Below, one piece after another: positions 1-64,000 of a stretch of 64,000 bases of DNA (positions within the stretch are counted from its first letter, which is position 1; every line of letters starts with the position of its first letter). The stretch is from contig NZ_JAKRGC010000007.1 of assembly GCF_022347745.1 (NCBI RefSeq), positions 1 to 64,000 on the forward strand, in the 5' to 3' direction. The notes beneath the pieces are model-generated. The model saw only the letters and a list, made by a program, of their open reading frames with translations. It ran no database searches and had not been told where the DNA came from. A program made the translations under genes and the position numbers. Origin of the DNA: Streptomyces sp. OfavH-34-F (GTDB lineage: Bacteria; Actinomycetota; Actinomycetes; Streptomycetales; Streptomycetaceae).

Positions 1-816
1 GGTGCCCAAGTACCTCAGGCCCCTGCGCACCGGCCTGGGCCCCGGCGCGGGGGCGTTGGGCAGATGGCCGGTCCGCTGGAGCTCCCTGGCCAGCCAGGCG
101 GGCAGCGGCGCCGGGGTGCGTACGCTCCCCACCGCGCGATAGGTCCCGGCCTCGGTGACGGTGCCCGGGGCGACGATGTACCCGCCGTGCGCCCGGACGT
201 CCACCTGCCAGGCGAGGGCCCGGCCGCCGCCCGACCCGGCCGAGCACTGCCAGCGGTGGCCGCCGTCGTTCCGGTACCAGACGTGCATGCCGCCCGAGGG
301 CGTCCGCACCCGGAGCGTCGAGGCGTCGTCGGCCGGGCTGGTGGCGCCGCGCAGGGCGGCCAGCAGCCCCAGCGTGTGGAAGCCGTTGGCCAGGCCGGTC
401 AGGTCGATCGCGGCGGAGATCCCGACGCCCGGCAACAGGCGGTCCCGGTGCGGGAGTTCACGGGCGTGCGCGTCGACATCGACGACCACCAGGCCCGCCG
501 AGCCGGTGGCCACGCCGACCCCCAGGTCGGGGCGGCTGCCCCACCACTGGCCGATCCGGTCGAAGTCGAGCGTCGCCGCGTGGAACCCGTGGCACCAGCG
601 GCCCGCACGCACGCAGTCGCAGCGGGCCCGGTCGTGGTCCGGGCCGCGGCACGCCTCGCAGTTGCCCACCGGTGTCTTGCGGCCCGGTGCAAGAGGATGA
701 ACCGGCCATCCCTGGCGCGCGCACCACCAAGCGGTCGTCAAGGGCTGCGAAGCGACCGGAGCAGCCCTCTTGAACTGCCGTGGGTCGTCGCACGAGACCC
801 GCAGTTCAGCTGCCAT
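1..816 (-). CDS. Bifunctional DNA primase/polymerase (Prim-Pol), 5' part only
   Basis: The frame runs open from an ATG at 816 to the window edge (272 codons seen; the C-terminus is outside). The N-terminus matches Prim-Pol proteins of actinobacterial plasmids, integrative elements and phages: an AWWCARQGWPVHPLAPGRKTP-like stretch near residues 29-48, a Cys-rich pair (C53/C56 and C66/C68) that may bind zinc, a GVATGSAGL segment, and VVDVDAH with D113 and D115 as expected metal ligands of the archaeo-eukaryotic primase fold. A later PSGGMHVWY segment carries the conserved His. A GGGGGAA ribosome site precedes the ATG, and an in-frame stop at 829-831 limits upstream extension. The protein would make primers or extend DNA at an origin. 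Just upstream lies a repeat-rich non-coding region, as expected for a replication module. The family call is firm; the role (element replication or a chromosomal relic) is inferred. Confidence 0.85.
   Translation of the reverse strand, partial: MAAELRVSCDDPRQFKRAAPVASQPLTTAWWCARQGWPVHPLAPGRKTPVGNCEACRGPDHDRARCDCVRAGRWCHGFHAATLDFDRIGQWWGSRPDLGVGVATGSAGLVVVDVDAHARELPHRDRLLPGVGISAAIDLTGLANGFHTLGLLAALRGATSPADDASTLRVRTPSGGMHVWYRNDGGHRWQCSAGSGGGRALAWQVDVRAHGGYIVAPGTVTEAGTYRAVGSVRTPAPLPAWLARELQRTGHLPNAPAPGPRPVRRGLRYLGT
741..768. repeat. Inverted repeat inside the Prim-Pol 5' coding region
   Basis: AGGGCTGC and GCAGCCCT form perfect 8-bp arms around a 12-bp loop containing AGCGACCGGA, a relative of the GCGACC unit repeated upstream. 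It could be part of the same putative origin or an operator within the gene. Confidence 0.4.
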
Positions 817-830
817 CCACTTCCCCCGTC

Positions 831-849
831 AGCGACCGAAGCGACTCAA
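831..849 (+). repeat. Iteron-like repeat, copy A1
   Basis: AGCGACCGAAGCGACTCAA, identical to 1030-1048. Both copies are followed by CTCGC, after one extra base in the second. Confidence 0.7.
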
Positions 850-933
850 CTCGCAAAATCAGATTAGCGAAACAATCGGGGAAGAAGAGGTACAAGCGCC
901 AGAACGCATGTGCCCACCGGGGAACGGCTCCAG

Positions 934-977
934 CGACCCAGCGACCGGGCGGCGAGCGACCCCCGGTCGCTGGGTCG
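934..977. repeat. 16-bp perfect inverted repeat built from GCGACC units
   Basis: CGACCCAGCGACCGGG at 934-949 is the exact reverse complement of CCCGGTCGCTGGGTCG at 962-977, with a 12-bp spacer. Each arm holds two GCGACC-like units, so the structure is part of the same repeat family. Confidence 0.75.
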
Positions 978-1029
978 CCGGCCGGAGCGCCGCGAACCCC
1001 GCAGGTCAGCGAGGTTTCCCCGGCGCAAC

Positions 1030-1048
1030 AGCGACCGAAGCGACTCAA
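1030..1048 (+). repeat. Iteron-like repeat, copy A2
   Basis: Exact second copy of the 19-mer at 831-849, followed by an AT-rich tract (TATATATGA). Confidence 0.7.
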
Positions 1049-1103
1049 GCTCGCTATATATGACGCGCACGCGCACACATGCCAATGGCTCCATATACCT
1101 GAG

Positions 1104-1125
1104 CCTTCGGTCGCTTCGGTCGCTG
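1104..1125 (-). repeat. Iteron-like repeat, copy B1 (inverted)
   Basis: On the minus strand this 22-mer holds two tandem GCGACCGAAG units. It is identical to 1400-1421 and opposite in direction to copies A1 and A2. Confidence 0.7.
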
Positions 1126-1335
1126 CCCGCCCTGGCCGGGCTGGTGACCTGGGACTTCCTCCCGGGCCCCGCAGCTACCGAGAGGGCGGTCGGTCGCTTC
1201 CGGCCGGTCGCTGGGGGCGTGAAACACTTCCGGCCGCCTCCAGCCCTTCTGAACCGTGTTTCCAGCGCTCGCCGCCCGGCTCGCGCCATCCGTGCGGCCT
1301 GCGCGGCGGGCGAGGGGCCCGGGGACGAACCGGCT

Positions 1336-1364
1336 CCGCCGCACGCAGAGTCTGCGTGCGGCGG
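1336..1364. repeat. 12-bp perfect hairpin
   Basis: CCGCCGCACGCA (1336-1347) and TGCGTGCGGCGG (1353-1364) pair perfectly around a 5-base loop, GAGTC. There is no T-tract, so a simple terminator is less likely than a protein-binding or origin-associated hairpin. Confidence 0.6.
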
Positions 1365-1399
1365 TCACCGACAGGGCGTCACATGGGGTGCGAGCGGGG

Positions 1400-1421
1400 C
1401 CTTCGGTCGCTTCGGTCGCTG
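1400..1421 (-). repeat. Iteron-like repeat, copy B2 (inverted)
   Basis: Exact second copy of the 22-mer at 1104-1125. Confidence 0.7.
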
Positions 1422-1543
1422 CCGAGTGCTGCCGTACGGCCGTGACCTGCTGGTTCGACGGGCGAGCGGGGCAGCTACCCAAGGCGCCCCCGGGACTCCC
1501 CCCGGTCCCGGGTCGCCCCGCCCCGGGAGGGCACTCTCCCAAG

Positions 1544-1567
1544 AAAACAGGATGACCGGTTTGTTTT
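1544..1567. promoter_or_regulatory. ARE-like GBL-receptor operator downstream of afsA
   Basis: The right half, CGGTTTGTTTTT, matches the half-site expected for autoregulatory elements bound by gamma-butyrolactone receptors. The left half, AAAACAGGATG, matches its reverse complement at about 8 of 11 positions. It lies about 40 bp beyond the afsA stop, an unusual place unless it serves as an auxiliary operator. Judged from the palindrome only. Confidence 0.45.
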
Positions 1568-1606
1568 TGAGGGAGGGGGCGGCGCGTGGGTGGACCTGGA
1601 GAGGGG

Positions 1607-2578
1607 TCAGCCGACCGGGCCCGTGAGCACCGAGGTGAAGACGTCCTTGCCGTCCTGGCGGCCGGTGACCTCGAGCGTCACCATGTTGTGCGCCTCCCGC
1701 TCCACGCGGGTCACCTCGATCCAGCAGGGCCGGTCGAGTTCGGCGTACTGGTGGAAGTGGTTCGCGGCGGCGGCCGGGACGAACGAGCGGGGCGCCATCA
1801 CGGCGCAGGCCGCCTGGCGGGCCGCTTCGAGCAGGACCATGCCGGGGACGTGGTCGCCCTTGTGGTCGAAGAGGATCGGGTGGTTGAGGTCCGGGGTGAG
1901 CAGCCAGCGCGGATGCCGGCCGGTGCCGGGCGCGCCGACTGCGGAGAGCACCACGTCCGTGAGGAAGGTGCGCCCGACCATCGACGGCGGCAGCAGGGTG
2001 CGGTCCGGGTACGTCTCGGCGGCGGCGGGCGGCTGGGCGGCGCGGGTCTGCCGTAACCGGTTGTAGACGGCCGGCGGGATCACGGAGATCTGCCCGGTGC
2101 CGTTCGCCATGGGCAGGCCGCTGCGGCGGAGCGCGAACTCGAACGCCATACGGCTGGCCACGCCCCTGCGCCGGACGACCTCGGTACACCGGGTGTCGAG
2201 GTCGAAGTCGGTCGGGCCGGACGCGATGCGGAGACTCGTGGTGTCCGTGGTGTAGGTGATGCTCGACATCACAAACTTGTGACCGAGGGGTACTCCCAAT
2301 TCCACGTGCGAGACGTAGATTCCTGCTTGGCGGAACGTTTCCGCCACCTGGAGCGGGTCGTGGCTCGCTCCGTCGAGACTGCGGAACATGGTGTGGGCGC
2401 GGGGCCATTGGCCGGTGAGCGAGAAGTTCGCCCCGTCCTGGGTGTCGCACCCGGTGAGGAATACCTCGGCGACGGAGTCGCGGTGCACGTACTCCTTCGC
2501 GACCGTGGTGGTCAGCCGCGGTGCGGCCGGCGGTGCGGTTCTGGCTTCAGCAGTGGTGAGACTCACGGTGGCCCCCAT
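1607..2578 (-). CDS. afsA: AfsA/ScbA-family gamma-butyrolactone synthase
   Basis: 323 aa, typical for the AfsA family. Two hot-dog-type AfsA repeats are visible (about residues 25-155 and 175-315), with family signatures such as KEYVHR, GHKFVMSS, HPILFDHKGDHVPGM and NHFHQYAELDRPCWI. AfsA proteins join a beta-ketoacyl chain to dihydroxyacetone phosphate to begin synthesis of the diffusible GBL signal in the cytoplasm. The ATG at 2578 is preceded by a weak ribosome site. The upstream promoter (2615-2642) carries an ARE-like operator between -35 and -10, so the neighbouring receptor probably represses it. It is divergent from the receptor and near a SARP gene, the usual GBL island. A few AfsA homologues act as regulators rather than synthases; sequence alone cannot exclude that. 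Confidence 0.9.
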   Translation of the reverse strand: MGATVSLTTAEARTAPPAAPRLTTTVAKEYVHRDSVAEVFLTGCDTQDGANFSLTGQWPRAHTMFRSLDGASHDPLQVAETFRQAGIYVSHVELGVPLGHKFVMSSITYTTDTTSLRIASGPTDFDLDTRCTEVVRRRGVASRMAFEFALRRSGLPMANGTGQISVIPPAVYNRLRQTRAAQPPAAAETYPDRTLLPPSMVGRTFLTDVVLSAVGAPGTGRHPRWLLTPDLNHPILFDHKGDHVPGMVLLEAARQAACAVMAPRSFVPAAAANHFHQYAELDRPCWIEVTRVEREAHNMVTLEVTGRQDGKDVFTSVLTGPVG

Positions 2579-2614
2579 CTTGCATCTTGAAACCTGCGTT
2601 CGGCGACGCCACTT

Positions 2615-2642
2615 AAGATACGGACCTACCGGTTTTTTTCAA
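2615..2642 (-). promoter_or_regulatory. afsA promoter with ARE-like operator
   Basis: On the minus strand TTGAAA (2642-2637) and TATCTT (2620-2615) are separated by 16 bp. The spacer and flanks read as an ARE-like site: CGGT followed by a T-run on one side and a GATACGGACC-type arm on the other. A bound GBL receptor would block RNA polymerase directly. Confidence 0.55.
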
Positions 2643-2810
2643 TCGGCCCAAAGGTAAAGGATTTACCAAGCGTTGACCAGTTTGCTTGAACATCTCATTC
2701 CACTTCAAGGCTTCTGGTCAGTAACTTCGCGCTCGATCGCTGAGTAAATCGGGGCATATGCCGCGTAGATCGTCCAGGCCGCACGGTCCGGCGGCGAAGG
2801 CCGCCGTAGA

Positions 2811-2838
2811 AAAAAACCTTTCGGACGGTTTCCTTTGG
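2811..2838. promoter_or_regulatory. ARE-like site 2 (weak)
   Basis: AAACC and GGTTT arms separated by 8 bp, with A-rich and T-rich flanks. The right half CGGTTTCCTTT resembles the ARE half-site. Confidence 0.35.
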
Positions 2839-2967
2839 TGGACTGAGGTCTAGTCCTCCGAGAGGATGGCTGGAGAAACCAACTACTTCTGTGACCTGGG
2901 GCCCCCGGTGTCACACGCGCCTGGGCAAAATGATCAGCCTGCCCCGGGGCGTTGCACGTCGCAGTGC

Positions 2968-2996
2968 TAAACCAACCAGCCGTGCGGTTTACTGGG
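2968..2996 (+). promoter_or_regulatory. ARE-like site 3 upstream of the receptor gene (weak)
   Basis: GCCG-TG-CGGT core with AACC/GGTT arms, ending about 20 bp before a GATAAT hexamer at 3015-3020. The position would allow autorepression of the receptor. The match to the ARE half-sites is only partial. Confidence 0.35.
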
Positions 2997-3074
2997 GGTC
3001 AGTAGGGTCAGCAGGATAATCCAGGGTGAATCGGACGGCGGTACGCCGGGCCCGTGCCCCGCCAGGAGGAGGAC

Positions 3075-3662
3075 ATGATGGTCAAGCAGGCGCGAGCGGC
3101 TGTGACACGTCAGGCTCTCATCTCGGCCGCCGCGGAGGTGTTCGGTGCCGACGGGTATGCGATGGCAACGCTACCGACGATCAGCGGCCGGGCGGGGGTG
3201 AGTTCGGGCGCCCTCCACTTCCACTTCCCCAACAAGGAGGCCCTGGCCTCCGCCGTGGAGAGTGCCGCCGCGGAATCGGCCCTCGCGCTGACCGAGGAGA
3301 GCGCGCAGGCCGAGGGGGGCGGCCGGCTCCAGACACTCGTCACGGCGGTGCGCCGGCTGATGGACGCGGTCGCCGGCGATCCGGTCGTGCGCGCGGGCTT
3401 CCGGCTGAGCGGCGACCCCTCCCGCAAGAGCGAGGCCAGGCTGCACGACTGGTGGTACGAGTGGGTGCGCGACGCCCTCGCGGAGGCGCGCAGCGACGGG
3501 GAGCTGGCGGAGGGCGTCTCGGCCGAGGACGCGGCGGTGGTCATCGTGGCGGCGACGCTCGGTCTGGAGACCCTCGGCGCGGCCGACCCGTACTGGCGGT
3601 CCACGGAACGAGTGGACCAGCTGTGGTCGTTCGCGCTGCCGCGGCTGAGCCGCGCGGAGTAG
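3075..3662 (+). CDS. Gamma-butyrolactone receptor-type TetR regulator
   Basis: 195 aa. The N-terminal TetR helix-turn-helix (about residues 10-55) reads RQALISAAAEVFGADGYAMA, then a recognition helix and the GALHFHFPNKEAL motif typical of ScbR/BarA/TylP-type GBL receptors. The C-terminal ligand domain has a VVRAGFRLS segment and a Trp-rich LHDWWYEW stretch as in this subfamily. It is rich in Asp/Glu, more like genuine acidic receptors than basic pseudoreceptors; pI was not computed. ATG 3075 or 3078 follows AGGAGGAGG; 3075 was chosen. It probably represses afsA, the SARP gene and itself through the ARE-like sites and leaves DNA when GBL binds. It is flanked by afsA and the SARP gene. Confidence 0.88.
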   Translation: MMVKQARAAVTRQALISAAAEVFGADGYAMATLPTISGRAGVSSGALHFHFPNKEALASAVESAAAESALALTEESAQAEGGGRLQTLVTAVRRLMDAVAGDPVVRAGFRLSGDPSRKSEARLHDWWYEWVRDALAEARSDGELAEGVSAEDAAVVIVAATLGLETLGAADPYWRSTERVDQLWSFALPRLSRAE

Positions 3663-3876
3663 CGGGCCAGGCGTGAGCCCCCGGCAGCTGCCGCCCGCCG
3701 GGGCGCGGCAGCAAAACAATCCGTATGGTCTGGTTGTGGGAGTGCCTCCCGGGGGTGACAGAAGGGTCAACGCCCGCGCGGATGCCCAAGTTTGATGCAT
3801 CAGGCACCTTTTACACCCTCGCTCTTGAGGATCGCTGAGGCCGCGCACCAGCGGGAGCGGGTGGATTGGTTGGGTA

Positions 3877-3905
3877 TTGACATACCGTCTGCGCTGTTTT
3901 TAAAT
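3877..3905 (+). promoter_or_regulatory. SARP promoter with overlapping ARE-like operator
   Basis: A perfect TTGACA (3877-3882), 17-bp spacer and TTAAAT (3900-3905) make one of the best promoters in the window. The spacer holds ACATACCG...CTGTTTTT, an imperfect ARE, and GGTAT-TGAC-ATACC overlaps the -35. This predicts direct repression of the SARP gene by the GBL receptor. The rest of 3663-3965 holds no gene. Confidence 0.6.
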
Positions 3906-3965
3906 CGGTTGGGTCAGCAACAGTTCCGGGCGGCCCGTGGTGGTCCGGAGATGCGGGGAGACGGC

Positions 3966-4781
3966 GTGGACATCGACGTACTCGGCACGCTCGACGTGCG
4001 GGAAAAGGGCACCTCGATCGCACCGACCGCGCCCAAACCCCGGCAGGTGCTCGCCCTGCTGGCGCTGCACGCCGACGAGGTGGTGCCGGTGGGCACCCTC
4101 ATCGAGGAGCTGTGGGGGAGCGAGCCGCCGCGCAGCGCCCGCCCCACCCTGCAGACGTACATCCTGCAGCTGCGCGAACTCATCACCGTCGCGCTCGAAC
4201 GGGACGGCGACGAGACCCGCACCGCCAAGGACGTCCTGCTCACCGTCCCCAGCGGCTACTTACTCCGCAGCGGCGAAGGAACGCACGACGTCCGGGAGTT
4301 CGAGCGCCTGGCCGGGATGGGCTACCGGGCCATGGACGCCGAGAACTTCCCCGAGGGCGCGCGGCTGCTGCGCGAGGCCCTCGCCCTGTGGACCGGACCG
4401 GCGCTCGCCGACGTCCACACCGGGCCCCACCTGGAGACACAGCTCAAGCGGCTGGAGGAGAGCCGGCTGTGTGCGCTGGACCAGCGCATCGAGGCCGACC
4501 TCAGACTGGGCCGCCACCGCGAACTGCTCTCCGAACTGACCGTGCTGCTCAGCCGCTACTCCACCCACGAGAGCCTGTGCGGGCAGTACATGCTCGCGCT
4601 CTACCGCTCCGGACGGCGCGGTGAGGCGCTGGACGCCTACCAGCGGCTGCGCTCCACGCTCGTACGCACCCTGGGCCTCGAACCCTCGCCCGCGCTGGCC
4701 AAGTTGCAGCGCTCCATCCTCCTGGCCCGCACCGAGGGCGTGCCGGCAGCAGGCGGCGCCCGGCTCGCCGAGATCGGCTGA
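3966..4781 (+). CDS. SARP-family pathway activator (OmpR-type HTH plus BTAD)
   Basis: 271 aa from GTG 3966, chosen because GGGGAG lies 5 bases upstream; ATG 3951 is the alternative. Residues about 1-95 form the winged-helix DNA-binding domain (VDIDVLGTLDV, then PKPRQVLALLALHADEVVP and LIEELWGSEPPRSA). Residues about 100-255 form the bacterial transcriptional activation domain, a TPR-like repeat ending YRSGRRGEALDAYQRLR and LGLEPSPALAKLQ. The length fits small stand-alone SARPs with no ATPase domain. SARPs activate antibiotic gene clusters; none lies in this window, so its targets must be elsewhere, most simply leftward or further right. Control by the GBL receptor is predicted from the ARE-like site in its promoter. 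Confidence 0.9.
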   Translation: MDIDVLGTLDVREKGTSIAPTAPKPRQVLALLALHADEVVPVGTLIEELWGSEPPRSARPTLQTYILQLRELITVALERDGDETRTAKDVLLTVPSGYLLRSGEGTHDVREFERLAGMGYRAMDAENFPEGARLLREALALWTGPALADVHTGPHLETQLKRLEESRLCALDQRIEADLRLGRHRELLSELTVLLSRYSTHESLCGQYMLALYRSGRRGEALDAYQRLRSTLVRTLGLEPSPALAKLQRSILLARTEGVPAAGGARLAEIG

Positions 4782-4809
4782 CGCACCCGCCTGCCCGGCC
4801 CGGACCCGA

Positions 4810-4847
4810 GGGCTGAGGAACATCCGTGTCAGATCGTGCGCGCTAAG
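4810..4847 (+). repeat. Left terminal inverted repeat of the Tn3-type element
   Basis: 38 bp beginning GGGCTGAGG and ending GCGCTAAG, the Tn3-family form (GGG...CTAAG/TTAAG). The core matches the right end with one mismatch. A small hairpin AGGGCT-GATT-AGCCCT follows at 4855-4870. Confidence 0.7.
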
Positions 4848-4936
4848 CCGCCTCAGGGCTGATTAGCCCTTTGACCTGGGGTGATGGAGCGTCGGAGCCT
4901 TCGTGGGTCGTTGTTGTCGATCTTCGGAGAACTGCT

Positions 4937-5262
4937 GTGTCGGTCGAGTTCCTGGCGGATGAGCAGGCGGCCCAGTAAGGGGCGTTTTGCGAGGTTCCCT
5001 CGCGGGCGGAGCTGGAGCGTTACTTCTTCCTGGACGACGCGGACCGTGAGGCGGTGCAGGCCAGGCGCCGGGTCTGTAACCGGCGCGGGTTCGCGGTCCA
5101 GCTCACGAGCGTGCGGTTCCTGGGCCTGTTCATGCCGGACCCGCGGTAGGTACCGGCGGAGGTGGCCGAGTACCTGGCCGAGCAGCTGGAGATCGCGGCT
5201 CGGCCGGTACTCCTTCCAGCTCCCCGACCTGCCTGGCGGCCTGCGGCCCCTGCGTGACAAGC
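4937..5262 (+). pseudogene. Tn3-family transposase remnant with internal deletion and stops
   Basis: From GTG 4937 the frame reads VSVEFLADEQAAQ, stop (TAA 4976), GAFCEVPSRAELERYFFLDD, then FAVQLTSVRFLGLFMPDPR, stop (TAG near 5150), VPAEVAEYLAEQLEIA. This is the N-terminal DUF4158 region of Tn3-family TnpA. From about 5195, in another frame, LGRYSFQLPDLPGGLRPLRD matches the TnpA C-terminus. Most of the protein (about 850 residues in the family), including the DDE catalytic region, has been deleted. It lies 90 bp inside the left terminal repeat. Confidence 0.8.
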
Positions 5263-5324
5263 CCCCCCGAGGCCGGATAAAGGCACCAGCAGACACGACA
5301 TTAGCCACAAATAGTCAAACCGCA

Positions 5325-5362
5325 AAGAGTTCTTCGCGAAGGTCTATTTGCGAAGAACTCTT
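5325..5362. promoter_or_regulatory. 13-bp inverted repeat, likely operator of the ArsR-like gene
   Basis: AAGAGTTCTTCGC (5325-5337) and GCGAAGAACTCTT (5350-5362) are perfect reverse complements with a 12-bp spacer. A second palindrome CTTCGCGAAG (5332-5341) overlaps the left arm. TTGCGA (5348-5353) and TACGGT (5369-5374) look like -35 and -10 elements, and the ATG is 7 bases after the -10, so the transcript is probably leaderless and the operator covers the -35. Confidence 0.6.
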
Positions 5363-5381
5363 GCGGACTACGGTGTCCCGC

Positions 5382-6047
5382 ATGAGTGATGCTGTGGAGA
5401 GGCCAGACGGCCCGAACGTGGGAGAAGACTCGGTCGTCCTGGATGCCAAGGGGCTGCGAGCCCTGGCGCATCCGGTGCGCGTGCAGGTGGTCGGGCTGCT
5501 GCGGAAGTACGGCCCGTCGACGGCCACCCGCCTCGCGGAGCGGTTGGGCGTGAACTCCGGTACGGCCAGCTACCACCTCCGGCAGCTCGGCGCGGCCGGC
5601 TTCGTCGAGGAGGACACCGAACGGGGCAACGCGCGAGAGCGTTGGTGGCGTTCGGTGCACCGGACGATCTGGTTCAACGATCCGGAGCTGGCCGAACGGG
5701 AGCCCGAGGCCGCACTGGCCTATCAGCAGTCCGTCGCCGCCATCTACACCCTGCGCACGCAGCAGACCCTGAACGGGCTTCAGACGATGCCCCGCGCATG
5801 GCGGAACACGTTCGACATGAGCGACTGGGCCCTGCGGCTCACGCCGGAGGAAGCCGGTGACCTGTACCGGGAGCTGGCGGACGTCATCGCGCGCTACCGG
5901 CGCGACGCACCGGAGACGGCGGCAAGCGCCCCCGAGGGAGCCGAACGGGTCGCCGTAATCACACAGATTCTGCCCGAACTGGACGTGCCTGCCGCGTCGC
6001 CGATCCCTTCCCACCCCCAAAGCGAGGAAGGAGACCCGACATCATGA
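5382..6047 (+). CDS. ArsR-like winged-helix regulator
   Basis: 221 aa from ATG 5382; a longer frame exists upstream but runs through the transposase remnant and is not coding. Residues about 22-95 form an HTH_20/ArsR fold: LRALAHPVRVQVVGLLRKYG, ATRLAERLGVNSGTASYHLRQL (recognition helix) and a wing ERGNARERWWR. The C-terminal 120 residues are helical, of the kind seen in ArsR-like regulators paired with MFS pumps. No metal-binding Cys cluster is visible, so an organic ligand is more likely than a metal. Its stop overlaps the MFS start by 4 bases (ATGA), so the two are translationally coupled. It likely represses its own leaderless promoter. Confidence 0.82.
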   Translation: MSDAVERPDGPNVGEDSVVLDAKGLRALAHPVRVQVVGLLRKYGPSTATRLAERLGVNSGTASYHLRQLGAAGFVEEDTERGNARERWWRSVHRTIWFNDPELAEREPEAALAYQQSVAAIYTLRTQQTLNGLQTMPRAWRNTFDMSDWALRLTPEEAGDLYRELADVIARYRRDAPETAASAPEGAERVAVITQILPELDVPAASPIPSHPQSEEGDPTS

Positions 6048-7408
6048 CCGACGACGCCTCGAAGGCCGGCGGCATACCCGGCGAGAAGTCCTTACGGCCG
6101 CTGGGCGGGGTGCTGGCGGCCATGGCCGTGTCGCTGACCGGCACTCGGATCTCCGTTGTGGCACTGCCCTGGTTCGTCCTCGCCACGACCGGCAGCGCCA
6201 CCCAGACCGGACTGGTCGCCTTCTGCGAGATGGCTCCCTACGTGATGGTCAAGGCGTTCACCGGACCGCTGGTGGACCGGATCGGCCCCCGGGCCGTCTC
6301 CTGGACCACCGACCTGGCCAGCGCGACCGCCGCCGCCGCGATCCCCCTGCTCCACACTCTTGACCTGCTCTCCTTTCCCCTTCTGCTGGTTCTCGTCGCG
6401 CTGATCGGCGCGGCCCGAGGGCCCGGCGACCTGGCCAAAGAGGTGATGGTCCCGGAGGCGGCTGAGCGCGGCCGAGTACCGCTGGAGCGCGCCACCGGTC
6501 TGTCCGGCGTGGTCGAGCGGCTCGCCTCCACCGTCGGCCTGGCGGCCGGCGGATCCCTGGTGGCATTGCTCGGTCCCCTGACCGGACTCGCCGTCAACGC
6601 AGGATGCTTCGCCCTCGGATCGGTGATCATCAAGCTCGCCCTGCCTCGCGGCATGGGGCACGCCGCCGAGGAAGCTCCTTCCCGAACCGGGGAGACAGAA
6701 CCGGGCTACTGGCGGCGATTCGGCGAGGGCTTCACCTTCCTGCGCGGCGAGCCGCTCCTGCTCACGGTCATCGTCATGGTCGGCATCACCAACCTGTTGG
6801 ACTCAGCATTCGCCTCGGTGCTCGTACCCGTCTGGGCCAGGGAGTCCGGCAACGGGCCGGCCGCGATCGGCCTGATGGGCAGCGTAATGGGGGCCGCGGC
6901 GGCAGGCGGAAGCTTGATCGCCGCGATGGTCGCACACCGACTGCGGCGGCGGATGGTAGTGCTCACCGGGTTCCTGCTGGCCGGGGCACCGAGGTTTCTG
7001 GTCCTCGCCTTCGACACCCCGCTGTGGACGGTACTGGCCGTCTTCGCGATCAGCGGGTTCGGCGCCGGCTTCGTCAACCCGGTGTTGGGGGCCGTCCTCG
7101 TCGAGCGGGTGCCGCGCCGAATGCTGGGCCGGGTCAACGCGCTCGGTGACTCACTGTCCTGGGCCGGCATCCCCCTCGGCGGACTGCTCGCCGGGGCGGC
7201 GGTGACCGCTGTCGGACTCGTGCCGGTGCTGTTCGCCGGGGGCAGCGCATACTTCCTCACCACAAACCTGGCCGGACTACGGCAGGAATGGCGCCAGATG
7301 GACGGGACGCGCGGGCGGGGCGCCGCAACCAGGAACCGGACGCGGTGCTCGGGGACCGCGGCTACGACCTCGACAAGTACCGCCGGCTCGTCCGGGGCCT
7401 CGGTGTGA
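6044..7408 (+). CDS. MFS transporter with a C-terminus running into an IS remnant
   Basis: 454 aa, about 12 hydrophobic segments over residues 15-420, no signal peptide. It resembles MFS exporters of the MFS_1/MFS_3 type (GTRISVVALPWFVLATTGSA, LVDRIGPRAVSW, FGAGFVNPVLGAVLVERVPRRMLGRVNA). It would export a small molecule across the cell membrane and is coupled to the upstream regulator by an ATGA overlap. After about residue 425 the frame becomes hydrophilic and Thr/Ser/Arg-rich (GRGAATRNRTRC...). This is an out-of-frame reading of the transposase remnant that begins near 7319, so an insertion has replaced the natural C-terminus. All transmembrane segments appear intact, so the protein may still work. 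Substrate unknown. Confidence 0.82.
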   Translation: MTDDASKAGGIPGEKSLRPLGGVLAAMAVSLTGTRISVVALPWFVLATTGSATQTGLVAFCEMAPYVMVKAFTGPLVDRIGPRAVSWTTDLASATAAAAIPLLHTLDLLSFPLLLVLVALIGAARGPGDLAKEVMVPEAAERGRVPLERATGLSGVVERLASTVGLAAGGSLVALLGPLTGLAVNAGCFALGSVIIKLALPRGMGHAAEEAPSRTGETEPGYWRRFGEGFTFLRGEPLLLTVIVMVGITNLLDSAFASVLVPVWARESGNGPAAIGLMGSVMGAAAAGGSLIAAMVAHRLRRRMVVLTGFLLAGAPRFLVLAFDTPLWTVLAVFAISGFGAGFVNPVLGAVLVERVPRRMLGRVNALGDSLSWAGIPLGGLLAGAAVTAVGLVPVLFAGGSAYFLTTNLAGLRQEWRQMDGTRGRGAATRNRTRCSGTAATTSTSTAGSSGASV

Positions 7409-7610
7409 ACCGCTGATCGCCCGCCGGGGCACCGAACACGGCTCCGGGCTCGGTACTCAACGCTGGGTGGTGGAGCGCGCGTTCGCACACCTGCACGGGT
7501 TCCGCCGCCTGCGGATCCGCTGGGAGATTCGTGACGACATCCACGAAGCCTTCCTCCGCTGGGATGCGCGCTCATCTGCTGGCGACGCCTGTCACAGCCG
7601 GTCCGAGCTC
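7319..7610 (+). pseudogene. IS5-family transposase C-terminal remnant
   Basis: The pieces read GRRNQEPDAVLGDRGYDLDK, then YRRLVRGLGVNR and a stop (TGA near 7414), a frame change, then LIARRGTEHGSGLGTQRWVV, ERAFAHLHGFRRLRIRWE and IRDDIHEAFL, and after a second frame change GCALICWRRL. These are the last third of the DDE transposase of IS5/IS112-like elements common in Streptomyces, including the Glu of the catalytic triad in WVVERAFAHLHGFRRLRIRWE. The 5' part and the terminal repeats are missing. It truncates the MFS reading frame. Confidence 0.8.
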
Positions 7611-7996
7611 TCGCTCTCCCGCAGTAGCCATTCCCTGACCGAAGGAGAACGGTCAAGGAGCTGTCTGACCTGCATTCCCTCTTCGCGTGAGGTCACCTTC
7701 GGCAGCGGGACGAAGTCGTCGGGGATCACGTCCAGCATGCTCACCACACGGCCTCCCGTACGCAGAGCGATCAGCAGTTCCCACCGCACGTGATCGGGAA
7801 CGTCAGGGCGGTGGGACAGGGTGTGCCACATGGCCGGCCAGAGATAGTGGGTGTCGCCGGGCGCCACATTCGCCCGCACCCACGTTGGATCCAACCGCTG
7901 GCTCAGGCCGAGGACTTCCGCCCGCTCCTCCAGCCGGAACAGCGAGGCCGAATCGATGACCTTCACCTCGCGCGGCAGCGGCCGCTCAACGTTCAT
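7592..7996 (-). CDS. Conserved-looking protein of unknown function
   Basis: 134 aa, soluble, no signal peptide or membrane segment. It begins MNVERPLPREVKVIDSASLF and contains WPAMWHTLSHRPDVPDHVRW and LDVIPDDFVPLPKV. I do not recognise a domain. The composition (hydrophobic-acidic alternation, several Trp) looks like a real folded protein, and codon use matches the neighbours. It lies between the IS remnant and the right terminal repeat, reads opposite to the MFS gene, and is therefore a passenger of the Tn3-type element. Its 3' end overlaps the IS remnant slightly, so the C-terminus may have been altered by that insertion. Confidence 0.6.
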   Translation of the reverse strand: MNVERPLPREVKVIDSASLFRLEERAEVLGLSQRLDPTWVRANVAPGDTHYLWPAMWHTLSHRPDVPDHVRWELLIALRTGGRVVSMLDVIPDDFVPLPKVTSREEGMQVRQLLDRSPSVREWLLRESESSDRL

Positions 7997-8062
7997 CGTT
8001 CCATGCTTCCCGACAGCGAATTACGTTGGGCACCCGACCCCAAAGAGTCATTCCGTCAGGAG

Positions 8063-8102
8063 TTCTCAGCGCACGATCTGACACCGATGTTCCTCAGACC
8101 CT
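8063..8102 (-). repeat. Right terminal inverted repeat of the Tn3-type element
   Basis: The reverse complement begins AGGGTCTGAGGAACATCGG and matches the left end over 28 of 29 bases, diverging only at the inner edge (GCTGAGAA against GCGCTAAG). Confidence 0.7.
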
Positions 8103-8143
8103 GACCCGTGCCCAGGCGGTCCACGGGCGCGCCGCGGGACGGT

Positions 8144-8737
8144 CTACGGGGCGGTTCCGTTCGGGCGGAACGAGAGCAGGCGGTTCACCAGGCCGTTGAT
8201 GTACTCCGGTGTGAGCCCGTCCATGCCGAACAGGACGCGGATGTACATGGGGGCCAGGACGTGGTCCAGGACCTCGAACGCGTCCGGGGCCTCCTCGCCG
8301 CGCTCGCGGGCGCGGTCGAGCACGGACTGCAGCTGCCGGGTCCGTTCGGCGCGGACGCCCTCCCGGGCCCGGTCGCCCTGTTCGCCCGTGCCGGCCAGGG
8401 CGACGGCCAGGTGCAGCACGGCCGGGCCGTCCGGGCCGGTGATCTCGCGGGCCACCTGTGCCGCGTATGTACGCAGGTCGCCGGCCAGGGTGCCGGTGTC
8501 GGGCATCGGTGACCTGGCGTTGAGGCGGGTCAGCGCGACCTCGCCGAGCAGGGTCTCCAGGTTGCCCCAGCGGCGGTAGACACTGCTGTCGGCCACGCCC
8601 GCGCGGGCCGCGACGTCGCCGACCGTGAAGTTGCCGTAACCGCGCTCGCCGATCAGCTCGGTGACGGCCTGATGCACCTGCGCGGCGACGCGCGCACTGC
8701 GCCCGCCCGGCCGCCGGGCCGGCTCCTTCTCACTCAT
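8144..8737 (-). CDS. TetR/AcrR-family repressor
   Basis: 197 aa. The N-terminal HTH (residues about 18-65) contains VHQAVTELIGERGYGNFTVG, then DVAARAGVADSSVYRRWGN, the standard TetR recognition helix. The C-terminal domain resembles the TetR_C type found in regulators of MFS drug pumps (APMYIRVLFG, YINGLVNRLL). It is divergent from the DHA2 pump at 8844, and the 106-bp gap holds two TAACGCA-type inverted repeats, so it most likely represses itself and the pump, with the pump substrate or a relative as inducer. Confidence 0.88.
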   Translation of the reverse strand: MSEKEPARRPGGRSARVAAQVHQAVTELIGERGYGNFTVGDVAARAGVADSSVYRRWGNLETLLGEVALTRLNARSPMPDTGTLAGDLRTYAAQVAREITGPDGPAVLHLAVALAGTGEQGDRAREGVRAERTRQLQSVLDRARERGEEAPDAFEVLDHVLAPMYIRVLFGMDGLTPEYINGLVNRLLSFRPNGTAP

Positions 8738-8746
8738 GCCCCCACC

Positions 8747-8771
8747 TTAACGCAGTCAAGGCTTGCGTTTA
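8747..8771. promoter_or_regulatory. TetR operator O1
   Basis: TTAACGCAG and TTGCGTTTA arms give an AACGCA...TGCGTT dyad 10 bp upstream of the repressor start. Confidence 0.6.
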
Positions 8772-8795
8772 CGAGCATCCTTCCGTACAGTCCAC

Positions 8796-8818
8796 TAACG
8801 CAGCCAACAACTGCGTTA
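8796..8818. promoter_or_regulatory. TetR operator O2
   Basis: TAACGCAG (8796-8803) and CTGCGTTA (8811-8818) are perfect 8-bp arms with a 7-bp spacer, 26 bp before the pump start. AACGCA recurs 48 bp from O1, so both sites may bind the same TetR protein. Confidence 0.65.
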
Positions 8819-8843
8819 ACGTTCTGACGGAGAGGAACTCCTT

Positions 8844-10295
8844 TTGGCAGCCTCGTCTGCGGCCGCGAGCCGCCGCCCCCGCCGGGGCGTGCTGCTCACG
8901 GTGACCTGCCTGGGCCAGTTCATGGTCCTGCTCGACAACACGATCGTCGGCGCCGCGCTGCCCGACATGCAGCACCGCCTGAACACCGGGCTGACCGGCC
9001 TGCAGTGGATCGTCGACGCCTATGTGCTGCTCGTCGCGATGCTGCTGCTGTCCGGTGGTGTGTTCGCCGACCGGTTCGGCCGCAAGCGGGTCTTCCTGAC
9101 CGGCGTGGTGGTGTTCACCGCCGCCTCGGCGCTGTGCGCCCTCGCCCCTTCGCTCGGGTGGCTGGTCGCCGGCCGGGCGCTCCAGGGCATCGGAGCCGCC
9201 GCGCTGAGCCCCGCCTCGCTCGCCCTGCTCGCCGCCGCCCATCCCGTGCCGCAGGACCGGGTGAGGGCGATCGGACTGTGGGCCGGGCTGAGCGGAGTCG
9301 GCCTGGCGGCAGGCCCGGTGGCCGGGGGCGTGCTGACCGACGCCTTCGGCTGGCCCGCCGTCTTCCTGGTCAACGTGCCCATCGGCGCGGTCCTGCTGCT
9401 GGCCGGGCTGCGCGGCCTCGACGAGAGCCGCAACCCCGGCGCGCCCGCGATCGACGTACCCGGAACGGTGCTGTCCGTCCTGGCGGTGGGGACGCTGACC
9501 TACGCGCTGATCGAGGGCGGCGCCCGCGGCTGGACCTCCCCGCCGATCCTGCGCGGGTTCGCCGCCGGGGCGGCCCTGCTCGCCGCGTTCCTGGCCGTCG
9601 AGGCGCGCAGGACCGCGCCGATGCTGCCGCTGCGGCTGTTCCGGGAGCGCCTGTTCACCGTCTCCAACACCGCGATGGTGGTGGTCGGGTTCGCGCTCAT
9701 GGGGTCGTCGTTCTTCTTCTCCCAGTTCTTCGTGTACGTCCAGGGCAGCTCGCTCCTGGAGGCCGGGGTGCGCACCCTGCCGCTCTCGCTCGCGATGGTG
9801 GTCGTCAGCCCGTACGCGGGCCGGCTCGCCGCCCGGTACGGCTTCCGCCCTGTGGTCACCGCCGGGCTGGTCCTGGCGGGGCTGGGCCTGGTGGCGCTCG
9901 GCGCGGTGCACGCCGACACGGGGTACGGGAACGTGTGGTGGCGCCTGGCGCTCGCCGGTACCGGCTTCGCCCTGACGATGTCCCCGCTGACGGGCGCCGC
10001 CATCCAGGCCGCCGCCCCGCAGGAGGGCGGTCTCGCGTCGGGCATCAGCAGCACCACCCGGCAGATCGGCGCGGTGCTCGGGGTCGCGGTGCTCGGCGCC
10101 GTCGTCCGCGCCCGCCAGTCCGGCGGCGCCTCCTTCGGGAGCGGCCTGGACACCGCGTTCACCGCGGCCGGTGTCCTCACCCTGGCCACCGCCGTGCTCA
10201 CCGGCCTCTGGCTGACGAGGTCCGCACCGGCGCAGAACCCGCCCGCCCCGCAGCGCGCGGCCGAGCCGGCCCCGGCCGAGGCATCGACGCCGTAA
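8844..10295 (+). CDS. MFS drug exporter, DHA2 (EmrB/QacA) family
   Basis: 483 aa with about 14 hydrophobic segments. The N-terminal signature FMVLLDNTIVGAALPDMQ, then LQWIVDAYVL, motif A (GVFADRFGRKRVF) and motif C (GLAAGPVAGGVLTDAFGW), are diagnostic of proton-coupled DHA2 multidrug antiporters. The TTG start at 8844 follows GGAGAGGAAC with good spacing. The Ala/Pro-rich tail after about residue 460 is cytoplasmic. It is divergent from a TetR repressor with operators between them, the usual substrate-induced arrangement, and is followed by a YciI-like gene that may share the transcript. Substrate unknown. Confidence 0.9.
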   Translation: MAASSAAASRRPRRGVLLTVTCLGQFMVLLDNTIVGAALPDMQHRLNTGLTGLQWIVDAYVLLVAMLLLSGGVFADRFGRKRVFLTGVVVFTAASALCALAPSLGWLVAGRALQGIGAAALSPASLALLAAAHPVPQDRVRAIGLWAGLSGVGLAAGPVAGGVLTDAFGWPAVFLVNVPIGAVLLLAGLRGLDESRNPGAPAIDVPGTVLSVLAVGTLTYALIEGGARGWTSPPILRGFAAGAALLAAFLAVEARRTAPMLPLRLFRERLFTVSNTAMVVVGFALMGSSFFFSQFFVYVQGSSLLEAGVRTLPLSLAMVVVSPYAGRLAARYGFRPVVTAGLVLAGLGLVALGAVHADTGYGNVWWRLALAGTGFALTMSPLTGAAIQAAAPQEGGLASGISSTTRQIGAVLGVAVLGAVVRARQSGGASFGSGLDTAFTAAGVLTLATAVLTGLWLTRSAPAQNPPAPQRAAEPAPAEASTP

Positions 10296-10378
10296 CCGGC
10301 CCCGACCCCACGGCCCTTACACCGACCCCCCTTCACCCACAGCGGTCGCCCGTACGGCGGCCGGAGAGAGGATGTGCC

Positions 10379-10726
10379 ATGAAATTCGCCCTTGTGATCT
10401 TCGAGACGGACGCGTCGCGCCGCCGGATCGAGGCCGACCGGGCCGCGTACCGCAAGGAGTACGAAGGCTGGATCGGCGGCCTCGCGGCAGCGGGGAAGCT
10501 CGTCGGCGGTGAGGCCCTGGAGACCGAGCGCCTCGCGCCCGCGACCGTACGCACGACGGCCGACGGGACGACGACGGTGAGCGACGGGCCCGCGCTGCCC
10601 GGCGAGGAGACCCTCGGCGGCTGGTTCCTCGTGGAGGTCGCCGACCGTGCGGAGGCCGTGGAACTGGCCCGGAGCCTGCCCACCCCGGAGACGGTGGAGG
10701 TCCGTCCGGTGCTTGAATCGGCCTGA
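10379..10726 (+). CDS. YciI-like (YCII family) small protein
   Basis: 115 aa. MKFALVIFETDASRRRIEAD, an AAAGKLVGGEAL segment and a C-terminal GGWFLVEVADRAEAVELARS followed by a VEVRPVLE strand fit the YCII/DGPF dimeric ferredoxin-like fold. Homologues act as small enzymes or accessory proteins to sigma factors; the role is not defined here. GGAGAGAGGATG provides a good ribosome site 5' of ATG 10379. It lies 83 bp after the MFS gene in the same direction. Confidence 0.75.
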   Translation: MKFALVIFETDASRRRIEADRAAYRKEYEGWIGGLAAAGKLVGGEALETERLAPATVRTTADGTTTVSDGPALPGEETLGGWFLVEVADRAEAVELARSLPTPETVEVRPVLESA

Positions 10727-10749
10727 GCGGCGGGACGTTCGCGGCGGGC

Positions 10750-10780
10750 TTGACCCCAAGCGGACTTGAGGTCGCAGGAT
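10750..10780 (+). promoter_or_regulatory. SoxR/MerR-type promoter 1
   Basis: TTGACC, a 19-bp spacer and CAGGAT, with CCCCAAG-CGGA-CTTGAGG filling the spacer. The long spacer with a centred CCTCAAG/CTTGAGG dyad is the form recognised by SoxR and other MerR-family activators. The ATG is 7 bases after the -10, so the transcript is probably leaderless. Confidence 0.6.
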
Positions 10781-10787
10781 TCCCGGC

Positions 10788-11192
10788 ATGGACACCGAAT
10801 CAGCGGCCCACGCCGCGGACATCGAAGCTATGCACCAGGTCGTCGCCACCGTCGAGCGCTCCCAGAGGCGCAAGGACCCCGACGCGTTCCTGTCCCTCTT
10901 CCGCCCCGACGCCATCTGGACGACGGCGCACGGCAAGGTCCTCATCGGCCTCGACGCGATCTCCGCGTTCACCCGCGAGGTCCTGCCGGCGTCCCAGTGG
11001 GACGGCGAGGTCACCTACGAGGTGGCGCACGTCGTCTTCATCCGCCCGGACGTGGCGGCGGTCAAGGTCCGCCAGCGCTACGTGTTCCCGGACGGCGAGA
11101 GCGAGGGAGCCCCGCTGTACGTGATGAGCAGGGAGCCGGACGGGCGCTGGCTGCTGAGCGCCGGCCAGAACACGGAGGTCCTCACGGCCTGA
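10788..11192 (+). CDS. SgcJ/EcaC-type SnoaL-like (NTF2-fold) protein
   Basis: 134 aa with the cone-shaped alpha+beta barrel pattern of DUF4440/SgcJ-EcaC proteins: a helical start (IEAMHQVVATVERSQRRKD), DAFLSLFRPDAIWTTAHGKV, LIGLDAISAF, and alternating strands ending RWLLSAGQNTEVL. Family members are isomerases, hydrolases or unknown; the pocket residues do not settle it. It is predicted to be leaderless and driven by a SoxR/MerR-like promoter, so a response to redox-active compounds is plausible. Its 3' end overlaps the convergent MFS gene by 11 bases. Confidence 0.75.
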   Translation: MDTESAAHAADIEAMHQVVATVERSQRRKDPDAFLSLFRPDAIWTTAHGKVLIGLDAISAFTREVLPASQWDGEVTYEVAHVVFIRPDVAAVKVRQRYVFPDGESEGAPLYVMSREPDGRWLLSAGQNTEVLTA

Positions 11193-12441
11193 CCCCACCC
11201 GCGGCCCGCCCGGACGATTCCGGCGCGGGCCGCGGTGTCCGCCGTTTCCGGGGGAGCAGCAGCGGGGTGGCCAGGATGAGCAGTCCGGCGACCGCCAGGG
11301 CCGGGCGCGGACCGGTGACGCCGGCGAGCAGCCCGGCGAGTGCGGTGAGAACGGCGACGGCCGCCTGCTGGCCGATCGACCAGGCCGTCAGCGTGCGAGT
11401 CACGAGGTGCTGGGGCGTGTGTTCCAGCCGGTACGTGGACAGCACCGGCCCGTACAGGCTCATGCTGACGACGATGGCCAGCTCGACCGCCATCACCGTG
11501 ACCAGCCCGGCGACCCCCGGCCCTACGAGGACCAGGCCGATCAGCCAGACCGCGCGCAGCGTCCCCACCACCCGGAAGACCCGGTCGCGGCCGTGCCGGG
11601 CGACGACCCGGCGGGCCAGCCGGGAGCCGACGAGCCCGCCGAGGCACGGCGCGGCGAAGGCGAGGCCGTACTGCCAGGGCGGGAAGCCGAGTTCGCGCAG
11701 CAGGAGGACGGCGAGCAGCGGTTCGGTGGCCATGATCAGACCGGCGACGAGCACCTGGTTGAGGTAGAGCGCCCGTAGTACCGGATGACCCAGGATGTGC
11801 CGCCAGCCGGCCAGCAGCGCCCCCGCGCGCAGCGGGCTCTCCCCGGCCGGTTCCGGCGCCGCCTCCCTGCCCCCGATCGCGGTGAGGGCGAGCGCGGAGA
11901 GCAGATAGCTGAAGGCGTCGGCCAGCACGGTGGTGACCGGCCCGAAGACCCCGATCGCCGCACCGCCCAGGGGCGGGCCCACCGCGATGGAGCTCCAGTT
12001 CGTCGACTCGAAGCGGGCGTTGGCGACGAGCAGGTCGCGTGGCCGTACGAGCGCCTTCAGGAACGCGCCGCTCGCCGCGCCGAACGCGATCTTCGCCGCC
12101 GCGATCACCGCCGAGACCACCAGCAGCTGGACGAAGCCCAGCACCCCGAAGGCGTACGCCACCGGCACCGACGCCATGGCCCCGAACCGGACCAGGTCCA
12201 TCCCGATCATCACCGGCCGCTTGCGCCGGAACTCCACCCACGGCGCGAGCGGCACCGCGATCAGCGCCCCCACCGCCGGCCCTGCGGCGGACAGCGCCGA
12301 CACCTCGGCCGGCCCGGCGTCCAGCACCAGGACCGCGATCAGCGGCAGCGCCCCGAACCCCAGCCCCGACCCGTACGCGCCCACCGCGTACGACGCCCAC
12401 AGCCACCCGAAACGCCGCCCCAGCCGTCTCCCGCCCACCAT
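11182..12441 (-). CDS. MFS transporter, MFS_3 (EntS-like) type
   Basis: 419 aa, about 12 transmembrane segments. It begins RRFGWLWASYAVGAYGSGLG and has FRRKRPVMIGMDLVRFGAM and SGAFLKALVRPRDLLVANAR, the N-half motif of the enterobactin-exporter-like MFS_3 group. Such proteins export siderophores, macrolides or other hydrophobic products. The C-terminus is short and basic. The ATG at 12441 begins a single-gene unit. Substrate unknown. Confidence 0.82.
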   Translation of the reverse strand: MVGGRRLGRRFGWLWASYAVGAYGSGLGFGALPLIAVLVLDAGPAEVSALSAAGPAVGALIAVPLAPWVEFRRKRPVMIGMDLVRFGAMASVPVAYAFGVLGFVQLLVVSAVIAAAKIAFGAASGAFLKALVRPRDLLVANARFESTNWSSIAVGPPLGGAAIGVFGPVTTVLADAFSYLLSALALTAIGGREAAPEPAGESPLRAGALLAGWRHILGHPVLRALYLNQVLVAGLIMATEPLLAVLLLRELGFPPWQYGLAFAAPCLGGLVGSRLARRVVARHGRDRVFRVVGTLRAVWLIGLVLVGPGVAGLVTVMAVELAIVVSMSLYGPVLSTYRLEHTPQHLVTRTLTAWSIGQQAAVAVLTALAGLLAGVTGPRPALAVAGLLILATPLLLPRKRRTPRPAPESSGRAAGGVRP

Positions 12442-12581
12442 GCGCAGCGCGCTCCTCGCACCCTCGGCCGAACAACCCGTCCGTGTCGGGGTGAGCCAAT
12501 CCGGCGGGATACCGGCAGGTCAAACAACCCATAGGGCGGTCCGGGACAACCAGTGGTTGTACGCGGGGGCGGGCGGCGCGG

Positions 12582-15500
12582 TCAGGTCAGCTCCGCCGCG
12601 AGCCGGGACCGGGCAGCCAGGGAGTGGCTGCGCAGCAGGGTTTCGAACGACTCCTGGCCCCCGTCCCCGCCCCCGTGTTCCACCGCCGCGTCCGGCCCGG
12701 CCACATCGCCCGTCCTGCGCAGGCGGACGAGGAAGGCGTGCACCGCCGAGGTGACGGAGGAGTCGCGGCCCAGCGCCCGCACACAGTCGGCGAGCAGGTT
12801 CTCGAAGGCCGGGACCGCCGCTTCCGGATCGCCGTCCACGTGGCCGCGCGCCTCGGCCAGACAGCCGCGCAGCATGAACGTCCCCACGTGGTCGGGGCCC
12901 CAGATCCGGACGGCGGCGGACAGGATGTCCTCGTACGCGGCGGCCGCCCGGGCGTGGTCCCCCGCCTTCGCGAGGAGGTCGCCGTAGGTGACGCGCGGAG
13001 CGAGCATCTCCACGTGCTCGTGGCCCATCAGCCGCCGGTAGTCGCCCAGCAGTTCCTCGTACGCGACCACCGCGCCGGCCGCGTCGCCCGCCTCGCTCCG
13101 CAGGACGATGACCTGGCTGCGCACATCGAGCGTCCGGGGATGGTCGGGGCCCAGCACCCGCACATGGCTGGCCAGCAGCTCCTCGTACTCGGGAAGCATC
13201 CCGTCCGGCTCGGCCCCGGGGTCCTCGCTCCGCAGTTCGGCCAGCACGGAGCGCAGCCGGAGGGTCTCGGGATGGTCCGCGCCGAGCACGCGCCGGCGTA
13301 CGTCCAGCACCTCCTCGTACAGGGCGATCGCCGCCTCCTGGTCGCCCGCGTCGTGCCGCAGGCTCGCCAGCATGCGGCTGATGCGCAGGGTCTCGGGGTG
13401 CTCGGGCCCCAGCAGGCGGACGGCGTCCGCGCGCACCGCGCCGAGGTCGGCGAGGGCCCGCCGGTACTCACCCGCCAGACCCTGCCACTCGGCGGCGCTC
13501 GCGCGCACGGCGAGCGTACGGGCGTGGTCGGGCCCGAACAGGCGCAGGCAGTCGGCGACCAGGACGCCGAACTCCTCGGCGGTGCCCGCCGGATCGCCCG
13601 TCACGCCGTGCAGCTCGGCCAGCATGACGCGCACGTCCAGGATCTGGTCCTCGGGGGCCGACGCCGCCCGCGACGCGGCGACCAGCTCCGCCAGGGAGGC
13701 CGCGGCGGCGACCGGGTCGCTCTCCAGCATCGCCTGGTGCCAGGCGGCGGCCAGGGCCCGGTTGGCGAGGACCAGCGGATGACCGGGGCCCAGAGTCGCC
13801 TCCAGACCCTCGACGGACTGGCCCATCCCCGTCGGCGCGTGCATCGCGTCACCCGCCTCGTTCCGCATCAGGGAGAGCGTGAAGCGAATGGAGGAGACCT
13901 CCAGATGGTGCGGGCCGAACACCCGCGTGCCGTCCGTGAGCAGGGCTTCCAGCTCGGCGACGCCCGCAGCCGGGTTCCCGGCGTTCGCGCGCCAGACGGC
14001 CAGCTGGTAGCGGGTGTCCAGGGTGTCGTAGTGGTCGGGGCCCAGGGCGCGCAGACAGTCGCCGAGCAGCGTCTCGTACGCCGCGACGGCCCCCGCCGGA
14101 TCGCCCGCCCGGCCCCGCAGCTCCGCGAGCAGGCCGCGCAGGTGCAGGGTCTTCTTGTGGCCGGGCCCCAGCACCCGGGCCACGTCCCCGTACAGCGCCT
14201 CGCACTCCGCCCGCGCCCGGCTCTCGTAGCCCCGCTCCTTCCACAGCTTCGCCGTCGCCAGCCGGACGTCGAGGGTGTCGGGGTGCACGGGTCCGAGCAC
14301 CCGTACGTGCTCGGCCAGCACGTCGGCGTACAGCTCCAGCGCCCCGGCGCTGTCCCCGCCCTGCGCCAGGGCCTCGGCGACGTCCTTGCGCGCGAACAGG
14401 ACAGTGGGGTGGTCGGGCCCGAACAGACGCAGCTTGTCGGCGAGCAGATCCTCGTACGCGCGTACCGCCCCCGCGGTGTCCCCGGTCAGGGCGAGGAAGC
14501 GTACGGCGTTGCTGCGCGCCGCCAGGGTGCGGGTGTGGTGGGGGCCGAGGCGGGCCTCGGCGGTCGCGGCGATCCGCCGGTAGTGGGCCATCGTCGCCCG
14601 GAGCAGCCCGGCGGCGGCGAGGCTCTGGCCCGCCCGGAGCACCACGTCGTGCACATCGCCCGCCGCCCACAGCTCGTCCTCGCCCAGCTCGTACAGCGCC
14701 TCCGCGTTCGTCCGCAGCGTCTGGCCGACCGCGAACTCCCGCTCCACCTCCGGCCAGCACGCGGCCAGGGCGTCGGCGGCCACGCGGACCACCTCTGCGA
14801 ACCGGCCCGGCGGCAACTGCTCGCGCGCGGCCCGCTGGACGAGCCGGTGCAGCCGGACGGGCCCGTCGTCCGGGGCGGCGCTCACCAGGCTGAGGCGGTG
14901 GAGGCAGCGGACCGCCCCGCGCGCGTCGTCCTCGTCCACGTGCGCGTACGGACCACCCTGCTCTGCGCGGGCCCCGGCCAGGAACGCGCGGGCCGGGGCG
15001 CTGGTGTACAGCGCGGCCGGAATGCCCTGGGAGCTGAGCACACTGGACAGCTCCAGCGCCGGGCGGGCCAGCCCGGCCGGGTGGAGCCGGTCCGCGAGTT
15101 CGACGGACAGCGACCACACCACGGCGAGGGTCTGCCGCTGCTCGTCCGGGAGGGCGCCGCTCTCGGGCAGCAGTCCGTCCAGTCGGCGCGCCCGGTCGGC
15201 GAGCCTGGCCCGGTAGACGCGGCAGCTCATGCCCTGGTCCAGCATGTACGCGCCCGCCTGGGCCAGCGCCAGCGGCAGCAGCCCCAGTTCGTGCACCAGC
15301 TCCCGCGCCCCGTCCAGCAGCCGGGGGTCGCCGCCGAGGCGGCGGCCCAGATAGCCGACCGCCTCGTCCGGGCCGAACAGCTCGGTCTCCACCAGCCGCC
15401 GACCGGGCCCGGCGAGCGCGGCGTCCCGCCGACGGGTCGTCACCACCACCGTCCCGCCGGGACGTACGGGAGGCCACAGGTCCCGCAGGTCGCCGGGGGC

Positions 15501-15971
15501 GGTCACATCGTCCAGGACCACCATCCAGCGGCGGTCGGTGCGCCCCAGCCAGGCCACGAACCGGGCCGCCGCCTGGTCGGCGTCGGCGACCCGCCCCGGG
15601 CACACGTCCATCGCGGCCTCCGCGTAGACCGCGACGACCGCCTGGCGGGTGGCGGCCGGCACCCACACCAGCAGGTCCAGTTCGCCGGACGCCTGCGCGC
15701 GCCGCGCCCACTGGGCGGCCCACTGCGTCTTGCCCACGCCCCCCATCCCGGTCAGCACATGGGTCGTCACCGAGGCGTCGGCGGGGGCATCGGGGCGGGC
15801 CTGGAAGCAGTCCGCGGGCAGCGGCACCACTCCGACCTGGTGCGGCCAGGCCACTTCGGGGGCGGACAGGAGGTACGTGTTGTGCTGGACGTTGCCGTGG
15901 CCGAACTGCACCCCGCGCGCATGGGGCAGCTCGAAGCGGTCGCCGTGCCCCGTATCCGTATCCCTGTTCAC
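12582..15971 (-). CDS. NLR-like STAND ATPase (NB-ARC plus TPR) with N-terminal amyloid-type motif
   Basis: 1129 aa from GTG 15971. Residues 18-33 read ARGVQFGHGNVQHNTY, a Gly/Gln/Asn motif of the bacterial amyloid signalling (RHIM-like) kind. An NB-ARC ATPase follows: P-loop GMGGVGKT at 75-82, Walker B WMVVLDDV, a TTRRRDAAL sensor and the LGLLPLALAQAGAYM (GxP-type) motif. From about residue 430 to the end come kinesin-light-chain-like TPRs of about 42-47 residues with a recurring LGPDHPxTLxxR core. The architecture is that of NOD-like receptors: the TPR region senses a trigger, NB-ARC oligomerises, and the N-terminal motif seeds fibril formation in a partner. The partner is probably the adjacent gene, which ends in the same motif. 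Immune or cell-death roles are known for the class; here they are inferred. Confidence 0.88.
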   Translation of the reverse strand: MNRDTDTGHGDRFELPHARGVQFGHGNVQHNTYLLSAPEVAWPHQVGVVPLPADCFQARPDAPADASVTTHVLTGMGGVGKTQWAAQWARRAQASGELDLLVWVPAATRQAVVAVYAEAAMDVCPGRVADADQAAARFVAWLGRTDRRWMVVLDDVTAPGDLRDLWPPVRPGGTVVVTTRRRDAALAGPGRRLVETELFGPDEAVGYLGRRLGGDPRLLDGARELVHELGLLPLALAQAGAYMLDQGMSCRVYRARLADRARRLDGLLPESGALPDEQRQTLAVVWSLSVELADRLHPAGLARPALELSSVLSSQGIPAALYTSAPARAFLAGARAEQGGPYAHVDEDDARGAVRCLHRLSLVSAAPDDGPVRLHRLVQRAAREQLPPGRFAEVVRVAADALAACWPEVEREFAVGQTLRTNAEALYELGEDELWAAGDVHDVVLRAGQSLAAAGLLRATMAHYRRIAATAEARLGPHHTRTLAARSNAVRFLALTGDTAGAVRAYEDLLADKLRLFGPDHPTVLFARKDVAEALAQGGDSAGALELYADVLAEHVRVLGPVHPDTLDVRLATAKLWKERGYESRARAECEALYGDVARVLGPGHKKTLHLRGLLAELRGRAGDPAGAVAAYETLLGDCLRALGPDHYDTLDTRYQLAVWRANAGNPAAGVAELEALLTDGTRVFGPHHLEVSSIRFTLSLMRNEAGDAMHAPTGMGQSVEGLEATLGPGHPLVLANRALAAAWHQAMLESDPVAAAASLAELVAASRAASAPEDQILDVRVMLAELHGVTGDPAGTAEEFGVLVADCLRLFGPDHARTLAVRASAAEWQGLAGEYRRALADLGAVRADAVRLLGPEHPETLRISRMLASLRHDAGDQEAAIALYEEVLDVRRRVLGADHPETLRLRSVLAELRSEDPGAEPDGMLPEYEELLASHVRVLGPDHPRTLDVRSQVIVLRSEAGDAAGAVVAYEELLGDYRRLMGHEHVEMLAPRVTYGDLLAKAGDHARAAAAYEDILSAAVRIWGPDHVGTFMLRGCLAEARGHVDGDPEAAVPAFENLLADCVRALGRDSSVTSAVHAFLVRLRRTGDVAGPDAAVEHGGGDGGQESFETLLRSHSLAARSRLAAELT

Positions 15972-16026
15972 GTGGTGTCAGAAGTCGTCTGGATCGTTCT
16001 GTCTCGTCGTGGGTCGCGGCGGGCGG

Positions 16027-16401
16027 TCAGAAGGTGTTGTGCTGGACGTTCCCGTCCCCGACCTGCACGCCTCTGGCGTCGCGCAGGTCCACCACGGTCC
16101 GCCCGGCCTCCCCGGACCCGCGCCCGGCCAGCCGCAGCACGTCCTCGGCGGCGGCGAGCAGTTCGGCGTCCTCGGCGGCACCCGCCTCCGCGAGGCAGGC
16201 CGTCAGCCGGTCCTGCCAGGTCTCCGGGTCCTCCTCGTGGCCGGCGAGCGCCTCCTCCGCGTCCCGGCGGCCCGAGAACCGCCGCCGCACCGCGTCCCGC
16301 AGGGCGGCGTAGGAGTCCTGCACGGCGGCGGACGCCACGTTGCTCGCGCCGACGCCGGCCCCTGCCGCCAGGGCGCTCGCGATCACCAGTACGGGTTCCA
16401 C
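16027..16401 (-). CDS. Putative amyloid-triggered effector, C-terminal motif matching the NLR
   Basis: 124 aa from GTG 16401, which has GAGGAGAGGGG just upstream; ATG 16449 is a longer option. Residues 109-124 (ARGVQVGDGNVQHNTF) match the NLR motif at 13 of 16 positions. The body is an N-terminal Gly/Ala-rich hydrophobic segment (LVIASALAAGAGVGASNVAS, residues 5-24), then helices SYAALRDAVRRRF, DAEEALAGHEEDPETWQDRL and AEDAELLAAAEDVLRLA. A helical bundle with a membrane-active start and a C-terminal amyloid motif is the layout described for Bell-type effectors activated by NLR templating. The gene ends 55 bp before the NLR start on the same strand, so they form an operon with the effector first. 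I infer membrane damage as the output. Confidence 0.75.
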   Translation of the reverse strand: MEPVLVIASALAAGAGVGASNVASAAVQDSYAALRDAVRRRFSGRRDAEEALAGHEEDPETWQDRLTACLAEAGAAEDAELLAAAEDVLRLAGRGSGEAGRTVVDLRDARGVQVGDGNVQHNTF

Positions 16402-16552
16402 GGAGCCCCTCTCCTCGGCCGGCACGGCCTCCCAGTATGGCCCGCGCACGCGGGTCCGGCCCGGACAACCGGAGGAAAAGTCAGGCGGCCGGGAGAGGCG
16501 GCTCGGCGCACCTGCACGGCGCTCCCGGCCGGCGCTCCCTAAGGTGGCCGGC

Positions 16553-17500
16553 GTGGACCTTCAAGCCGTACGCACCTTCGTCGCCGTCGCCGAAGCGGGA
16601 CAGTTCCAGAAGGCGGCCGTCGACCTGGCGGTCACCCAGCAGGCCGTGTCCAAGCGGATCGCCGCGCTCGAACAGGCCCTGGGGGTGCGGCTGTTCGTTC
16701 GGGCGCCGCGAGGAGCGCAGCTCACGATCGACGGCCGGGCGTTCCTGCCCCACGCGCGCGAACTGCTGCGCGCGGCCGAGCGGGCGGCCGCCTCCGTACG
16801 CCCCGGCCGCCGTCCGCTGCGCGTGGACGTGCTCACCTCGCGCAGCGCGCAGTCGGGCGCGATGCGCGGCTTCCACCGCGCGCACCCCGAGGTCGAACTG
16901 GACGTGCTGATGCTGCCCGGCATCGACGCGGCGATGGCCGCCCTCCGCTCCGGCGAACTCGACGCCACCTTCCGGGCGGTCGCCGCGCCCGGCCGGCCGC
17001 TGCCCGAGGACATCGAGGCCACCCGCGTCCTCGACGAACCCCTCCAACTCCTCACCGGCCCGGCCCACGCGCTGGCCGACGCGCCGTCGGTGACCCTCGC
17101 CGGACTCGTCGGGCACCGCATCTGGATGCCCGGCGTCGCCCCCGGCACCGAGTGGGGCGCCTACTACGACGACCTGGTCGCGGAGTTCGGGCTCACCATC
17201 GAGGCGACCGGCCCCAACTTCGGCTCGGACGCGCTGTTGGACACCCTCGCGGACACCCCGGCCCTGGCGACCTTCATGGGCGAGCACTCCCGCCTCATCT
17301 GGCCCGCCGGCCACGGGTTGCGCCGCATTCCGGTGACCGGACCGACGCCCGTCTACCCCCACTTCCTCCTCCACCGCCGCGACAACCCGCACCCGGCGCT
17401 GCGCACGCTGCGCGCCTACCTGTCGACCACGGCGAGCCCGGCGGACCCGGCGGAGACCTGGGTGCCGGGGTGGGTGGGCCCCCTGCCCAAGAATGGTTGA
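16553..17500 (+). CDS. LysR-family transcriptional regulator
   Basis: 315 aa from GTG 16553, behind AAGGTGG; GTG 16544 is possible. The N-terminal winged HTH has VDLQAVRTFVAVAEAGQFQK, VTQQAVSKRIAALEQALGVR and LFVRAPRGAQLT, standard for LysR. The C-terminal two-lobed effector domain spans about residues 90-290 (LRVDVLTSRSAQSGAM, LDATFRAV, PLQLLTGPAHALA). It is not clearly divergent from a target: the neighbour on the left is the effector/NLR operon on the opposite strand, 150 bp away. It might control that operon or a distant gene; no clear LysR box was identified. Confidence 0.88.
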   Translation: MDLQAVRTFVAVAEAGQFQKAAVDLAVTQQAVSKRIAALEQALGVRLFVRAPRGAQLTIDGRAFLPHARELLRAAERAAASVRPGRRPLRVDVLTSRSAQSGAMRGFHRAHPEVELDVLMLPGIDAAMAALRSGELDATFRAVAAPGRPLPEDIEATRVLDEPLQLLTGPAHALADAPSVTLAGLVGHRIWMPGVAPGTEWGAYYDDLVAEFGLTIEATGPNFGSDALLDTLADTPALATFMGEHSRLIWPAGHGLRRIPVTGPTPVYPHFLLHRRDNPHPALRTLRAYLSTTASPADPAETWVPGWVGPLPKNG

Positions 17501-17551
17501 GCGTGCAATGATCGCGGGCGGTATCCGTACCCGTATCGAGAAGGCGGTCGT

Positions 17552-17920
17552 ATGCTCCCCCGCAACGCAAACCTCCGCACCATCGCCGCAACGGCGACCA
17601 CCACAGCCGCGCTGGCCGGTCTCGCCGTCCTCGGCACCGGCACCGCGAACGCCGCCGCGTGGCCCTCCCTGCAGCCGGGCGCCGCCCTCTACACGGGCAC
17701 CAACGGCACGGGCGCCGTCCTCAACCCCGACCTCGGCGACCTCGGCACGTGCCACACCACCGCCGAGCCGGTCCGCTCGATCCAGATCGCCAACGGCTCC
17801 GCGTCGGTCCTCCTCTACTCCGGCGCCGACTGCACGGGCAACGCCTGGGCCAGCGGCACCCTGACCCAGAGCAACCTCCCCGAGACCAAGCTGAGCTACC
17901 GGGTCGTCACGGCCCGGTAA
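17552..17920 (+). CDS. Small secreted protein, beta/gamma-crystallin or I36 inhibitor-like
   Basis: 122 aa. It has a signal peptide with a basic start and hydrophobic core, and a cleavage site near GTANAAA (about residue 34). The mature part (ALYTGTNGTGAVLNPDLGDL, VRSIQIANGSASVLLYSGAD, CTGNAW) has the Gly/Ser/Asn-rich beta pattern of peptidase inhibitor I36/crystallin-like proteins and two Cys that could pair. GAGAAGG precedes the ATG. It may coat or protect the cell surface or inhibit proteases; function uncertain. Confidence 0.7.
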   Translation: MLPRNANLRTIAATATTTAALAGLAVLGTGTANAAAWPSLQPGAALYTGTNGTGAVLNPDLGDLGTCHTTAEPVRSIQIANGSASVLLYSGADCTGNAWASGTLTQSNLPETKLSYRVVTAR

Positions 17921-18067
17921 CCCGCCGCACGAAGGAAGCGCCCACGCCCCGGCGGCCCCGTCGGGGCGAAGGGGGCGACGAGGCCGTGGTCCCCGACTGA
18001 AATAGTGGTGGGCCGGGTGTACCTGTGTGCCCCTCTCGGCGGCCTCCGTTTCGCCAGCCGTGTGTTC

Positions 18068-18089
18068 GTTCATCGTGCGTACACCTGGG
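18068..18089 (+). promoter_or_regulatory. Candidate PHO box upstream of phytase
   Basis: Two adjoining 11-bp units, GTTCATCGTGC and GTACACCTGGG, each match the Streptomyces PhoP direct-repeat unit GTTCACCCGGC at about 8 of 11 positions. This suits a phosphate-scavenging gene starting at 18183. Confidence 0.5.
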
Positions 18090-18182
18090 CGGGTTGTTAC
18101 CCGTCGCGTCGCGGCTGCCGTACGGACACCCCGCGGGGCCAGGCTCTCGCAGGTCGATCAACCCCCTGCTGAGGAGACCTGC

Positions 18183-19487
18183 GTGAATCGCTCCGCCCTC
18201 GTCCGGACCACTGTGCTGACCGCGACCACGGCTTTTGCGGCAGTCGCACTGGCCGTGCCCGCCGAGGCCCGGCACCGTCCGTACGCCGACGCCCTGCCCG
18301 CCGTGACCCCGCGTGCGGAGACGCCGGCGCTGTACGACGACGACGAAGGCGGCAACGCCGACGCGGACGACCCGGCGATCTGGCGCAACGCCGCGGCGCC
18401 CGGCCGCAGCCTCGTCGTCGCCACCGCCAAGGAGGGCGGCCTGCGGGTCTACGACCTGGACGCGCGACTGGTGCAGTCGATCGCCGCGCCCTCCGCCGCC
18501 GGGGAGGACGACGCCCCCGGCCGCTTCAACAACGTGGACCTCGTCCACGGCCTCCGGCTCACCTCGGGCAAGAGCGACCTGGCCGTCACCAGTGACCGGG
18601 GCCAGGACCGGCTGCGCTTCTACCGCATCGACCGCGACCGGACCGGCGGCCCGCTGACCGACGTGACCGACCCCGCCGTGCCGCCCGTGTTCTCCCGGGA
18701 CCAGGCCGAGATCAACGACCAGCAGACCGCGTACGGCCTGGCGACCTGGACGAACCCGGCGACCGGGAAGTCCTACGCCCTGGTCAGCCGCCGCGAGCAC
18801 ACCACCCTCGCCCTCCTGGAGCTGCTGCCGGCCGCGGACGGCAAGGTCACCTACCGCAAGGTCCGCACCCTCGACCTGCCCTCCTCCTTCCGGATGCCCA
18901 ACGGCACCCAGTGGTCCCCCTGCGGCGATCCCGGCGAACTGCCCCAGGTCGAGGGCATGGTCGTCGACCCGGCCAACGGCATGCTCTACGCCGGCCAGGA
19001 GGACATCGGCGTCTGGCGGATGCGCGCCGACCTCACCGGCACGCCCGAGCTGATCGACAAGGTGCGCGAGTACGGCGTGCCGGGCGTCTACGACGAGGAG
19101 ACCGAGGAGTGCACCCCCGGCGCCGACCCCGGCTTCGGCGGCACGAAGATCTCCGCGGACGTGGAGGGCCTGACGCTGCTCACCGAGTCCGACGGCGACG
19201 GCTACATCCTCGCCTCCAGCCAGGGTGACAACACCTTCGCCGCCTACGACCGCGAGCTGGAGGACGACAACGAGTACGAGGGCGGCTTCCGGGTCGCCGC
19301 CGCGAACGACACCCTCGACGGCTCCGAGGAGTGCGACGGCGCCGCCGTCCTCAACGCCCCGCTCGGCTCCAAGTACCCCAACGGCCTCCTCGTCGTCCAG
19401 GACGGGCACGACGGCGACGGCGAGCGGGACGCGACCAACTTCAAGTTCGTCGACCTCGGCAAGGTCATGGACGCCCTCGACGACTGA
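18183..19487 (+). CDS. Secreted beta-propeller phytase (3-phytase)
   Basis: 434 aa from GTG 18183 behind GAGGAG. Residues 1-30 are a signal peptide (cleavage near VPAEARH). The mature protein is a six-bladed propeller of the Bacillus phytase type: GNADADDPAIWRNAAAPGRS at the start, then FNNVDLVHGLRL, DQQTAYGLATW, LPQVEGMVVDPANGMLYAGQ, KISADVEGLTLL, SSQGDNTFAAYDRE and NGLLVVQDGHDGD. The many Asp/Glu are the calcium and phosphate sites. It removes phosphate from phytate outside the cell (EC 3.1.3.8). A candidate PHO box lies upstream, and a strong terminator hairpin follows the stop. Monocistronic. Confidence 0.9.
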   Translation: MNRSALVRTTVLTATTAFAAVALAVPAEARHRPYADALPAVTPRAETPALYDDDEGGNADADDPAIWRNAAAPGRSLVVATAKEGGLRVYDLDARLVQSIAAPSAAGEDDAPGRFNNVDLVHGLRLTSGKSDLAVTSDRGQDRLRFYRIDRDRTGGPLTDVTDPAVPPVFSRDQAEINDQQTAYGLATWTNPATGKSYALVSRREHTTLALLELLPAADGKVTYRKVRTLDLPSSFRMPNGTQWSPCGDPGELPQVEGMVVDPANGMLYAGQEDIGVWRMRADLTGTPELIDKVREYGVPGVYDEETEECTPGADPGFGGTKISADVEGLTLLTESDGDGYILASSQGDNTFAAYDRELEDDNEYEGGFRVAAANDTLDGSEECDGAAVLNAPLGSKYPNGLLVVQDGHDGDGERDATNFKFVDLGKVMDALDD

Positions 19488-19493
19488 CCGCCC

Positions 19494-19521
19494 GGCGGCG
19501 CCCGGCCCGCCGGGCGCCGCC
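19494..19521 (+). terminator. Phytase terminator
   Basis: GGCGGCGCCCGG and CCGGGCGCCGCC form a perfect 12-bp stem with a 4-base loop, 7 bases after the phytase stop. Confidence 0.8.
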
Positions 19522-19564
19522 CCTCCTCGAACGCCGGCCGCGAACCGATCAGCGTTCGAGGAGG
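19522..19564 (-). terminator. Lipase-gene terminator hairpin overlapping its stop
   Basis: CCTCCTCGAACGC (19522-19534) pairs perfectly with GCGTTCGAGGAGG (19552-19564), 17-base loop. The right arm codes for the last residues of the lipase, so the hairpin forms as its mRNA ends. Confidence 0.65.
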
Positions 19565-20592
19565 GCGATGCGGATGGCCCGCTCGACGTGGGCCGCCGTG
19601 TTGGCGTGGCCCTCGGCGTTGGGGTGGACCAGGGTGAGCTTCTTGTCGATGAGACCGCAGTTCAGCGGGACGCCGGGGACCTTCGCCGGCCAGAAGTCCG
19701 CAGCGTCGCCGCAGATGCCCTCGACCCACTTCGTGTCCGCCGGCTGGCAGACGTCATGCCCCTCGCTGGAGGAGTAGACGTCCACGTAACGGTCGCCGAA
19801 GAAGTCGCTCACCTGCTGGATCGTCCTGTTCAACGGCTTGAGGACGTCGTCGCGGAGCCAGTCGACGTCGGCGTGGGTGATCAGGCTCAGCTCGGTGAAG
19901 GACAGCCGGTTGCAGTCGCCGCTGTCCTCGGGCAGGACGGCCGGATAGCCGACCGTGAGGACCCGGGCGTTGGGCGCGGCCTGGTGCACCCGGGCGAGCA
20001 TCTCGATGTACTCGTCCCGGACCCGGGCGAGCTTGTCCGCGATGCTCTCCTCGCCCTCGGGCGGGTCGGTGAAGTAGTCGCGGCAGGACTGCCCGACCGT
20101 GCCCTTCTCCAGGCAGGTGGTCAGGATGCCGGCGAACGGCAGGCTGTTGCCGCCGACGCCGATGGTGACGACGTCCGTCCCCTCGCCGAGGCCGGCCCGC
20201 TGGATCTGGGTGTCCACCGCCGGCCAGCCGCCCTCGGGCGGCCGCACCGGGCTGATCGGGACCTGCCGGGTCGTGGCGATGTCGGAGATCACGGCGCCGC
20301 CGCAGCTCACATTCGTCAGGTTGACGGGCTTGCCCGGCGGGAACTCGGCCAACTCGCGTTCCACGACGTCCGGATAGGCGTTCTCGGTGCGGTCGCAGCC
20401 GTCCCGCGAGGCGTCGCCGAGCGGCGGCTGCGGGGCTCCGACGAAGACGCCGGCGGTGTACGAGTCACCCAGCGCGGCCCACTCGTACGAGTCGGCCGCA
20501 CCGGCGGAACCGGAGGGCAGCAGCGCGGACGCCGCCAGGGCGAGCCCGACGGCCAGGGCGCGCGTGCGCAGGCGTGACACACGGTGTCGCAT
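19549..20592 (-). CDS. Secreted SGNH/GDSL-family lipase or esterase
   Basis: 347 aa. Signal peptide residues 1-32 (cleavage near GSAGAADS). Block I is WAALGDSYTAGV (nucleophilic Ser in GDSY), block II has the oxyanion Gly in NVSCGGAV, block III is VGGNS, and block V is LVHPNAEGH with the catalytic His. Cys residues fit the three disulfides of Streptomyces GDSL lipases. It hydrolyses ester lipids outside the cell. Convergent with the phytase gene and separated by two hairpins. Confidence 0.9.
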   Translation of the reverse strand: MRHRVSRLRTRALAVGLALAASALLPSGSAGAADSYEWAALGDSYTAGVFVGAPQPPLGDASRDGCDRTENAYPDVVERELAEFPPGKPVNLTNVSCGGAVISDIATTRQVPISPVRPPEGGWPAVDTQIQRAGLGEGTDVVTIGVGGNSLPFAGILTTCLEKGTVGQSCRDYFTDPPEGEESIADKLARVRDEYIEMLARVHQAAPNARVLTVGYPAVLPEDSGDCNRLSFTELSLITHADVDWLRDDVLKPLNRTIQQVSDFFGDRYVDVYSSSEGHDVCQPADTKWVEGICGDAADFWPAKVPGVPLNCGLIDKKLTLVHPNAEGHANTAAHVERAIRIALLER

Positions 20593-20897
20593 GTTTGCTC
20601 CAGGGTGGGGGAAGGGCGCCCCGGCGCCGGTCGGCTCCTCCGGGGCGGGATACCTCGCCAGTGATCATCCATCCGGCAAGGCCGCCGGAGCGGTGAATCG
20701 GGCCGATCGTCCCCGATCGGGGTAAATCGTCAGATCTATCGCGCAGTTGCCGGCGGTCCGGGTTGACGCCACCCGGCGGTCACCCGCAGAGCGGCAGGGT
20801 GGCCGCGCTCGCCGTGATCGCCGGCGGCGTGGTCCTCGCCCGCCTGACCTCGCCGGACGGCGCCCGACGCGCCGGACCCGGCCGATAGGCTCGCGCC
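20593..20897. other. Intergenic region with no clear gene
   Basis: Two inverted GATCG elements around 20704-20719 (GATCGTCCCCGATC) lie roughly 115 bp upstream of the lipase start and may be a control site. A short open frame ending at 20888 (VAALAVIAGGVVLARL) resembles one membrane segment but has no convincing start; I do not call it a gene. Confidence 0.35.
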
Positions 20898-21521
20898 ATG
20901 GGCCTCGACCTCACCACGCTGATCGCCGACTGGTCGTGGCTGGGCGAGCTGCCCGCGCGGGAGCGGCTGCCCCGGCTGCGGGACGCCTGGTACGACGACG
21001 AGACGGGGCTCTGGGACCGGGACGCCCCGGCGGCCGACGGCGGCTGGGAGTGGCCGCGCGGGCCGCACGGCGCGTACTTCGGCGTCTACGAATTCCCCGG
21101 CACCCTCGGCTCGTTCGGGCCGCACTTCTGGGCGGGGGAGGCGTGGGAGAAGGTACGCGACCACGCCGACCCGGCCCTGCGCGCGGAACTGGACGCCCTG
21201 CTGGGCGGGCTGACCTGGCCCGGACCCGGCTTCGAGGACGAGAAGGAGAACGAGGACCGCGCGTTCTTCACCCACGACCCCGAGGTTTCCTACGGCCTCC
21301 TCGTGGTGTGCGCCCCGCAGCGTGTACGGGAACTGCTCGCCATCTGGGAGCGCCTGCGCCCCCGGCTCGACGCGCTGCGCGCCCCCTTCGACCGGTACGC
21401 CGCCCGGCCGCAGGGCTGGATACCCGACTTCGACTCCTTCGTACGCCTCCTCACCGGCTGGGGCCGCGTCCTGGCGGAGGCGGCCCGGCGGGGCTGGGGG
21501 ATCGTCGGGGTGAGCGAGTAG
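20898..21521 (+). CDS. Conserved-type protein of unknown function
   Basis: 207 aa, cytoplasmic, acidic, Trp-rich (LIADWSWLGELPARERLPRL, GGWEWPRGPHGAYFGVYEFP, GPHFWAGEAWEKV). No motif known to me identifies a reaction; it resembles proteins of unknown function seen in streptomycetes. Codon use is normal for the window. It ends 4 bp before the convergent methyltransferase stop. The ATG at 20898 is the only sensible start. Confidence 0.6.
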   Translation: MGLDLTTLIADWSWLGELPARERLPRLRDAWYDDETGLWDRDAPAADGGWEWPRGPHGAYFGVYEFPGTLGSFGPHFWAGEAWEKVRDHADPALRAELDALLGGLTWPGPGFEDEKENEDRAFFTHDPEVSYGLLVVCAPQRVRELLAIWERLRPRLDALRAPFDRYAARPQGWIPDFDSFVRLLTGWGRVLAEAARRGWGIVGVSE

Positions 21522-21525
21522 CCGG

Positions 21526-22365
21526 TCACCGCCTGCGCGAGATCCCCAGCTCGATCAGGTACCGCTTGGTCACCCGGCCCTCGTACCGCCCGTCGATCAG
21601 CTCCCCGACGGCCGCCAGCAGACCGCGCCGGGCGGCCTCCGGGAGCGCCCGGTGGCCCGAGTACGTGCGGAGCACGTCCAGGTACTCCGCCGTGGAGTAC
21701 GTCAGGTCCCGCTCGTGACGGCGGAAGACGGTGGGGCCGAAGCGCCCGCTGCGGGCCACCTCCTCCGCGTGGTCGGCGTTGCCGACGTCGGCGGCGGCGG
21801 GCGGCCGCGTACCGGGACGGGTCCGCGGGTCGAACCGCTCGTAGCAGCGCTGGACCTCCACGAAGAACCCCTCCGTGCCGCCCGCCACGTGCTGCGTGCG
21901 CACCACGGCGAGCGCCCCGCCCGGCCGCAGGGCGTCGGCGGCCTTCGGCACGCGTACCACCGGATCGACCCAGTGGAACGAGGTGGCCGCGAGCACCGCG
22001 TCGAACGGTTCCGCCGGCAGCGGCCACTCCTCGAACGCCGCCGTCACCACCTCCGCGTCCGGCGCGCCGGCCAGCCTGCGCCGGGCGACCGCGGCCATGG
22101 CCGGCCCCGCCTCGACGGCCGTCACCCGGCACCCCCGCCCGGCCAGCGGCACCGTGGCCTGCCCGGTCCCGCACCCGATCTCCAGCACCCGGGCGCCGGG
22201 ACGGACCCCGGCGAACGCCGCGAGATCGTCGTACAGCACCTCCGGATAGCCGGGCCGGGCCCGGTCGTACAACTCCGCGTCCTCGTCGAACGTGCGGCGC
22301 AGCCGCTCCCGCCGGGACTCCTCGGGACTGTCGTCGCGGCCCGGCCGCGCGGTGGCTTCGCCCAT
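21526..22365 (-). CDS. Class I SAM-dependent methyltransferase
   Basis: 279 aa from ATG 22365; an upstream extension to 22434 is Arg/Ser-rich and unlikely. Motif I is VLEIGCGTGQATVPLA (SAM-binding Gly loop), followed by VTAVEAGPAMAA (motif II acidic residue), FDAVLAATSFHWVDP (motif post-II/III) and LRPGGALAVV. The DAELYDRARPGYPEVLYDDL start is typical of UbiE/tcmP-like methyltransferases annotated as Methyltransf_11/25. Substrate unknown. It is transcribed divergently from the GT2 gene. Confidence 0.85.
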   Translation of the reverse strand: MGEATARPGRDDSPEESRRERLRRTFDEDAELYDRARPGYPEVLYDDLAAFAGVRPGARVLEIGCGTGQATVPLAGRGCRVTAVEAGPAMAAVARRRLAGAPDAEVVTAAFEEWPLPAEPFDAVLAATSFHWVDPVVRVPKAADALRPGGALAVVRTQHVAGGTEGFFVEVQRCYERFDPRTRPGTRPPAAADVGNADHAEEVARSGRFGPTVFRRHERDLTYSTAEYLDVLRTYSGHRALPEAARRGLLAAVGELIDGRYEGRVTKRYLIELGISRRR

Positions 22366-22445
22366 GCCGAGCAGGCTAGGCGACGGCGCCCGCCGGCGTG
22401 ATGCTTGAATGAACCGTTGTCCCTGATCACGCAAGGAGAAGCGCT

Positions 22446-23219
22446 GTGCCCCTGGTGTCTGTCGTGATGCCCGTCTACAACTCGGCGGCCACCCTCGGCG
22501 CGGCCGTCCGGTCGGTGCTCACCCAGACGCACACCGACGTGGAGCTGCTGATGACCGACGACCAGTCCTCCGACGAGTCGATGGAGCTGCTGCGCGAGTT
22601 CGCCGCGCAGGACGAACGCGTACTGCCGCAGACTGCGCCCGAGCGAGGCGGCGCGGGCCGGGCCCGCAACCTCGCGATGGAGCGGGCCCGCGGCGACTAC
22701 GTCGCGTTCCTCGACTCCGACGACATGTGGCTGCCGGAGAAGACGGAGAAGCAGCTCGCCTTCGCCGCCGAGGGCACCGCCCCGCTGACGTTCACCAGCT
22801 ACTACAAGATGGACGCCGACCACGCGGGCGAGAGCGTCGACTGGGTGCCCAACGGGCGGGTGATCCGCGCCCGCGCCCACGTCGACTACCGCGCGATGCT
22901 GCGCCGCGACTACATCGGCGCGCTCACCGCCATGTACGACCGCAACGTCCTGGGCACCCGGCTGATGCCGGAGATGCGCAAGCGCCAGGACTACGCGCTG
23001 TGGCTGTCGATCATGCGCGACGGCGCGGACGCCCGCGGCCTGGCCGAACCGCTCGCCGTGTACCGGGCCGGCCAGGCGACCTCGCTGTCCTCGAACAAGA
23101 TGTCCCTGGTCAAGTACAACTGGTCCCTCTACCGCGAGCACGAGCACCTGTCGGTGCCGAGGGCGACCCGTGCCCTGGCGGGCGCGGCGTGGCAGTCGCT
23201 GCGCAACTCCCGGATCTGA
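22446..23219 (+). CDS. Family 2 glycosyltransferase
   Basis: 257 aa, a single GT-A domain: VSVVMPVYNSAATLGAAVRS at the start, LLMTDDQSSDESMELL (nucleotide-binding Asp), GGAGRARNLAMERARGDYVA and FLDSDDMW (DxD metal site), with a later RKRQDYALWLS (general base region). No membrane segments, so a cytoplasmic or peripheral enzyme transferring a sugar from an NDP-sugar to a glycan or lipid. Alone, with no neighbouring polysaccharide genes, so the acceptor cannot be named. GTG 22446 follows AAGGAGAAG. Confidence 0.88.
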   Translation: MPLVSVVMPVYNSAATLGAAVRSVLTQTHTDVELLMTDDQSSDESMELLREFAAQDERVLPQTAPERGGAGRARNLAMERARGDYVAFLDSDDMWLPEKTEKQLAFAAEGTAPLTFTSYYKMDADHAGESVDWVPNGRVIRARAHVDYRAMLRRDYIGALTAMYDRNVLGTRLMPEMRKRQDYALWLSIMRDGADARGLAEPLAVYRAGQATSLSSNKMSLVKYNWSLYREHEHLSVPRATRALAGAAWQSLRNSRI

Positions 23220-23247
23220 GGCGTACGGCCCCGGGGGGCCGTACGCC
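23220..23247. terminator. Bidirectional terminator
   Basis: GGCGTACGGCCCC and GGGGCCGTACGCC form a perfect 13-bp stem with a 2-base loop between the convergent glycosyltransferase and DUF11 genes. Confidence 0.8.
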
Positions 23248-23261
23248 GTCGCGGGGTCGCG

Positions 23262-24161
23262 TCAGGCGCAGCCGGCCAGGGCGATGGAGAGGGTCGTGCA
23301 CGTGGCGCTGTCCTGGTCGTCGGCCGCGTTCGGGTCGCTCGGCGACGACGACGTGCGGACGGCGGTGACGTGGACGGGGCCGATGTCCAGGACGCCGATC
23401 GGAATGCGGAACGTCGAGACCGCGTCGCTGCTGTCGGCCAGGTCCGCGTAGACGCACGTGACCGTGCCCGGCGCGGCGGTGCAGCCGGGGGAGAGGTTCG
23501 TGGCCGTCCTCCCCGCCGGGAGCGTCGCGGTCACCGTCGCCGAGGTGGCCGCGTCGGGGCCGTTGTTGTGGGTGCGGAGGGTGTACGAGAGGTAGGGCGC
23601 CAGGATGCCGACGCGCGGCTGGGCGTTCAGGCCGATGCTCAGGTCCGCCTCGGTGGGCGGGTTGGTGATCGTGATGGTGGGTCCGTTCGCGGTGGCCTCG
23701 CCGCCGTCGGCGTAGAGCTGGTAGCGCAGGACAAACGTTCCGGCAGGGGTCTCCGGGGCGATGCGCAGCGTGATCGAGCCGCTGAACGCCTCCCCGCCGG
23801 CCAGATCACCGAGCGGCACCCGCGGACCGAGCCCCCGCACCTCGGCGCAGGGCGCGGTGTTCCCGCTGCACGACTCGATGGTCGTGAACGCGTCGAGGGA
23901 GCCGAGGTTCGTGGAACCGGCGTAGAAGTTCTCACCGGCACCGGTCCTGGGGGTGTCCGCGGTGCCGTTGAAGTCGATGGTCAGGGTCTCCCCGGCGGCC
24001 ACCGTGGTGGACGAGACGCTGATGTGGGAGACCGCGTACGCCGGCGCGAGCGTGAACTGCGTGCCCGCCACGGCGAGCAGGGTCGCCACGAACAGGGCCC
24101 AGGCGCGGCCCGGTCCGCGCGCCGCCCGGGGCCGGTGAGGAGAGGAGGTGAATCGTTTCAT
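23262..24161 (-). CDS. Secreted DUF11-domain surface protein
   Basis: 299 aa. Signal peptide over about residues 1-43 (hydrophobic WALFVATLLAVAGTQF, cleavage near PAYAVSH). The mature protein has beta-rich halves: an N-terminal half (ISVSSTTVAAGETLTIDFNG...) and a C-terminal DUF11-like Ig-fold (ADLSIGLNAQPRVGILAPYL, then SYTLRTHNNGPDAATSATVT, ATLPAG). Four to six Cys could pair. DUF11 repeats occur in surface proteins with structural or adhesive roles. No sortase motif is visible, so it is probably released. Confidence 0.78.
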   Translation of the reverse strand: MKRFTSSPHRPRAARGPGRAWALFVATLLAVAGTQFTLAPAYAVSHISVSSTTVAAGETLTIDFNGTADTPRTGAGENFYAGSTNLGSLDAFTTIESCSGNTAPCAEVRGLGPRVPLGDLAGGEAFSGSITLRIAPETPAGTFVLRYQLYADGGEATANGPTITITNPPTEADLSIGLNAQPRVGILAPYLSYTLRTHNNGPDAATSATVTATLPAGRTATNLSPGCTAAPGTVTCVYADLADSSDAVSTFRIPIGVLDIGPVHVTAVRTSSSPSDPNAADDQDSATCTTLSIALAGCA

Positions 24162-24437
24162 CAGCAGTGCTCCCTTTCGAACGTCGGTGACGAGCGGTGG
24201 CAGGGGGCGCCCTGCTGACGGCCTGGAGCTGTCCGCGCCCTCCCCGTTGCCGTGCTAACGACGGGAGTGGCGCCGGGGCACGACCGAACCGGGCGCGACC
24301 GGCGCCGACTTGGCGTACGCCGGAGCGCGGTAGGCCCCTGGTACGACCCGCCCTCCGCCCGTGCGACCCCGGAGGTACCGGAAGGCGTACCCGGGGCGGA
24401 CGTCGGGGAGGTGGGGGCGGTCATAGCGTGCGGGATC

Positions 24438-25637
24438 ATGAGAACCCGTCAGCGCGGCATCGCCGCGTCACTCCTCGTCCTGGCCCTCGGGGCCACCGCC
24501 GTCACGCCCGCCGTCGCCGCGCCGCCCTCCGCTCCAGCGGACCGGTCCGCGTCCGCGTCCGCCGCCTCCGTCACCGCGCCGCAGCTGCGGCTGCCCGCGC
24601 CGCGCGGGCCGTACGCGGTCGGCCGGAGCACCCTGCACCTGCGGGACACCGGCCGGGCCGACCCGTACGCGCCGGAGGCCGGCGCGCGGGAGCTGCTGGT
24701 GTCCGTGTTCTACCCGGCGCGCGCCGGAAGCGGGGTGCCCGCCCCGTACATGAGCACCCGGGAGGCGCAACTCCTCCTGGAATCGCGGGGGCTCGGCGGG
24801 CTCGTCGCGCCGGAGGCGGTCGGGGCGACCGAGACGTACGCCCGTACCGGGGCGGCCCCCGCACGCGGGCGGTACCCGCTCGTCGTCCTGTCGCCCGGCT
24901 TCGGGCAGAGCCGCTTCACGCTGACCGCCCTCGCCACCGACCTGGCCGCCCGGGGGTACGTCGTCGCGGCCGTGGACCACGCCCACGAGTCCACCGCCAC
25001 CGTCTTCCCCGGCGGACGCGTCCTGCCCTGTGCCGCCTGCGACTACGTGGAGCGGACCGGGGAGGCGGGCCTGGCGGAGGTCGCACGGGGGCGGGCGGCG
25101 GACGTGTCGTTCCTGCTGGACCGGCTGACCGGCCCTCACCCCGCCTGGCGGTACGCCTCGATGATCGACGGGCGGCGCGTCGGCATGGCCGGGCACTCCA
25201 TCGGCGGCGACTCCGCCGCGTCCACGATGGCCGCCGACCGGCGCGTGCGCGCGGGGGTGAACATGGACGGCACCTTCTTCGACCCGGTCCCCGCCGCCGG
25301 GCTGCGCGGCCGCCCGTTCCTGATGCTCGGCACCGAGGCCGACCACGCGTCCGGCGGGACCTTCGACCCCACGTGGGACCGGGACTGGAAGCGCCTCGAC
25401 GGCTGGAAGCGGTGGCTGACCGTCGCCGGCGCGGGCCACTTCACCTTCACCGACCTGCCGCTGCTCGCCGCCCAGCTGGGCATCGCCGACCCCTCGGCCC
25501 CGCTGCCCGCCGACCGGTCCGGCGACATCACCCGCGACTACGCCGGCGCTTTCTTCGACCTCCACCTCAAGGGCGTACCGCAGCGGCTGCTCGACGGCCC
25601 GACCGCCGGCAACCCGGAGGTCACGTTCCAGCCGTAG
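24438..25637 (+). CDS. Secreted alpha/beta hydrolase (PAF-acetylhydrolase-like)
   Basis: 399 aa from ATG 24438. Signal peptide residues 1-28 (SLLVLALGATAVTPAVAA). The core shows YPLVVLSPGFGQSRFTLTAL (oxyanion region), the nucleophile elbow MAGHSIGGDSAA, an acidic residue after LMLGTEADHA, and the catalytic His in AGAGHFTFTDLPLL. The arrangement matches bacterial PAF-AH p-II-type lipases that cut acyl chains from lipids or other esters. The last 17 bases overlap the convergent DUF2871 gene. The 276-bp upstream gap shows no clear regulatory motif. Confidence 0.85.
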   Translation: MRTRQRGIAASLLVLALGATAVTPAVAAPPSAPADRSASASAASVTAPQLRLPAPRGPYAVGRSTLHLRDTGRADPYAPEAGARELLVSVFYPARAGSGVPAPYMSTREAQLLLESRGLGGLVAPEAVGATETYARTGAAPARGRYPLVVLSPGFGQSRFTLTALATDLAARGYVVAAVDHAHESTATVFPGGRVLPCAACDYVERTGEAGLAEVARGRAADVSFLLDRLTGPHPAWRYASMIDGRRVGMAGHSIGGDSAASTMAADRRVRAGVNMDGTFFDPVPAAGLRGRPFLMLGTEADHASGGTFDPTWDRDWKRLDGWKRWLTVAGAGHFTFTDLPLLAAQLGIADPSAPLPADRSGDITRDYAGAFFDLHLKGVPQRLLDGPTAGNPEVTFQP

Positions 25638-26100
25638 CGGCGGTGGCGGTCTCCGCGGCCGGTTCGCCCGGTGCGGCCGCCGGCCGGACGTGTGCGTCGA
25701 CCCGCTTGCCGAGCAGGACGAAGAGCAGGATCAGCCCGACCGTCAGCAGGATGTGTCCGAGCCCGGCGGTCAGGGGCACCACATCGGCGATCTCGTCCTC
25801 GCCGCGGCCGAGCACGGTCAGGATGCCGTGAACGCCCATCATGGCCGTCGAGAGGGCGAGACCGAGGTTGTAGAACCAGAAGAACGCGGTGAACAGCTTC
25901 GAGCCGGAGAGCCCGAAGACCTTGTCCAGGGCGAGCACGATCAGGAAGACGAGCATGCCCAGGGCCAGCAGGTGCGTGTGCATGAGCGCCAGCTGCGTGT
26001 CGCCGTGAAAGTCCTCGTGCTTCGTGAACTCCCGGTAGAAGAGACCGGAGACCACTCCGACGATCATGTAGACGTGCGCTGCGTAGTACGACTTCCGCAT
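25621..26100 (-). CDS. DUF2871-family integral membrane protein
   Basis: 159 aa with four hydrophobic segments. It begins YYAAHVYMIVGVVSGLFYRE, with MHTHLLALGMLVFLIVLALD, FFWFYNLGLALSTAMMGVHG and LGHILLTVGLILLFVLLGKR. Conserved His (HxH in MHTHLLALG, and GHILL) inside the membrane suggest a haem- or metal-binding role as in cytochrome-like four-helix proteins, which is inference. The tail is Ala/Pro/Thr-rich. Single gene; the end overlaps the hydrolase stop. Confidence 0.78.
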   Translation of the reverse strand: MRKSYYAAHVYMIVGVVSGLFYREFTKHEDFHGDTQLALMHTHLLALGMLVFLIVLALDKVFGLSGSKLFTAFFWFYNLGLALSTAMMGVHGILTVLGRGEDEIADVVPLTAGLGHILLTVGLILLFVLLGKRVDAHVRPAAAPGEPAAETATAATAGT

Positions 26101-26169
26101 GACGGCGTCCCACTCCCCGGGTCGGCTACCGCTCGGACCCCGCCATCCAAGCACCCGCCCCTCTCTCCC

Positions 26170-26214
26170 GGGGGCGCTCGACCCTCCTCTCTCCAGCCCT
26201 CGTCGAGCGCCCCC
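26170..26214 (-). terminator. Terminator of the MFS-cupin operon
   Basis: GGGGGCGCTCGAC and GTCGAGCGCCCCC form a perfect 13-bp stem, 19-base loop, 23 bases after the cupin stop. Confidence 0.75.
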
Positions 26215-26237
26215 CGGTTGCTTCTCGTGCGGCGGGT

Positions 26238-26633
26238 TCAGCGGGTGTCCGCGCGCTTCTCCAGCCGGGTGCCCCGGCGGAGGGTGATCGACATCAGGTC
26301 GCTGGGGCCGTCCAGTTCCAGCCGGTGCCAGCGGCCGCGGGGCACGATCACGGCGCTGCCCGCCGACAGGCGCACCCTTTCCTCCGCTCCGCCGGGTGCG
26401 TCGGGACGGAGGTGGAGGCGGATGCCGCCGGACAGGCAGCACACCGCTTCGTCGGCTTCCGGGTGCATCTCCCAGTGGTCGGCGTGCACGTCCGCGTCGG
26501 TCTCCACGCGGAAGGCGGCGATCTGCCAGACGCCGGCGTGGCTGTCCGTCATCTGCCGTTCGGCGGCCCGGACACCGCCGTCGGGGTGGAAGCGCAGGGC
26601 CGAGGCGAACAGGTCGAGGGTGGTGGCCGTCAT
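26238..26633 (-). CDS. Cupin-domain protein
   Basis: 131 aa. A single cupin barrel over about residues 40-120: HADHWEMHPEADEAVCCLSG (HxH...E-like metal ligands), GSAVIVPRGRWHRLEL (second His) and a strand-rich end. The ATG overlaps the MFS stop (ATGA), so it is translationally coupled to the exporter. A small metal-dependent enzyme or sensor of the exported compound is possible; no reaction can be named. Confidence 0.8.
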   Translation of the reverse strand: MTATTLDLFASALRFHPDGGVRAAERQMTDSHAGVWQIAAFRVETDADVHADHWEMHPEADEAVCCLSGGIRLHLRPDAPGGAEERVRLSAGSAVIVPRGRWHRLELDGPSDLMSITLRRGTRLEKRADTR

Positions 26634-28078
26634 GAGGGGGTTCCTTCCAGTCGGTTGTCCGCGGGGGCGGTCAGGCGCGGGGCGGGGGTGGTGGTGCGGG
26701 TGCGGGGGAGTACGGCGACGGCGACGGCCGCCGCGAGGACGAAGACGCCGGCGGCGAGGGCCAGGCCCAGGGCGTAGCCGTCGTTGAGCGCGGCGGGGCC
26801 GGTGGCCGTGCCGGTGCGGTGGGCGGCGACGGTCGCCAGGGCGGCCAGCCCGACACAGCCGCCGAGCTGGCGCGAGCTGTTCATGAGGCCACCGGCCGTA
26901 CCGGCCTCGTGCGGGGCGACGCCGGTGGTCGCGGCGGCGGCGACCGGGGCCAGCACCAGCCCGGCGCCGACGCTGGTGACCAGGGACGGTCCGAGCACAT
27001 CGGTGAGGAAGCCGCCGTCCGGGCTGATCAGGGCGAACCACGCCAGGCCCCCGGCGGCGAGCAGGGCCCCGGGCACCAGGGACGCGCGGGGCGTACGGCG
27101 GGCGGTCAGGCGGGTGGCGACGACCGTCCCCGCGACCAGGCCCAGCGAGAACGGCAGGAACGCGATCCCGGTCGCCGCCGCCCCCATGCCGAGGACCTGC
27201 TGCATGTACAGGGACACGAAGTAGAACGCCGTGAACTGCCCGGCGGCGGCCAGGAACACCAGCACGTTCGCGCCGGTGACCCAGCGGCTGCGCAGCAGGC
27301 CGAGGCGCAGCAGGGGCGCGGCGACCCTCGTCTCCACGTACGCGAACACGGCCAGCAGCACCGCTGCGGCGGCGAGCGTCGACCAGGTCGTCGGCGCGGT
27401 CCAGCCCAGGGTCTCGGTGCGTACGACGCCGAGCACCAGGAGGCCGATCCCGCCCGTCACCAGGACGGCGCCCAGCGCGTCCAGCCGTTCGCGCCGGGCG
27501 GGTGACGTTTCGGCGGGCACTCCGGCGGGGACGAGCGCGAGGGCCACCGCGACGACGGGCAGGTTGACCCACATCACCCAGCGCCAGCCGGCGTGCTCGG
27601 TGAGCAGCCCGCCGGCCAGTACGCCCAGCGCGCCGCCCGCGGCGTTCACCGCGCTCCACACCCCCAGGGCCCGGACGCGCCGGGGTCCTTCGACGAAGGT
27701 GACGGTGAGCATCGCCAGCGCGGCGGGCGCGGCCGCGGCGGCGCCGAGGCCCTGACCGGCGCGGGCGGCGATCAGCTGCCACGGTTCCTGGGCGAGCCCG
27801 CCCGCCAGCGAGCACAGCCCGAAGAGGATCAGCCCCAGCGCGAACATCCGCCGCCTGCCGTACAGATCGCACGCGCGCCCGCCCAGCAGCAGGAACCCGC
27901 CGAAGGTGAGCGCGTACACATGCACGACCCACGACAGGTCGAGCGGCGCGAACCCCAGCGACGAACGGATCGAGGGTAAGGCGACGTTGACCACGGACAT
28001 GTCCAGGGCGACGACGAACTGGGCGACGGCGGCCGCCGCCAGCACCACGCCGGGCCGCCCGCGCGAGTTTCTATACAT
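26630..28078 (-). CDS. MFS exporter, DHA2-type
   Basis: 482 aa from ATG 28078; a longer frame to 28996 crosses the divergent regulator and is rejected. About 14 hydrophobic segments; signatures are FVVALDMSVVNVALPSIRSS, LSWVVHVYALTFGG, motif A (RACDLYGRRRMF) and motif C (VNAAGGALGVLAGGLLTEHA). A proton-driven drug exporter. It is divergent from a TetR gene, with a palindrome over its start codon, and coupled to the cupin by an ATGA overlap. No ribosome site is evident, so it may be leaderless or start slightly downstream. Confidence 0.88.
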   Translation of the reverse strand: MYRNSRGRPGVVLAAAAVAQFVVALDMSVVNVALPSIRSSLGFAPLDLSWVVHVYALTFGGFLLLGGRACDLYGRRRMFALGLILFGLCSLAGGLAQEPWQLIAARAGQGLGAAAAAPAALAMLTVTFVEGPRRVRALGVWSAVNAAGGALGVLAGGLLTEHAGWRWVMWVNLPVVAVALALVPAGVPAETSPARRERLDALGAVLVTGGIGLLVLGVVRTETLGWTAPTTWSTLAAAAVLLAVFAYVETRVAAPLLRLGLLRSRWVTGANVLVFLAAAGQFTAFYFVSLYMQQVLGMGAAATGIAFLPFSLGLVAGTVVATRLTARRTPRASLVPGALLAAGGLAWFALISPDGGFLTDVLGPSLVTSVGAGLVLAPVAAAATTGVAPHEAGTAGGLMNSSRQLGGCVGLAALATVAAHRTGTATGPAALNDGYALGLALAAGVFVLAAAVAVAVLPRTRTTTPAPRLTAPADNRLEGTPS

Positions 28079-28087
28079 GTAAGAAAA
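28069..28087. promoter_or_regulatory. Palindrome over the MFS start, likely TetR operator
   Basis: TTTCT-A-TACATGTA-AGAAA is a near-perfect dyad (one bulged base) containing the 8-bp palindrome TACATGTA. It overlaps the MFS start codon and lies 37 bp before the TetR start. Confidence 0.5.
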
Positions 28088-28123
28088 ATAGCGCCGAGGT
28101 TCGCCGTTGTCGACCGCTGGGGG

Positions 28124-28804
28124 ATGATGGGCGGCATGCCGCAACCGTCCGCACCGCGCAAGACCAGGGGTCGGCCTCCCCGGATCTCCCGCGAGGAGAT
28201 CGTCGCGACGGCCCGCCGGATCGTGGACGAGGGAGGCGTCGGCCGGCTGACGATGCGCCGGCTGGCCACGGAGGTCGGCAGTACGCCGATGGCGATCTAC
28301 CACCACGTCCGGGACAAGGAGGAACTGCTCGTCCTGCTGCTGGACGACTACGCCGCACGGACGCTGCGCCGGCCGGAGATGCCCGCGCGGCCCCGGGAGC
28401 GGGTCGTCGTCGCCGCCACCGCCATCCACGAGGCACTCGCCGGCTGTCCCTGGATCGTGGAGGTGCTGACCGCCGACGACCTGCTGGCCACGAGCGCGCT
28501 GTGGTTCGTCGAGCAGATCGTCGACGGCCTGGTCGAGTGCGGTCTCCCGCCGGACGGGGCGGTGCACGGCTACCGGGCGATCTGGTACTACACCGCCGGG
28601 GAGATCGTGGTCCGGGCGACGGCCGCCCGGCGGCGCGCGGACAGCGAGCGCGCGACCTACCGCGAGCAGGTCTTCGGCGCCCTCGACCCCGGCGAACTGC
28701 CCCGGCTGGCACGGCTCGCGGACCGCTGGGCCCCGCTGACCGCCGAGGACACCTACCGGGCCGGCCTCCAGGCCCTGGTGGACGGCCTCCTCACCGGCCG
28801 CTGA
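28124..28804 (+). CDS. TetR-family regulator with TetR_C drug-binding domain
   Basis: 226 aa from ATG 28124 (28127 and 28136 are alternatives). HTH: ISREEIVATARRIVDEGGVG, then RLTMRRLATEVGSTPMAIYH and HVRDKEELL, the classic TetR(A-E)-like recognition sequence. The C-terminal domain (CPWIVEVLTADDLL, HGYRAIWYYTAGEIVV) resembles TetR_C. It is divergent from an MFS exporter, so the pair is likely a substrate-induced efflux switch. A degenerate dehydrogenase fragment follows. Confidence 0.88.
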   Translation: MMGGMPQPSAPRKTRGRPPRISREEIVATARRIVDEGGVGRLTMRRLATEVGSTPMAIYHHVRDKEELLVLLLDDYAARTLRRPEMPARPRERVVVAATAIHEALAGCPWIVEVLTADDLLATSALWFVEQIVDGLVECGLPPDGAVHGYRAIWYYTAGEIVVRATAARRRADSERATYREQVFGALDPGELPRLARLADRWAPLTAEDTYRAGLQALVDGLLTGR

Positions 28805-28807
28805 CTC

Positions 28808-29010
28808 CCGTACGAGCACCCCGGCACCCGCGTCCGCACCATCGGATACAACCCCGGCGTCGTGGCCACCGGCCTGCCCGACCACCTTCCGCAGCCGCTG
28901 CGCACCCTCACCCGGGCGTCCTTCGCCCTGTTCGCGACCTCCGTGGACAAGGCCGTCGCCCCCATGGCCGGGCGGACGGCGCCGCTTCCGGAACACGCCC
29001 CGGGCCCGTC
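28808..29010 (+). pseudogene. Short-chain dehydrogenase C-terminal remnant
   Basis: From just after the TetR stop the frame reads YEHPGTRVRTIGYNPGVVAT, then GLPDHLPQPLRTLTRASFAL and FATSVDKAVAPMAG, like the C-terminal third of an SDR (the I-x-YNPG turn after the active site). There is no start, Rossmann motif or YxxxK, and the frame continues as low-complexity sequence. Probably the relic of a TetR-controlled dehydrogenase. Confidence 0.45.
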
Positions 29011-29029
29011 GGCCCGGCGGCGTACCGGT

Positions 29030-30106
29030 TCAGGCCTTCGTGGACGGCTTCTCGCGGAGGGCGCCGACCACCGCGCGTTCCATGACCGCCGACCGGTTGG
29101 TCACGGTGCCCTTCCTGCCCAGCGAGGTGTCCCGGATCAGATAGCTTCGCTCGCCCAGGTACTCCAGCGTCTTCGCGTCGAAGATCCAGGCGGTGCGCCA
29201 GCCGGCGCGGGTGTTGTCGCGCGCCACCCCGATGCCGTGCCGGCCGGCCGCGTCCACTGCGTCGGTGTCCACGCTCACCCCGGGGATGCCGGCCGCCACC
29301 TTGTAGAGGGCGGCCGCGGTCCTCGGCGGCATCAGCGTCTCCCGCAGCAGCTCGCCGATGGTGTCGAAGAGGTCCTGGTCCGGGTCGCGGTCCTCGGGCG
29401 GGGTGTCGCGCGCGTCCTGGTCCGCGGTGATCTCGGCGGCGAGCCGCCGGCCCAGGGCGTCGGGGTCGGCCGGCAGCGACGCCAGCCAGGTGTACGTCGG
29501 CCGGTTGAGGCCCGCCGGGTAACCGACCGGCTCCTCGCCGTCCGGAACGCCGACCGTGATCGGACCGTACGAGCCGTTCTGGTGGATCAGCCCCTCGTCC
29601 ACCACCGGTCCGGACTCCTGGGTGATCCAGACCTCGCGCTCACGGGGCTCGGTCAGCTTCACCGGGCCGCCGAACGTGCCCTCGTTCTCGGTCTGCAAGG
29701 TTCTGACGTACACGAACTGGTCGTCGCCGACCTTGCGGTCGCCGGACTTCGAGGCGACCGCGGCGATCCGGTCCAGCAGTACCGCCGCGCCCCGATGGGC
29801 GGTGGCTCCGGAAGCGGTGGGGGCGACGGCCGGTGCGGGGGCGTGGTCCCGGCCGGTCACCGCGAGCGTGGTGAGCAGCACCCCGCCCAGGGCGAGCCCG
29901 GCGGCGGGCAGCAGGATGGCCGGACGCAGCAGGCGGGGCCGGGGGCGGGTGGTGGCGCGCACGCCGTCCTGGTCGATCAGACGCATCAGTGTGTCCTTGT
30001 GGTGGAGATGGCGGCCCGGAGGCAGGTCCCGTTCGGCCGGGGCCGGCAGCAGCCGGGCCAGTTCCTCGCGTTCGGCCCGCTTGGGGCCGCGGATGCGGTC
30101 GTTCAT
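29030..30106 (-). CDS. CU044_5270-family membrane protein, sigma-factor partner
   Basis: 358 aa. A cytoplasmic N-terminus (MNDRIRGPKRAEREELARLL, residues 1-55) precedes one membrane helix near residues 60-85 (LLPAAGLALGGVLLTTLAV) and a large extracellular domain typical of CU044_5270 proteins (VYVRTLQTENEGTFG, REVWITQESGPVV, a C-terminal GWRTAWIFDAKTLEYLGERS). Start ATG 30106 overlaps the ECF sigma stop (ATGA). The short cytoplasmic part, one TM and an outer sensor layout is that of an anti-sigma factor. No zinc HxxxCxxC motif is seen, so sigma binding is inferred from linkage. Confidence 0.82.
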   Translation of the reverse strand: MNDRIRGPKRAEREELARLLPAPAERDLPPGRHLHHKDTLMRLIDQDGVRATTRPRPRLLRPAILLPAAGLALGGVLLTTLAVTGRDHAPAPAVAPTASGATAHRGAAVLLDRIAAVASKSGDRKVGDDQFVYVRTLQTENEGTFGGPVKLTEPREREVWITQESGPVVDEGLIHQNGSYGPITVGVPDGEEPVGYPAGLNRPTYTWLASLPADPDALGRRLAAEITADQDARDTPPEDRDPDQDLFDTIGELLRETLMPPRTAAALYKVAAGIPGVSVDTDAVDAAGRHGIGVARDNTRAGWRTAWIFDAKTLEYLGERSYLIRDTSLGRKGTVTNRSAVMERAVVGALREKPSTKA

Positions 30107-30780
30107 CGGGCTTCCTCCTGGATGGGCAGGGCCACGAACGCGGCCCTGCCTCCTACCTCTCCGCGGCCGGGCCGGGGTTCCCTGCCGGAGCGGACGGATT
30201 CCGCGCGGCGCGCGGTGCGGGCGGTGCGTACGGGCCCGTCCGGTGCGGTGTCGAGCCGCTCGTCGGTGAGCCGCCGCAGCCGGGCGCGGGCCCGGGAGAG
30301 GCGGGATCGCACGGTCCCCACCGGGATGTCCAGCGCCTCGGCGGCCTCGCCGTAGTCGAGCCCGGACCAGACGCAGAGGGCCAGCACCTCGCGGTCCTGG
30401 CGGCGCAGGCCGCCCAGCGCCTGCCGGACGGCGGCGAGCCGCCGGGTGTCGTCCACATGCCCGGCGGTGGCGTCCGCGATGTCGGCGACCGGTTCCGGAG
30501 CCGGCCGGCGGGCCAGGAAGGCCAGCCGGCGTCCGTTGCCCCGGTTCGCGTTGCGCGCCTTGTTCGTGGCGATCCCGAGCAGCCACGGCAACAGCGACTC
30601 ACCCTCCGGTTCCACCGTGTGCCGGGTGCGCCAGGCGGCCAGGAAGGTCTCGGACATGGTCTCCTCGGCCGTCGACCAATCGCCCGTCAGCCGGTAGGCG
30701 TGGTTGTAGACCGGCCGTGCGTACTCCTCGTAGAGCTCGGCGAACGCGTCGCGGTCACCGGCTCTGATGCGCGCGCGCAT
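30103..30780 (-). CDS. ECF RNA polymerase sigma factor
   Basis: 225 aa from ATG 30780 behind GGGAG. Region 2: AFAELYEEYARPVYNHAYRL, TGDWSTAEETMSETFLAAWR. Region 4: VRQALGGLRRQDREVLALCV, LDYGEAAEALDIPVGTVRSR (HTH), LSRARARLRRL. The C-terminal 40 residues are Arg-rich and specific to this protein. With its TM partner directly downstream it likely answers an envelope signal; target promoters are unknown. Confidence 0.9.
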   Translation of the reverse strand: MRARIRAGDRDAFAELYEEYARPVYNHAYRLTGDWSTAEETMSETFLAAWRTRHTVEPEGESLLPWLLGIATNKARNANRGNGRRLAFLARRPAPEPVADIADATAGHVDDTRRLAAVRQALGGLRRQDREVLALCVWSGLDYGEAAEALDIPVGTVRSRLSRARARLRRLTDERLDTAPDGPVRTARTARRAESVRSGREPRPGRGEVGGRAAFVALPIQEEAR

Positions 30781-30916
30781 ATGCTCCCGATCTTCCTGAT
30801 CATCACATCTCACACCCCCTACCTCTCCGGACGGCCCGGGGGGTTCCGGTGACCCCCGCCACACCCCGGAGGCGTCCCGTACGTCCACCCCCCTGGGCCG
30901 TCCTCGGGGCCGCCCC

Positions 30917-31396
30917 TCAGCCGGCGGCGGCCAGGGCGAAGTCCTGCGGCAGGCGGGGCGGGGTTCCCCGCGTCCACACCACCCGGAGCGCGGAGGCGGA
31001 GATCCGCCAGCCGTCGGGGGTCCGCACCAGCGCGGTGTCCGTGTGCCCCGCGGAGACGAACAGGTCCTCCGAACCGTCCGCGAGGACATGGGTGCTCAGC
31101 TGGGCGCCCCTGGCGGTGGCCCGGTCGCCGTCGATCTCGATGACGGTGTTCGTGCCCATGTGCACCGTCCGGTCGAACAGCGCCATGCCCTGCCGTATGC
31201 GGTGCAGCACGGCCTCCCGGCCGCGAACGGTCCCGATGGGCATCTCCGCGGTGACGTCCTCGGCGTGGAACCTGCGCGCCCACTCCTCGTCGAAGACGCC
31301 GTGGTCCAGCGAGCGGAGGTAGCGGTCCAGCAGATCGGTGATCTCGGCACGGTCGGTCAGGTTTTGCAGCTGTCGCCGCGCTTCTTCGTTGTTCAT
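30917..31396 (-). CDS. SnoaL/NTF2-fold protein
   Basis: 159 aa, beginning MNNEEARRQLQNLTDRAEI, with ITDLLDRYLRSLDHGVFDEE, WARRFHAEDVTAEMPIGTVR and GREAVLHRI, the SnoaL-like (NTF2) barrel. The Asp-rich DRYLRSLDHG segment is shared with SnoaL_4 proteins such as dehydratase/isomerase-like enzymes. Predicted leaderless from a SoxR/MerR-like promoter (-10 GAGGCT six bases before ATG), the same control as the SnoaL-like gene at 10788. Reaction unknown. Confidence 0.75.
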   Translation of the reverse strand: MNNEEARRQLQNLTDRAEITDLLDRYLRSLDHGVFDEEWARRFHAEDVTAEMPIGTVRGREAVLHRIRQGMALFDRTVHMGTNTVIEIDGDRATARGAQLSTHVLADGSEDLFVSAGHTDTALVRTPDGWRISASALRVVWTRGTPPRLPQDFALAAAG

Positions 31397-31402
31397 GGCG
31401 CA

Positions 31403-31433
31403 AGCCTCTTACCTCAAGCGGACTTGAGGTCAA
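31403..31433 (-). promoter_or_regulatory. SoxR/MerR-type promoter 2
   Basis: On the minus strand TTGACC, 19 bp, GAGGCT, with CCTCAAG-TCCG-CTTGAGG (31429-31412) centred in the spacer. The arms match perfectly. The ATG at 31396 is six bases after the -10. Confidence 0.65.
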
Positions 31434-31477
31434 GACGCTTTCCGATCGTTGTCAGACCCGTCTGCGAGGCTCGGGGC

Positions 31478-31933
31478 ATGGAGATGGAAGTGCAACTGAC
31501 GATCGACTGCGCAGATCCGCAGCGGATGGTGGCCTTCTGGGCCCCCGCCCTGGGCTACGTGCCCGAGCCCGCGCCGGACGGCCACGCCTCGTGGCGGGCG
31601 TACTGGCAGGCCATGGGGGTGCAGGCGGACGAGCTGCCGCCCGGAGCGGGGGACATCCCGGAGTCGATCGTCGACCCCGCGGGGCACGGGCCGCGGGTGT
31701 GGTTCCAGCGGGTTCCGGAGGCGAAGTCCGGCAAGAACCGGTGGCACTTCGACCTCAAGGCCGGCGGCGGCCGTGCCGTTCCGGTGGCCGTCCGCAGGGA
31801 ACGGGTGGACGCCACGGTGGCCCGGCTGGTCGAGGCCGGTGCCACGGTCGCGCGCATCAGGGACGAGCCGGACATGGAGTTCTACGCCGCCGCCATGCTG
31901 GACCCCGAGGGCAACGAGTTCGACGTCGTCTGA
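31478..31933 (+). CDS. VOC-family (glyoxalase/bleomycin-resistance fold) protein
   Basis: 151 aa from ATG 31478. MEMEVQLTIDCADPQRMVAF, WAPALGYVPE, then VWFQRVPEAKSGKNRWHFDL and a C-terminal AAMLDPEGNEFDVV, the betaalphabetabetabeta modules of the Glyoxalase_6-like VOC type. The His in RWHFDL and the terminal E/D are the usual metal positions. Divergent from the NTF2 gene across the SoxR-like site, which could influence both. Substrate unknown. Confidence 0.82.
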   Translation: MEMEVQLTIDCADPQRMVAFWAPALGYVPEPAPDGHASWRAYWQAMGVQADELPPGAGDIPESIVDPAGHGPRVWFQRVPEAKSGKNRWHFDLKAGGGRAVPVAVRRERVDATVARLVEAGATVARIRDEPDMEFYAAAMLDPEGNEFDVV

Positions 31934-31964
31934 TGCGGTGTCGCCGGGAGGCCCGGGCGCCGTG

Positions 31965-32288
31965 TCAGGCGACGGCCCAGGGGGTGTGGCCGTGGGGGGA
32001 GAGGTCCGGTGACGGGCGGAGGCCGGCGTCCCAGGAGGGCTGGAGGGCGGCGGAGACGATGCCCCAGAGCTGCCCCGCGGTGAGGGTGTGCACGGGCACG
32101 ACGATCTGGCCGGCGAGGCTGACCGCGTACGCCGATTCGAGGGTGCCGACCAGGGTGATGAGGGCCATGGAGTCGAGCCCGTAGCTCTCCATCGGGGCGT
32201 CGGGGTCGGGCGTCTTGCCCTGGCCGAGGCCCGGAAGGCCCTGCCGGAGGATCGTCTCGAACCTCGCGTTCCACGGTGTCTGTGACAT
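31965..32288 (-). CDS. Stand-alone acyl carrier protein
   Basis: 107 aa. The PP-binding core MESYGLDSMALITLVGTLES carries the Ser (in GLDSMAL) that takes 4'-phosphopantetheine, flanked by helices (FETILRQGLPGLG; TAGQLWGIVSAAL). A 20-residue extension ends DLSPHGHTPWAVA. It would hold an acyl chain for a condensing or transfer enzyme, but no such enzyme is adjacent. The Ser context resembles ACPs of secondary metabolism more than FabC. Confidence 0.8.
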   Translation of the reverse strand: MSQTPWNARFETILRQGLPGLGQGKTPDPDAPMESYGLDSMALITLVGTLESAYAVSLAGQIVVPVHTLTAGQLWGIVSAALQPSWDAGLRPSPDLSPHGHTPWAVA

Positions 32289-32452
32289 GGGGCGGACTTC
32301 CTTCCGGCTGCCGGGACTTCTGGCCGCGTGCGAGCCCGTGCACGTCCGTCACGGTGCCGGTTCACGCTGGAGCCCTCTTCGACGGGTGCTCGACGGGTGC
32401 TCGTGCGGCGGTACGGGGGCAGGTGGCGGCCCGATATCCCTGGCGTTGTCGG

Positions 32453-32475
32453 TGTAACCGTTTATAGTGGTTACA
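32453..32475 (+). promoter_or_regulatory. Operator and -10 of the CGNR regulator
   Basis: TGTAACC (32453-32459) and GGTTACA (32469-32475) are perfect 7-bp arms around GTTTATAGT, which contains a TATAGT -10 (32463-32468). The second arm ends on the A of the start codon, six bases after the -10, so the gene is leaderless and probably autorepressed. Confidence 0.6.
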
Positions 32476-33092
32476 TGAATGCTGCGGAGAGAGCAGAGGC
32501 GCCGTCGCCCGGTCTGACGCTGCGCTCCACCACGGGCGCCGCGTACCGCTTCGACCCGGGCGCGCTGTGCCTGGAGCTGCTGACGACCGGCGGGCCCGGC
32601 CCCTACCAGCGGTACGAGGTGCTGCACGAACCCGCCGACGTCACCGCCTGGGCGGAACGCTCCCGGCTCACCCCGACCCCCGACGTGGCCGTCTCCGCGA
32701 CGGAGGTGGCCCTGGTACGAGGGCTGCGCGACGCGCTGTTCCGGGTGGTCATCGCCCATACGCGCGGCGAACCCCACCCGCCCGCGGACCTGGCGGTCAT
32801 CAACGAGACCGCCGCCCGCCCGGCCCTGGCGCCCGCCGTCGGCCCGGACGGCCGCCGCCGCTGGGCCGGTGCCCCCCGGGGCACGGCGCTGGCCGCCACC
32901 GTCGCCCGCGACGCCGTCGAGCTGCTGACCGGCCCCCACGTCCACCGCATCCGCACCTGCTCCGCCGAGGACTGCCACCTCATCTACGTGGACACCTCGC
33001 GCCCCGGCCGCCGCCGCTGGTGCTCGATGGAGCACTGCGGCAACCGACACAAGGTCAGGGCGCTGCGCGCCCGCCACTCCGAGGAAGGATGA
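32475..33092 (+). CDS. ABATE/CGNR zinc-finger transcriptional regulator
   Basis: 205 aa from ATG 32475. Residues about 15-140 form the ABATE domain (FDPGALCLELLTTGG, then AERSRLTPTPD, VRGLRDALFRVVIA). The C-terminal 45 residues are the CGNR zinc finger: IRTCSAEDCHLIYVDTSRPG, then RRRWCSMEHCGNRHKVRALR, with four Cys and the CGNR signature. Such proteins bind DNA through the finger and probably sense a ligand through ABATE. Directly upstream of a SRPBCC gene (3-bp gap), which is likely its partner or target. Confidence 0.88.
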   Translation: MNAAERAEAPSPGLTLRSTTGAAYRFDPGALCLELLTTGGPGPYQRYEVLHEPADVTAWAERSRLTPTPDVAVSATEVALVRGLRDALFRVVIAHTRGEPHPPADLAVINETAARPALAPAVGPDGRRRWAGAPRGTALAATVARDAVELLTGPHVHRIRTCSAEDCHLIYVDTSRPGRRRWCSMEHCGNRHKVRALRARHSEEG

Positions 33093-33095
33093 CCG

Positions 33096-33491
33096 ATGCC
33101 CACCGGACTCACCAGGGACGCGGGCTGGCAGATCGGCGTGTCCCGCACCCTGCCCCACCCCCCGTCCGTCGTCTGGGACTTCATCAGCGGCCCCGAAGGG
33201 CTCGCCCTCTGGCTCGGCTCGGACACGGAGCTGACCCCCGAGCGCGGCGCGCCGTACCGGACGGCGGCGGGCGTGACCGGAGAGGTACGCGGCTACCGCC
33301 CGGCGGACCGCATCCGCGTCACCCACGGCACCACCACCCTCCAGGTGGCCATGGCCCCGGCGGCGCACGGCGCCCGTACGATGCTCCGCTTCCACCAGGA
33401 GCACCTGGCGAGCGCCGAGGAACGCGAACGCCGGCGGGAGCACTGGCAGCAGGTGATGGACGAGGTGGAGGCCGCTCTGGACCGCCCGTGA
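33096..33491 (+). CDS. SRPBCC (START/AHSA1-like) protein
   Basis: 131 aa, helix-grip fold: WQIGVSRTLPHPPSVVWDFI, SGPEGLALWLG, then YRTAAGVTGEVRGYRPADRI and a long C-terminal helix ending QVMDEVEAALDRP. These proteins bind hydrophobic ligands or act as small cyclases. It starts 3 bases after the CGNR gene and is co-transcribed with it. Confidence 0.8.
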   Translation: MPTGLTRDAGWQIGVSRTLPHPPSVVWDFISGPEGLALWLGSDTELTPERGAPYRTAAGVTGEVRGYRPADRIRVTHGTTTLQVAMAPAAHGARTMLRFHQEHLASAEERERRREHWQQVMDEVEAALDRP

Positions 33492-33496
33492 GCGGT

Positions 33497-33524
33497 GGGG
33501 AGCGGGCCGCCCGGCCCGCTCCCC
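33497..33524. terminator. Terminator between convergent genes
   Basis: GGGGAGCGGGCC and GGCCCGCTCCCC form a perfect 12-bp stem with a 4-base loop. Confidence 0.75.
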
Positions 33525-33566
33525 GCCCGGCGCCCCGCCCGCTCCCCGCCCGGCCGCCGGTCCTCC

Positions 33567-34406
33567 TCAGCCGTGCAGCGCGGCGAAGTCCAGCAGCGGA
33601 CCGGCCACGCGCGGCGGGTCCTCCAGGATCGGCGAGTGCCCCAGCCCCGCCAGCAGCTCCACACGCGCGCCCGGGACGACGCGGTAGTCCGCGGCCGACG
33701 AGGCGCGCCAGCGGCGGTCCTCCGCGCCGAAGAGCACCAGCAGCGGCTTGCCGAGCACCGCGAGCCGCTCCGGCAGCGCCCGCTCCGCCAGGTAGGCGCG
33801 GGTGGCCCGCATCGTGGCGGCGAAGGTGTGCGCGGTCATGGCCCGCACCTCGTCCAGCAGCGCGTCCGGTACCCGGTAGCCGGGACGGCTGAAACCCGTA
33901 CTCGCGAGCTGCCGGATCTGCTCGTCGGCCGGCGGCCATTGCACGGGACCTGCGGAGTCCTGTGCCTCCGGGGCGATGAACGCCCCCAGGCCGGGCCCCG
34001 TGTTGACGAGCACCAGCGCCGACACCCGGTCGGGCCGCAGCTCCGCCAGCGCCGTGGCCGTCACCCCGCCGCTGGAATGGCCCACCACCACGGCGCGCCC
34101 GACCCCCAGCCGGTCCAGCACCCCGCCGACCCGCCGCGCCTGGTCCGGGATCGCGTACGAACCGTCGTCCGGCTTGTCCGACCCGCCGTGCCCCAGCAGA
34201 TCGACCCGGACGACACGGTGCGCGCGGGCCCCGTCGCGCACCAGCAGCGGGACGAGCGCGTCCCAGGAACGCGCCGAGGAGGCCGAACCGTGGATGAGCA
34301 GGAGCACGGGGGCGTCGCGAGGTCCGTCCTGGCACACCCGAAGGGTGTCGCCGTCGTCCAGCGTCACCGCCGAGAGGGCGGTCGTGGTCTTCTCGGAAGC
34401 AGTCAT
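33567..34406 (-). CDS. Alpha/beta-fold hydrolase
   Basis: 279 aa, cytoplasmic. VLLLIHGSASSARSWDALVP (oxyanion HG), DLLGHGGSDKP, the nucleophile elbow VVGHSSGGVTATALAE, an acid in LLVLFGAEDRRW, and the His in LLAGLGHSPILEDPPRV. A typical ester/epoxide/peroxidase-type hydrolase; substrate unknown. ATG 34406 is divergent from the AraC gene, which may regulate it across the 67-bp gap. Confidence 0.85.
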   Translation of the reverse strand: MTASEKTTTALSAVTLDDGDTLRVCQDGPRDAPVLLLIHGSASSARSWDALVPLLVRDGARAHRVVRVDLLGHGGSDKPDDGSYAIPDQARRVGGVLDRLGVGRAVVVGHSSGGVTATALAELRPDRVSALVLVNTGPGLGAFIAPEAQDSAGPVQWPPADEQIRQLASTGFSRPGYRVPDALLDEVRAMTAHTFAATMRATRAYLAERALPERLAVLGKPLLVLFGAEDRRWRASSAADYRVVPGARVELLAGLGHSPILEDPPRVAGPLLDFAALHG

Positions 34407-34473
34407 GAGCCCACTGTCGCCACCTGCTCCCGCCCGCGTATTGGACGAATGTTCCCTCTCGTAGCATGGGAGG

Positions 34474-35304
34474 GTGCACACGTTCGCGCACGGTACGGCC
34501 GTGTGGGGTGTCGCCCGTCCCCGGGGGCCCGGCCGGGTGGCCGGGGTCGCCATGGCCGGCTTCCGCGTGCACGATCTGGACGCGCTGCGCATGGTCCCGC
34601 ATCCGGCGGTCACGCTGCTTTTCGAATTCGGCGCCGGTACCCCCGTCCTCGACTCCGCGACCGGTGGCCCGCAACGCGGCTGCTTCGTGGCGGGCCCCGG
34701 ATTCGGCTCCGGGGGCGCGGTGCGGGTGCGCGGGGAGAACGTCGAGTGCGTGCAGGTGCGGTTGTCCCCGGTGATCGCCCGCGCCGTCCTCGGGGTGCCT
34801 CCCGCCGAACTCGACGGCGCCGTCGTCCCGCTGGAGGCGCTGTGGGGGCGCGAGGCGTCGCGGATACGGGAGCGGCTCGGCGAAACCCCTTCCTGGCAGG
34901 ACCGGTTCGCGCTCGTGGACACCCTCGTCGCCCGCCGGTACGCGGCCCGGCCGCCGGTGGACGCGGAGGTGGCGCGGGCCTGGCGGCGGATCACCGCCGG
35001 GCACGGCGCGGTCCGGATCGAGGAACTCGCCGCCGAGGTCGGCTGGAGCCGGAAGCGGCTGTGGTCCCGCTTCCGTTCCCAGGTGGGCCTGCCGCCCAAA
35101 CACGCGGCGAGCCTGGTCCGCTTCGACCACGCCGCGCACCGCCTGGTCGCGGGCGAGGGCGCGGCCCGCGTGGCCGCCGAGACGGGTTACGCGGACCAGT
35201 CCCACCTCCACCGCGAGGTCATGGCGTTCACCGGGGCCACCCCGGCGGCGGTGGCGCGCGAACCGTTCCTCGCCGTGGACCCGATCGCCTGGCCGGGCCG
35301 CTGA
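34474..35304 (+). CDS. AraC-family transcriptional regulator
   Basis: 276 aa from GTG 34474 (GGGAGG just upstream; the spacing is tight). The N-terminal ligand part (PHPAVTLLFEFGAGTPVLDS, ENVECVQVRLSPVIARAVLG) resembles DUF6597-type AraC sensors. The C-terminal double HTH contains IEELAAEVGWSRKRLWSRFR, SQVGLPPKHAASLVRF and VAAETGYADQSHLHREVMAF, then TGATPAA. Divergent from the hydrolase, its probable target, and 31 bp upstream of an AAA gene. Confidence 0.88.
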   Translation: MHTFAHGTAVWGVARPRGPGRVAGVAMAGFRVHDLDALRMVPHPAVTLLFEFGAGTPVLDSATGGPQRGCFVAGPGFGSGGAVRVRGENVECVQVRLSPVIARAVLGVPPAELDGAVVPLEALWGREASRIRERLGETPSWQDRFALVDTLVARRYAARPPVDAEVARAWRRITAGHGAVRIEELAAEVGWSRKRLWSRFRSQVGLPPKHAASLVRFDHAAHRLVAGEGAARVAAETGYADQSHLHREVMAFTGATPAAVAREPFLAVDPIAWPGR

Positions 35305-35335
35305 GGAACGCGGAAGAAGGAGAGGATCACGCCGT

Positions 35336-35926
35336 ATGACCCCTGAGCCGGAGCGGTTCGTCGTCATCACCGGAGGCCCCGGCTCCGGAAAGAGCACCTT
35401 GATCGACCACCTGCACGGGATGGGGTACGCGCGCTCCGTCGAGGCGGGGCGCGGGGTCATCCAGGACCAGAGGGCGATCGGCGGCTCCGCGCTGCCCTGG
35501 GCCGATCGCGCGCTCTTCGCCGAGTTGATGCTCTGCTGGGAACTGCGCTCCTACCGCACGGCCACCGCCACCGCCGGGGCGACGGCGCCGGTCCTGTTCG
35601 ACCGGGGCGTCCCGGACATCGTGGGCTATCTGCGACTGGAGGGGCTGCCCGTCCCCGCCCACCTCCACGCCGCCGCCCGGACGATCCGCTACCACCACCG
35701 CGTGCTCATCGCCCCGCCCTGGCCGGAGATCTACGAACAGGACGCGGAACGCACCCAGTCCTACGCGCAGGCCGAGCGCACCTACGCGTCGATGGCTGAC
35801 GTCTACACCGCGTACGGCTACGAGTTGGTGCACCTGCCCCTCGCCCCCGTCGAGGAGCGGGCGCGGTTCGTCACGGACTTCCTCGGCCGGTGCCGGGGCC
35901 CGGAAGCCGGCGAGGACCGGGTCTAG
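35336..35926 (+). CDS. P-loop AAA_28-type ATPase/kinase-like protein
   Basis: 196 aa. P-loop GGPGSGKST near residues 13-21; VLFDRGVPDIVGYLRLEG resembles the DR-G motif of AAA_28 proteins. A central RYHHRVLIAPPWPEIYEQDA segment and a C-terminal YGYELVHLPLAPVEERARFV complete the fold. It may phosphorylate a small molecule; not determinable. GAAGAAGGAGAGG precedes the ATG. Confidence 0.82.
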   Translation: MTPEPERFVVITGGPGSGKSTLIDHLHGMGYARSVEAGRGVIQDQRAIGGSALPWADRALFAELMLCWELRSYRTATATAGATAPVLFDRGVPDIVGYLRLEGLPVPAHLHAAARTIRYHHRVLIAPPWPEIYEQDAERTQSYAQAERTYASMADVYTAYGYELVHLPLAPVEERARFVTDFLGRCRGPEAGEDRV

Positions 35927-36085
35927 AGCACGGGTCCGGGCGGGGCGGCCGGGGCCGGCGGCCGTCTAACCTGGCGGCATCCCTTCTCCCTCACGTGGAC
36001 GGCGCTGCTCGACGCCGTCGCCGGCCTCCCGGACGAGGACTTCGCGCAGCCCTCGGGCTGTACGGGGTGGCTCGTCCGGGACCTG

Positions 36086-36631
36086 GTGTGCCATCTGGTG
36101 ATCGACGCCCAGGACGTCCTGATCACCCTGGCCACCCCGGCCGACGAGCCCGTCACCGCCGACGCTCCCGGCTACTGGGAACTGCTCACCGAACCCCCGA
36201 GCGGCGACGACCCGCTCGACGCGCTGATCCCGAGACTGGCGGCGGCGTACGGCGAACCGAGGTGGCTCAAGCACCACATCGACGACGTCGGCTCGGCGGC
36301 CGTCCGCGCCGCCGGCCTCGCCGACCCGGCCGCCCGCGTCCGCACCCAGGACAAGGTCCTCACCGTCGCGGACTACCTCACGGCGTACGTCCTCGAAGGC
36401 TCCCTGCACCACCTGGACCTGGTCGCCCACCTGCCGGCGGCCCCGCAACCACCGGCCGACACCCTGGCGGTGGCCCGGACCGCGCTGGAGGCCGTCGCGG
36501 GCGCCGCGTTCCCCGCCTCGCTCCGGGACGCCGACGCGCTGCGGATCGGAACGGGCCGCCGCGCCCCGACGCCCGCGCAGACGGCGGAACTCGGCGACCT
36601 GGCGGCACGGCTCCCGCTCCGCCTCGGCTGA
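36086..36631 (+). CDS. Maleylpyruvate isomerase N-terminal/DinB-type protein, start codon apparently lost
   Basis: The open frame continues upstream of the first usable start (GTG 36086) and encodes the conserved beginning of the family: HPFSLTWTALLDAVAGLPDE, DFAQPSGCTGWLVRDL from about 35978, then VCHLVIDAQDVLI. No ATG, GTG or TTG exists between the in-frame stop at 35924-35926 (the previous gene's TAG) and 36086. A small deletion at the natural start (CGGCATCCCTTC where CGGCATGCATCCC would be expected) could explain this. From GTG 36086 the product would be 181 aa but lack the first helix with its metal-binding His. The rest (VTADYLTAY-like helix, LEGSLHHLDLVAHLP) is intact. Possibly a pseudogene or a non-standard start. 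Confidence 0.55.
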   Translation: MCHLVIDAQDVLITLATPADEPVTADAPGYWELLTEPPSGDDPLDALIPRLAAAYGEPRWLKHHIDDVGSAAVRAAGLADPAARVRTQDKVLTVADYLTAYVLEGSLHHLDLVAHLPAAPQPPADTLAVARTALEAVAGAAFPASLRDADALRIGTGRRAPTPAQTAELGDLAARLPLRLG

Positions 36632-36745
36632 CCCGAACCCGATCCGTCGCCGATCCGCCCCCGGTCCGCCCCCCCCGGCGCGCACCGGGGTGCCGGCCCC
36701 GTACTCGCGAAGCCGGCGCCCGTCACCCCCGTGCCGACGGCGTCC

Positions 36746-37726
36746 TCACCCCGCCGCCGTCCAGTCCGCGTTCGCGCCGCAGACGATCAGGCACGGCCGC
36801 TTCCCCGGAACCCGGCCGGCCAACCACGCGGCGAACGAGATCGCGGCGGCCGGTTCGACCGCGATCCGGCACTCCTCCCAGAGCAGGTCGCGCGCCCGGA
36901 GGATCTCGTCGTCGTCGACCAGCACGGACGTCACGCCGTGGGCGGTCAGGATCTCGAAGGCGACCTCGCCGACCCGGGCGGCGCCCGTGGCCGACGCGGC
37001 CACGGAGCCCACGGGGGAGTCCACGGGCTTCCCGGCGGCCAGCGCGTCGTGCAGGCAGCGGCAGTCCTCCGGTTCGGCGGCCACGACCGCGCGGCCGCCG
37101 ATCGCCAGCGCCGTACCGGCCGCGAGACCGCCACCGCCCACGGCCGCGACGACCGTGTCGACGGACGGCTCGTCGGCCACGATCTCGGCGCCCACGGTGC
37201 CCTGGCCCACGACGACCGCCGGATCGTCGTACGGGTGCATGAACCGGTGATGCGGTCGCGCCGCCGCGTCCAGCGCCGCCGACGCCGCCTCGGCGAAGGT
37301 CGCGCCGTGCCGGACGAGCCGCGCCCCGGCGGCCTCGATCCGGCGGGCCTTCGCCTCCGGCACCGTCACCGGCACGTAGACCGTCGCGGACCTGCCGAGC
37401 AGCGCCGCCGCCGTCGCCACCGCCAGCCCGTGATTGCCGCCGGACGCGGCCACGACATGGTCGTCCGGGGGCGTGGTGAGCAGCGCGTTGAGCGCGCCGC
37501 GCAGCTTGAACGAGCCGCTGCGCTGGAGGTACTCCAGCTTCAGCAGCACCCGGCGCCCGTCCAACTCCAGATCGAGCATCGGCGTACGACGGGCGTACGG
37601 ACGAATCCTGTCGGCAGCCGCCGCCACATCGGCGGGAAGGGGCACGGGCACGGAAGCGGGAACGGGCATGGATACGGGAACGGGGGAGGGTGCATCGCTG
37701 AGGTTCTTCACCCCTCCATGCTTCAC
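36746..37726 (-). CDS. PLP-dependent serine/threonine dehydratase-like enzyme
   Basis: 326 aa from GTG 37726 (GTG 37711 possible). Fold-type II PLP enzyme: RRTPMLDLELDGRRVLLKLE, the PLP-lysine motif RSGSFKLRGALNALL, ASGGNHGLAVATAAAL, and the phosphate loop VAAVGGGGLAAGTALA. It deaminates serine/threonine or racemises serine; the ACT domain of biosynthetic IlvA is absent, so a catabolic TdcB/serine-racemase-like role is favoured. The N-terminus has a PVPVSMPVPASVPVPLP repeat from a GGGMACG-type simple repeat. Confidence 0.85.
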   Translation of the reverse strand: MKHGGVKNLSDAPSPVPVSMPVPASVPVPLPADVAAAADRIRPYARRTPMLDLELDGRRVLLKLEYLQRSGSFKLRGALNALLTTPPDDHVVAASGGNHGLAVATAAALLGRSATVYVPVTVPEAKARRIEAAGARLVRHGATFAEAASAALDAAARPHHRFMHPYDDPAVVVGQGTVGAEIVADEPSVDTVVAAVGGGGLAAGTALAIGGRAVVAAEPEDCRCLHDALAAGKPVDSPVGSVAASATGAARVGEVAFEILTAHGVTSVLVDDDEILRARDLLWEECRIAVEPAAAISFAAWLAGRVPGKRPCLIVCGANADWTAAG

Positions 37727-37793
37727 GCCCCCGCCCGCCGGCACCAGCGCCGGCCGGGAACCGCCGCGCCCCACCCTGCAACACCGCCCCGCC

Positions 37794-38537
37794 CTACAGC
37801 ACCCCCGCGTCGCGCGCGGCCTCCAGCCACTGGGGGAACTCCTGGAGCAACTGGTCGAACAGCACGTCGTCGTGCACGGCCCCCGGCGTCCGGCCGGCGT
37901 GGAAGAAGCCGGCGTTGTCGACGACCCGGCGGGCCGGGACGGCGAGGGTGTCGAGTTTGCGCAGGAACGCGAACTCGTTGTCGTCGGGGTCGCCGAACCC
38001 GATGAACTGCCAGAACAGGGGCAGCCGGGCCGCCTTGCACAGGTACTTCTCGGCGGCCCGCCTGCTGGTCGGCCCGCCGTCGGTCTGGAAGACGACCAGC
38101 GCGGGAGCCGTGCTGCCGGAGGCGAGGTAGTGGTCGATGACCTCGTCCATCGCCCAGTGGTAGTTGGTGCGGCCCATGTGCCCGAGGTTCGCGTGCAGCT
38201 TGTCGACGTGCCCCCGGTGCCGGCCGAGCACCAGATCGGTGGAGCCGTCCACGTCCGTGGAGAAGAACACCACCGGGACGATGCCGTCGTCGTCGAGGTG
38301 AGCCGACAGCGACAACACCTGTTCGGCCAGGCGCTGCATGGTGCCGTCCCGGTAGTACGGCCGCATCGACCCGCTGCGGTCCAGCACCAGGTAGACGGCG
38401 GCCCGCGTCCCTTCCAGCCCGTGGTTCCGGACGCTGCTGCCCGCCGCCTCGTAGTGGGGCACCAGATCGGGCGCGTACTTGATCACCTTGGACAGGCTGA
38501 TGGCCGGAACGGACCCACGGCTGTTCGTTGAACTCAC
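37794..38537 (-). CDS. vWA-domain (TerF-like) protein
   Basis: 247 aa from GTG 38537, preceded by GATGGGAAC; the upstream frame to 38687 lacks a good site. ISLSKVIKYAPDLVPHYEAA precedes the vWA domain: VYLVLDRSGSMRPYY (MIDAS DxSxS), NYHWAMDEV and VVFQTDGGPTSRRAAEKYLC, IGFGDPDDNEFAFLRKLDTL. It is like the TerF/vWA-TerF proteins of tellurite-resistance and stress systems, which bind metal and partner proteins. No other ter genes are nearby. Confidence 0.85.
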   Translation of the reverse strand: MSSTNSRGSVPAISLSKVIKYAPDLVPHYEAAGSSVRNHGLEGTRAAVYLVLDRSGSMRPYYRDGTMQRLAEQVLSLSAHLDDDGIVPVVFFSTDVDGSTDLVLGRHRGHVDKLHANLGHMGRTNYHWAMDEVIDHYLASGSTAPALVVFQTDGGPTSRRAAEKYLCKAARLPLFWQFIGFGDPDDNEFAFLRKLDTLAVPARRVVDNAGFFHAGRTPGAVHDDVLFDQLLQEFPQWLEAARDAGVL

Positions 38538-38788
38538 GTTCCCATCTTGCCGGGGCCTCCCCGGTGGCGTGAACGGTTCGCCCGGACCGGAGCCGGTGGT
38601 CATGCGGGCGCGCACGGCCGCCCGGCCCGGCACTGACACAGCTGCTCGGTGAATTCCTGCGCGTGCGAAAAAAGGCATCTGCGCCACTCAATGGTGAACT
38701 TTGCCCCTATGTTCCTTGATTCCGGGCCGGGTTGGGAAGTGTGGCCGTGCTCCTCAAAGAGGCGCACGGCCAACCCAAGGAGAAGACC

Positions 38789-39343
38789 TTGAAGCGTGTC
38801 CCGTTCCGTCGGTCCGTCGGGCTGATGGCCGCCGTCGCGGCCCTCGTCGCAGGCCCGGCGCTGTCCGCTCACGCCGTGAACCCCACCGCCCCGAACCAGC
38901 AGCAGACCTACGCCGCGCAGGCGCGGGCCGCCGGCCTCACCGACCAGCAGGCCGGACAGCTCCAGCGGCAGGTGGACGCGATGCTCGCCCAGGAGCCCCG
39001 CGCCCGCCAGACCTCGGCGAACGCCCTCGACATCCCCGGCGGAACCGCCACGCTTCCCGTCCCCGGACAGACCGAAACCCGTAACCTGGCCCACCCGAAC
39101 GCGGCGCTGGCCTGCGCCAACGGGCACCTGTGCATCAGGGACGGCCGCGGCGTCGACTACGACTACTACTACTGCGGCTACTACGACTTCAACGGTGTCG
39201 GCGACGGCACCTTCAACAACAACCAGACCTCCGGCACCCGTGCCCGCTTCTACAACAGCGACGGCAGCGAACGCTGGTCCCACGTGGCCAAGGGCTCAGG
39301 CACCGCCTCCTGGACCCCGGTCTTCCACATCCGCCCCTGCTGA
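38789..39343 (+). CDS. Secreted peptidase-inhibitor I36-like protein
   Basis: 184 aa from TTG 38789 behind AAGGAG. Signal peptide residues 1-28 (SVGLMAAVAALVAGPALSAH). A helical Gln/Ala-rich spacer (QQQTYAAQARAAGLTDQQAG) precedes a Cys-stabilised beta domain: CANGHLCIRDGRGVDYDYYY, CGYYDFNGVGDG and FHIRPC, close to the I36/SMPI family. Likely inhibits proteases outside the cell. Followed by a hairpin terminator at 39351. Confidence 0.78.
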   Translation: MKRVPFRRSVGLMAAVAALVAGPALSAHAVNPTAPNQQQTYAAQARAAGLTDQQAGQLQRQVDAMLAQEPRARQTSANALDIPGGTATLPVPGQTETRNLAHPNAALACANGHLCIRDGRGVDYDYYYCGYYDFNGVGDGTFNNNQTSGTRARFYNSDGSERWSHVAKGSGTASWTPVFHIRPC

Positions 39344-39350
39344 AACCCGC

Positions 39351-39385
39351 GGCCTCCCCCACCGCCCCCGGTGGCGGGGGAGGCC
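39351..39385 (+). terminator. Terminator hairpin
   Basis: GGCCTCCCCC and GGGGGAGGCC arms with an inner ACCG/CGGT pairing, 7 bp after the I36-like stop. Confidence 0.7.
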
Positions 39386-39556
39386 CCTCCCGGTGGTGGG
39401 AGAGGCCCCGCCCCCCTCCCGACAGGGCCGGTCGGGGGATACCGGGGGTGCAGATTCGTTTCTGCATCATGCGTACGAGTGACAACGGGCCGGGAGGGAC
39501 GGAGTCGCGGGGGAAGATCGGCGCGGCAATCATCCCGTCAGCAGAAAGACCTGGTC

Positions 39557-39904
39557 ATGCGTCTGCGCTCCGGCCTCACCACCGTCCTCGGTGCCGCCCT
39601 GCTCGCCGTCACCGCCACCGCCGCCCCCGCTTCCGCCGCCACCGGCCAGTTCCGCTACGACTACGTGACCGTCGAGGGCTACGAGGCGTCGGGCTTCCTG
39701 AACAACCCCGAGGACGGGGTGTGCCTCAACCTGCCCGGCGTCGGCGAGGACAACCCCGAGCCGGCCCACTCCCCGAAGAACCGCACCGACGCCTGGGCCA
39801 TGGTGTTCAGCGAGGCGGACTGTCAGGGCGACGTGTTCCGGCTGCGCCCCTTCACCGGCGGCGCCGGCGAGCGGCTGAAGGTACGGTCCGTCGTCTTCGG
39901 CTGA
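39557..39904 (+). CDS. Small secreted protein, beta/gamma-crystallin-like
   Basis: 115 aa from ATG 39557. Signal peptide residues 1-27 (LTTVLGAALLAVTATAAPAS). The mature part (FRYDYVTVEGYEASGFLNNP, VCLNLPGVGEDN, MVFSEADCQGDVFRLRPFTG, RSVVFG) has two Cys and a crystallin-like Greek-key pattern. Function unknown; the third small secreted protein of this kind in the window. Confidence 0.68.
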   Translation: MRLRSGLTTVLGAALLAVTATAAPASAATGQFRYDYVTVEGYEASGFLNNPEDGVCLNLPGVGEDNPEPAHSPKNRTDAWAMVFSEADCQGDVFRLRPFTGGAGERLKVRSVVFG

Positions 39905-40027
39905 CCGGCGGCCCGACCCCGGGCAGGGGCCCGGCGGGACGTACGCGGGGCGGCGGACTCCTCCGGGAGCCGGCCCCGTTCCCGCAGCGGCCCCGGCCCG
40001 CCCCGCCTCACCCCCTCTGCTCGATAA

Positions 40028-40070
40028 AAGAACGGGGACTGTTCTTATTGCGAAGGCACTCCGCTAGGGT
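40028..40070 (+). promoter_or_regulatory. Operator and -10 of the fumarylacetoacetase operon
   Basis: AAGAAC (40028-40033) and GTTCTT (40041-40046) form a perfect 6-bp dyad with a 7-bp spacer, just upstream of a TAGGGT -10 (40065-40070). The GTG at 40077 is six bases after it, so the operon starts leaderless. The operon's own IclR protein is the natural candidate to bind the dyad. Confidence 0.55.
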
Positions 40071-40076
40071 GCGGAT

Positions 40077-40922
40077 GTGCCCCTCCCTCTCGCCTTCCGC
40101 CGTCTCGTGGACGACGCCGCCGTCTTCCCGCCCGGCCTGGCCCCGCTCCCGCAGGCCGTCGCCGCGCACGCCGAACACCTCGCGTCCGCCCACGCCGGTC
40201 TCGTCGGCCCCTTCGTCATCGGCGCGGACCGGCTCGGCGAGCTGACCGACCTCGCCGGACCCGACCTGTACCCCGACGGCATGCGGGTCAGCGTCGTGAC
40301 CGGGTCCGCCGCCGTCCCGGCCGTCCTGGCCACCCTCGCCGCGAGCGACCGCCTCGTCCTCGCCGCGCTGGAGGTCAAACCGGACCCCGCGCGCCCCCTG
40401 CGCCCCCAGCTCGACGCCCTGGCCGCCCTCGACCTGCCCGGCGCCGTGTACATCGAGGCCCCGCGCCCCGGCGCGCCCGCGTGGGAGCAGGCCCTCGCCT
40501 CCGCCGTACGCCACGGCTTCCGGCTGAAGTTCCGTACCGGAGGCACCGAGGCCACCGCGTTCCCCAGCGAGGACGAGGTGGCGGCGTGGATCACCGACAC
40601 CGTCGCCGCGGGCATCGCCTTCAAATGCACCGCGGGGCTCCACCACGCCGTCCGGCACACCGCCCCCGCCACCGGCTTCGAGCACCACGGCTACCTCAAC
40701 GTGCTCCTCGCCACGGCGCGCGCCTGCGCCGGGGCGCCCCGCCCCGTCGTCCGCGCGGCCCTCACCGAACGCGACCCGGAGGCGCTGGCCCGCGCGGTCA
40801 CCGCGCTCCCGCCCGCCGAAACCGTCGCGGCGCGGGCGGCCTTCACCTCGTACGGGTCCTGCAGCGTGCTCGAACCGCTGGAGGACCTCGCCGCCCTGGG
40901 CCTCCTCGACCCGACCGCCTGA
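40077..40922 (+). CDS. Conserved protein linked to fumarylacetoacetase, function unknown
   Basis: 281 aa from GTG 40077, probably leaderless. It begins LPLAFRRLVDDAAVFPPGLA and contains VYIEAPRPGAPAWEQALASA, FRLKFRTGGTEATAFPSEDE and IAFKCTAGLHHAVRHTAPAT, alternating strand-helix units that suggest a TIM-barrel-like fold (a guess). Conserved-looking Lys, Arg, His and Glu in these motifs suggest an enzyme. It is first in the operon with fahA and its IclR regulator, so a step near tyrosine or aromatic catabolism is plausible. I cannot name the reaction. Confidence 0.7.
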   Translation: MPLPLAFRRLVDDAAVFPPGLAPLPQAVAAHAEHLASAHAGLVGPFVIGADRLGELTDLAGPDLYPDGMRVSVVTGSAAVPAVLATLAASDRLVLAALEVKPDPARPLRPQLDALAALDLPGAVYIEAPRPGAPAWEQALASAVRHGFRLKFRTGGTEATAFPSEDEVAAWITDTVAAGIAFKCTAGLHHAVRHTAPATGFEHHGYLNVLLATARACAGAPRPVVRAALTERDPEALARAVTALPPAETVAARAAFTSYGSCSVLEPLEDLAALGLLDPTA

Positions 40923-40972
40923 CAGCCGCCCGACCGCCGCAACCCGCTTCCCGTCACCGAAGGGCTCCACAC

Positions 40973-42205
40973 ATGCACGCTCACCCCGACACCTGGGTCG
41001 ACGCCGCGGCCGGCAGCGGTTACGACATCGACAACCTCCCGTACGCCGTCTTCTCCACCACCGGTACCACCCCCCGCATCGGCGTCCGGATCGGCGACCA
41101 CGTCCTCGACCTCGGGGCCGCGGCCACCGCCCTGCGCCCCGACTGGACGCCGCTGCTCGACGCCCCCGCGCTCAACCCGCTCATGGCCGCAGGACCCGCC
41201 ACCTGGGCCGCGGTCCGCGCCTGGGCCACCGAACTGCTCACCGACACCGCGCACCGCGACCGCGTCCGGCTCGTGCCGCTGGCCGACGTCACCCTCCACC
41301 TGCCCTTCGAGGTCGGCGACTACGTCGACTACTACGCGTCCGTGGACCACGCCACCAACGTCGGCCGGATCTTCCGCCCCGACGGCGACGCCCTGATGCC
41401 CAACTGGCGCCACCTGCCGGTCGCGTACCACGGGCGCGCCGGCTCCATCGTCGTCTCCGGCACCCCCGTCCACCGCCCCGCCGGACAGCGCAAGGCCCCC
41501 ACCGACCCGGCGCCCACCTTCGGCCCGTCGCTGCGCCTGGACATCGAGGCCGAACTCGGCTTCGTCGTCGGCCGCACCGTCCCGCTCGGACAGCGCGTCT
41601 CCACCGCCGAGTTCACCGACACCGTCTTCGGCGTCACCGGCGTCAACGACTGGTCCTCGCGCGACATCCAGGCGTGGGAGTACGTGCCGCTGGGCCCCAA
41701 CCTCGGCAAGTCCTTCGCGACCACCGTCAGTGCCTGGGTCACCCCGCTCGCCGCTCTCGAACACGCCCGCACCGAACTCCCCGGACAGGAGCCCGCCGTC
41801 CTGCCCTACCTGCGCGAACAGGGCCCGTCCGGCTACGACATCGACGTCGAGATCGAGGTCAACGGCACCGTCGTCTCGCGCCCCCCGTACGCCTCCATGT
41901 ACTGGTCGCCCGCGCAGATGCTCGCCCACCTCACCGTCAACGGCGCCTCCCTGCGCGTCGGCGACTTCTACGCGTCGGGCACCATCTCCGGGCCGGAGAA
42001 GGAGCAGCGCGGCTCGTTCCTGGAGCTGTCCTGGGGCGGCCGGGAGACCTGGAAGGCCGGCGGCGAGGAGCGCACCTTCCTCCAGGACGGCGACGAGGTC
42101 GTCCTGCGCTACTCGGCCCCCGGCGCGCGCGGCCGCATCGGCCTGGGCGAGGTCCGCGGCACCATCCTCCCCACGATCGAGCCGCTGCCGGACGAGACCC
42201 CGTGA
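40973..42205 (+). CDS. fahA: Fumarylacetoacetase
   Basis: 410 aa, the usual size. The N-terminal SH3-like domain (residues 1-110; FSTTGTTPRIGVRIGDHVLD) precedes the catalytic domain: DYVDYYASVDHATNVGRIFR (catalytic His and metal Asp), LDIEAELGFVVG (metal Glu), GVNDWSSRDIQAWEYVPLGP (metal Asp, Lys region) and SGTISGPEKEQRGSFLELSW. It splits fumarylacetoacetate to fumarate and acetoacetate (EC 3.7.1.2), the last step of tyrosine degradation. It lies 50 bp after the unknown gene and its stop overlaps the IclR start (GTGA). Confidence 0.93.
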   Translation: MHAHPDTWVDAAAGSGYDIDNLPYAVFSTTGTTPRIGVRIGDHVLDLGAAATALRPDWTPLLDAPALNPLMAAGPATWAAVRAWATELLTDTAHRDRVRLVPLADVTLHLPFEVGDYVDYYASVDHATNVGRIFRPDGDALMPNWRHLPVAYHGRAGSIVVSGTPVHRPAGQRKAPTDPAPTFGPSLRLDIEAELGFVVGRTVPLGQRVSTAEFTDTVFGVTGVNDWSSRDIQAWEYVPLGPNLGKSFATTVSAWVTPLAALEHARTELPGQEPAVLPYLREQGPSGYDIDVEIEVNGTVVSRPPYASMYWSPAQMLAHLTVNGASLRVGDFYASGTISGPEKEQRGSFLELSWGGRETWKAGGEERTFLQDGDEVVLRYSAPGARGRIGLGEVRGTILPTIEPLPDETP

Positions 42206-42891
42206 CCCCACCCAACGAGCCCGAGGGCGGCGGCTCGCAGACCCTGGAACGCGGACTCGCGATCCTCGTCGAACTGGGCCGCCACCCCGAAGGACTGAAC
42301 ACCAGCCAGGTGGCGGCGGCCACGGGCTTCCACCGCTCCATCGCGCACCGCCTGCTCGTCTCCCTGCACCGGACCGGGTTCGCCGCACGCGACGACGACG
42401 GCCGCTACACGGTGGGCCCGGTCGTGCCCGGCCTCGTCGGCGCGCCCGGCCCCAGCCTGCGTACCGTCGCCGAACCCGTCCTCCAGCGCCTCGCCCGCCG
42501 GCTCGACGCCACCGCCAGCCTGGTCGAGGCCGTCGGCAGCGTCGCCGTCACCACGCTCGTCGCCGAACCTCCCACGGACGGGCCCCTGTTCTGGTACCGC
42601 AAGGGCAGCCGCGACCCCCTCGACCACGGCTCCGGCGGCCTGGCCGCCCTGGCCTCCGGCCCCCCGCGCGCCGCCGAACCCGACCGCGTCCAGGCCATCC
42701 GCGAAGCCGGCCACGTCATCACCCACGGCGAGGTCAACCCCGGCGCCCACGGCGTCGCCGCCCCCCTCCCCGGCTGGCCGGTCCGCGCCGCGATCAACGT
42801 CGTCACCTCGGACCCCGGCCTCGCCGAACGGGCGATCCCCCACGTACGGGAGGCCGCCGCGGCCATCGGCGTCCCGGGCGACCACCTCTGA
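42202..42891 (+). CDS. IclR-family regulator of the fah operon
   Basis: 229 aa from GTG 42202. Winged HTH: SQTLERGLAILVELGRHPEG, LNTSQVAAATGFHRSIAHRL, LVSLHRTGFA. The effector domain (about residues 80-225) keeps the LGR-like ligand shell (LQRLARRLDATASLVEAVGS, APLPGWPVRAAINVV). Its place as last gene of a catabolic operon with a GTGA overlap suggests it senses a tyrosine-pathway intermediate and binds AAGAAC-N7-GTTCTT at 40028-40046. Shorter than most IclR proteins (about 250 aa). Confidence 0.88.
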   Translation: MTPPNEPEGGGSQTLERGLAILVELGRHPEGLNTSQVAAATGFHRSIAHRLLVSLHRTGFAARDDDGRYTVGPVVPGLVGAPGPSLRTVAEPVLQRLARRLDATASLVEAVGSVAVTTLVAEPPTDGPLFWYRKGSRDPLDHGSGGLAALASGPPRAAEPDRVQAIREAGHVITHGEVNPGAHGVAAPLPGWPVRAAINVVTSDPGLAERAIPHVREAAAAIGVPGDHL

Positions 42892-42919
42892 ACCCGCAAG
42901 CGCGCCGGGGCGCGGCCCC

Positions 42920-44083
42920 TCAGCGCACGGGCGCCGGGTCCGCCGACGGCCGCACCGGGGTGCCGCAGACGCCGGCGCCCCCGCAGGGCTCCGCCGCGCC
43001 CCGACCCGCCGGGGCGGCGGTCAGGGGGACGCCGTTGGCGCGCAGGGTCTCCCGCAGGTTCAGGATCAGCGAGAACACCTCGTGGTTGCGGTCCTCGCCC
43101 TGCTCGTCCCAGGCCCGCTGCTCCGCCTCGACCGCCGTCCGGTCCTGGGCGAAGATGCGCTCGGTGAACCGCCTGATGAGGGGGGCGGCCAGGGTGAGCG
43201 CGCCGGGGACACGGGGCTTCCTGATCATGAGGTGGCCGTAGACGCGGCAGGCGCGCTGGTCGGCGCCCACGGGCACGTACACCGCCCACAGGCTGAAGAC
43301 CGGCCGGGCGGCGCCCTCCGGCAGCAGTTCCAGGGTCTGGTACGGATACTCCGTGCGAATGGTCATCACATCGCTGGAGCCGCCCGAGATCCCCTCGGCC
43401 GCCAGCACGCTCGCTCCGGCGTCGCGCCTGCCCCCGGTGTGCGTGAAGAGGTAGCGGGCCTCCACCGAACGGGCGTCGCCGTCGTGGCCGAGGAGTTCCG
43501 GACGGAGCCGGCCCACGACGCCCTGGTGCAGGAACTGGTGGTTCATGTCCAGCAGGTTCTCGTGCATGAACGAGTAGTGGCAGCGGACGGTCCGGGCGTA
43601 CGTCAGCGTCTTGTAGTGCGGCGAGCCGTACGCCGGCAGCATCGGCAACGGGGTCGCCTCCGCCTTCTCCGGGTCGCCGGGGAAGACGAACACCAGGCCG
43701 TACGCCTCCCGTACGGGATAGCCGCGCACCCCGCGCGGCGGCCTGCGGTCGTCCTTCGTCAGATACGGGATCTGCGAGATGCGGCCGTCGCCGCGGTACG
43801 CCCACGCGTGGTACCGGCACCGGAGCACGTCGCCTTCCACGACGCCCATGCTCAGCGGTACCTGCCGGTGCGCGCACCGGTCCTCCAGCGCGTGGACGGC
43901 GCCGCTCCGCCCCCGGTAGAGCGCGATCCGCTCCCCGGCGAACACGGCCGGGACCACCTTCCCGGCCCGCACCTCCCCGGCCCGCGCCACGGGATACCAG
44001 TGGTCCGGGTGCGCGCCGACGCGCCGCAGGTCCACCGCGCCGCAGGCCTCCCGGTCCCTCGCGTCCGCGTCGGTCTCGTTCAT
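42920..44083 (-). CDS. Rieske-type non-haem iron oxygenase
   Basis: 387 aa. The Rieske 2Fe-2S site is C70-x-H72 (DRCAHRQVPL) and C89-x2-H92 (LRCRYHAWAYRGDG). The catalytic domain shows NLLDMNHQFLHQG with the mononuclear iron His residues and continues with the helix-grip fold to about residue 345. The group resembles PaO/VanA/choline-monooxygenase-like oxygenases. No ferredoxin or reductase gene is adjacent, so electrons come from elsewhere. The tail (residues 355-387) holds CGGAGVCGTP with two extra Cys and is low complexity. GGGAGAA precedes the ATG. Substrate unknown. Confidence 0.88.
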   Translation of the reverse strand: MNETDADARDREACGAVDLRRVGAHPDHWYPVARAGEVRAGKVVPAVFAGERIALYRGRSGAVHALEDRCAHRQVPLSMGVVEGDVLRCRYHAWAYRGDGRISQIPYLTKDDRRPPRGVRGYPVREAYGLVFVFPGDPEKAEATPLPMLPAYGSPHYKTLTYARTVRCHYSFMHENLLDMNHQFLHQGVVGRLRPELLGHDGDARSVEARYLFTHTGGRRDAGASVLAAEGISGGSSDVMTIRTEYPYQTLELLPEGAARPVFSLWAVYVPVGADQRACRVYGHLMIRKPRVPGALTLAAPLIRRFTERIFAQDRTAVEAEQRAWDEQGEDRNHEVFSLILNLRETLRANGVPLTAAPAGRGAAEPCGGAGVCGTPVRPSADPAPVR

Positions 44084-44278
44084 GGTTCTCCCTCACAGCT
44101 GGGTCGGCGGCGGCCCTCCTCATCCTGTCCGCGCCCGCCCCGGCTGCCCTTTCAAGCGCGTCCGGACCAGTGAACGGGGCCCTCGGCCGTTAACGCGACG
44201 CCTCCTTCTTCACCCTTTCGGCTGCAAACAGGCCGCCCCCTCTTCACCGACCGGGCCCGGCCTGCCGACACCCGGAGC

Positions 44279-45454
44279 ATGATGACTTCCCCTTCACGGC
44301 GTTCCAGGGCGCTGGCCGCTGCGGCCGCCGCCGTGTGCGTCGCCACGATCACGGGTACAGGGCCGGCCTCCGCGTCCGGGAGCGCGCCGGCCGCCGCCGA
44401 GGCACCGCTGCTGGTGTCGGTGGGCGACAGCTTCATCTCCGGTGAGGCGGGGCGCTGGGCCGGCAACAGCAACGAGAGCGGCAAGGGCCGGGCCGGCACC
44501 GACCGGGCCTGGGACGCGGCCACCGGCACCACCGACCCGCACCGCGTCTACGGCGCCTCCTACGACGACGGGTGCAACCGCTCCGACGTGGCCGAGGTCC
44601 GGTCCGTCACCCTCGACGTCCGCCGCCTCAACCTCGCCTGCTCGGGCGCGACGTCCACGGCGGTCCTGCTGCCCGAGAACGGCGGGGAGCCGTTCAAGGG
44701 AGAGCCCTCGCAGGCCGGGCAGCTGCGCGACGCGGTGGACGGGCAGCAGGTGCGTGCCGTCGTCGTGTCCATCGGCGGCAACGACCTCGGCTTCTCCGGC
44801 ATCATCACCGACTGCGCGAAGAAGTTCCTCAAGCCCTTCGGCAAGTCCCCGTGCGCGCCCGGCGCCTCCGAGAAGGTCGCCGAACGCCTGCCCGCCGTAC
44901 GGCAGGCGGCCGTCGACACCCTCACCGATGTGAGGACCGCCCTGCGCCGCGCGGGACACCCGGACGGCTCCTACCGGCTCGTCCTCCAGTCCTACCCGTC
45001 CCCGCTCCCCGACGCCGCCCGCGTCCGCTACCCCGGCGAGAAGTACGACCGCCTCACCACCGGCGGCTGCCCCTTCTTCGACCAGGACCTCACCTGGGCG
45101 CACGACGACCTGGTCCCCGCGATCAGCGCGGTCCTGGCCGAGGCCGCCGAGGAGGGCGGCGCCGAGTTCCTCGACCTCTCCCGGTCCTTCGAGGGGCGCG
45201 AAGTGTGCTCCGCCACCACCCGGCACGCCGACCTCGCGCACCCGCCCAGCGGCCGCACCAGCGAGTGGGTCCGCTTCGCGACCAGCGGCCTGGGCCAGGG
45301 GGAGCGTCAGGAGTCCCTGCACCCCAACAGCTTCGGCCAGCAGGCCCTCGGTACCTGCCTCACCCTCCAGCTCCGCCGGCCCGCCGGTGACCACCGCTGC
45401 ACCAACACCGCCGGAGAGGGCCCCGAGGAGATGAACCTGAGCCCCCTCGGCTGA
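44279..45454 (+). CDS. Secreted SGNH-family hydrolase
   Basis: 391 aa. Signal peptide residues 1-32 (ALAAAAAAVCVATITGTGPA). Block I: LLVSVGDSFISGEAGRW (catalytic Ser in GDSF); block II: LNLACSGATS; block III: VVSIGGNDLGFSGI (oxyanion Asn); block V: SLHPNSFGQQ (catalytic His). Several Cys pairs. Different subgroup from the lipase at 19549, nearer to SGNH esterases that deacylate glycans or lipids. Monocistronic, with a terminator-like hairpin at 45535. Confidence 0.87.
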   Translation: MMTSPSRRSRALAAAAAAVCVATITGTGPASASGSAPAAAEAPLLVSVGDSFISGEAGRWAGNSNESGKGRAGTDRAWDAATGTTDPHRVYGASYDDGCNRSDVAEVRSVTLDVRRLNLACSGATSTAVLLPENGGEPFKGEPSQAGQLRDAVDGQQVRAVVVSIGGNDLGFSGIITDCAKKFLKPFGKSPCAPGASEKVAERLPAVRQAAVDTLTDVRTALRRAGHPDGSYRLVLQSYPSPLPDAARVRYPGEKYDRLTTGGCPFFDQDLTWAHDDLVPAISAVLAEAAEEGGAEFLDLSRSFEGREVCSATTRHADLAHPPSGRTSEWVRFATSGLGQGERQESLHPNSFGQQALGTCLTLQLRRPAGDHRCTNTAGEGPEEMNLSPLG

Positions 45455-45534
45455 CACCGGCAGGGTGTCCGCGCGCGACGCCCCGCCTCGCCGGCACCGT
45501 GACCGCCCGCCGCCCGCCGGCCGGGACGCACGGA

Positions 45535-45572
45535 ACCGGACTCGCGCGGTGGTGATCGCGTACGAGTCCGGT
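45535..45572. terminator. Bidirectional terminator
   Basis: ACCGGACTCG and CGAGTCCGGT form a perfect 10-bp stem, 18-base loop, between convergent genes. Confidence 0.65.
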
Positions 45573-45604
45573 CCGGTCGTGTCCGGTGCCGGGGGCTGTC
45601 GGGC

Positions 45605-46135
45605 TCAGGCGGCGCGGGCCGCCGGGCCGCTCCCGGTGGCCCCCGCCGGGTCCGGTTCCCGCTTCCGCCACAGCGTGCCGCGGAGATCGGTGCCGCGGAC
45701 GAGCTGGATGCGCCACGGGGCGATCCGCAGCACGTGGTAGCCCGGATCGCCGGGGCCGCCCCGCCAGTAGCGGACCGGGTCGTAGCCCACGCCCGGCGGG
45801 CCGCCGCGCTGGTACAGCCGCCAGGCGTGGAGCCTGGACTCCTCGTCCTCGGCCCAGGTCGAGACGCTGTCCACGAAGACTGCGTTCTGGCGAGGGCTCC
45901 AGTAGGCGTACGTCGTGTGCGGGTTGTTCGCCAGGTGCGCGCTCTTCACCGGGGTGCGGTACGAGGCGAGCCAGCCCACCGGCACCCCGTCGACGATCTC
46001 CCACACGGGCAGCAGCACACGGGCGCGCGGGCGCTGTTCGCGGTCGACGGTGACCATCGTGGCGTACTTGATCTCGCGGACGTAGTCGAGGAAGGTGCCT
46101 TCGATCTCGGAGAACTCGCTGACGATTCGGGTCAT
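45605..46135 (-). CDS. Pyridoxamine 5'-phosphate oxidase-like FMN/F420-binding protein
   Basis: 176 aa. Split-barrel fold: FLDYVREIKYATMVTVDREQ, RPRARVLLPVWEIVDGVPVG, WLASYRTPVKSAHLANNPHT, TYAYWSPRQNAVFV and IQLVRGTDLRGTLWR. The family binds FMN or F420 and reduces small molecules. It follows the MFS gene on the same strand (44-bp gap), so the exporter and reductase may act on the same compound. Confidence 0.8.
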   Translation of the reverse strand: MTRIVSEFSEIEGTFLDYVREIKYATMVTVDREQRPRARVLLPVWEIVDGVPVGWLASYRTPVKSAHLANNPHTTYAYWSPRQNAVFVDSVSTWAEDEESRLHAWRLYQRGGPPGVGYDPVRYWRGGPGDPGYHVLRIAPWRIQLVRGTDLRGTLWRKREPDPAGATGSGPAARAA

Positions 46136-46179
46136 GGGCCTGTCCTTTCGCTGGTTGCCGGGGTCCTGCCGGGGCGGGG

Positions 46180-47637
46180 TCAGTGCGCTGCGGGAGTGGC
46201 GGCGGGTTCGGTCGAACCGGCGGCGTCCACCGGGGCGGGGCCCGTACCCCCGCCGCGCGTCCGCAGCCCGAACGCGCTGACGGCCGCTGCGGCGACGGCC
46301 GCGGCGAACGGGACGAGCAGCCCGGCCCGGTAGCCGTCGAGCAGGCCGGCGGGCGTGTCCGTACGGGTCGCGGCCACGCTGACCGCGGTGACGGCGGAGA
46401 GGCCGATCGCGGCACCGAACTGGAAGGCGGTGTACAGCAGACCGCCCGCCAGGCCCTGCTCCTCCTCGGCGACGCCCTCCGTCGCCACGATGGTCAGGGG
46501 GCCGTACGCCAGCGAGAAGGCCAGCCCGAGAACGATCAGGCTCGGGAACATCGCCGCGTAGCTCCAGTCCGCCCCCACCGGCAGGAACAGCCCGTAGGCG
46601 AGCACCGCGAGCAGGAGGCCGCCCAGGATCACCCGGGCGTTGCCGAAGCGCTCGACGAGCCGGGGGGTGAGCGTCGGCGAGAGGACCGCGTCGACGCCGA
46701 TCACCAGCATCGCGAAACTGGTCTCCAGCGTCGACCAGCCCCGCAGTTCCTGGAGGTACAGCACCACCAGGAACTGGAACCCGAAGAACCCGGCCGCGAA
46801 CAGCATCGCCGACAGGTTGGCCCGCACCAGCGGTCCGTGGCGCAGGATCGCCAGGCGGACGAGGGGCTCGGCGGACCGCCGCTCGATGAGCACGAACGCC
46901 GCCAGGAACGCCAGCCCGGCCAGCAGGGTGCCCGCGCTGACGGCGACGCCCGCGTGGGCGGCGCGCTCGACGCCCAGCACGATCAGTACCAGGGCGGCGG
47001 TGACGGTGAAGGCACCGGCCGCGTCCACGCGCTTGCCGGACCGGTCGGGCCGCTCCGACCGGGGGACGAACACGAGGGCCGCGACGAGGATGAGGAGGGA
47101 GAGCACGACCGGGGCGAAGAACACCCACCGCCAGCCGACGGCGGTCAGCAGCCCGCCGGCCACCAGACCGACCGTGAACCCGCCCGCCGCGGTGCCGGAG
47201 TAGACGAGGAGCGCCCTGTTGCGCTCGGGGCCCTCGGCGAAACCGGTGGTGATGATGGACAGGCCCGCCGGGGTCATGAAGGCCGCGGCGACGCCCGTGA
47301 CGAACCGGGCGAGGATCAGCGTCCACCCGTCGTTCGCGAGGCCGCCGAGCCCGGAGAACAGCAGGAAGACGGTGAGCCAGAAGACGAACATCTGACGGCG
47401 TCCGAAGAGGTCGGCGGCCCGTCCGCCGAGGAGCATGAAGCCGCCGTACCCGAGGACGTAGGCGCTCATGACCCACTGCAGCTCGCCGGTGGACAGTCCC
47501 AGATCGGTACGGATCGACGGCAGGGCCACGTTGAGCATGGCCACGTCGATGCCTTCGAGGAAGATCGCGCCGCACAGGACGAGCAGGATGCCCCACTTGC
47601 GCGCGCTCATTCCGCCGGTGGCACTCAAGGCACTCAT
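46180..47637 (-). CDS. MFS exporter, DHA2-type
   Basis: 485 aa from ATG 47637 behind GGAAGGAG. About 14 TM segments, with AIFLEGIDVAMLNVALPSIR, LQWVMSAYVLGYGGFML, GGRAADLFGRRQMF (motif A) and TAAGGFTVGLVAGGLLTAVG (motif C). Divergent from a LysR gene across 136 bp that hold a good dyad, so LysR control is likely. The pyridoxamine-oxidase-like gene follows. Confidence 0.88.
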   Translation of the reverse strand: MSALSATGGMSARKWGILLVLCGAIFLEGIDVAMLNVALPSIRTDLGLSTGELQWVMSAYVLGYGGFMLLGGRAADLFGRRQMFVFWLTVFLLFSGLGGLANDGWTLILARFVTGVAAAFMTPAGLSIITTGFAEGPERNRALLVYSGTAAGGFTVGLVAGGLLTAVGWRWVFFAPVVLSLLILVAALVFVPRSERPDRSGKRVDAAGAFTVTAALVLIVLGVERAAHAGVAVSAGTLLAGLAFLAAFVLIERRSAEPLVRLAILRHGPLVRANLSAMLFAAGFFGFQFLVVLYLQELRGWSTLETSFAMLVIGVDAVLSPTLTPRLVERFGNARVILGGLLLAVLAYGLFLPVGADWSYAAMFPSLIVLGLAFSLAYGPLTIVATEGVAEEEQGLAGGLLYTAFQFGAAIGLSAVTAVSVAATRTDTPAGLLDGYRAGLLVPFAAAVAAAAVSAFGLRTRGGGTGPAPVDAAGSTEPAATPAAH

Positions 47638-47704
47638 GACGAGGAACTCCTTCCGGAGCAAGGGGTGTTGTCGGTGCCTTCAGCCTTCGCCATCGCCCTG
47701 GCGG

Positions 47705-47730
47705 GAACAACAGCGATCATCGCAACGTTC
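47705..47730. promoter_or_regulatory. Candidate LysR-binding dyad
   Basis: GCGAT-C-ATCGC (47713-47723) is a perfect dyad, with outer GAAC...GTTC arms on the same axis (26 bp in all), between the divergent MFS and LysR genes. Confidence 0.5.
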
Positions 47731-47773
47731 GTTCAGCCGGGCTTACCGATCGGCGCGCACGGGGGAGACGGCT

Positions 47774-48700
47774 GTGGATCAGAGCGAACTGGAATGCTTT
47801 CTCGTGCTCGCCGACGAGCTGCACTTCGGACGCACCGCCACCCGGCTGCACCTCTCCCGCGCACGCGTCAGCCAGCTCGTCCAGAAGCTGGAACGCCGGG
47901 TCGGGGCGCCGCTGTTCACCCGTACGAGCAGGCGCGTGGCCCTCACCACTCTGGGCCGGCGCCTGCGCGACGACCTCGAACCGCACTACCGGGGCATCGA
48001 GGAGGCCCTCGCCCGCGCCACCGCGACGGCACGCGGCATCGAGGGCGTCCTGCACGTCGGCTTCTCCACCCCGCTGGCCGGCGAGATGGTGATGGAGGCG
48101 ACCGAGCGGCTGCGCGCCAGCCATCCGGACATCGCCGTCGAGGTCTGCGAGGTCCCGCTCTCCGACCCGTACGGCATGCTGCGCGCGGGCGAGTTCGACG
48201 TCCAGCTGACCGATTTCCCCGTCCACGAGGACGACCTGACCCGCGGCCCCACCCTCCTCACCGAGGACCGGGTCCTCGCCGTCGCCGCCGCCCACCCGCT
48301 GGCCGCGCGGGCCGCGGTGACCCTGGAGGACCTGGCCGGGCTGCCCCTGCTGACCATCGCGGGCGACATCCCGGAGTACTGGCTGGAACACCGCCTGCCC
48401 ACCCGCACCCCCAGCGGCGCCGCCATCGGCCAGGGCCCGTCCGTCACCAACCTCCAGGAGGCCCTGACCCTGGTCGCCGCCGGCAGGGGAGCCCTCCTGG
48501 CCGGTGCCCACATCGCCCTGTACCACGGCCGACCCGGCGTCACCTACGTCCCGGTGGAGGGCGACACCCCCCTCGGCTACGGCCTGATGTGGCGCTCGGA
48601 CGGCGGCACCCGGGCGATCGAACTCTTCGCCCGCATGCTCCACGAGACGGCCCGCACGAAGGAGCGCACGGCCCTGCGAAGGGCACCCGGTCCGGCTTGA
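47774..48700 (+). CDS. LysR-family regulator
   Basis: 308 aa from GTG 47774. HTH: ELECFLVLADELHFGRTATR, LHLSRARVSQLVQKLERRVG, APLFTRTSRRVALT. The effector domain (residues 90-290) starts LHVGFSTPLAGEMVMEAT. The divergent MFS exporter at 46180 is the likely target. The SoxR/MerR-like promoter of the next gene begins 4 bases before this gene's end. Confidence 0.9.
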   Translation: MDQSELECFLVLADELHFGRTATRLHLSRARVSQLVQKLERRVGAPLFTRTSRRVALTTLGRRLRDDLEPHYRGIEEALARATATARGIEGVLHVGFSTPLAGEMVMEATERLRASHPDIAVEVCEVPLSDPYGMLRAGEFDVQLTDFPVHEDDLTRGPTLLTEDRVLAVAAAHPLAARAAVTLEDLAGLPLLTIAGDIPEYWLEHRLPTRTPSGAAIGQGPSVTNLQEALTLVAAGRGALLAGAHIALYHGRPGVTYVPVEGDTPLGYGLMWRSDGGTRAIELFARMLHETARTKERTALRRAPGPA

Positions 48701-48727
48701 CCTCAACTGCGCTTGAGCTTCTACGTT
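48697..48727 (+). promoter_or_regulatory. SoxR/MerR-type promoter 3
   Basis: TTGACC, 19-bp spacer, TACGTT, with CCTCAAC-TGCG-CTTGAGC in the spacer (imperfect arms). The hexamers and spacing match the sites at 10750 and 31403-31433. Confidence 0.6.
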
Positions 48728-48765
48728 GATCATGTTCCGCTGATCACGAGGAGAGGCAGAGGCAC

Positions 48766-49230
48766 ATGACCGTGACGCTCAAGGAGTACCCGCAGGAGGA
48801 ACTGGCCGCTCAGCCCATCGGCGCGTGGACCGGCGTGGCCTGCCGGCTGGTGGTCGGGGCGCTGCGCGAGCAGCTGGCGGTGGAGGGGCTCACCCAGCCG
48901 CACTGGTGGACGCTCAACCACGTGGCCGGAGGGCCGGGCACCTGGACCCGGAAGGCGCTGACCGCGCGGCTGGCCCCGTGGGACGACCTCGGGACCGACT
49001 TCGAGGAGGTCTTCGACGATCTGGTCGCCCGCGGCTGGCTGACGGAGGACGCCGGGTTCATGACGCTGACCGAGGAGGGGGAGGCCGGGCGCGTCCGGGC
49101 CAGGGAGCGCAACCTGCGAGTGCACGAGCAGGTGCACGAGGGCGTGGACACCGCCGACTTCGTGACCACGATCAACGTCCTGCGCCGCATCGTCGCCAAC
49201 CTCGGCGGCGACGGCGACCTGCCCGGCTGA
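48766..49230 (+). CDS. MarR-like winged-helix regulator
   Basis: 154 aa from ATG 48766 behind GAGGAGAGG. WWTLNHVAGGPGTWTRKALT begins a winged-helix that continues with LAPWDDLGTDFEEVFDDLVA, RGWLTEDAGFMTLTEEG (wing) and a helical end ERNLRVHEQVHEGVDTADFV. Weakly MarR-like; the DNA-binding helix is unusual for the family. Driven by the SoxR/MerR-like promoter at 48697, so it may relay a redox signal. Target unknown. Confidence 0.7.
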   Translation: MTVTLKEYPQEELAAQPIGAWTGVACRLVVGALREQLAVEGLTQPHWWTLNHVAGGPGTWTRKALTARLAPWDDLGTDFEEVFDDLVARGWLTEDAGFMTLTEEGEAGRVRARERNLRVHEQVHEGVDTADFVTTINVLRRIVANLGGDGDLPG

Positions 49231-49328
49231 CGGCCGTCGGCCACGCCGTCAACCCCGACGATCGTCAGGGGGCGGCGGGGCCGTTCGGCCCGGGCGCCCG
49301 GCCGCCCCCGCTCCTAGGTTCGGGCCTC

Positions 49329-50315
49329 ATGGAGAGAGAACCGCGAAAGAAGAACCCGGCCGTCCGCCGGCTCGGCGCACTGGCCGTCCTGGGCGCGGGA
49401 GCGGGGACCGTCGCCCTGCTGTCCCCCGGCGGGCTCGGCGAGCCCGGTCCCGTCGAGGTGACGGGCGGCGCCTCGGCAGCCGCGTACCGCTCGCTGACCG
49501 AGAGCGTGGCGAAGGCACCGGACGGGCTGGGCCTCTGGCTGGAAGCGGCGACCGAGGGCACGCTCGTGGCCCTCGGGCTGCTGCTGGTGTGGGTGGCATG
49601 GACGGCGTTCCGCCGGGGGGACGCCCGCGGCGTCGGGGGCGTCGTCCTCGCGGGTCTCGGCACCGTCCTCGCCTACGCGATCAGCGAAGCGGTGAAGCTC
49701 GTCGTGGACGAGGAGCGCCCGTGCCGGGCGCTGGGGGCCGCCGTCGAGTCCGTCGCCGAGTGCCCTGCGGCGGGGGACTGGTCGTTCCCGAGCAACCACG
49801 CGACGCTGGCCGCCGCGCTGGCCGCCGGGCTCGCCCTGCTGCGCCCCCGCCTCGCGTGGCTCACCCTGCCGCTGGCGGGGGCCGCCGCGCTGCTGCGGGT
49901 GCTCGTGGGGGTGCACTACCCGCACGATGTGCTCGCCGGCGCGGTACTCGGCGGCACGGTCGCGGTGGCGGTGCTGCTCGCGCTCCTGCCGCTCGCCGGG
50001 TCGGCGGCCTCACGGCTGGTGCGGGGCGGGGGGAACGATTCCGGCCTCGTGGGCCACGACCGCCGCGGCGGCCCGGTTGTCCACGCCCAGGCGCCCCAGG
50101 ATGGAACTCACATGCGCCTTGACGGTGCCCTCCACCACGTGCAGCCGCCGGGCGATCTGCCCGTTGGACAGCCCGCCGCCGAGGAAGGCCAGCACCTCCC
50201 GCTCCCGGCCGGTCAGGGCGGCCACCCGGTCCCTGGCGGCGGCGCGCCGGCCGGCCAGGGCGCCCGCACCCGTCGCGCCGAGATGCGCGACGACCCGCGC
50301 CGCGACCTTCGGTGA
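49329..50315 (+). CDS. PAP2-family membrane phosphatase
   Basis: 328 aa. About six TM segments over residues 10-235; the acid-phosphatase motifs are KLVVDEERPCR (KxxxxxxRP), DWSFPSNHATLAAALAAG (PSGH-like, here PSNH) and VGVHYPHDVLAGAVLGG (SRxxxxxHxxxD-type). It would dephosphorylate undecaprenyl pyrophosphate or another lipid phosphate at the outer face of the membrane. The last 100 residues, after about GGGNDSG, are hydrophilic, lie antisense within the response-regulator gene and are probably not a natural domain. Confidence 0.85.
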   Translation: MEREPRKKNPAVRRLGALAVLGAGAGTVALLSPGGLGEPGPVEVTGGASAAAYRSLTESVAKAPDGLGLWLEAATEGTLVALGLLLVWVAWTAFRRGDARGVGGVVLAGLGTVLAYAISEAVKLVVDEERPCRALGAAVESVAECPAAGDWSFPSNHATLAAALAAGLALLRPRLAWLTLPLAGAAALLRVLVGVHYPHDVLAGAVLGGTVAVAVLLALLPLAGSAASRLVRGGGNDSGLVGHDRRGGPVVHAQAPQDGTHMRLDGALHHVQPPGDLPVGQPAAEEGQHLPLPAGQGGHPVPGGGAPAGQGARTRRAEMRDDPRRDLR

Positions 50316-50699
50316 CAGATACGCGGCGCCCTCGGCCACCGCACGGACCCCGGTGATCAGTTCCTCGGGCTCGCCCGACTTGATCAGGAAGCCGGCCGCC
50401 CCGCCGCCGAGGGCCCGGAGGATGTAGTCGTCCTCGCCGAACGTCGTCAGCATGACGATGCCGGTGGACGGCACGGTGTCGCGGATCTCGGCGACCGCGT
50501 CGAGGCCGTCGAGGCCCGGCATGCGGATGTCGAGCACCGCCACCGAAGGCCGGTGACGCCGCACCAGCTCCACGGCCTCGCGCCCGTCCCCGGCCTCGGC
50601 GACGACCTCGATGTCCGGGGCCGTGGTGAGCACGGCGCGCACCCCGGCCCGGATCATCGGTTCGTCGTCGGCGACCAGGACCCGGATCGTCGCGCTCAC
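50010..50699 (-). CDS. NarL/FixJ-family response regulator
   Basis: 229 aa from GTG 50699. Receiver: VLVADDEPMIRAGVRAVLTT (D11/D12), phospho-acceptor D57 in AVLDIRMPGLDG, Thr in VMLTTFGEDDYI, Lys in GFLIKSG. LuxR-type HTH at about 155-215: LTGREREVLAFLGGGLSNGQ, IARRLHVVEGTVKAHVSSIL, RLGVDNRAAA. The start overlaps the kinase stop (GTGA), so the two form a two-component system. The 3' half is overlapped by the PAP2 frame on the other strand. Confidence 0.92.
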   Translation of the reverse strand: MSATIRVLVADDEPMIRAGVRAVLTTAPDIEVVAEAGDGREAVELVRRHRPSVAVLDIRMPGLDGLDAVAEIRDTVPSTGIVMLTTFGEDDYILRALGGGAAGFLIKSGEPEELITGVRAVAEGAAYLSPKVAARVVAHLGATGAGALAGRRAAARDRVAALTGREREVLAFLGGGLSNGQIARRLHVVEGTVKAHVSSILGRLGVDNRAAAAVVAHEAGIVPPAPHQP

Positions 50700-52162
50700 G
50701 GGGTGACCGCCTCCAGGGACACCAGGACGTCCTTCCGGAAGCAGAGCCGGTAGGCGTCGCCCGACCGGTCGTCGAACCGGTCCGCCGTCATCGCGTAGTA
50801 CTCGCACATGGTGCCGTCCCCCCTCGGCCCGGCGTCCTCGGGCCGAACGCTCGTCTGCCGGTCCGGAAGATACCGCTCCACCTCGGACCGGTGCTGCCCC
50901 ACGTGGAGCCGGGCGAAGTCGCGCGGGTCCAGGACCGACCGCGACGCGGAGAACATCTCCCATCCCACGAGCGCCGCGCTCAGGAGCGCCCCGGTCACCA
51001 GGGGCACCATGACAGCGGCGACGAGAGCCCGCCGCACCCGGCGCCGGGCGTGCTGATGGGACGCGGGCGCAGGCACCGGTACGGGGGAGTGCGGCGCGGA
51101 CGCCGATGACGCCGATGACGCCGACGACGCCGATGTCACCGGGAACGTCCGGGGCACGGTTTCCGCGGGGGCGTGCGGGATGCGGGCGGTGACCGCGTAA
51201 CCCCCGGCGCGCGGGCCGTGCTCGAACACCCCGCCCGCCAGCCGGACGCGCTCGTCGAGACCGGCCAGCCCCAGGCCCCCGCCCGGCGCCGGGCTCCCGG
51301 GCGGGACCGGCGGCGGTCCGTTCTCCACGACGACCCGGGTCTCCGCCGCCGTGTGCGTCACGCACACCGTCGCAGCCGCACCGGGCGCGTGCTTGGCCAC
51401 GTTGGTCAGCGCCTCCTGCACCACCCGGTGGACCGCCCACGCGACGACGGGCGGCACGCCGTCCGCCGCACCGTCCACGCGCAGCTCCACGGCGAGGCCG
51501 GCCGCCCGCGCCCGTGACGTCAGCGCGGGGAGACCGGGAACGTCCGGGCCCGCCGGCGCGGCGCCCGACTCCTCGCGCAGGACACCGACGACCTCCCCGA
51601 GGCGCTCCACGGCGGCCGCGGTCCTGGCCCGGATGTCCCCGGCGGCCTTCCGGTGGTGCTCCGGGAGGTCCGGCGCGAGCTTGAGCGCACCGGCGGACAG
51701 CGCGATGAGGCTGAGGTCGTGGCCGAGCACGTCGTGCATGTCCTGGGCGATCCGGGCCCGCTCCCGCGACCGGGCCCGGTCGGCGATCAGCTCCTGCTCA
51801 CGGCGTAGCTGTTCGGCGTGCTCCCACCCGGCCCGTACGAGCTGCTGGTACTGGGACCAGAACCGCCCCGCGAACCAGGGCAGCATCGTGCCGGCGACCA
51901 CCACGCCCACGAACCGCCCGGCCAGCGGAAGCCAGGCCGGGACGACGGAGAGGGCCACCACCCCGGCCGCGAGCACCGCCACCAGGACGAGCGCGGTGGG
52001 CGCCGTCCGCCCGGCCCGCCGCCCCGTCAGGAACGCGGCCACGGCGGCCGGAACGGCCCACCACAGGCTCACCACGCTCAACAGGGCCCCGGTCGCGGCA
52101 GCCCCCGCGAGCACGCTCCCGGCCGCCGGCCGCGACCTCGTACCGTTCACCACATCGTCCAC
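50696..52162 (-). CDS. HisKA_3-type sensor histidine kinase with an unusual C-terminal extension
   Basis: 488 aa from GTG 52162; other GTGs lie just inside. Several TM segments over residues 12-95, an H-box (RARIAQDMHDVLGHDLSLIA, phospho-His H143), and an HATPase_c with VVQEALTNVAKHAPG (N-box) and GGGLGLAGLDERVRLAGG (G-box). Unlike most NarL-type kinases, it then has a Ser/Ala repeat (SASSASSASSAS, from a 9-bp tandem repeat near 51100-51136), a Pro-rich linker, a basic patch, one more TM (VAAVMVPLVTGALLSAALVG) and a 75-residue domain with LHVGQHRSEVERYLPDRQTS, BamE/SmpA-like in look, containing two Cys and probably outside the cell. That domain may be a second sensor. Confidence 0.85.
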   Translation of the reverse strand: MDDVVNGTRSRPAAGSVLAGAAATGALLSVVSLWWAVPAAVAAFLTGRRAGRTAPTALVLVAVLAAGVVALSVVPAWLPLAGRFVGVVVAGTMLPWFAGRFWSQYQQLVRAGWEHAEQLRREQELIADRARSRERARIAQDMHDVLGHDLSLIALSAGALKLAPDLPEHHRKAAGDIRARTAAAVERLGEVVGVLREESGAAPAGPDVPGLPALTSRARAAGLAVELRVDGAADGVPPVVAWAVHRVVQEALTNVAKHAPGAAATVCVTHTAAETRVVVENGPPPVPPGSPAPGGGLGLAGLDERVRLAGGVFEHGPRAGGYAVTARIPHAPAETVPRTFPVTSASSASSASSASAPHSPVPVPAPASHQHARRRVRRALVAAVMVPLVTGALLSAALVGWEMFSASRSVLDPRDFARLHVGQHRSEVERYLPDRQTSVRPEDAGPRGDGTMCEYYAMTADRFDDRSGDAYRLCFRKDVLVSLEAVTP

Positions 52163-52263
52163 ACCGACGACGCTACGGACCCCGTTCCGCGCCCCGCCAC
52201 TGCCGAAAGTCAAAGGCCGGCACGGCCGCCGCTCGCGGTGCGGGCGCCCGGGGCGGCGGCTTC

Positions 52264-53844
52264 CTAGTGGGCCGCCGCGCCAGGTGCCCGCCGGACCACC
52301 GCGACCGCCAGCACCGCGCCGATCACCGCCAGGACGCCGGAGACCAGGGCCGCCGTGTGGACGCCGTTCATGAAGGCCTGGTGGCTGCCCTCGGCGACCG
52401 CGTCCCGCAGCCGGGCGGGCATCGTGCCCGCCACGGGGGCGACGCCCATGGACACCGCGTCCTTGGCCGCGCCGAGCGCCCCGGCGGCCGGGGCGGGGAC
52501 TCCGGCGGCGGTGAGTTCGCCGGTGAGGGTGGAACCGACGCGGCTGCCGATGAGCGACACCAGCACCGAGGTGCCCAGCGCGCCGCCGATCTGCAGGGCG
52601 GTCGCCTGGAGGCCGCCCGCGACCCCGCCGTCCTCGACCGGCGCGTTGCCGACGATGGCGTCGGAGGAGGAGGCCATCACCATGCCGACGCCCAGGCCCA
52701 GCGCGATGAACGGCGGCCACAGCGCGGCGTACGACGAATCGGTGCCCCAGCCGAGCATCCCGAAGCAGGCGGCGGCCTGCAACGCCATGCCGAGCGGCAT
52801 CGTCAGACGCGGACCGAACCGCTGCGTGAGCACGGCTCCCAGAGGGGAGGCGACCACCGAGGCGAGGCTCAGCGGCAGGGTCCGCACGCCCGCCTGGACC
52901 GGGGAGAAGCCCCGCACGTTCTGCAGGTAGAGCATGACGAAGAAGATCACGCCGAGCAGGATGAAGAAGTTCAGCGCGGTGATGACGGCGCCGACGGACA
53001 GCGCCGGGTTGCGGAACAGGCGCATCGGCAGCAGCGGGCGCGCCACCCGCGTCTCGTACCGGACGAACAGCGCCAGCACGGCGAGGCCGCCCGCGATCGC
53101 GCCCAGCGTGCCGCCCGACGTCCACCCCCAGCTCTCGCCCTTGACGACGCCGAACACCAGCGCCAGCAGCCCGGCGGCCAGCAGGACGACGCCGGGCAGG
53201 TCGAACTTCTCCCGCGCGGCGGCGGCGTTCCTGCTCTGCGGCAGGACGGCCATGCTGAAGGCCAGGGCGACGACGCCGATGGGGGCGTTGATGTAGAACA
53301 CCGACTCCCAGTTCACGTGCTCGACCAGCAGGCCGCCCGCGATGGGCCCGAGCGCCGTGGAGACGGACGAGACCATCGCCCAGATGCCGACGGCGATGCC
53401 GAACCGGTGCGGCGGGAAGACGGCGCGCAGCATCCCGAGCGTGTTGGGCATCAGCAGCGCGCCGAAGAAGCCCTGCACCGCGCGGAAGGCGATGACCCCC
53501 TCGATGGAGCCGGCCAGGCCGATCGCGACGGAGGCGACGGTGAAGCCGGCGACGCCGACGAGGTAGAACGTACGCCGTCCGAACCGGTCGCCCAGCTTGC
53601 CGCCGAGGATCAGCGCGGCCGCGAGGGCCAGCAGGTAGGAGTTGGTCACCCACTGCAGATCGGCGGTGGTGGCCCCGAGGTCCCGGCCGATCTCCGGGTT
53701 GGCGATGGAGACGACGGAACCGTCGAGGCCGACCATGAACAGGCCGAAGGCGACGGCGATCAGGGTCAGCCACGGGTTGGCGCGCACGCCGCGCGGGCCG
53801 GGCCCGGCCACGGGCGCGGAGGAGTGGAGCACTGCGGAGGGCAA
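52264..53844 (-). CDS. MFS drug exporter, DHA2 (EmrB/QacA) family
   Basis: 526 aa from TTG 53844. About 14 TM segments; motifs are LFMVGLDGSVVSIANPEIGR, LQWVTNSYLLALAAALILGG, KLGDRFGRRTFY (motif A) and VSTALGPIAGGLLVEHVNWE (motif C). The Ala/Gly-rich insert before the last helix (VPAPAAGALGAAKDAVSMGV) is typical for the group. It is 136 bp downstream of the MarR gene on the same strand, which likely represses it. Substrate unknown. Confidence 0.9.
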   Translation of the reverse strand: MPSAVLHSSAPVAGPGPRGVRANPWLTLIAVAFGLFMVGLDGSVVSIANPEIGRDLGATTADLQWVTNSYLLALAAALILGGKLGDRFGRRTFYLVGVAGFTVASVAIGLAGSIEGVIAFRAVQGFFGALLMPNTLGMLRAVFPPHRFGIAVGIWAMVSSVSTALGPIAGGLLVEHVNWESVFYINAPIGVVALAFSMAVLPQSRNAAAAREKFDLPGVVLLAAGLLALVFGVVKGESWGWTSGGTLGAIAGGLAVLALFVRYETRVARPLLPMRLFRNPALSVGAVITALNFFILLGVIFFVMLYLQNVRGFSPVQAGVRTLPLSLASVVASPLGAVLTQRFGPRLTMPLGMALQAAACFGMLGWGTDSSYAALWPPFIALGLGVGMVMASSSDAIVGNAPVEDGGVAGGLQATALQIGGALGTSVLVSLIGSRVGSTLTGELTAAGVPAPAAGALGAAKDAVSMGVAPVAGTMPARLRDAVAEGSHQAFMNGVHTAALVSGVLAVIGAVLAVAVVRRAPGAAAH

Positions 53845-53980
53845 GAGGATTCAGTCCTTCGACGGGACGGGCGCGCCGATGCGGCCGGCGGCACACGTCC
53901 GGGGGGAAACGGGAAGAACCGCCGTCACGGGGACGGCGGCGGGGGAGGGGAGAGCGGGGGTGGGACGCGCGGACCGGCCG

Positions 53981-54451
53981 CTACCGGTCGGCGTGCAGCC
54001 GCTCGACGAGTGAGTTCAGCGTTCCGAGCGCCGCGCCTAGGGCCTTCAGATCGCCGTCGGTCATGGTCCGCAGGGCGCCCGCGACGTGCGTGCTCATCAG
54101 CCGGTGGACCTCGGCCAGTTCCTGCCGCGCCCTGGCGGTCAGATGCAGATGCGCGACCCGCTTGTCGGCGGCGTCCTGCCGCCGCTCCAGGAGTCCCTGC
54201 TCGGTGAGGTGCGTGACGAGCGCGCTGACGTTGTTCGGCTTCATCAGCAGCGCCTCGGCCGCCTTGCGCACGGTGATGCCGTCGTGCGCCTCGACCTGCC
54301 GCAACAGGGCGAGCTGGGCCTCCGGCGGCTTCGGGGCGGGGAACTCCCGCTCCACGTGCCGTTCCAGGGCACGGGAGAGCACGGGCAGGCAGGCCGCGAG
54401 CCCGGAGGCCACCTGGCCGACACTCTGCGCGGACGCGCTGTTCCCCTGCAC
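53981..54451 (-). CDS. MarR-family repressor
   Basis: 156 aa from GTG 54451. Helical dimer ends flank a winged HTH: QLALLRQVEAHDGITVRKAA, EALLMKPNNVSALVTHLTEQ, GLLERRQDAADKRVAHLHLT (wing with DxR). It lies upstream of the DHA2 exporter, a classic MarR/EmrB-type pair. The dyad AGGTATC-GCTG-GATACCT, 11 bp before its start, is the probable operator and autoregulation site. The divergent sulfur cluster begins 210 bp away. Confidence 0.9.
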   Translation of the reverse strand: MQGNSASAQSVGQVASGLAACLPVLSRALERHVEREFPAPKPPEAQLALLRQVEAHDGITVRKAAEALLMKPNNVSALVTHLTEQGLLERRQDAADKRVAHLHLTARARQELAEVHRLMSTHVAGALRTMTDGDLKALGAALGTLNSLVERLHADR

Positions 54452-54462
54452 GCCGGGAGCTT

Positions 54463-54480
54463 AGGTATCGCTGGATACCT
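54463..54480. promoter_or_regulatory. MarR operator
   Basis: AGGTATC and GATACCT are perfect 7-bp arms with a 4-bp spacer, 11 bp before the MarR start. Confidence 0.65.
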
Positions 54481-54507
54481 ATGTCAAGGTAGTCAATTCC
54501 CCGCCGG

Positions 54508-54523
54508 ATACCCCCCTGGGTAT
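54508..54523. promoter_or_regulatory. CsoR/CstR-type operator 1
   Basis: ATACCC-CCCT-GGGTAT, perfect arms, adjoining the TTGACA -35 of the sulfur-cluster promoter. Confidence 0.65.
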
Positions 54524-54553
54524 TTGACAAGCGGAGGCGGGGCTTCGTACCGT
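54524..54553 (+). promoter_or_regulatory. Promoter of the sulfur-detoxification cluster
   Basis: TTGACA (54524-54529), 18-bp spacer, TACCGT (54548-54553). Operators lie on both sides. Confidence 0.65.
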
Positions 54554-54563
54554 CGAGTAGGTA

Positions 54564-54579
54564 ATACCCCGAGGGGTAT
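54564..54579. promoter_or_regulatory. CsoR/CstR-type operator 2
   Basis: ATACCCC-GA-GGGGTAT, perfect 7-bp arms, close to the expected transcription start. Confidence 0.65.
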
Positions 54580-54594
54580 CCCAGGGCCCAGAAA

Positions 54595-54610
54595 ATACCC
54601 CCCTAGGTAT
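54595..54610. promoter_or_regulatory. CsoR/CstR-type operator 3
   Basis: ATACCC-CCCT-AGGTAT, one mismatch, in the leader upstream of the MBL gene. Confidence 0.55.
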
Positions 54611-54658
54611 CCAGGGCACCTGGACACCGCTCAGAACCGTCCCGCTTCGGAGGCTTCC

Positions 54659-56047
54659 GTGTTCTTCTCGCAGTACTACCTCGAGTGCCTGTCCCACGCG
54701 TCGTACCTGATCGCGGACGAGGGCACCGGCCGGGCGGTCGTCGTGGACCCGCGCCGGGACGTGTCCGAGTACCTGCGCGACGCCGAGGCACGGGGCTTCA
54801 CCGTGGTCGGCGTCATCAACACCCACTTCCACGCCGACTTCGTCGCCGGGCACCTGGAGATGGCCGACCGCACGGGCGCGTGGATCGGGTACGGGCGCCG
54901 GGCCGAGACCGAGTACGCGATCCGCCCGCTGGCCGACGGCGACACCATCTCGCTCGGCGAGGTGACGCTGAAGATCATGGAGACGCCCGGCCACACCCCG
55001 GAGTCGATCAGCGTGCTGGTGTACGAGCGCGCCGAGGACGCCGTCCCGTACGGCGTGCTGACCGGGGACGCGCTGTTCATCGGGGACGTCGGCCGCCCGG
55101 ACCTGCTCGCGTCGGTCGGCGTGACCGCCGCCGAGCTGGGCGCGATGCTCCACGACAGCGTGCAGCACAAGCTGATGGCCCTGCCCGACGAGGTGCGCGT
55201 CTTCCCCGCCCACGGCGCCGGCTCCTCCTGCGGCAAGAACCTGTCCACCGAGCGGCAGTCCACCATCGGCGAGCAGCGCGCCACGAACTACGCCTGCGCG
55301 CCGATGAGCGAGCAGGACTTCGTCGCGCTCGTGACCGCCGGCCAGTCCGCCGCACCGGGGTACTTCGCCTACGACGCCGACCTCAACCGCCGCGAGCGGG
55401 ACCTGTTCGACCCGGCGTCCGCGCCGCGCGCGCTGGCCCCGGCGGACGTCCTGGCCCGGCGGGCGGCGGGCGCGGTGGTGCTGGACGCCCGCGACCCGCA
55501 GGAGTTCGCCGCCGGCCATCTGCGCGGCGCGGTCAACGTACCGGCGGACGGCAGGTTCGCCGAGCAGGCCGGCACCGTGCTGCCGCTCGGGGCGGAAGTC
55601 CTGGTCGTGGCGCCGGAGGGCCGCGAGGACGAGGTCGTCACCCGGCTCGCCCGGATCGGCTTCGACCGCGTCGCCGGCTACCTCGCCGCGCCCGACGAGG
55701 CCCTGGAGGCGATGGCCGACGAGGTCGCCCCCGCCACCCGCCTGACCGCCGCCCGGCTGCGCGCCGAGCTGGCCGGGGCCCACCCGCCGGTCGTCATCGA
55801 CGTCCGCAACTGCGGCGAGCGCGCCGAGAACGGGTCCATCGAGGGCGCGCTGCACATCGCACTCGGCGAGCTGCCCGCCCGGCTGGACGAGATCCCGCGC
55901 GACCGGCCGCTGGTCCTGCACTGCGCGGGCGGCCACCGCTCCTCGATCGCCGCGAGCCTCCTGCGCCACCACGGCTTCGACGACGTCTCCGACGTACTCG
56001 GCGGCTGGGCCGCCTGGGCCCTGCTCCCCGCGCCCGCCGCCGCCTGA
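54659..56047 (+). CDS. MBL-fold persulfide dioxygenase-like protein fused to two rhodanese domains
   Basis: 462 aa from GTG 54659 behind GGAGG. The ETHE1-like metallo-beta-lactamase domain (residues 1-240) has INTHFHADFVAGH (HxHxD), ETPGHTPESISVL and TGDALFIGDVGRPDL, and an FPAHGAGSSCGKN loop. Two rhodanese domains follow (about 265-355 and 365-455): the first (VVLDARDPQEFAAGHLRGAV) lacks the active Cys, the second has PLVLHCAGGHRSS with a Cys. Like CstB, this would oxidise low-molecular-weight persulfide and pass sulfur to thiosulfate. First gene of the cluster, with three operators upstream. Confidence 0.9.
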   Translation: MFFSQYYLECLSHASYLIADEGTGRAVVVDPRRDVSEYLRDAEARGFTVVGVINTHFHADFVAGHLEMADRTGAWIGYGRRAETEYAIRPLADGDTISLGEVTLKIMETPGHTPESISVLVYERAEDAVPYGVLTGDALFIGDVGRPDLLASVGVTAAELGAMLHDSVQHKLMALPDEVRVFPAHGAGSSCGKNLSTERQSTIGEQRATNYACAPMSEQDFVALVTAGQSAAPGYFAYDADLNRRERDLFDPASAPRALAPADVLARRAAGAVVLDARDPQEFAAGHLRGAVNVPADGRFAEQAGTVLPLGAEVLVVAPEGREDEVVTRLARIGFDRVAGYLAAPDEALEAMADEVAPATRLTAARLRAELAGAHPPVVIDVRNCGERAENGSIEGALHIALGELPARLDEIPRDRPLVLHCAGGHRSSIAASLLRHHGFDDVSDVLGGWAAWALLPAPAAA

Positions 56048-56095
56048 CCCCCCTCTCTCCCCCCTTTCCCCCCAACCCCCGAAGGAGCATTCCGC

Positions 56096-56671
56096 ATGAC
56101 GACCGACACCCCCGCCTTCACGCCCGCCGCCCTCCAGCACCTGCTCAAGACCGGTGACGGCCCCCGCCTGCTGGACGTGCGGACGTCCGGCGAGTTCGAG
56201 GCCGGACACATCCCCGGCGCCTACAACGTGCCGCTGGACACCCTGCGCGAGCACCGCATGGAGCTGGGGCGCCACCTGGACGAGGACGTGGTGCTGGTCT
56301 GCCGCTCCGGCGCCCGCGCCACCCAGGCCGAGGAGGCGCTGGCCGACGCGGGCCTGCCGAACCTGCGCGTCCTGGACGGCGGCATGATGGCCTGGGAGGC
56401 CGCGGGCGCGCCGGTCAACCGCGGCCGGCGGCGCTGGGAACTGGAACGGCAGGTCCGCCTCGTCGCCGGTTCGATCGTGCTGGTCAGCGGGGTCGTGGGC
56501 TTCTTCGTCCCCGGGGTGCACCTGATAGGCACCGCGGTCGGCGCCGGCCTCACCTTCGCCGCGCTCAGCAACACCTGCGCCATGGGGGTGCTGCTCTCCA
56601 AGCTCCCGTACAACCGGGGCCCGCGCACCGACGTCCGTACGGTCATCAGCTCGCTTCGCAACGGGTCGTGA
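56096..56671 (+). CDS. Rhodanese domain with C-terminal membrane anchor (DUF2892)
   Basis: 191 aa. Rhodanese over residues 10-110: LLDVRTSGEFEAGHIPGAYN, DEDVVLVCRSGARATQAEEA (active Cys in CRSGAR), LDGGMMAWEAAG. Residues 115-191 hold two TM segments of the DUF2892 type (LVAGSIVLVSGVVGFFVPGV, LIGTAVGAGLTFAALSNTCA) with a Cys in the second. A sulfurtransferase anchored at the membrane, in the same cluster 48 bp after the MBL gene. Confidence 0.88.
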   Translation: MTTDTPAFTPAALQHLLKTGDGPRLLDVRTSGEFEAGHIPGAYNVPLDTLREHRMELGRHLDEDVVLVCRSGARATQAEEALADAGLPNLRVLDGGMMAWEAAGAPVNRGRRRWELERQVRLVAGSIVLVSGVVGFFVPGVHLIGTAVGAGLTFAALSNTCAMGVLLSKLPYNRGPRTDVRTVISSLRNGS

Positions 56672-56748
56672 GCGGCCCGCACCCCCGCTGACCAGCGGTT
56701 CCGCGCCTTCGTCGCGGAGATCCGCCGCACCCCCCGCACGCCCGAGAA

Positions 56749-56764
56749 ATACCCCCCCGGGTAT
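56749..56764. promoter_or_regulatory. CsoR/CstR-type operator 4
   Basis: ATACCC-CCCC-GGGTAT, perfect arms, upstream of the second MBL-rhodanese gene. Confidence 0.65.
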
Positions 56765-56779
56765 GATTTGTTCCCATAA

Positions 56780-56795
56780 ATACCAGGGGGGGTAT
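56780..56795. promoter_or_regulatory. CsoR/CstR-type operator 5
   Basis: ATACCA-GGGG-GGGTAT, one mismatch, 20 bp before the GTG of the second MBL-rhodanese gene. Confidence 0.6.
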
Positions 56796-56814
56796 CACGA
56801 GGAAAGGAGCGTAC

Positions 56815-58173
56815 GTGTTCTTCATCGACACCATCGAGCTGGAAGGCCTGGGCAACCGCCACTACCTGGCGGGCGGCACGGAGACGGCCGTGGCCGTGGA
56901 CCCCCCGCGCGACATCGACCGGGTCCTGGCGGCCGCCGCCCGGCGCGGCGTACGCATCACCCATGTCGTGGAGACGCACCTCCACAACGACTACGTGACC
57001 GGCGGCCTGGACCTGGCCAGGGTCACGGGCGCCGCCTACCTCGTCCCGGCCGGTGCCCACGTCTCCTTCGCCCGTACGCCGGTGGCGGACGGCGACACCG
57101 CCGCGGTCGACACCGGCCTCGTGCTGCGGGCCGTCGCCACGCCGGGGCACACCCCGCACCACACCGCGTACGTCCTGGAGGAGGACGGGGCCGCCGTCGC
57201 CGCGTTCACCGGCGGCTCGCTGCTGATCGGCACCGTGGGCCGCCCCGACCTGGTGGAGCCCCGGCTGACCGGGGAACTGGCCCGCGCGCAGCACGCCTCC
57301 GCGCACCGGCTGGCCGCCGAGCTGCCGGACGCGACGGAGGTGCTGCCCACCCACGGCTTCGGCAGCTTCTGCTCCTCCGCGCAGGCCGGGGGCGACCGCT
57401 CCACCATCGGCCGCGAGAAGACCGCGAACACCGCGCTCACCACCGACGCCGACACCTTCGTCGCCGAGATCCTCGCCGGACTGGAGGACGTGCCCGCGTA
57501 CTACGCGCACATGGGTCCGGCCAACGCGGCGGGCCCCGCCCCGGTGGACCTGACGCCCCCGGCCGTCGCGGACGCCGCCGAGATCGCGGCCCGGCTCGCC
57601 GCCGGCGAGTGGGTGGTGGACCTGCGCAACCGCGTCGCGTTCGCGCAGGGGCATGTCGCCGGGAGCTTCAACTTCGAGGCGGACGGCAAGATCGCCACCT
57701 ACCTTGCCTGGATGATCCCCTGGGGCAAGCCGGTGACCCTGCTCGCCGAGACCCCCGGACAACTGGCCGCCGCCCAGCGCGAACTGGTCCGGGTCGGCAT
57801 CGACCGGCCGGCGGCCGCCGCCGTCGGCACCCCCCGGGAGTGGGCCGGCGAGGACACCGCCCTGGCGTCCTTCCCCCGCTCCACCTTCGCCGGGCTGGCC
57901 GCCCGGGGGACCGGCGACGTCGTCGTGCTCGACGTGCGCCGCGACTCCGAGCGCGCCGCCGGATACGTCGAGGGGTCCGTGCACATCCCGGTGCACCAGT
58001 TGCACCAGCGGCTGGGCGAGGTCCCGGCGGGCACCGTGTGGGTGCACTGCGCGGGCGGCATGCGCGCCGCGATCGCCGCCTCCCTCCTGGACGCCGCCGG
58101 CCGCGACGTGGTCGCCGTGGACGACGGCTTCGACGCCGCCACCGCCGCCGGCCTGCCGGTCGTCACGGGCTGA
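56815..58173 (+). CDS. Second MBL-fold/rhodanese sulfur-metabolism protein
   Basis: 452 aa from GTG 56815 behind GGAAAGGAG. MBL domain: VVETHLHNDYVTGG (HxHxDY), ATPGHTPHHTAYV, GGSLLIGTVGRPDLVEPRLT, LPTHGFGSFCSS. Two rhodanese-like domains follow: the first (WVVDLRNRVAFAQGHVAGSF) lacks an active Cys, the second has GTVWVHCAGGMRAAIAASLL. Same design as the protein at 54659 but only distantly related in sequence, so it may act on another thiol persulfide. It has its own pair of operators. Confidence 0.88.
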   Translation: MFFIDTIELEGLGNRHYLAGGTETAVAVDPPRDIDRVLAAAARRGVRITHVVETHLHNDYVTGGLDLARVTGAAYLVPAGAHVSFARTPVADGDTAAVDTGLVLRAVATPGHTPHHTAYVLEEDGAAVAAFTGGSLLIGTVGRPDLVEPRLTGELARAQHASAHRLAAELPDATEVLPTHGFGSFCSSAQAGGDRSTIGREKTANTALTTDADTFVAEILAGLEDVPAYYAHMGPANAAGPAPVDLTPPAVADAAEIAARLAAGEWVVDLRNRVAFAQGHVAGSFNFEADGKIATYLAWMIPWGKPVTLLAETPGQLAAAQRELVRVGIDRPAAAAVGTPREWAGEDTALASFPRSTFAGLAARGTGDVVVLDVRRDSERAAGYVEGSVHIPVHQLHQRLGEVPAGTVWVHCAGGMRAAIAASLLDAAGRDVVAVDDGFDAATAAGLPVVTG

Positions 58174-58265
58174 ACGCACGCCCCCGGCCGGGCCGGCCCC
58201 GCCGCGCGACTCCCCCCCGCACCCCTCGCCCCACCCCCGTACGACCGCACCCGAGAGGCCCCGCC

Positions 58266-58439
58266 ATGCCGCCCCTGCTCCCCCGAGGCACGACCCGAAC
58301 CCCGGACCGGGACACGACCCGAACCCCGGACCGGGACACCATCCGAACCGCGGACCGGGACACCACCCGAACCCCGGACCGGGCCGCCACCGGCCACCCG
58401 CTCCTCGCCGACCGCGGCTGTCAGGGCTCCGCGGCATGA
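58266..58439 (+). CDS. Small ORF of octapeptide repeats, coupled to TauE
   Basis: 57 aa from ATG 58266 with GAGAGG upstream. The middle is four copies of a TTRTPDRD-like octapeptide (variants TIRTADRD, TTRTPDRA) encoded by a 24-bp tandem repeat, ending GHPLLADRGCQGSAA. The stop overlaps the TauE start (ATGA), so translation of this frame could deliver ribosomes to TauE. No domain is recognised. It may be a translation-coupling leader, a degenerate relic of a cluster gene, or chance. Confidence 0.45.
   Translation: MPPLLPRGTTRTPDRDTTRTPDRDTIRTADRDTTRTPDRAATGHPLLADRGCQGSAA
58291..58386. repeat. 24-bp tandem repeat, four copies
   Basis: Unit CGACCCGAACCCCGGACCGG plus GACA, copies at 58291, 58315, 58339 and 58363 with a few substitutions. 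Length is in phase with the codons of the small ORF. Confidence 0.85.
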
Positions 58440-59179
58440 CCGCCCTCATCCTCGCGCTCGTCGCCGGGACCGTCGTCGGCCTGGCCCTCGGCGGCCTCGG
58501 CGGGGGCGGCAGCGTCCTGGCGGTGCCCGCCCTCACGTACCTCATCGGCATGCCGGCGGCCGACGCCATCACCGCCAGCCTGATCATCGTGACCGTGACG
58601 TCCGTGACCTCGCTCGCCCAGCACGCCCGCGACGGCAACGTCGCCTGGCGGACCGGGCTGTTGTTCGCGTCGGCGGGCATCGTCCCCGCCATGCTCACCG
58701 GCCTGGCCGCGGGCCGCCTGCCCCAGGCGCTCCTGACCCTCGCGTTCGCCGGTATCGCGGGAGTCGCCGCCCTGCGCATGCTGCGTGGCCCGGCCGCCCC
58801 GGCCGCGGGCGAGGTGCGCCCCGCGAAGGCGGGTGCCGCCGGCGCCGGGCTGGGCGCGGTGACCGGGCTGCTGGGCGTGGGCGGCGGCTTCCTCGCCGTA
58901 CCGGCCCTGGTCCGGGTGCTGAACCTGCCCATGCGCCGGGCCGTCGGCACCAGCCTGCTGGTCATCACCATCAACTCGATCGCCGCGCTCGGCGCCCGCG
59001 CCGGCACGGGCATGCACCTGGACTGGGCGGTCATCGCCCCGTTCACCGCCGCCGCGATCCTCGGCGCCTGGGACGGCAAGCGCTACGCCCAGCGCCTCAG
59101 CGGCACCACCCTGCAACGCCTCTTCGCCGGGGTCCTGTTGGCGGTGGCTGCCTTCATGCTGGTCGACGCCCTCGTCTGA
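58436..59179 (+). CDS. TauE/SafE-family sulfite/sulfonate exporter
   Basis: 247 aa, about eight TM segments arranged as two TauE halves: LALGGLGGGGSVLAVPALTY and AVTGLLGVGGGFLAVPALVR carry the family GxGGG...P motifs. It likely moves sulfite or a related sulfur anion out of the cell, the end product of the persulfide oxidation by the upstream enzymes. Last gene of the cluster. Confidence 0.88.
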   Translation: MTALILALVAGTVVGLALGGLGGGGSVLAVPALTYLIGMPAADAITASLIIVTVTSVTSLAQHARDGNVAWRTGLLFASAGIVPAMLTGLAAGRLPQALLTLAFAGIAGVAALRMLRGPAAPAAGEVRPAKAGAAGAGLGAVTGLLGVGGGFLAVPALVRVLNLPMRRAVGTSLLVITINSIAALGARAGTGMHLDWAVIAPFTAAAILGAWDGKRYAQRLSGTTLQRLFAGVLLAVAAFMLVDALV

Positions 59180-59252
59180 CCGGCCGGAACCGGCCACCGG
59201 CCGATGGCTGGAACGTGTCACCCCGCGTGCTCGCGCGCCGATAACGTTGGCA

Positions 59253-59271
59253 TAAGGTGAGGCTCGCCTAA
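59253..59271 (+). promoter_or_regulatory. Iron box (DmdR1/IdeR-type)
   Basis: TAAGGTGAGGCTCGCCTAA matches TTAGGTTAGGCTAACCTAA at 15 of 19 bases, 34 bp upstream of the siderophore-binding-protein gene. Confidence 0.75.
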
Positions 59272-59305
59272 TTCTTTAAGGGTGAACCAACTAGGAGACA
59301 CGTTC

Positions 59306-60349
59306 ATGTCATACCGGCGCCGTGGTACCGCCGCAGTAGCCCTCGCCGTCGCTGCCGCACTCTCCCTCGCCGCGTGCGGTGCCGATTCCTCCGGGGAGGA
59401 CAGGGGCTCGTCCGCCCAGGGGACGAAGGACTCCAAGTCCGTCGCCAAGGGCGGCAAGGACTTCGGTGACGCCGCGAAGAAGACCGCCGCGCTCGGCACC
59501 GACGCCCAGCCCGGCGAGTGGCCGCGCACGGTCAAGCACGCCATGGGCAGCACCGAGATCAAGGCGCAGCCGCAGCGGGTCGTCGTCCTCGACGTCGGTG
59601 AACTCGACAACGTCGTCTCGCTCGGTGTGAAGCCGGTCGGCCTCGCCCCGACCGAGGGTTCGCCGGAGCTTCCCTCGTACCTCAAGAAGGACGCGGGCAC
59701 CCCGAAGAACGTCGGCACCATCAACAGCCTCAACCTCGAAGCGATCGCCGCGCTCAAGCCCGACCTGATCCTGGGCAGCCAGCTGCGCGCCGCCAACTCC
59801 TACGACGAGCTGTCGAAGATCGCGCCCACCGTCTTCTCCATCCGCCCCGGCTTCACCTGGAAGGAGAACTACCTCCTCAACGCCGCCGCGCTGGACAAGA
59901 CCGCGCAGGCCGAGGCCAACCTCGCCGCGTACAAGAAGAAGGCCGAGGCCCTCGGGAAGAAGCTCGGCGCCGACAAGCCGACCGTCTCGATGGTCCGCTA
60001 CCTGCCCGACGGGCTCATCCGCCTCTACGCCAACGCCTCCTTCATCGGCACCATCCTCAAGGACGTCGGCATCCCGCGCCCCGCGAACCAGGACATCCCC
60101 GACCTGGCCGCCGAGGTCAGCGCCGAGAACATCGACCAGGCCGACGCCGACTACATCTTCACCGGCGTCTACGGCGACGTGAAGGCCACCGACAAGAGCA
60201 AGGCCCAGTCCAACCCGCTCTGGAAGAACCTCAAGGCGGTCAAGGACGGGCACGCCTTCGACGTCCCCGACGAGACCTGGTACCTGGGCCTCGGCGTCAC
60301 CGCCGCCGAAGCGGTCCTCGACGACCTCCAGAAGCACCTGACGGCCTGA
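59306..60349 (+). CDS. Iron-siderophore ABC transporter substrate-binding lipoprotein
   Basis: 347 aa from ATG 59306. Lipobox LSLAACG (Cys near residue 24) for attachment to the outer face of the membrane. The FecB-type fold (about residues 75-340) has PQRVVVLDVGELDNVVSLGV, then KPVGLAP, TINSLNLEAIAALKPDLILG, an internal AAALDKTAQAEANLAAYKKK helix, IYAN-like loop (RLYANASFIGTILKDVGIPR) and HAFDVPDETWYLGLGVTAAE. It captures ferri-siderophore and hands it to the two permeases downstream. Controlled by the iron box 34 bp upstream. Confidence 0.92.
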   Translation: MSYRRRGTAAVALAVAAALSLAACGADSSGEDRGSSAQGTKDSKSVAKGGKDFGDAAKKTAALGTDAQPGEWPRTVKHAMGSTEIKAQPQRVVVLDVGELDNVVSLGVKPVGLAPTEGSPELPSYLKKDAGTPKNVGTINSLNLEAIAALKPDLILGSQLRAANSYDELSKIAPTVFSIRPGFTWKENYLLNAAALDKTAQAEANLAAYKKKAEALGKKLGADKPTVSMVRYLPDGLIRLYANASFIGTILKDVGIPRPANQDIPDLAAEVSAENIDQADADYIFTGVYGDVKATDKSKAQSNPLWKNLKAVKDGHAFDVPDETWYLGLGVTAAEAVLDDLQKHLTA

Positions 60350-60380
60350 GCACCGCAAGAAGAGAGAGCGAGCCCGGCGC

Positions 60381-61391
60381 ATGCCGCCCTCCCATCCCAC
60401 CCGCCGGCGGGCGGCCTGGCTGCTCGCCGGCGCGGCGATGCTGCTGGTCGCCGTCCTCCTGAGCCTCATCGTCGGCAGCCGCCACGTCGCACCCGGCGCC
60501 GCGATCCAGGCCCTGTTCCACGACGGCGGCAGCGCCGACGCCCAGGTGGTCCGCGCCCTGCGCGTACCGCGGACGGTGGTCGGCATCCTGGCCGGCGCCG
60601 CGCTCGCCCTCGCGGGAACGGTCATGCAGGGCATCACCCGCAACCCCATCGCCGAACCCGGCATCCTCGGCATCAGCCAGGGCGCCTCGGTCGGCGTGGT
60701 GACCGCCATCGCGTTCTTCGGCGTGCACTCGCTGGGCGGCTACGTCTGGTTCGCGTTCGCCGGCTCCGCCATCGCCGGAGTGGCCGTGTACGCCGTCGCC
60801 AGCGGCGGGCGCGGCGGGGCGTCACCGGTCAAACTCGCCCTCGCGGGCGCCGCGATGAACGCCTTCCTCGCCTCGGTCGTGTCCGGCGTCGCCACCACCA
60901 ACGCCCGCGCCCTCGACGAGTTCCGCTTCTGGCAGGTCGGCTCGATCAGCGGCCGGGACGCCGAGCTGATCGGCCAGGTCTGGCCGTTCATGCTCGCCGG
61001 AGCCCTCCTGGTCGCGGCCGTCGCCCGCGGCCTCGACGCCCTCGCCCTCGGCGACGACGCCGCCCGCAACCTCGGCAACAACGTCGGCCGGCTGCGCGCT
61101 CTGGGCGCCCTCGGCGCCACCGTGCTCACCGGCGCCGCCGTGGCCGCGGTCGGCCCGATCGCCTTCACCGGCCTGGCCGTCCCGCACATCGCCCGCGCCC
61201 TGGTGGGCACCGCGCACCGCTGGGTCCTGCCGATGGCCGCCCTGCTCGGCCCGGTGATGATCCTCGGCTCCGACGTGATCGGCCGCGTCCTCTTCCCGCC
61301 CTCGGAGGTACCGGTGGCGGTCATGACCGCCCTCATCGGCGTGCCGTTCCTGGTCGCGCTCGTCCGCCGCCGCACGGTGGTGGCCGCGTGA
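60381..61391 (+). CDS. FecCD-type siderophore permease 1
   Basis: 336 aa with about ten TM segments: [70 protein letters not shown] and [18 protein letters not shown], the FecCD motif set. Pairs with permease 2 (GTGA overlap at 61388) and the ATPase. Confidence 0.92.
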
Positions 61392-62467
61392 GCCAGCCCG
61401 TGACCCTCGCCCCCGCGCGCCTGCGGCCCGCCGGGCACACCGTCCTGCGGCGCGGGCGCGCCAGCTTCCTCGTGCACCGCCGCTCGGTCGCCGTCGCCGC
61501 CCTCCTGACGGTGCTCCTCGCCTGCGCGGTCGTGGCCTACCTGTGCGTCGGCGAATCGTTCGTCGCCCCCGGCGAAGTCGTCCGCGTCCTGCTCGGCCGG
61601 CCCAGCCCGGACGAACTCGTCGTGGGCACCCTGCGGCTGCCGCGCCTGGTCGTCGGCCTCCTCGCCGGCCTCGCCTTCGGCATCGCCGGGGCGCTGGTGC
61701 AGACCGTCGCCCGCAACCCGCTCGCCAGCCCCGACGTCATCGGCGTCACCCACGGGGCGGGCGCCGCCACCGTCGCCGCGCTCAGCTTCAACCTGGTCGC
61801 CGCCGACGCGCTGCCCTACGTCTCCGTCGCCGGCGGCATGGCGGCGGCCCTGCTCGTGTACGTGTTCGCCTGGCGCGGCGGGCTGCACTCCTCGCGCTTC
61901 GTCCTCGTCGGCATCGGCGTCTCGGTCGCGCTCGGCTCGCTCACCCAGCTGCTGCTCACCAAGGGCGACTACCTGGTGGCCCAGCAGGCCAAGGTGTGGC
62001 TGACCGGCTCGCTCAACAGCCGGGGCTACGAGGAGGCCGGGCCGCTCCTCGTCGTCCTCGCGATCGGCGTCCCGGCGGCGATGTGGGCGGCACGCGCCCA
62101 GCGCAGCGCCTCCTTCGACGACGACACGGCGACCGCGCTCGGCGTCCGCCTGGGCCGGGTACGGCTCGGGCTGACCGCGCTCGGCGTCGTCCTGGCGTCC
62201 GTGGCCACCGGCGCGGTCGGCCCGGTCGACTTCGTCGCGCTGCTCGCCCCGCAGATCGCGCGCCGGCTTACGCGTACGGCGCAGACCCCGCTGCTGTCGT
62301 CCGCGCTCATGGGGGCGCTGATCGTCGTCGTCGCGGACCTGCTCGCCCGCCGCCTGTTCTCCCCGATCGAGCTGCCGACCGGAGTCCTCACCGCCGCGGT
62401 GGGCGCCCCGTACCTGATGTGGCTCATCGTCCGCACCCGCAGCCGTACCGGAGGCACCTCGTCATGA
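61388..62467 (+). CDS. FecCD-type siderophore permease 2
   Basis: 359 aa with about ten TM segments: [93 protein letters not shown]. Starts at GTG 61388, overlapping the previous stop, and overlaps the ATPase start at 62464. Confidence 0.92.
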
Positions 62468-63291
62468 GCCGTCCCGCCAGCCGCCTCTCGGCGCACGACC
62501 TGACCCTGGCCTACGAGGACCGCACCGTCGTCGAGGGCCTGGACCTGGAGATCCCCGACGGCAAGGTGACGATCGTCGTCGGGCCCAACGCCTGCGGCAA
62601 GTCCACCCTCCTGCGGGCGCTCGGCCGCCTCCTGAAGCCGAAGCGCGGCTCCGTGCTCCTGGACGGCCGCGAACTCGCCGGCCTTCCCGCCAAGCAGATC
62701 GCCCAGACCGTCGGCATCCTCCCGCAGACCCCGACGCCCCCGGACGGCATCACCGTCGCCGACCTCGTGGCACGCGGCCGCCAGCCGCACCAGAAGTGGT
62801 GGCAGCAGTGGTCGGAGGCCGACGAGCAGGCCGTGGGCGACGCCCTGCGGCGTACGGACACGGCCGCCCTCGCCGACCGGCCGGTGGACGAACTCTCCGG
62901 CGGCCAGCGCCAGCGCGTCTGGATCGCCATGGCCCTGGCCCAGGACACCGAACTGCTGCTGCTCGACGAGCCCACCACCTATCTGGACATCGCCCACCAG
63001 GTGGAGGTCCTCGACCTCGTCCGCCGCCTCAACCTCGAACGCGGCCGGACCGTCGTCGCCGTCCTCCACGACCTGAACCAGGCCGTCCGCTACGCCGACC
63101 ACCTCGTCGCCATGAAGAACGGCCGCATCGTCGCCCAGGGCGCGCCGGACGAGGTGGTCACCACCGAGATGGTCGAGGAGGTGTTCGGGCTGTCGTCCGT
63201 GATCGTCACCGACCCGATCACGGGCGGCCGTCTCGTCGTTCCGGGCTTCAGCCGCCGGCCCGCCGCCGCGGAGAAGACCCCGGCCCACTGA
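62464..63291 (+). CDS. FecE-type siderophore ABC transporter ATPase
   Basis: 275 aa. Walker [19 protein letters not shown]-loop [20 protein letters not shown], signature [20 protein letters not shown], Walker [21 protein letters not shown], switch His in [16 protein letters not shown]. Powers uptake through permeases 1 and 2. ATG overlaps the upstream stop. Confidence 0.93.
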
Positions 63292-63325
63292 ACCGGCCCG
63301 CCCCGACGCGGAGGACGAACCGGCA

Positions 63326-63363
63326 CCGCGCCGGCCCCGGGAACCCTCCCGGAGCCGGCGCGG
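63326..63363. terminator. Bidirectional terminator between the siderophore operon and chitinase
   Basis: CCGCGCCGGC and GCCGGCGCGG form a perfect 10-bp stem, with an inner CCGGG/CCCGG pairing in the loop. Confidence 0.75.
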
Positions 63364-63384
63364 CACATGACCCGCGTACGGGGA

Positions 63385-64000
63385 TCAGCCGGTGAAGCCC
63401 GCCGTGATGGAGGTGAACTGCCACGCCGGACGGTCCCGGTTGACCGCCCAGAAGGCGAGCCGGCCGAGGTCGTGGCTGTTGGCCCAGTCGCGGATCTGGG
63501 TCCAGATCTGCGGGGTGGTGATCTCACCGGCGTCGCTGGAGTCGTTCATGCCGGAGATGCCGATGTGGTTGTACGCCTGCTGGTCGGTCCAGCCGAAGGT
63601 GGAGACGAGCTTGGTCTTCAGCCCTTCGGTGGCCTTGACCGTGTTGCCGTACATGTCGGCCGCGCCGCCGAAGTTGAACGGCATGATGGTGAAGTTGTCG
63701 ATGTCGGCCCCGAGGGCGTGGGCGCGCTCGATCAGCCGGTTGCCCCAGGAGTTGGGCCCGGTGTTGAGGGTGGGGATGGTGACGATCGTCCGCAGACCGG
63801 GGTTGTTCTGCTTGACGATCTTCAGCGCGCCGAGGATGCGGTCCTGCACGGCGGCGTTCTCGAACTCGTCGGTGTTCTCGATGTCGATGTCGATCGCCTT
63901 CAGGCGGTAGGCGTCGATGACCTTCTGGTACGCGCCGGCGAGCGCCTCCGTCGTCGAGCAGTTGGGTCCGAGCTTGTTGCCGCTCCAGCCGCCGATGGAC
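63385..64000 (-). CDS. Glycoside hydrolase family 18 chitinase, C-terminal part
   Basis: The frame enters from the right edge (N-terminus outside) and ends at 63385; 204 residues are seen. From the edge it reads SIGGWSGNKLGPNCSTTEAL, then KAIDIDIENTDEFENAAVQD with the DxDxE catalytic signature of GH18, then IVTIPTLNTGPNSWGNRLIE, NFTIMPFNFGGAADMYGNTV, NHIGISGMNDSSDAGEITTP and LGRLAFWAVNRDRP, all ChiC-like barrel strands. A secreted endo- or exo-chitinase is expected; any signal peptide and chitin-binding domain lie outside the window. Confidence 0.88.
   Translation of the reverse strand, partial: SIGGWSGNKLGPNCSTTEALAGAYQKVIDAYRLKAIDIDIENTDEFENAAVQDRILGALKIVKQNNPGLRTIVTIPTLNTGPNSWGNRLIERAHALGADIDNFTIMPFNFGGAADMYGNTVKATEGLKTKLVSTFGWTDQQAYNHIGISGMNDSSDAGEITTPQIWTQIRDWANSHDLGRLAFWAVNRDRPAWQFTSITAGFTG

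Follow-up and report, generated by a model that had tools for sequence, protein, structure and literature searches.

A probable decayed derivative of the Tn4556 group of Tn3-family transposons with a regulator-exporter cargo in Streptomyces

Tn4556 from Streptomyces fradiae transposes and has 38-bp inverted repeats, 5-bp duplications, a tnpA gene ending at 3184 and a cargo slot with methyltransferase and isoprenyl diphosphate transferase genes, and its TnpR is a phage-integrase-family protein of 324 aa whose start lies at 6419 of 6625 (PMC6403206). Tn4430 and Tn5401, with TnpI, are likewise Tn3-family elements with a tyrosine resolvase, in which tnpI is colinear with tnpA (PMC7157771), whereas in the group considered here the recombinase gene is found at the far end of the element and faces tnpA. 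The locus analysed in this study lies in a window of 64,000 nucleotides (the whole stretch of DNA that was examined), the genus of which was taken as Streptomyces from its matches. Miniature Tn3 derivatives without a working transposase are known, and the Xanthomonas mobile insertion cassettes are reportedly passenger-only Tn3 derivatives. The window element resembles both in having genes between Tn3 ends and no working transposase, but differs from them in that pieces of tnpA are retained. In the literature on Streptomyces Tn3 cargo, the coverage of which was incomplete, no other description of the group was recognised, further papers naming Tn4556 aside. One literature match to the end sequence came from a Corynebacterium siderophore paper and was judged unrelated.

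The window element very probably derives from a transposon of the Tn4556 group (Tn3 family) and is a decayed, non-autonomous form with a regulator-exporter cargo (Table 1). The sequence-only reading had proposed a Tn3-family element whose tnpA is deleted and which carries a regulator-MFS pair; this was supported and can now be given the finer name. On the 38-bp frame of the family ends (GGGG..GCTAAG), the element occupies exactly 4808-8102, which is to the base the span first proposed. Positions 4813-4841 and the complement of 8069-8097 were identical at 28 of 29 bases, as had been claimed, the GGG...CTAAG form noted for the left end is that of the group ends, and the GACCC seen on both sides lies directly outside the family-defined ends. 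The terminus pattern, with up to three mismatches allowed, gave two matches in the window and none in 100 shuffles. Accordingly, the window copy has the terminal inverted repeats of the group (28/29 core, with an extra GC in IR-L) and its 5-bp target duplication (GACCC/GACCC), and no complete transposase between them. The GC insertion was missing from 83 other ends; since most of these were retrieved by an exact pattern spanning positions 7-34, the comparison is informative only for the insertion itself and for positions beyond that span. This insertion, the A at position 1 of IR-R and position 2 of IR-L, and the missing resolvase gene had been overlooked in the first reading.

Table 1. Features of the transposon derivative and its target-site duplication (window positions).
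Feature	Position	Strand	Remarks
GACCC, left target-site duplication copy	4803-4807	.	Identical to 8103-8107; abuts family-defined end
IR-L, 40 nt	4808-4847	+	38-bp family end; A at position 2; 2-nt GC inserted before CTAAG
tnpA N-terminal remnant, codons 1-86	4937-5198	+	Two in-frame stops; DUF4158 match
tnpA C-terminal remnant	5198-5262	+	Residues 992-1012 recognised; fused to N-terminal piece by ~2.7 kb deletion
Palindromic operator-like repeat	5325-5362	.	16-nt arms, 15/16 paired; 5' of arsR
TANNNT -10-type box	5369-5374	+	7 nt before arsR ATG; leaderless-type start
ArsR-type transcriptional regulator, 221 aa	5382-6047	+	HTH_20 E 8.6e-13, HTH_5 E 2e-9; plasmid homologues
MFS exporter	6044-7408	+	MFS_1 E 3.9e-30; 4-nt overlap with arsR
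IS5-type transposase remnant, frame broken	7336-7592	+	DDE_Tnp_1 E 2.5e-5 for 7413-7586; IS5 annotations under matches
134-aa gene	7592-7996	-	With IS5 remnant, forms segment common to two Streptomyces plasmids
IR-R, 38 bp	8065-8102	-	A at position 1; inner 6 bp are microhomology with 134-aa segment
GACCC, right target-site duplication copy	8103-8107	.	Abuts family-defined end

Two solitary ends from separate events could also flank the gene pair by chance without forming one transposon. Many of the fetched stretches do show a single end, though most such stretches were cut at 8 kb; the opposite orientation of the two ends, the exact duplication at the family-defined ends and the usual distance from the tnpA start to IR-L make this explanation very improbable.

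The termini do not occur only here, as the first reading had allowed they might. An exact-pattern scan of one genome per species found family ends in 64 stretches (57 with Streptomyces in the title), with two-ended copies bearing target duplications; the pattern was also present in one viral contig. Together with plasmid matches, named records yielded 15 further two-ended pairs, of which the 5-bp duplication was exact in 10, matched at 4/5 bases in 2 and was absent in 3 (L015, L113, L075+081), with the copy on contig C635 of the window's own genome (2/5 duplication bases) left out of this count. Pair counts also leave out L009 and L013, in each of which a single end was found; the best candidate for the right end of L009 had 16 mismatches, so that this end was not found. 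Elements with an unbroken tnpA are laid out as inverted repeat, tnpA (about 1018 codons, from element base 127-128), cargo, recombinase and inverted repeat. The recombinase of the group is of the phage-integrase type, has 324-325 aa and is opposed to tnpA, with a start 203-208 bp from the right end in L014-L016. An unbroken tnpA was found in six elements (L014, L015, L016, L114+092, L095+103 and L075+081), ending at 3178-3183. Damage to tnpA is common in the group: internal gaps occurred in L096, L117, L061+063, L113, L009 and the own-genome copy, frame breaks in L012, L115 and L116+108, an insertion in L109+080, and L076 had no tnpA match.

The intact relatives have the same plan as published Tn4556, with coordinates within a few bases (PMC6403206). 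With 2-8 mismatches, the printed 34-nt Tn4556 tnpA primer matched at 1326-1339 in 11 of the 16 other elements; in L116+108 the match lay at 2984 and had 5 mismatches. The best chance matches had 11-16 mismatches. The primer had no match in the remaining four (L061+063, L076, L096 and L117) or in the window, all of which have lost the region. The proposed kinship of the group with Tn4556 rests on the published layout, the coordinates and this one primer, and their agreement argues that the window element was derived from the Tn4556 group. Unlike published Tn4556, the window copy has an ArsR-MFS cargo, retains little of tnpA and has no tnpR.

Only N- and C-terminal pieces of TnpA had been seen in the first reading, and DNA matches together with the DUF4158 match bore this out; numbered against a 1018-aa relative, they correspond to codons 1-86 and residues 992-1012. 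The DNA of 4810-5198 was 82-92% identical, and that of 5198-5262 was 85-93% identical, to the same six relatives (L009 and L012-L016). In L014 the two pieces are spaced about 2711 bp apart, and about 1 bp of common sequence was seen by eye at the deletion junction at 5198. The window copy has no Tn3-type TnpA with a DDE domain, as this domain (residues 607-995 in L014) is almost wholly deleted, and it was therefore filed as a derivative and not as an intact member of the Tn4556 group. Furthermore, a recombinase (the tyrosine-type TnpR near IR-R) was matched in 15 of the 16 other two-ended elements, reference included, whereas this gene and its flank are absent from the window copy. The element cannot move by itself now, and with its ends altered it would probably be rescued only poorly by a foreign TnpA.

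In place of the recombinase and its flank, the window holds plasmid-type DNA (7336-8064) with the IS5-type remnant and the 134-aa gene. Identity of this segment was 89% with a plasmid of Streptomyces cavourensis and 82%, as far as 8018, with another plasmid; in the fetched loci, the matches were 7336-8070 in L010 (89%) and 7345-8018 in L011 (82%). The 134-aa protein had no Pfam or NCBIfam match, and its gene gave a dN/dS of 0.60 against two relatives. At the right junction, the plasmid sequence reads GTTCTTAGCCCC and the family end GGCTTAGCGCAC, with CTTAGC in common, which is now CTCAGC in the window. The meeting of plasmid DNA and family end at CTTAGC suggests that tnpR was lost when the two were joined illegitimately at this 6-bp microhomology. 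The passengers listed in the first reading, an ArsR-like/MFS unit, an IS remnant and a 134-aa protein without assignment, agreed with the HTH and MFS_1 matches, the DDE_Tnp_1 match and the absence of a profile match, respectively.

The gene pair of the cargo is uninterrupted. The region 5318-7325 was 84-91% identical to a pair on 11 Streptomyces plasmid records among the 20 matches listed, three of them from S. atratus, and in the copies compared the upstream similarity ended at the operator. The putative leaderless start proposed from the sequence was supported, as all 9 copies in the comparison had TANNNT-N7-ATG, each with a palindrome before it. The weakest of these palindromes was that of L006 (11/13), and arm changes compensated each other in L001 and L002. 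In the window operator, one right-arm base was missing that all 8 relatives possess (T in seven and C in L008). Similarity of the MFS DNA to the plasmid units stopped at 7311-7325, and about the last 27 residues of the exporter derive from fusion into the IS5-type DNA. The operator one base short and the altered MFS C-terminus are caveats of the window copy. An ArsR-type HTH, a palindromic operator-like repeat and a coupled exporter gene are all present in the window, and the dN/dS values against six relatives were 0.20-0.25 for arsR and 0.17-0.23 for mfs; the selection may, however, predate the capture of the cargo. The best NCBIfam matches of the exporter (2A0121, Tap, EntS, Tet(V) and Mef(A)) were all below the cut-off. 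The cargo is likely to be still functional, as an exporter under the control of a repressor. In the predicted mechanism, the ArsR-type protein would bind the palindrome that covers the arsR-mfs promoter and keep the two genes repressed until it is released by a ligand, and the MFS protein would export that ligand or a related compound.

The same genes without the termini, which the first reading had named as an argument against a transposon, were indeed present at all 8 fetched plasmid loci, yet the ends and the duplication stand. These loci show that the arsR-mfs pair travels by other routes too. In L002, the pair is flanked by a recombinase-family gene (by annotation) and by a tnpA with 22% identity, which belongs to a different Tn3-type element, and the cassette is enclosed by 53-bp inverted repeats, around which no target duplication was seen on reading the flanks. 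Two lineages of transposons thus seem to have acquired the pair.

The cargo slots of the relatives held other gene pairs of this kind. The intact relative L016 (NZ_CP109253.1) has the ends and layout of the group and a winged-HTH/MFS pair in the slot; its pair differs from that of the window (34% and 27% identity), and it keeps tnpA and the recombinase. Same-length matches were found on two more plasmids, NZ_CP109388.1 and NZ_CP109536.1. Moreover, a MarR/MFS pair was found in L009 (one end only), MarR/EamA in H107-H110 (from annotation only), and an MFS gene with no regulator noted in L113. The enoyl reductase FabV was present in L015 and L075+081, a SpoIIE phosphatase in L014 and L109+080, an epoxide hydrolase in L116+108, the mercury-resistance gene product MerB once (L095+103), and NmrA-type, SDR and barstar proteins in L096, L117 and L012, respectively. 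The Pfam scan gave no cargo match in L115, L061+063 and L076, and the survey left out L114+092. The regulator-MFS pair of the window fits this pattern. The modestly new point is that the cargo slot of the group repeatedly houses regulator-exporter pairs and resistance-type genes.

The element lies directly behind the SARP gene, as first noted; the gene ends at 4781. Its position between the convergent 3' ends of this gene and a TetR gene indicates that the insertion probably interrupts nothing. A SARP-side search of 295 genomes revealed no empty site. When the joined flanks were searched in 392 genomes, own included (E <= 1e-90), no match crossed the junction in the 391 others, as the two flanks do not adjoin in those genomes: among the matches listed, the left ones stopped at the junction and the right ones began over 60 bases past it. 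G116 and G170 (88%), the closest relatives on the SARP side, had different DNA downstream. A weak match in L039 that ran 27 bases past the junction was judged, on reading the sequence, to be a chance extension. Without an empty site in these searches, the case for the duplication depends on a single 5-mer, for which chance at about 70% GC was estimated by us at 0.2%.

The order of events was considered in two ways. A full-length element may have landed and then shed tnpA, tnpR and the subterminal region in place, to which we give somewhat less than an even chance. The duplication is intact, the stops in the tnpA remnant and the mutated ends point to decay after the last move, and an intact relative with a regulator-MFS cargo exists (L016). 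However, this order requires that the IS5/134-aa plasmid segment was already inside or entered later, and no intermediate was found.

On the other hand, a unit already without tnpA and tnpR could have been brought in by a related TnpA in trans, as a mobile cargo cassette. Plasmid-type DNA lies within the duplicated unit, and at least this right-hand join therefore probably preceded landing. In addition, L117 and L061+063, with internal tnpA deletions, and L076, of 1866 bp and without a tnpA match, all have exact duplications. The changes in both ends of the window copy speak against this order, as do the searches for further copies, and we regard it as doubtful. Matches to the tnpA pieces were found in 108 of 392 genomes of the genus, own included, but with two candidates scored per genome, the tnpA junction of the window was found in its own genome only (1/392) and in none of the 391 others; the longest crossing among the matches listed was 13 bases (G402). 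The same deletion derivative was thus not found at two or more sites. In plasmids, the tnpA region of the window reached 80% coverage in one record only, as two pieces. No second copy of the element was seen in the own genome, and no intact group TnpA was found in its 638-contig assembly, in which C635 held one interrupted copy and one unrelated and C111 a distant partial copy. For the relatives, the SDR-carrying element of L117 had one plasmid relative at 81% coverage, L096 and L076 had none at 80% coverage, and L009 matched only itself at that coverage. These searches thus did not reveal movement of deletion derivatives.

Relatives of all three building blocks occur, apart, on the 428-kb linear plasmid NZ_CP108566.1 (L015, L004 and L011), so that the element may plausibly have been assembled in a pool of plasmids. 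The ancestor would have resided on a Streptomyces plasmid with ArsR-MFS in its cargo slot and would have acquired the IS5/134-aa plasmid segment. This segment may then have been joined straight to IR-R at the 6-bp microhomology, an event in which tnpR and the subterminal region would have been lost. Replicative transposition into the gap between the SARP and TetR 3' ends would have duplicated GACCC, and the tnpA deletion and the mutations of the remnant and both ends could have arisen before or after landing. To judge from the sequence, the transposon is most likely dead or nearly dead and its cargo functional. A wider proposal is that Tn4556-type elements are a standing vehicle for the exchange of small, self-regulated efflux and target-bypass genes among Streptomyces, with tnpA-deleted copies as trans-moved cassettes, here from a linear-plasmid pool to a SARP regulator; we consider it quite unlikely.

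Non-autonomous Tn3-family derivatives are already a known kind, and the element itself is real but fairly ordinary. Its analysis connects a wreck that had no annotation with a defined and widespread group of Streptomyces transposons whose ends can be read. What deserves to be followed is the cargo pattern of this group. The cargo slot is a concrete, searchable path for resistance-type genes between the plasmids and chromosomes of antibiotic producers.

The enoyl reductase FabV, an alternative enzyme to the one hit by FabI-type inhibitors, was found as cargo in two Tn4556-type elements (L015, and L075 joined with L081). In addition, the 8.4-kb element of S. fildesensis (L095 joined with L103), which possessed an unbroken tnpA and the target duplication GATAG, carried MerB beside a MerR-like gene, this neighbour being assigned by eye. 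L015, L004 and L011 all came from the 428-kb linear plasmid NZ_CP108566.1, where the ArsR-MFS pair, the IS5/134-aa segment and a fabV-bearing element of the Tn4556 type occupied separate places.

The SirexAA-E chromosome (L076) held a 1866-bp element with two 38-bp ends and a GGTCC duplication. Comparisons with tnpA and the recombinase gave no match within it, and its two ORFs had no hits in a Pfam search; this element is possibly a natural miniature. Furthermore, the window's ArsR-MFS pair lay at the middle of a different Tn3-type element in NZ_CP108542.1 (L002), whose inverted repeats measured 53 bp and which also contained a gene of the recombinase family; no target duplication was seen at these repeats.

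In the genome of the window itself, a pair of ends stood 18 kb apart on contig C635. The tnpA of this copy was split, with codons 1-415 and 939-1017 apart from each other and another Tn3-type transposase in between, and a recombinase match was close to the right end. A solitary end was located on contig C66.

Coordinates of the features
Feature	Location	Remark
AfsA-type, TetR-type and SARP genes	window 1607-4781	adjoining the window element
Predicted operator	window 5325-5381	
MFS C-terminus	window 7325-7408	fusion into IS5-type DNA
Short element	L076:755-2620	
Second Tn3-type element	L002:7093-13303	
Pair of ends	G000:C635:2573-20564	
Solitary end	G000:C66:7220	

The AfsA, TetR and SARP genes look like a butyrolactone-type regulatory island. 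Their order was conserved in genome G170 with 85-88% identity, while the DNA 3' of the SARP gene differed from that of the window. Moreover, the fusion encoded about 27 C-terminal residues of the MFS protein. The right arm of the operator was one base short compared with all eight plasmid copies, and repression may be affected by this missing base.
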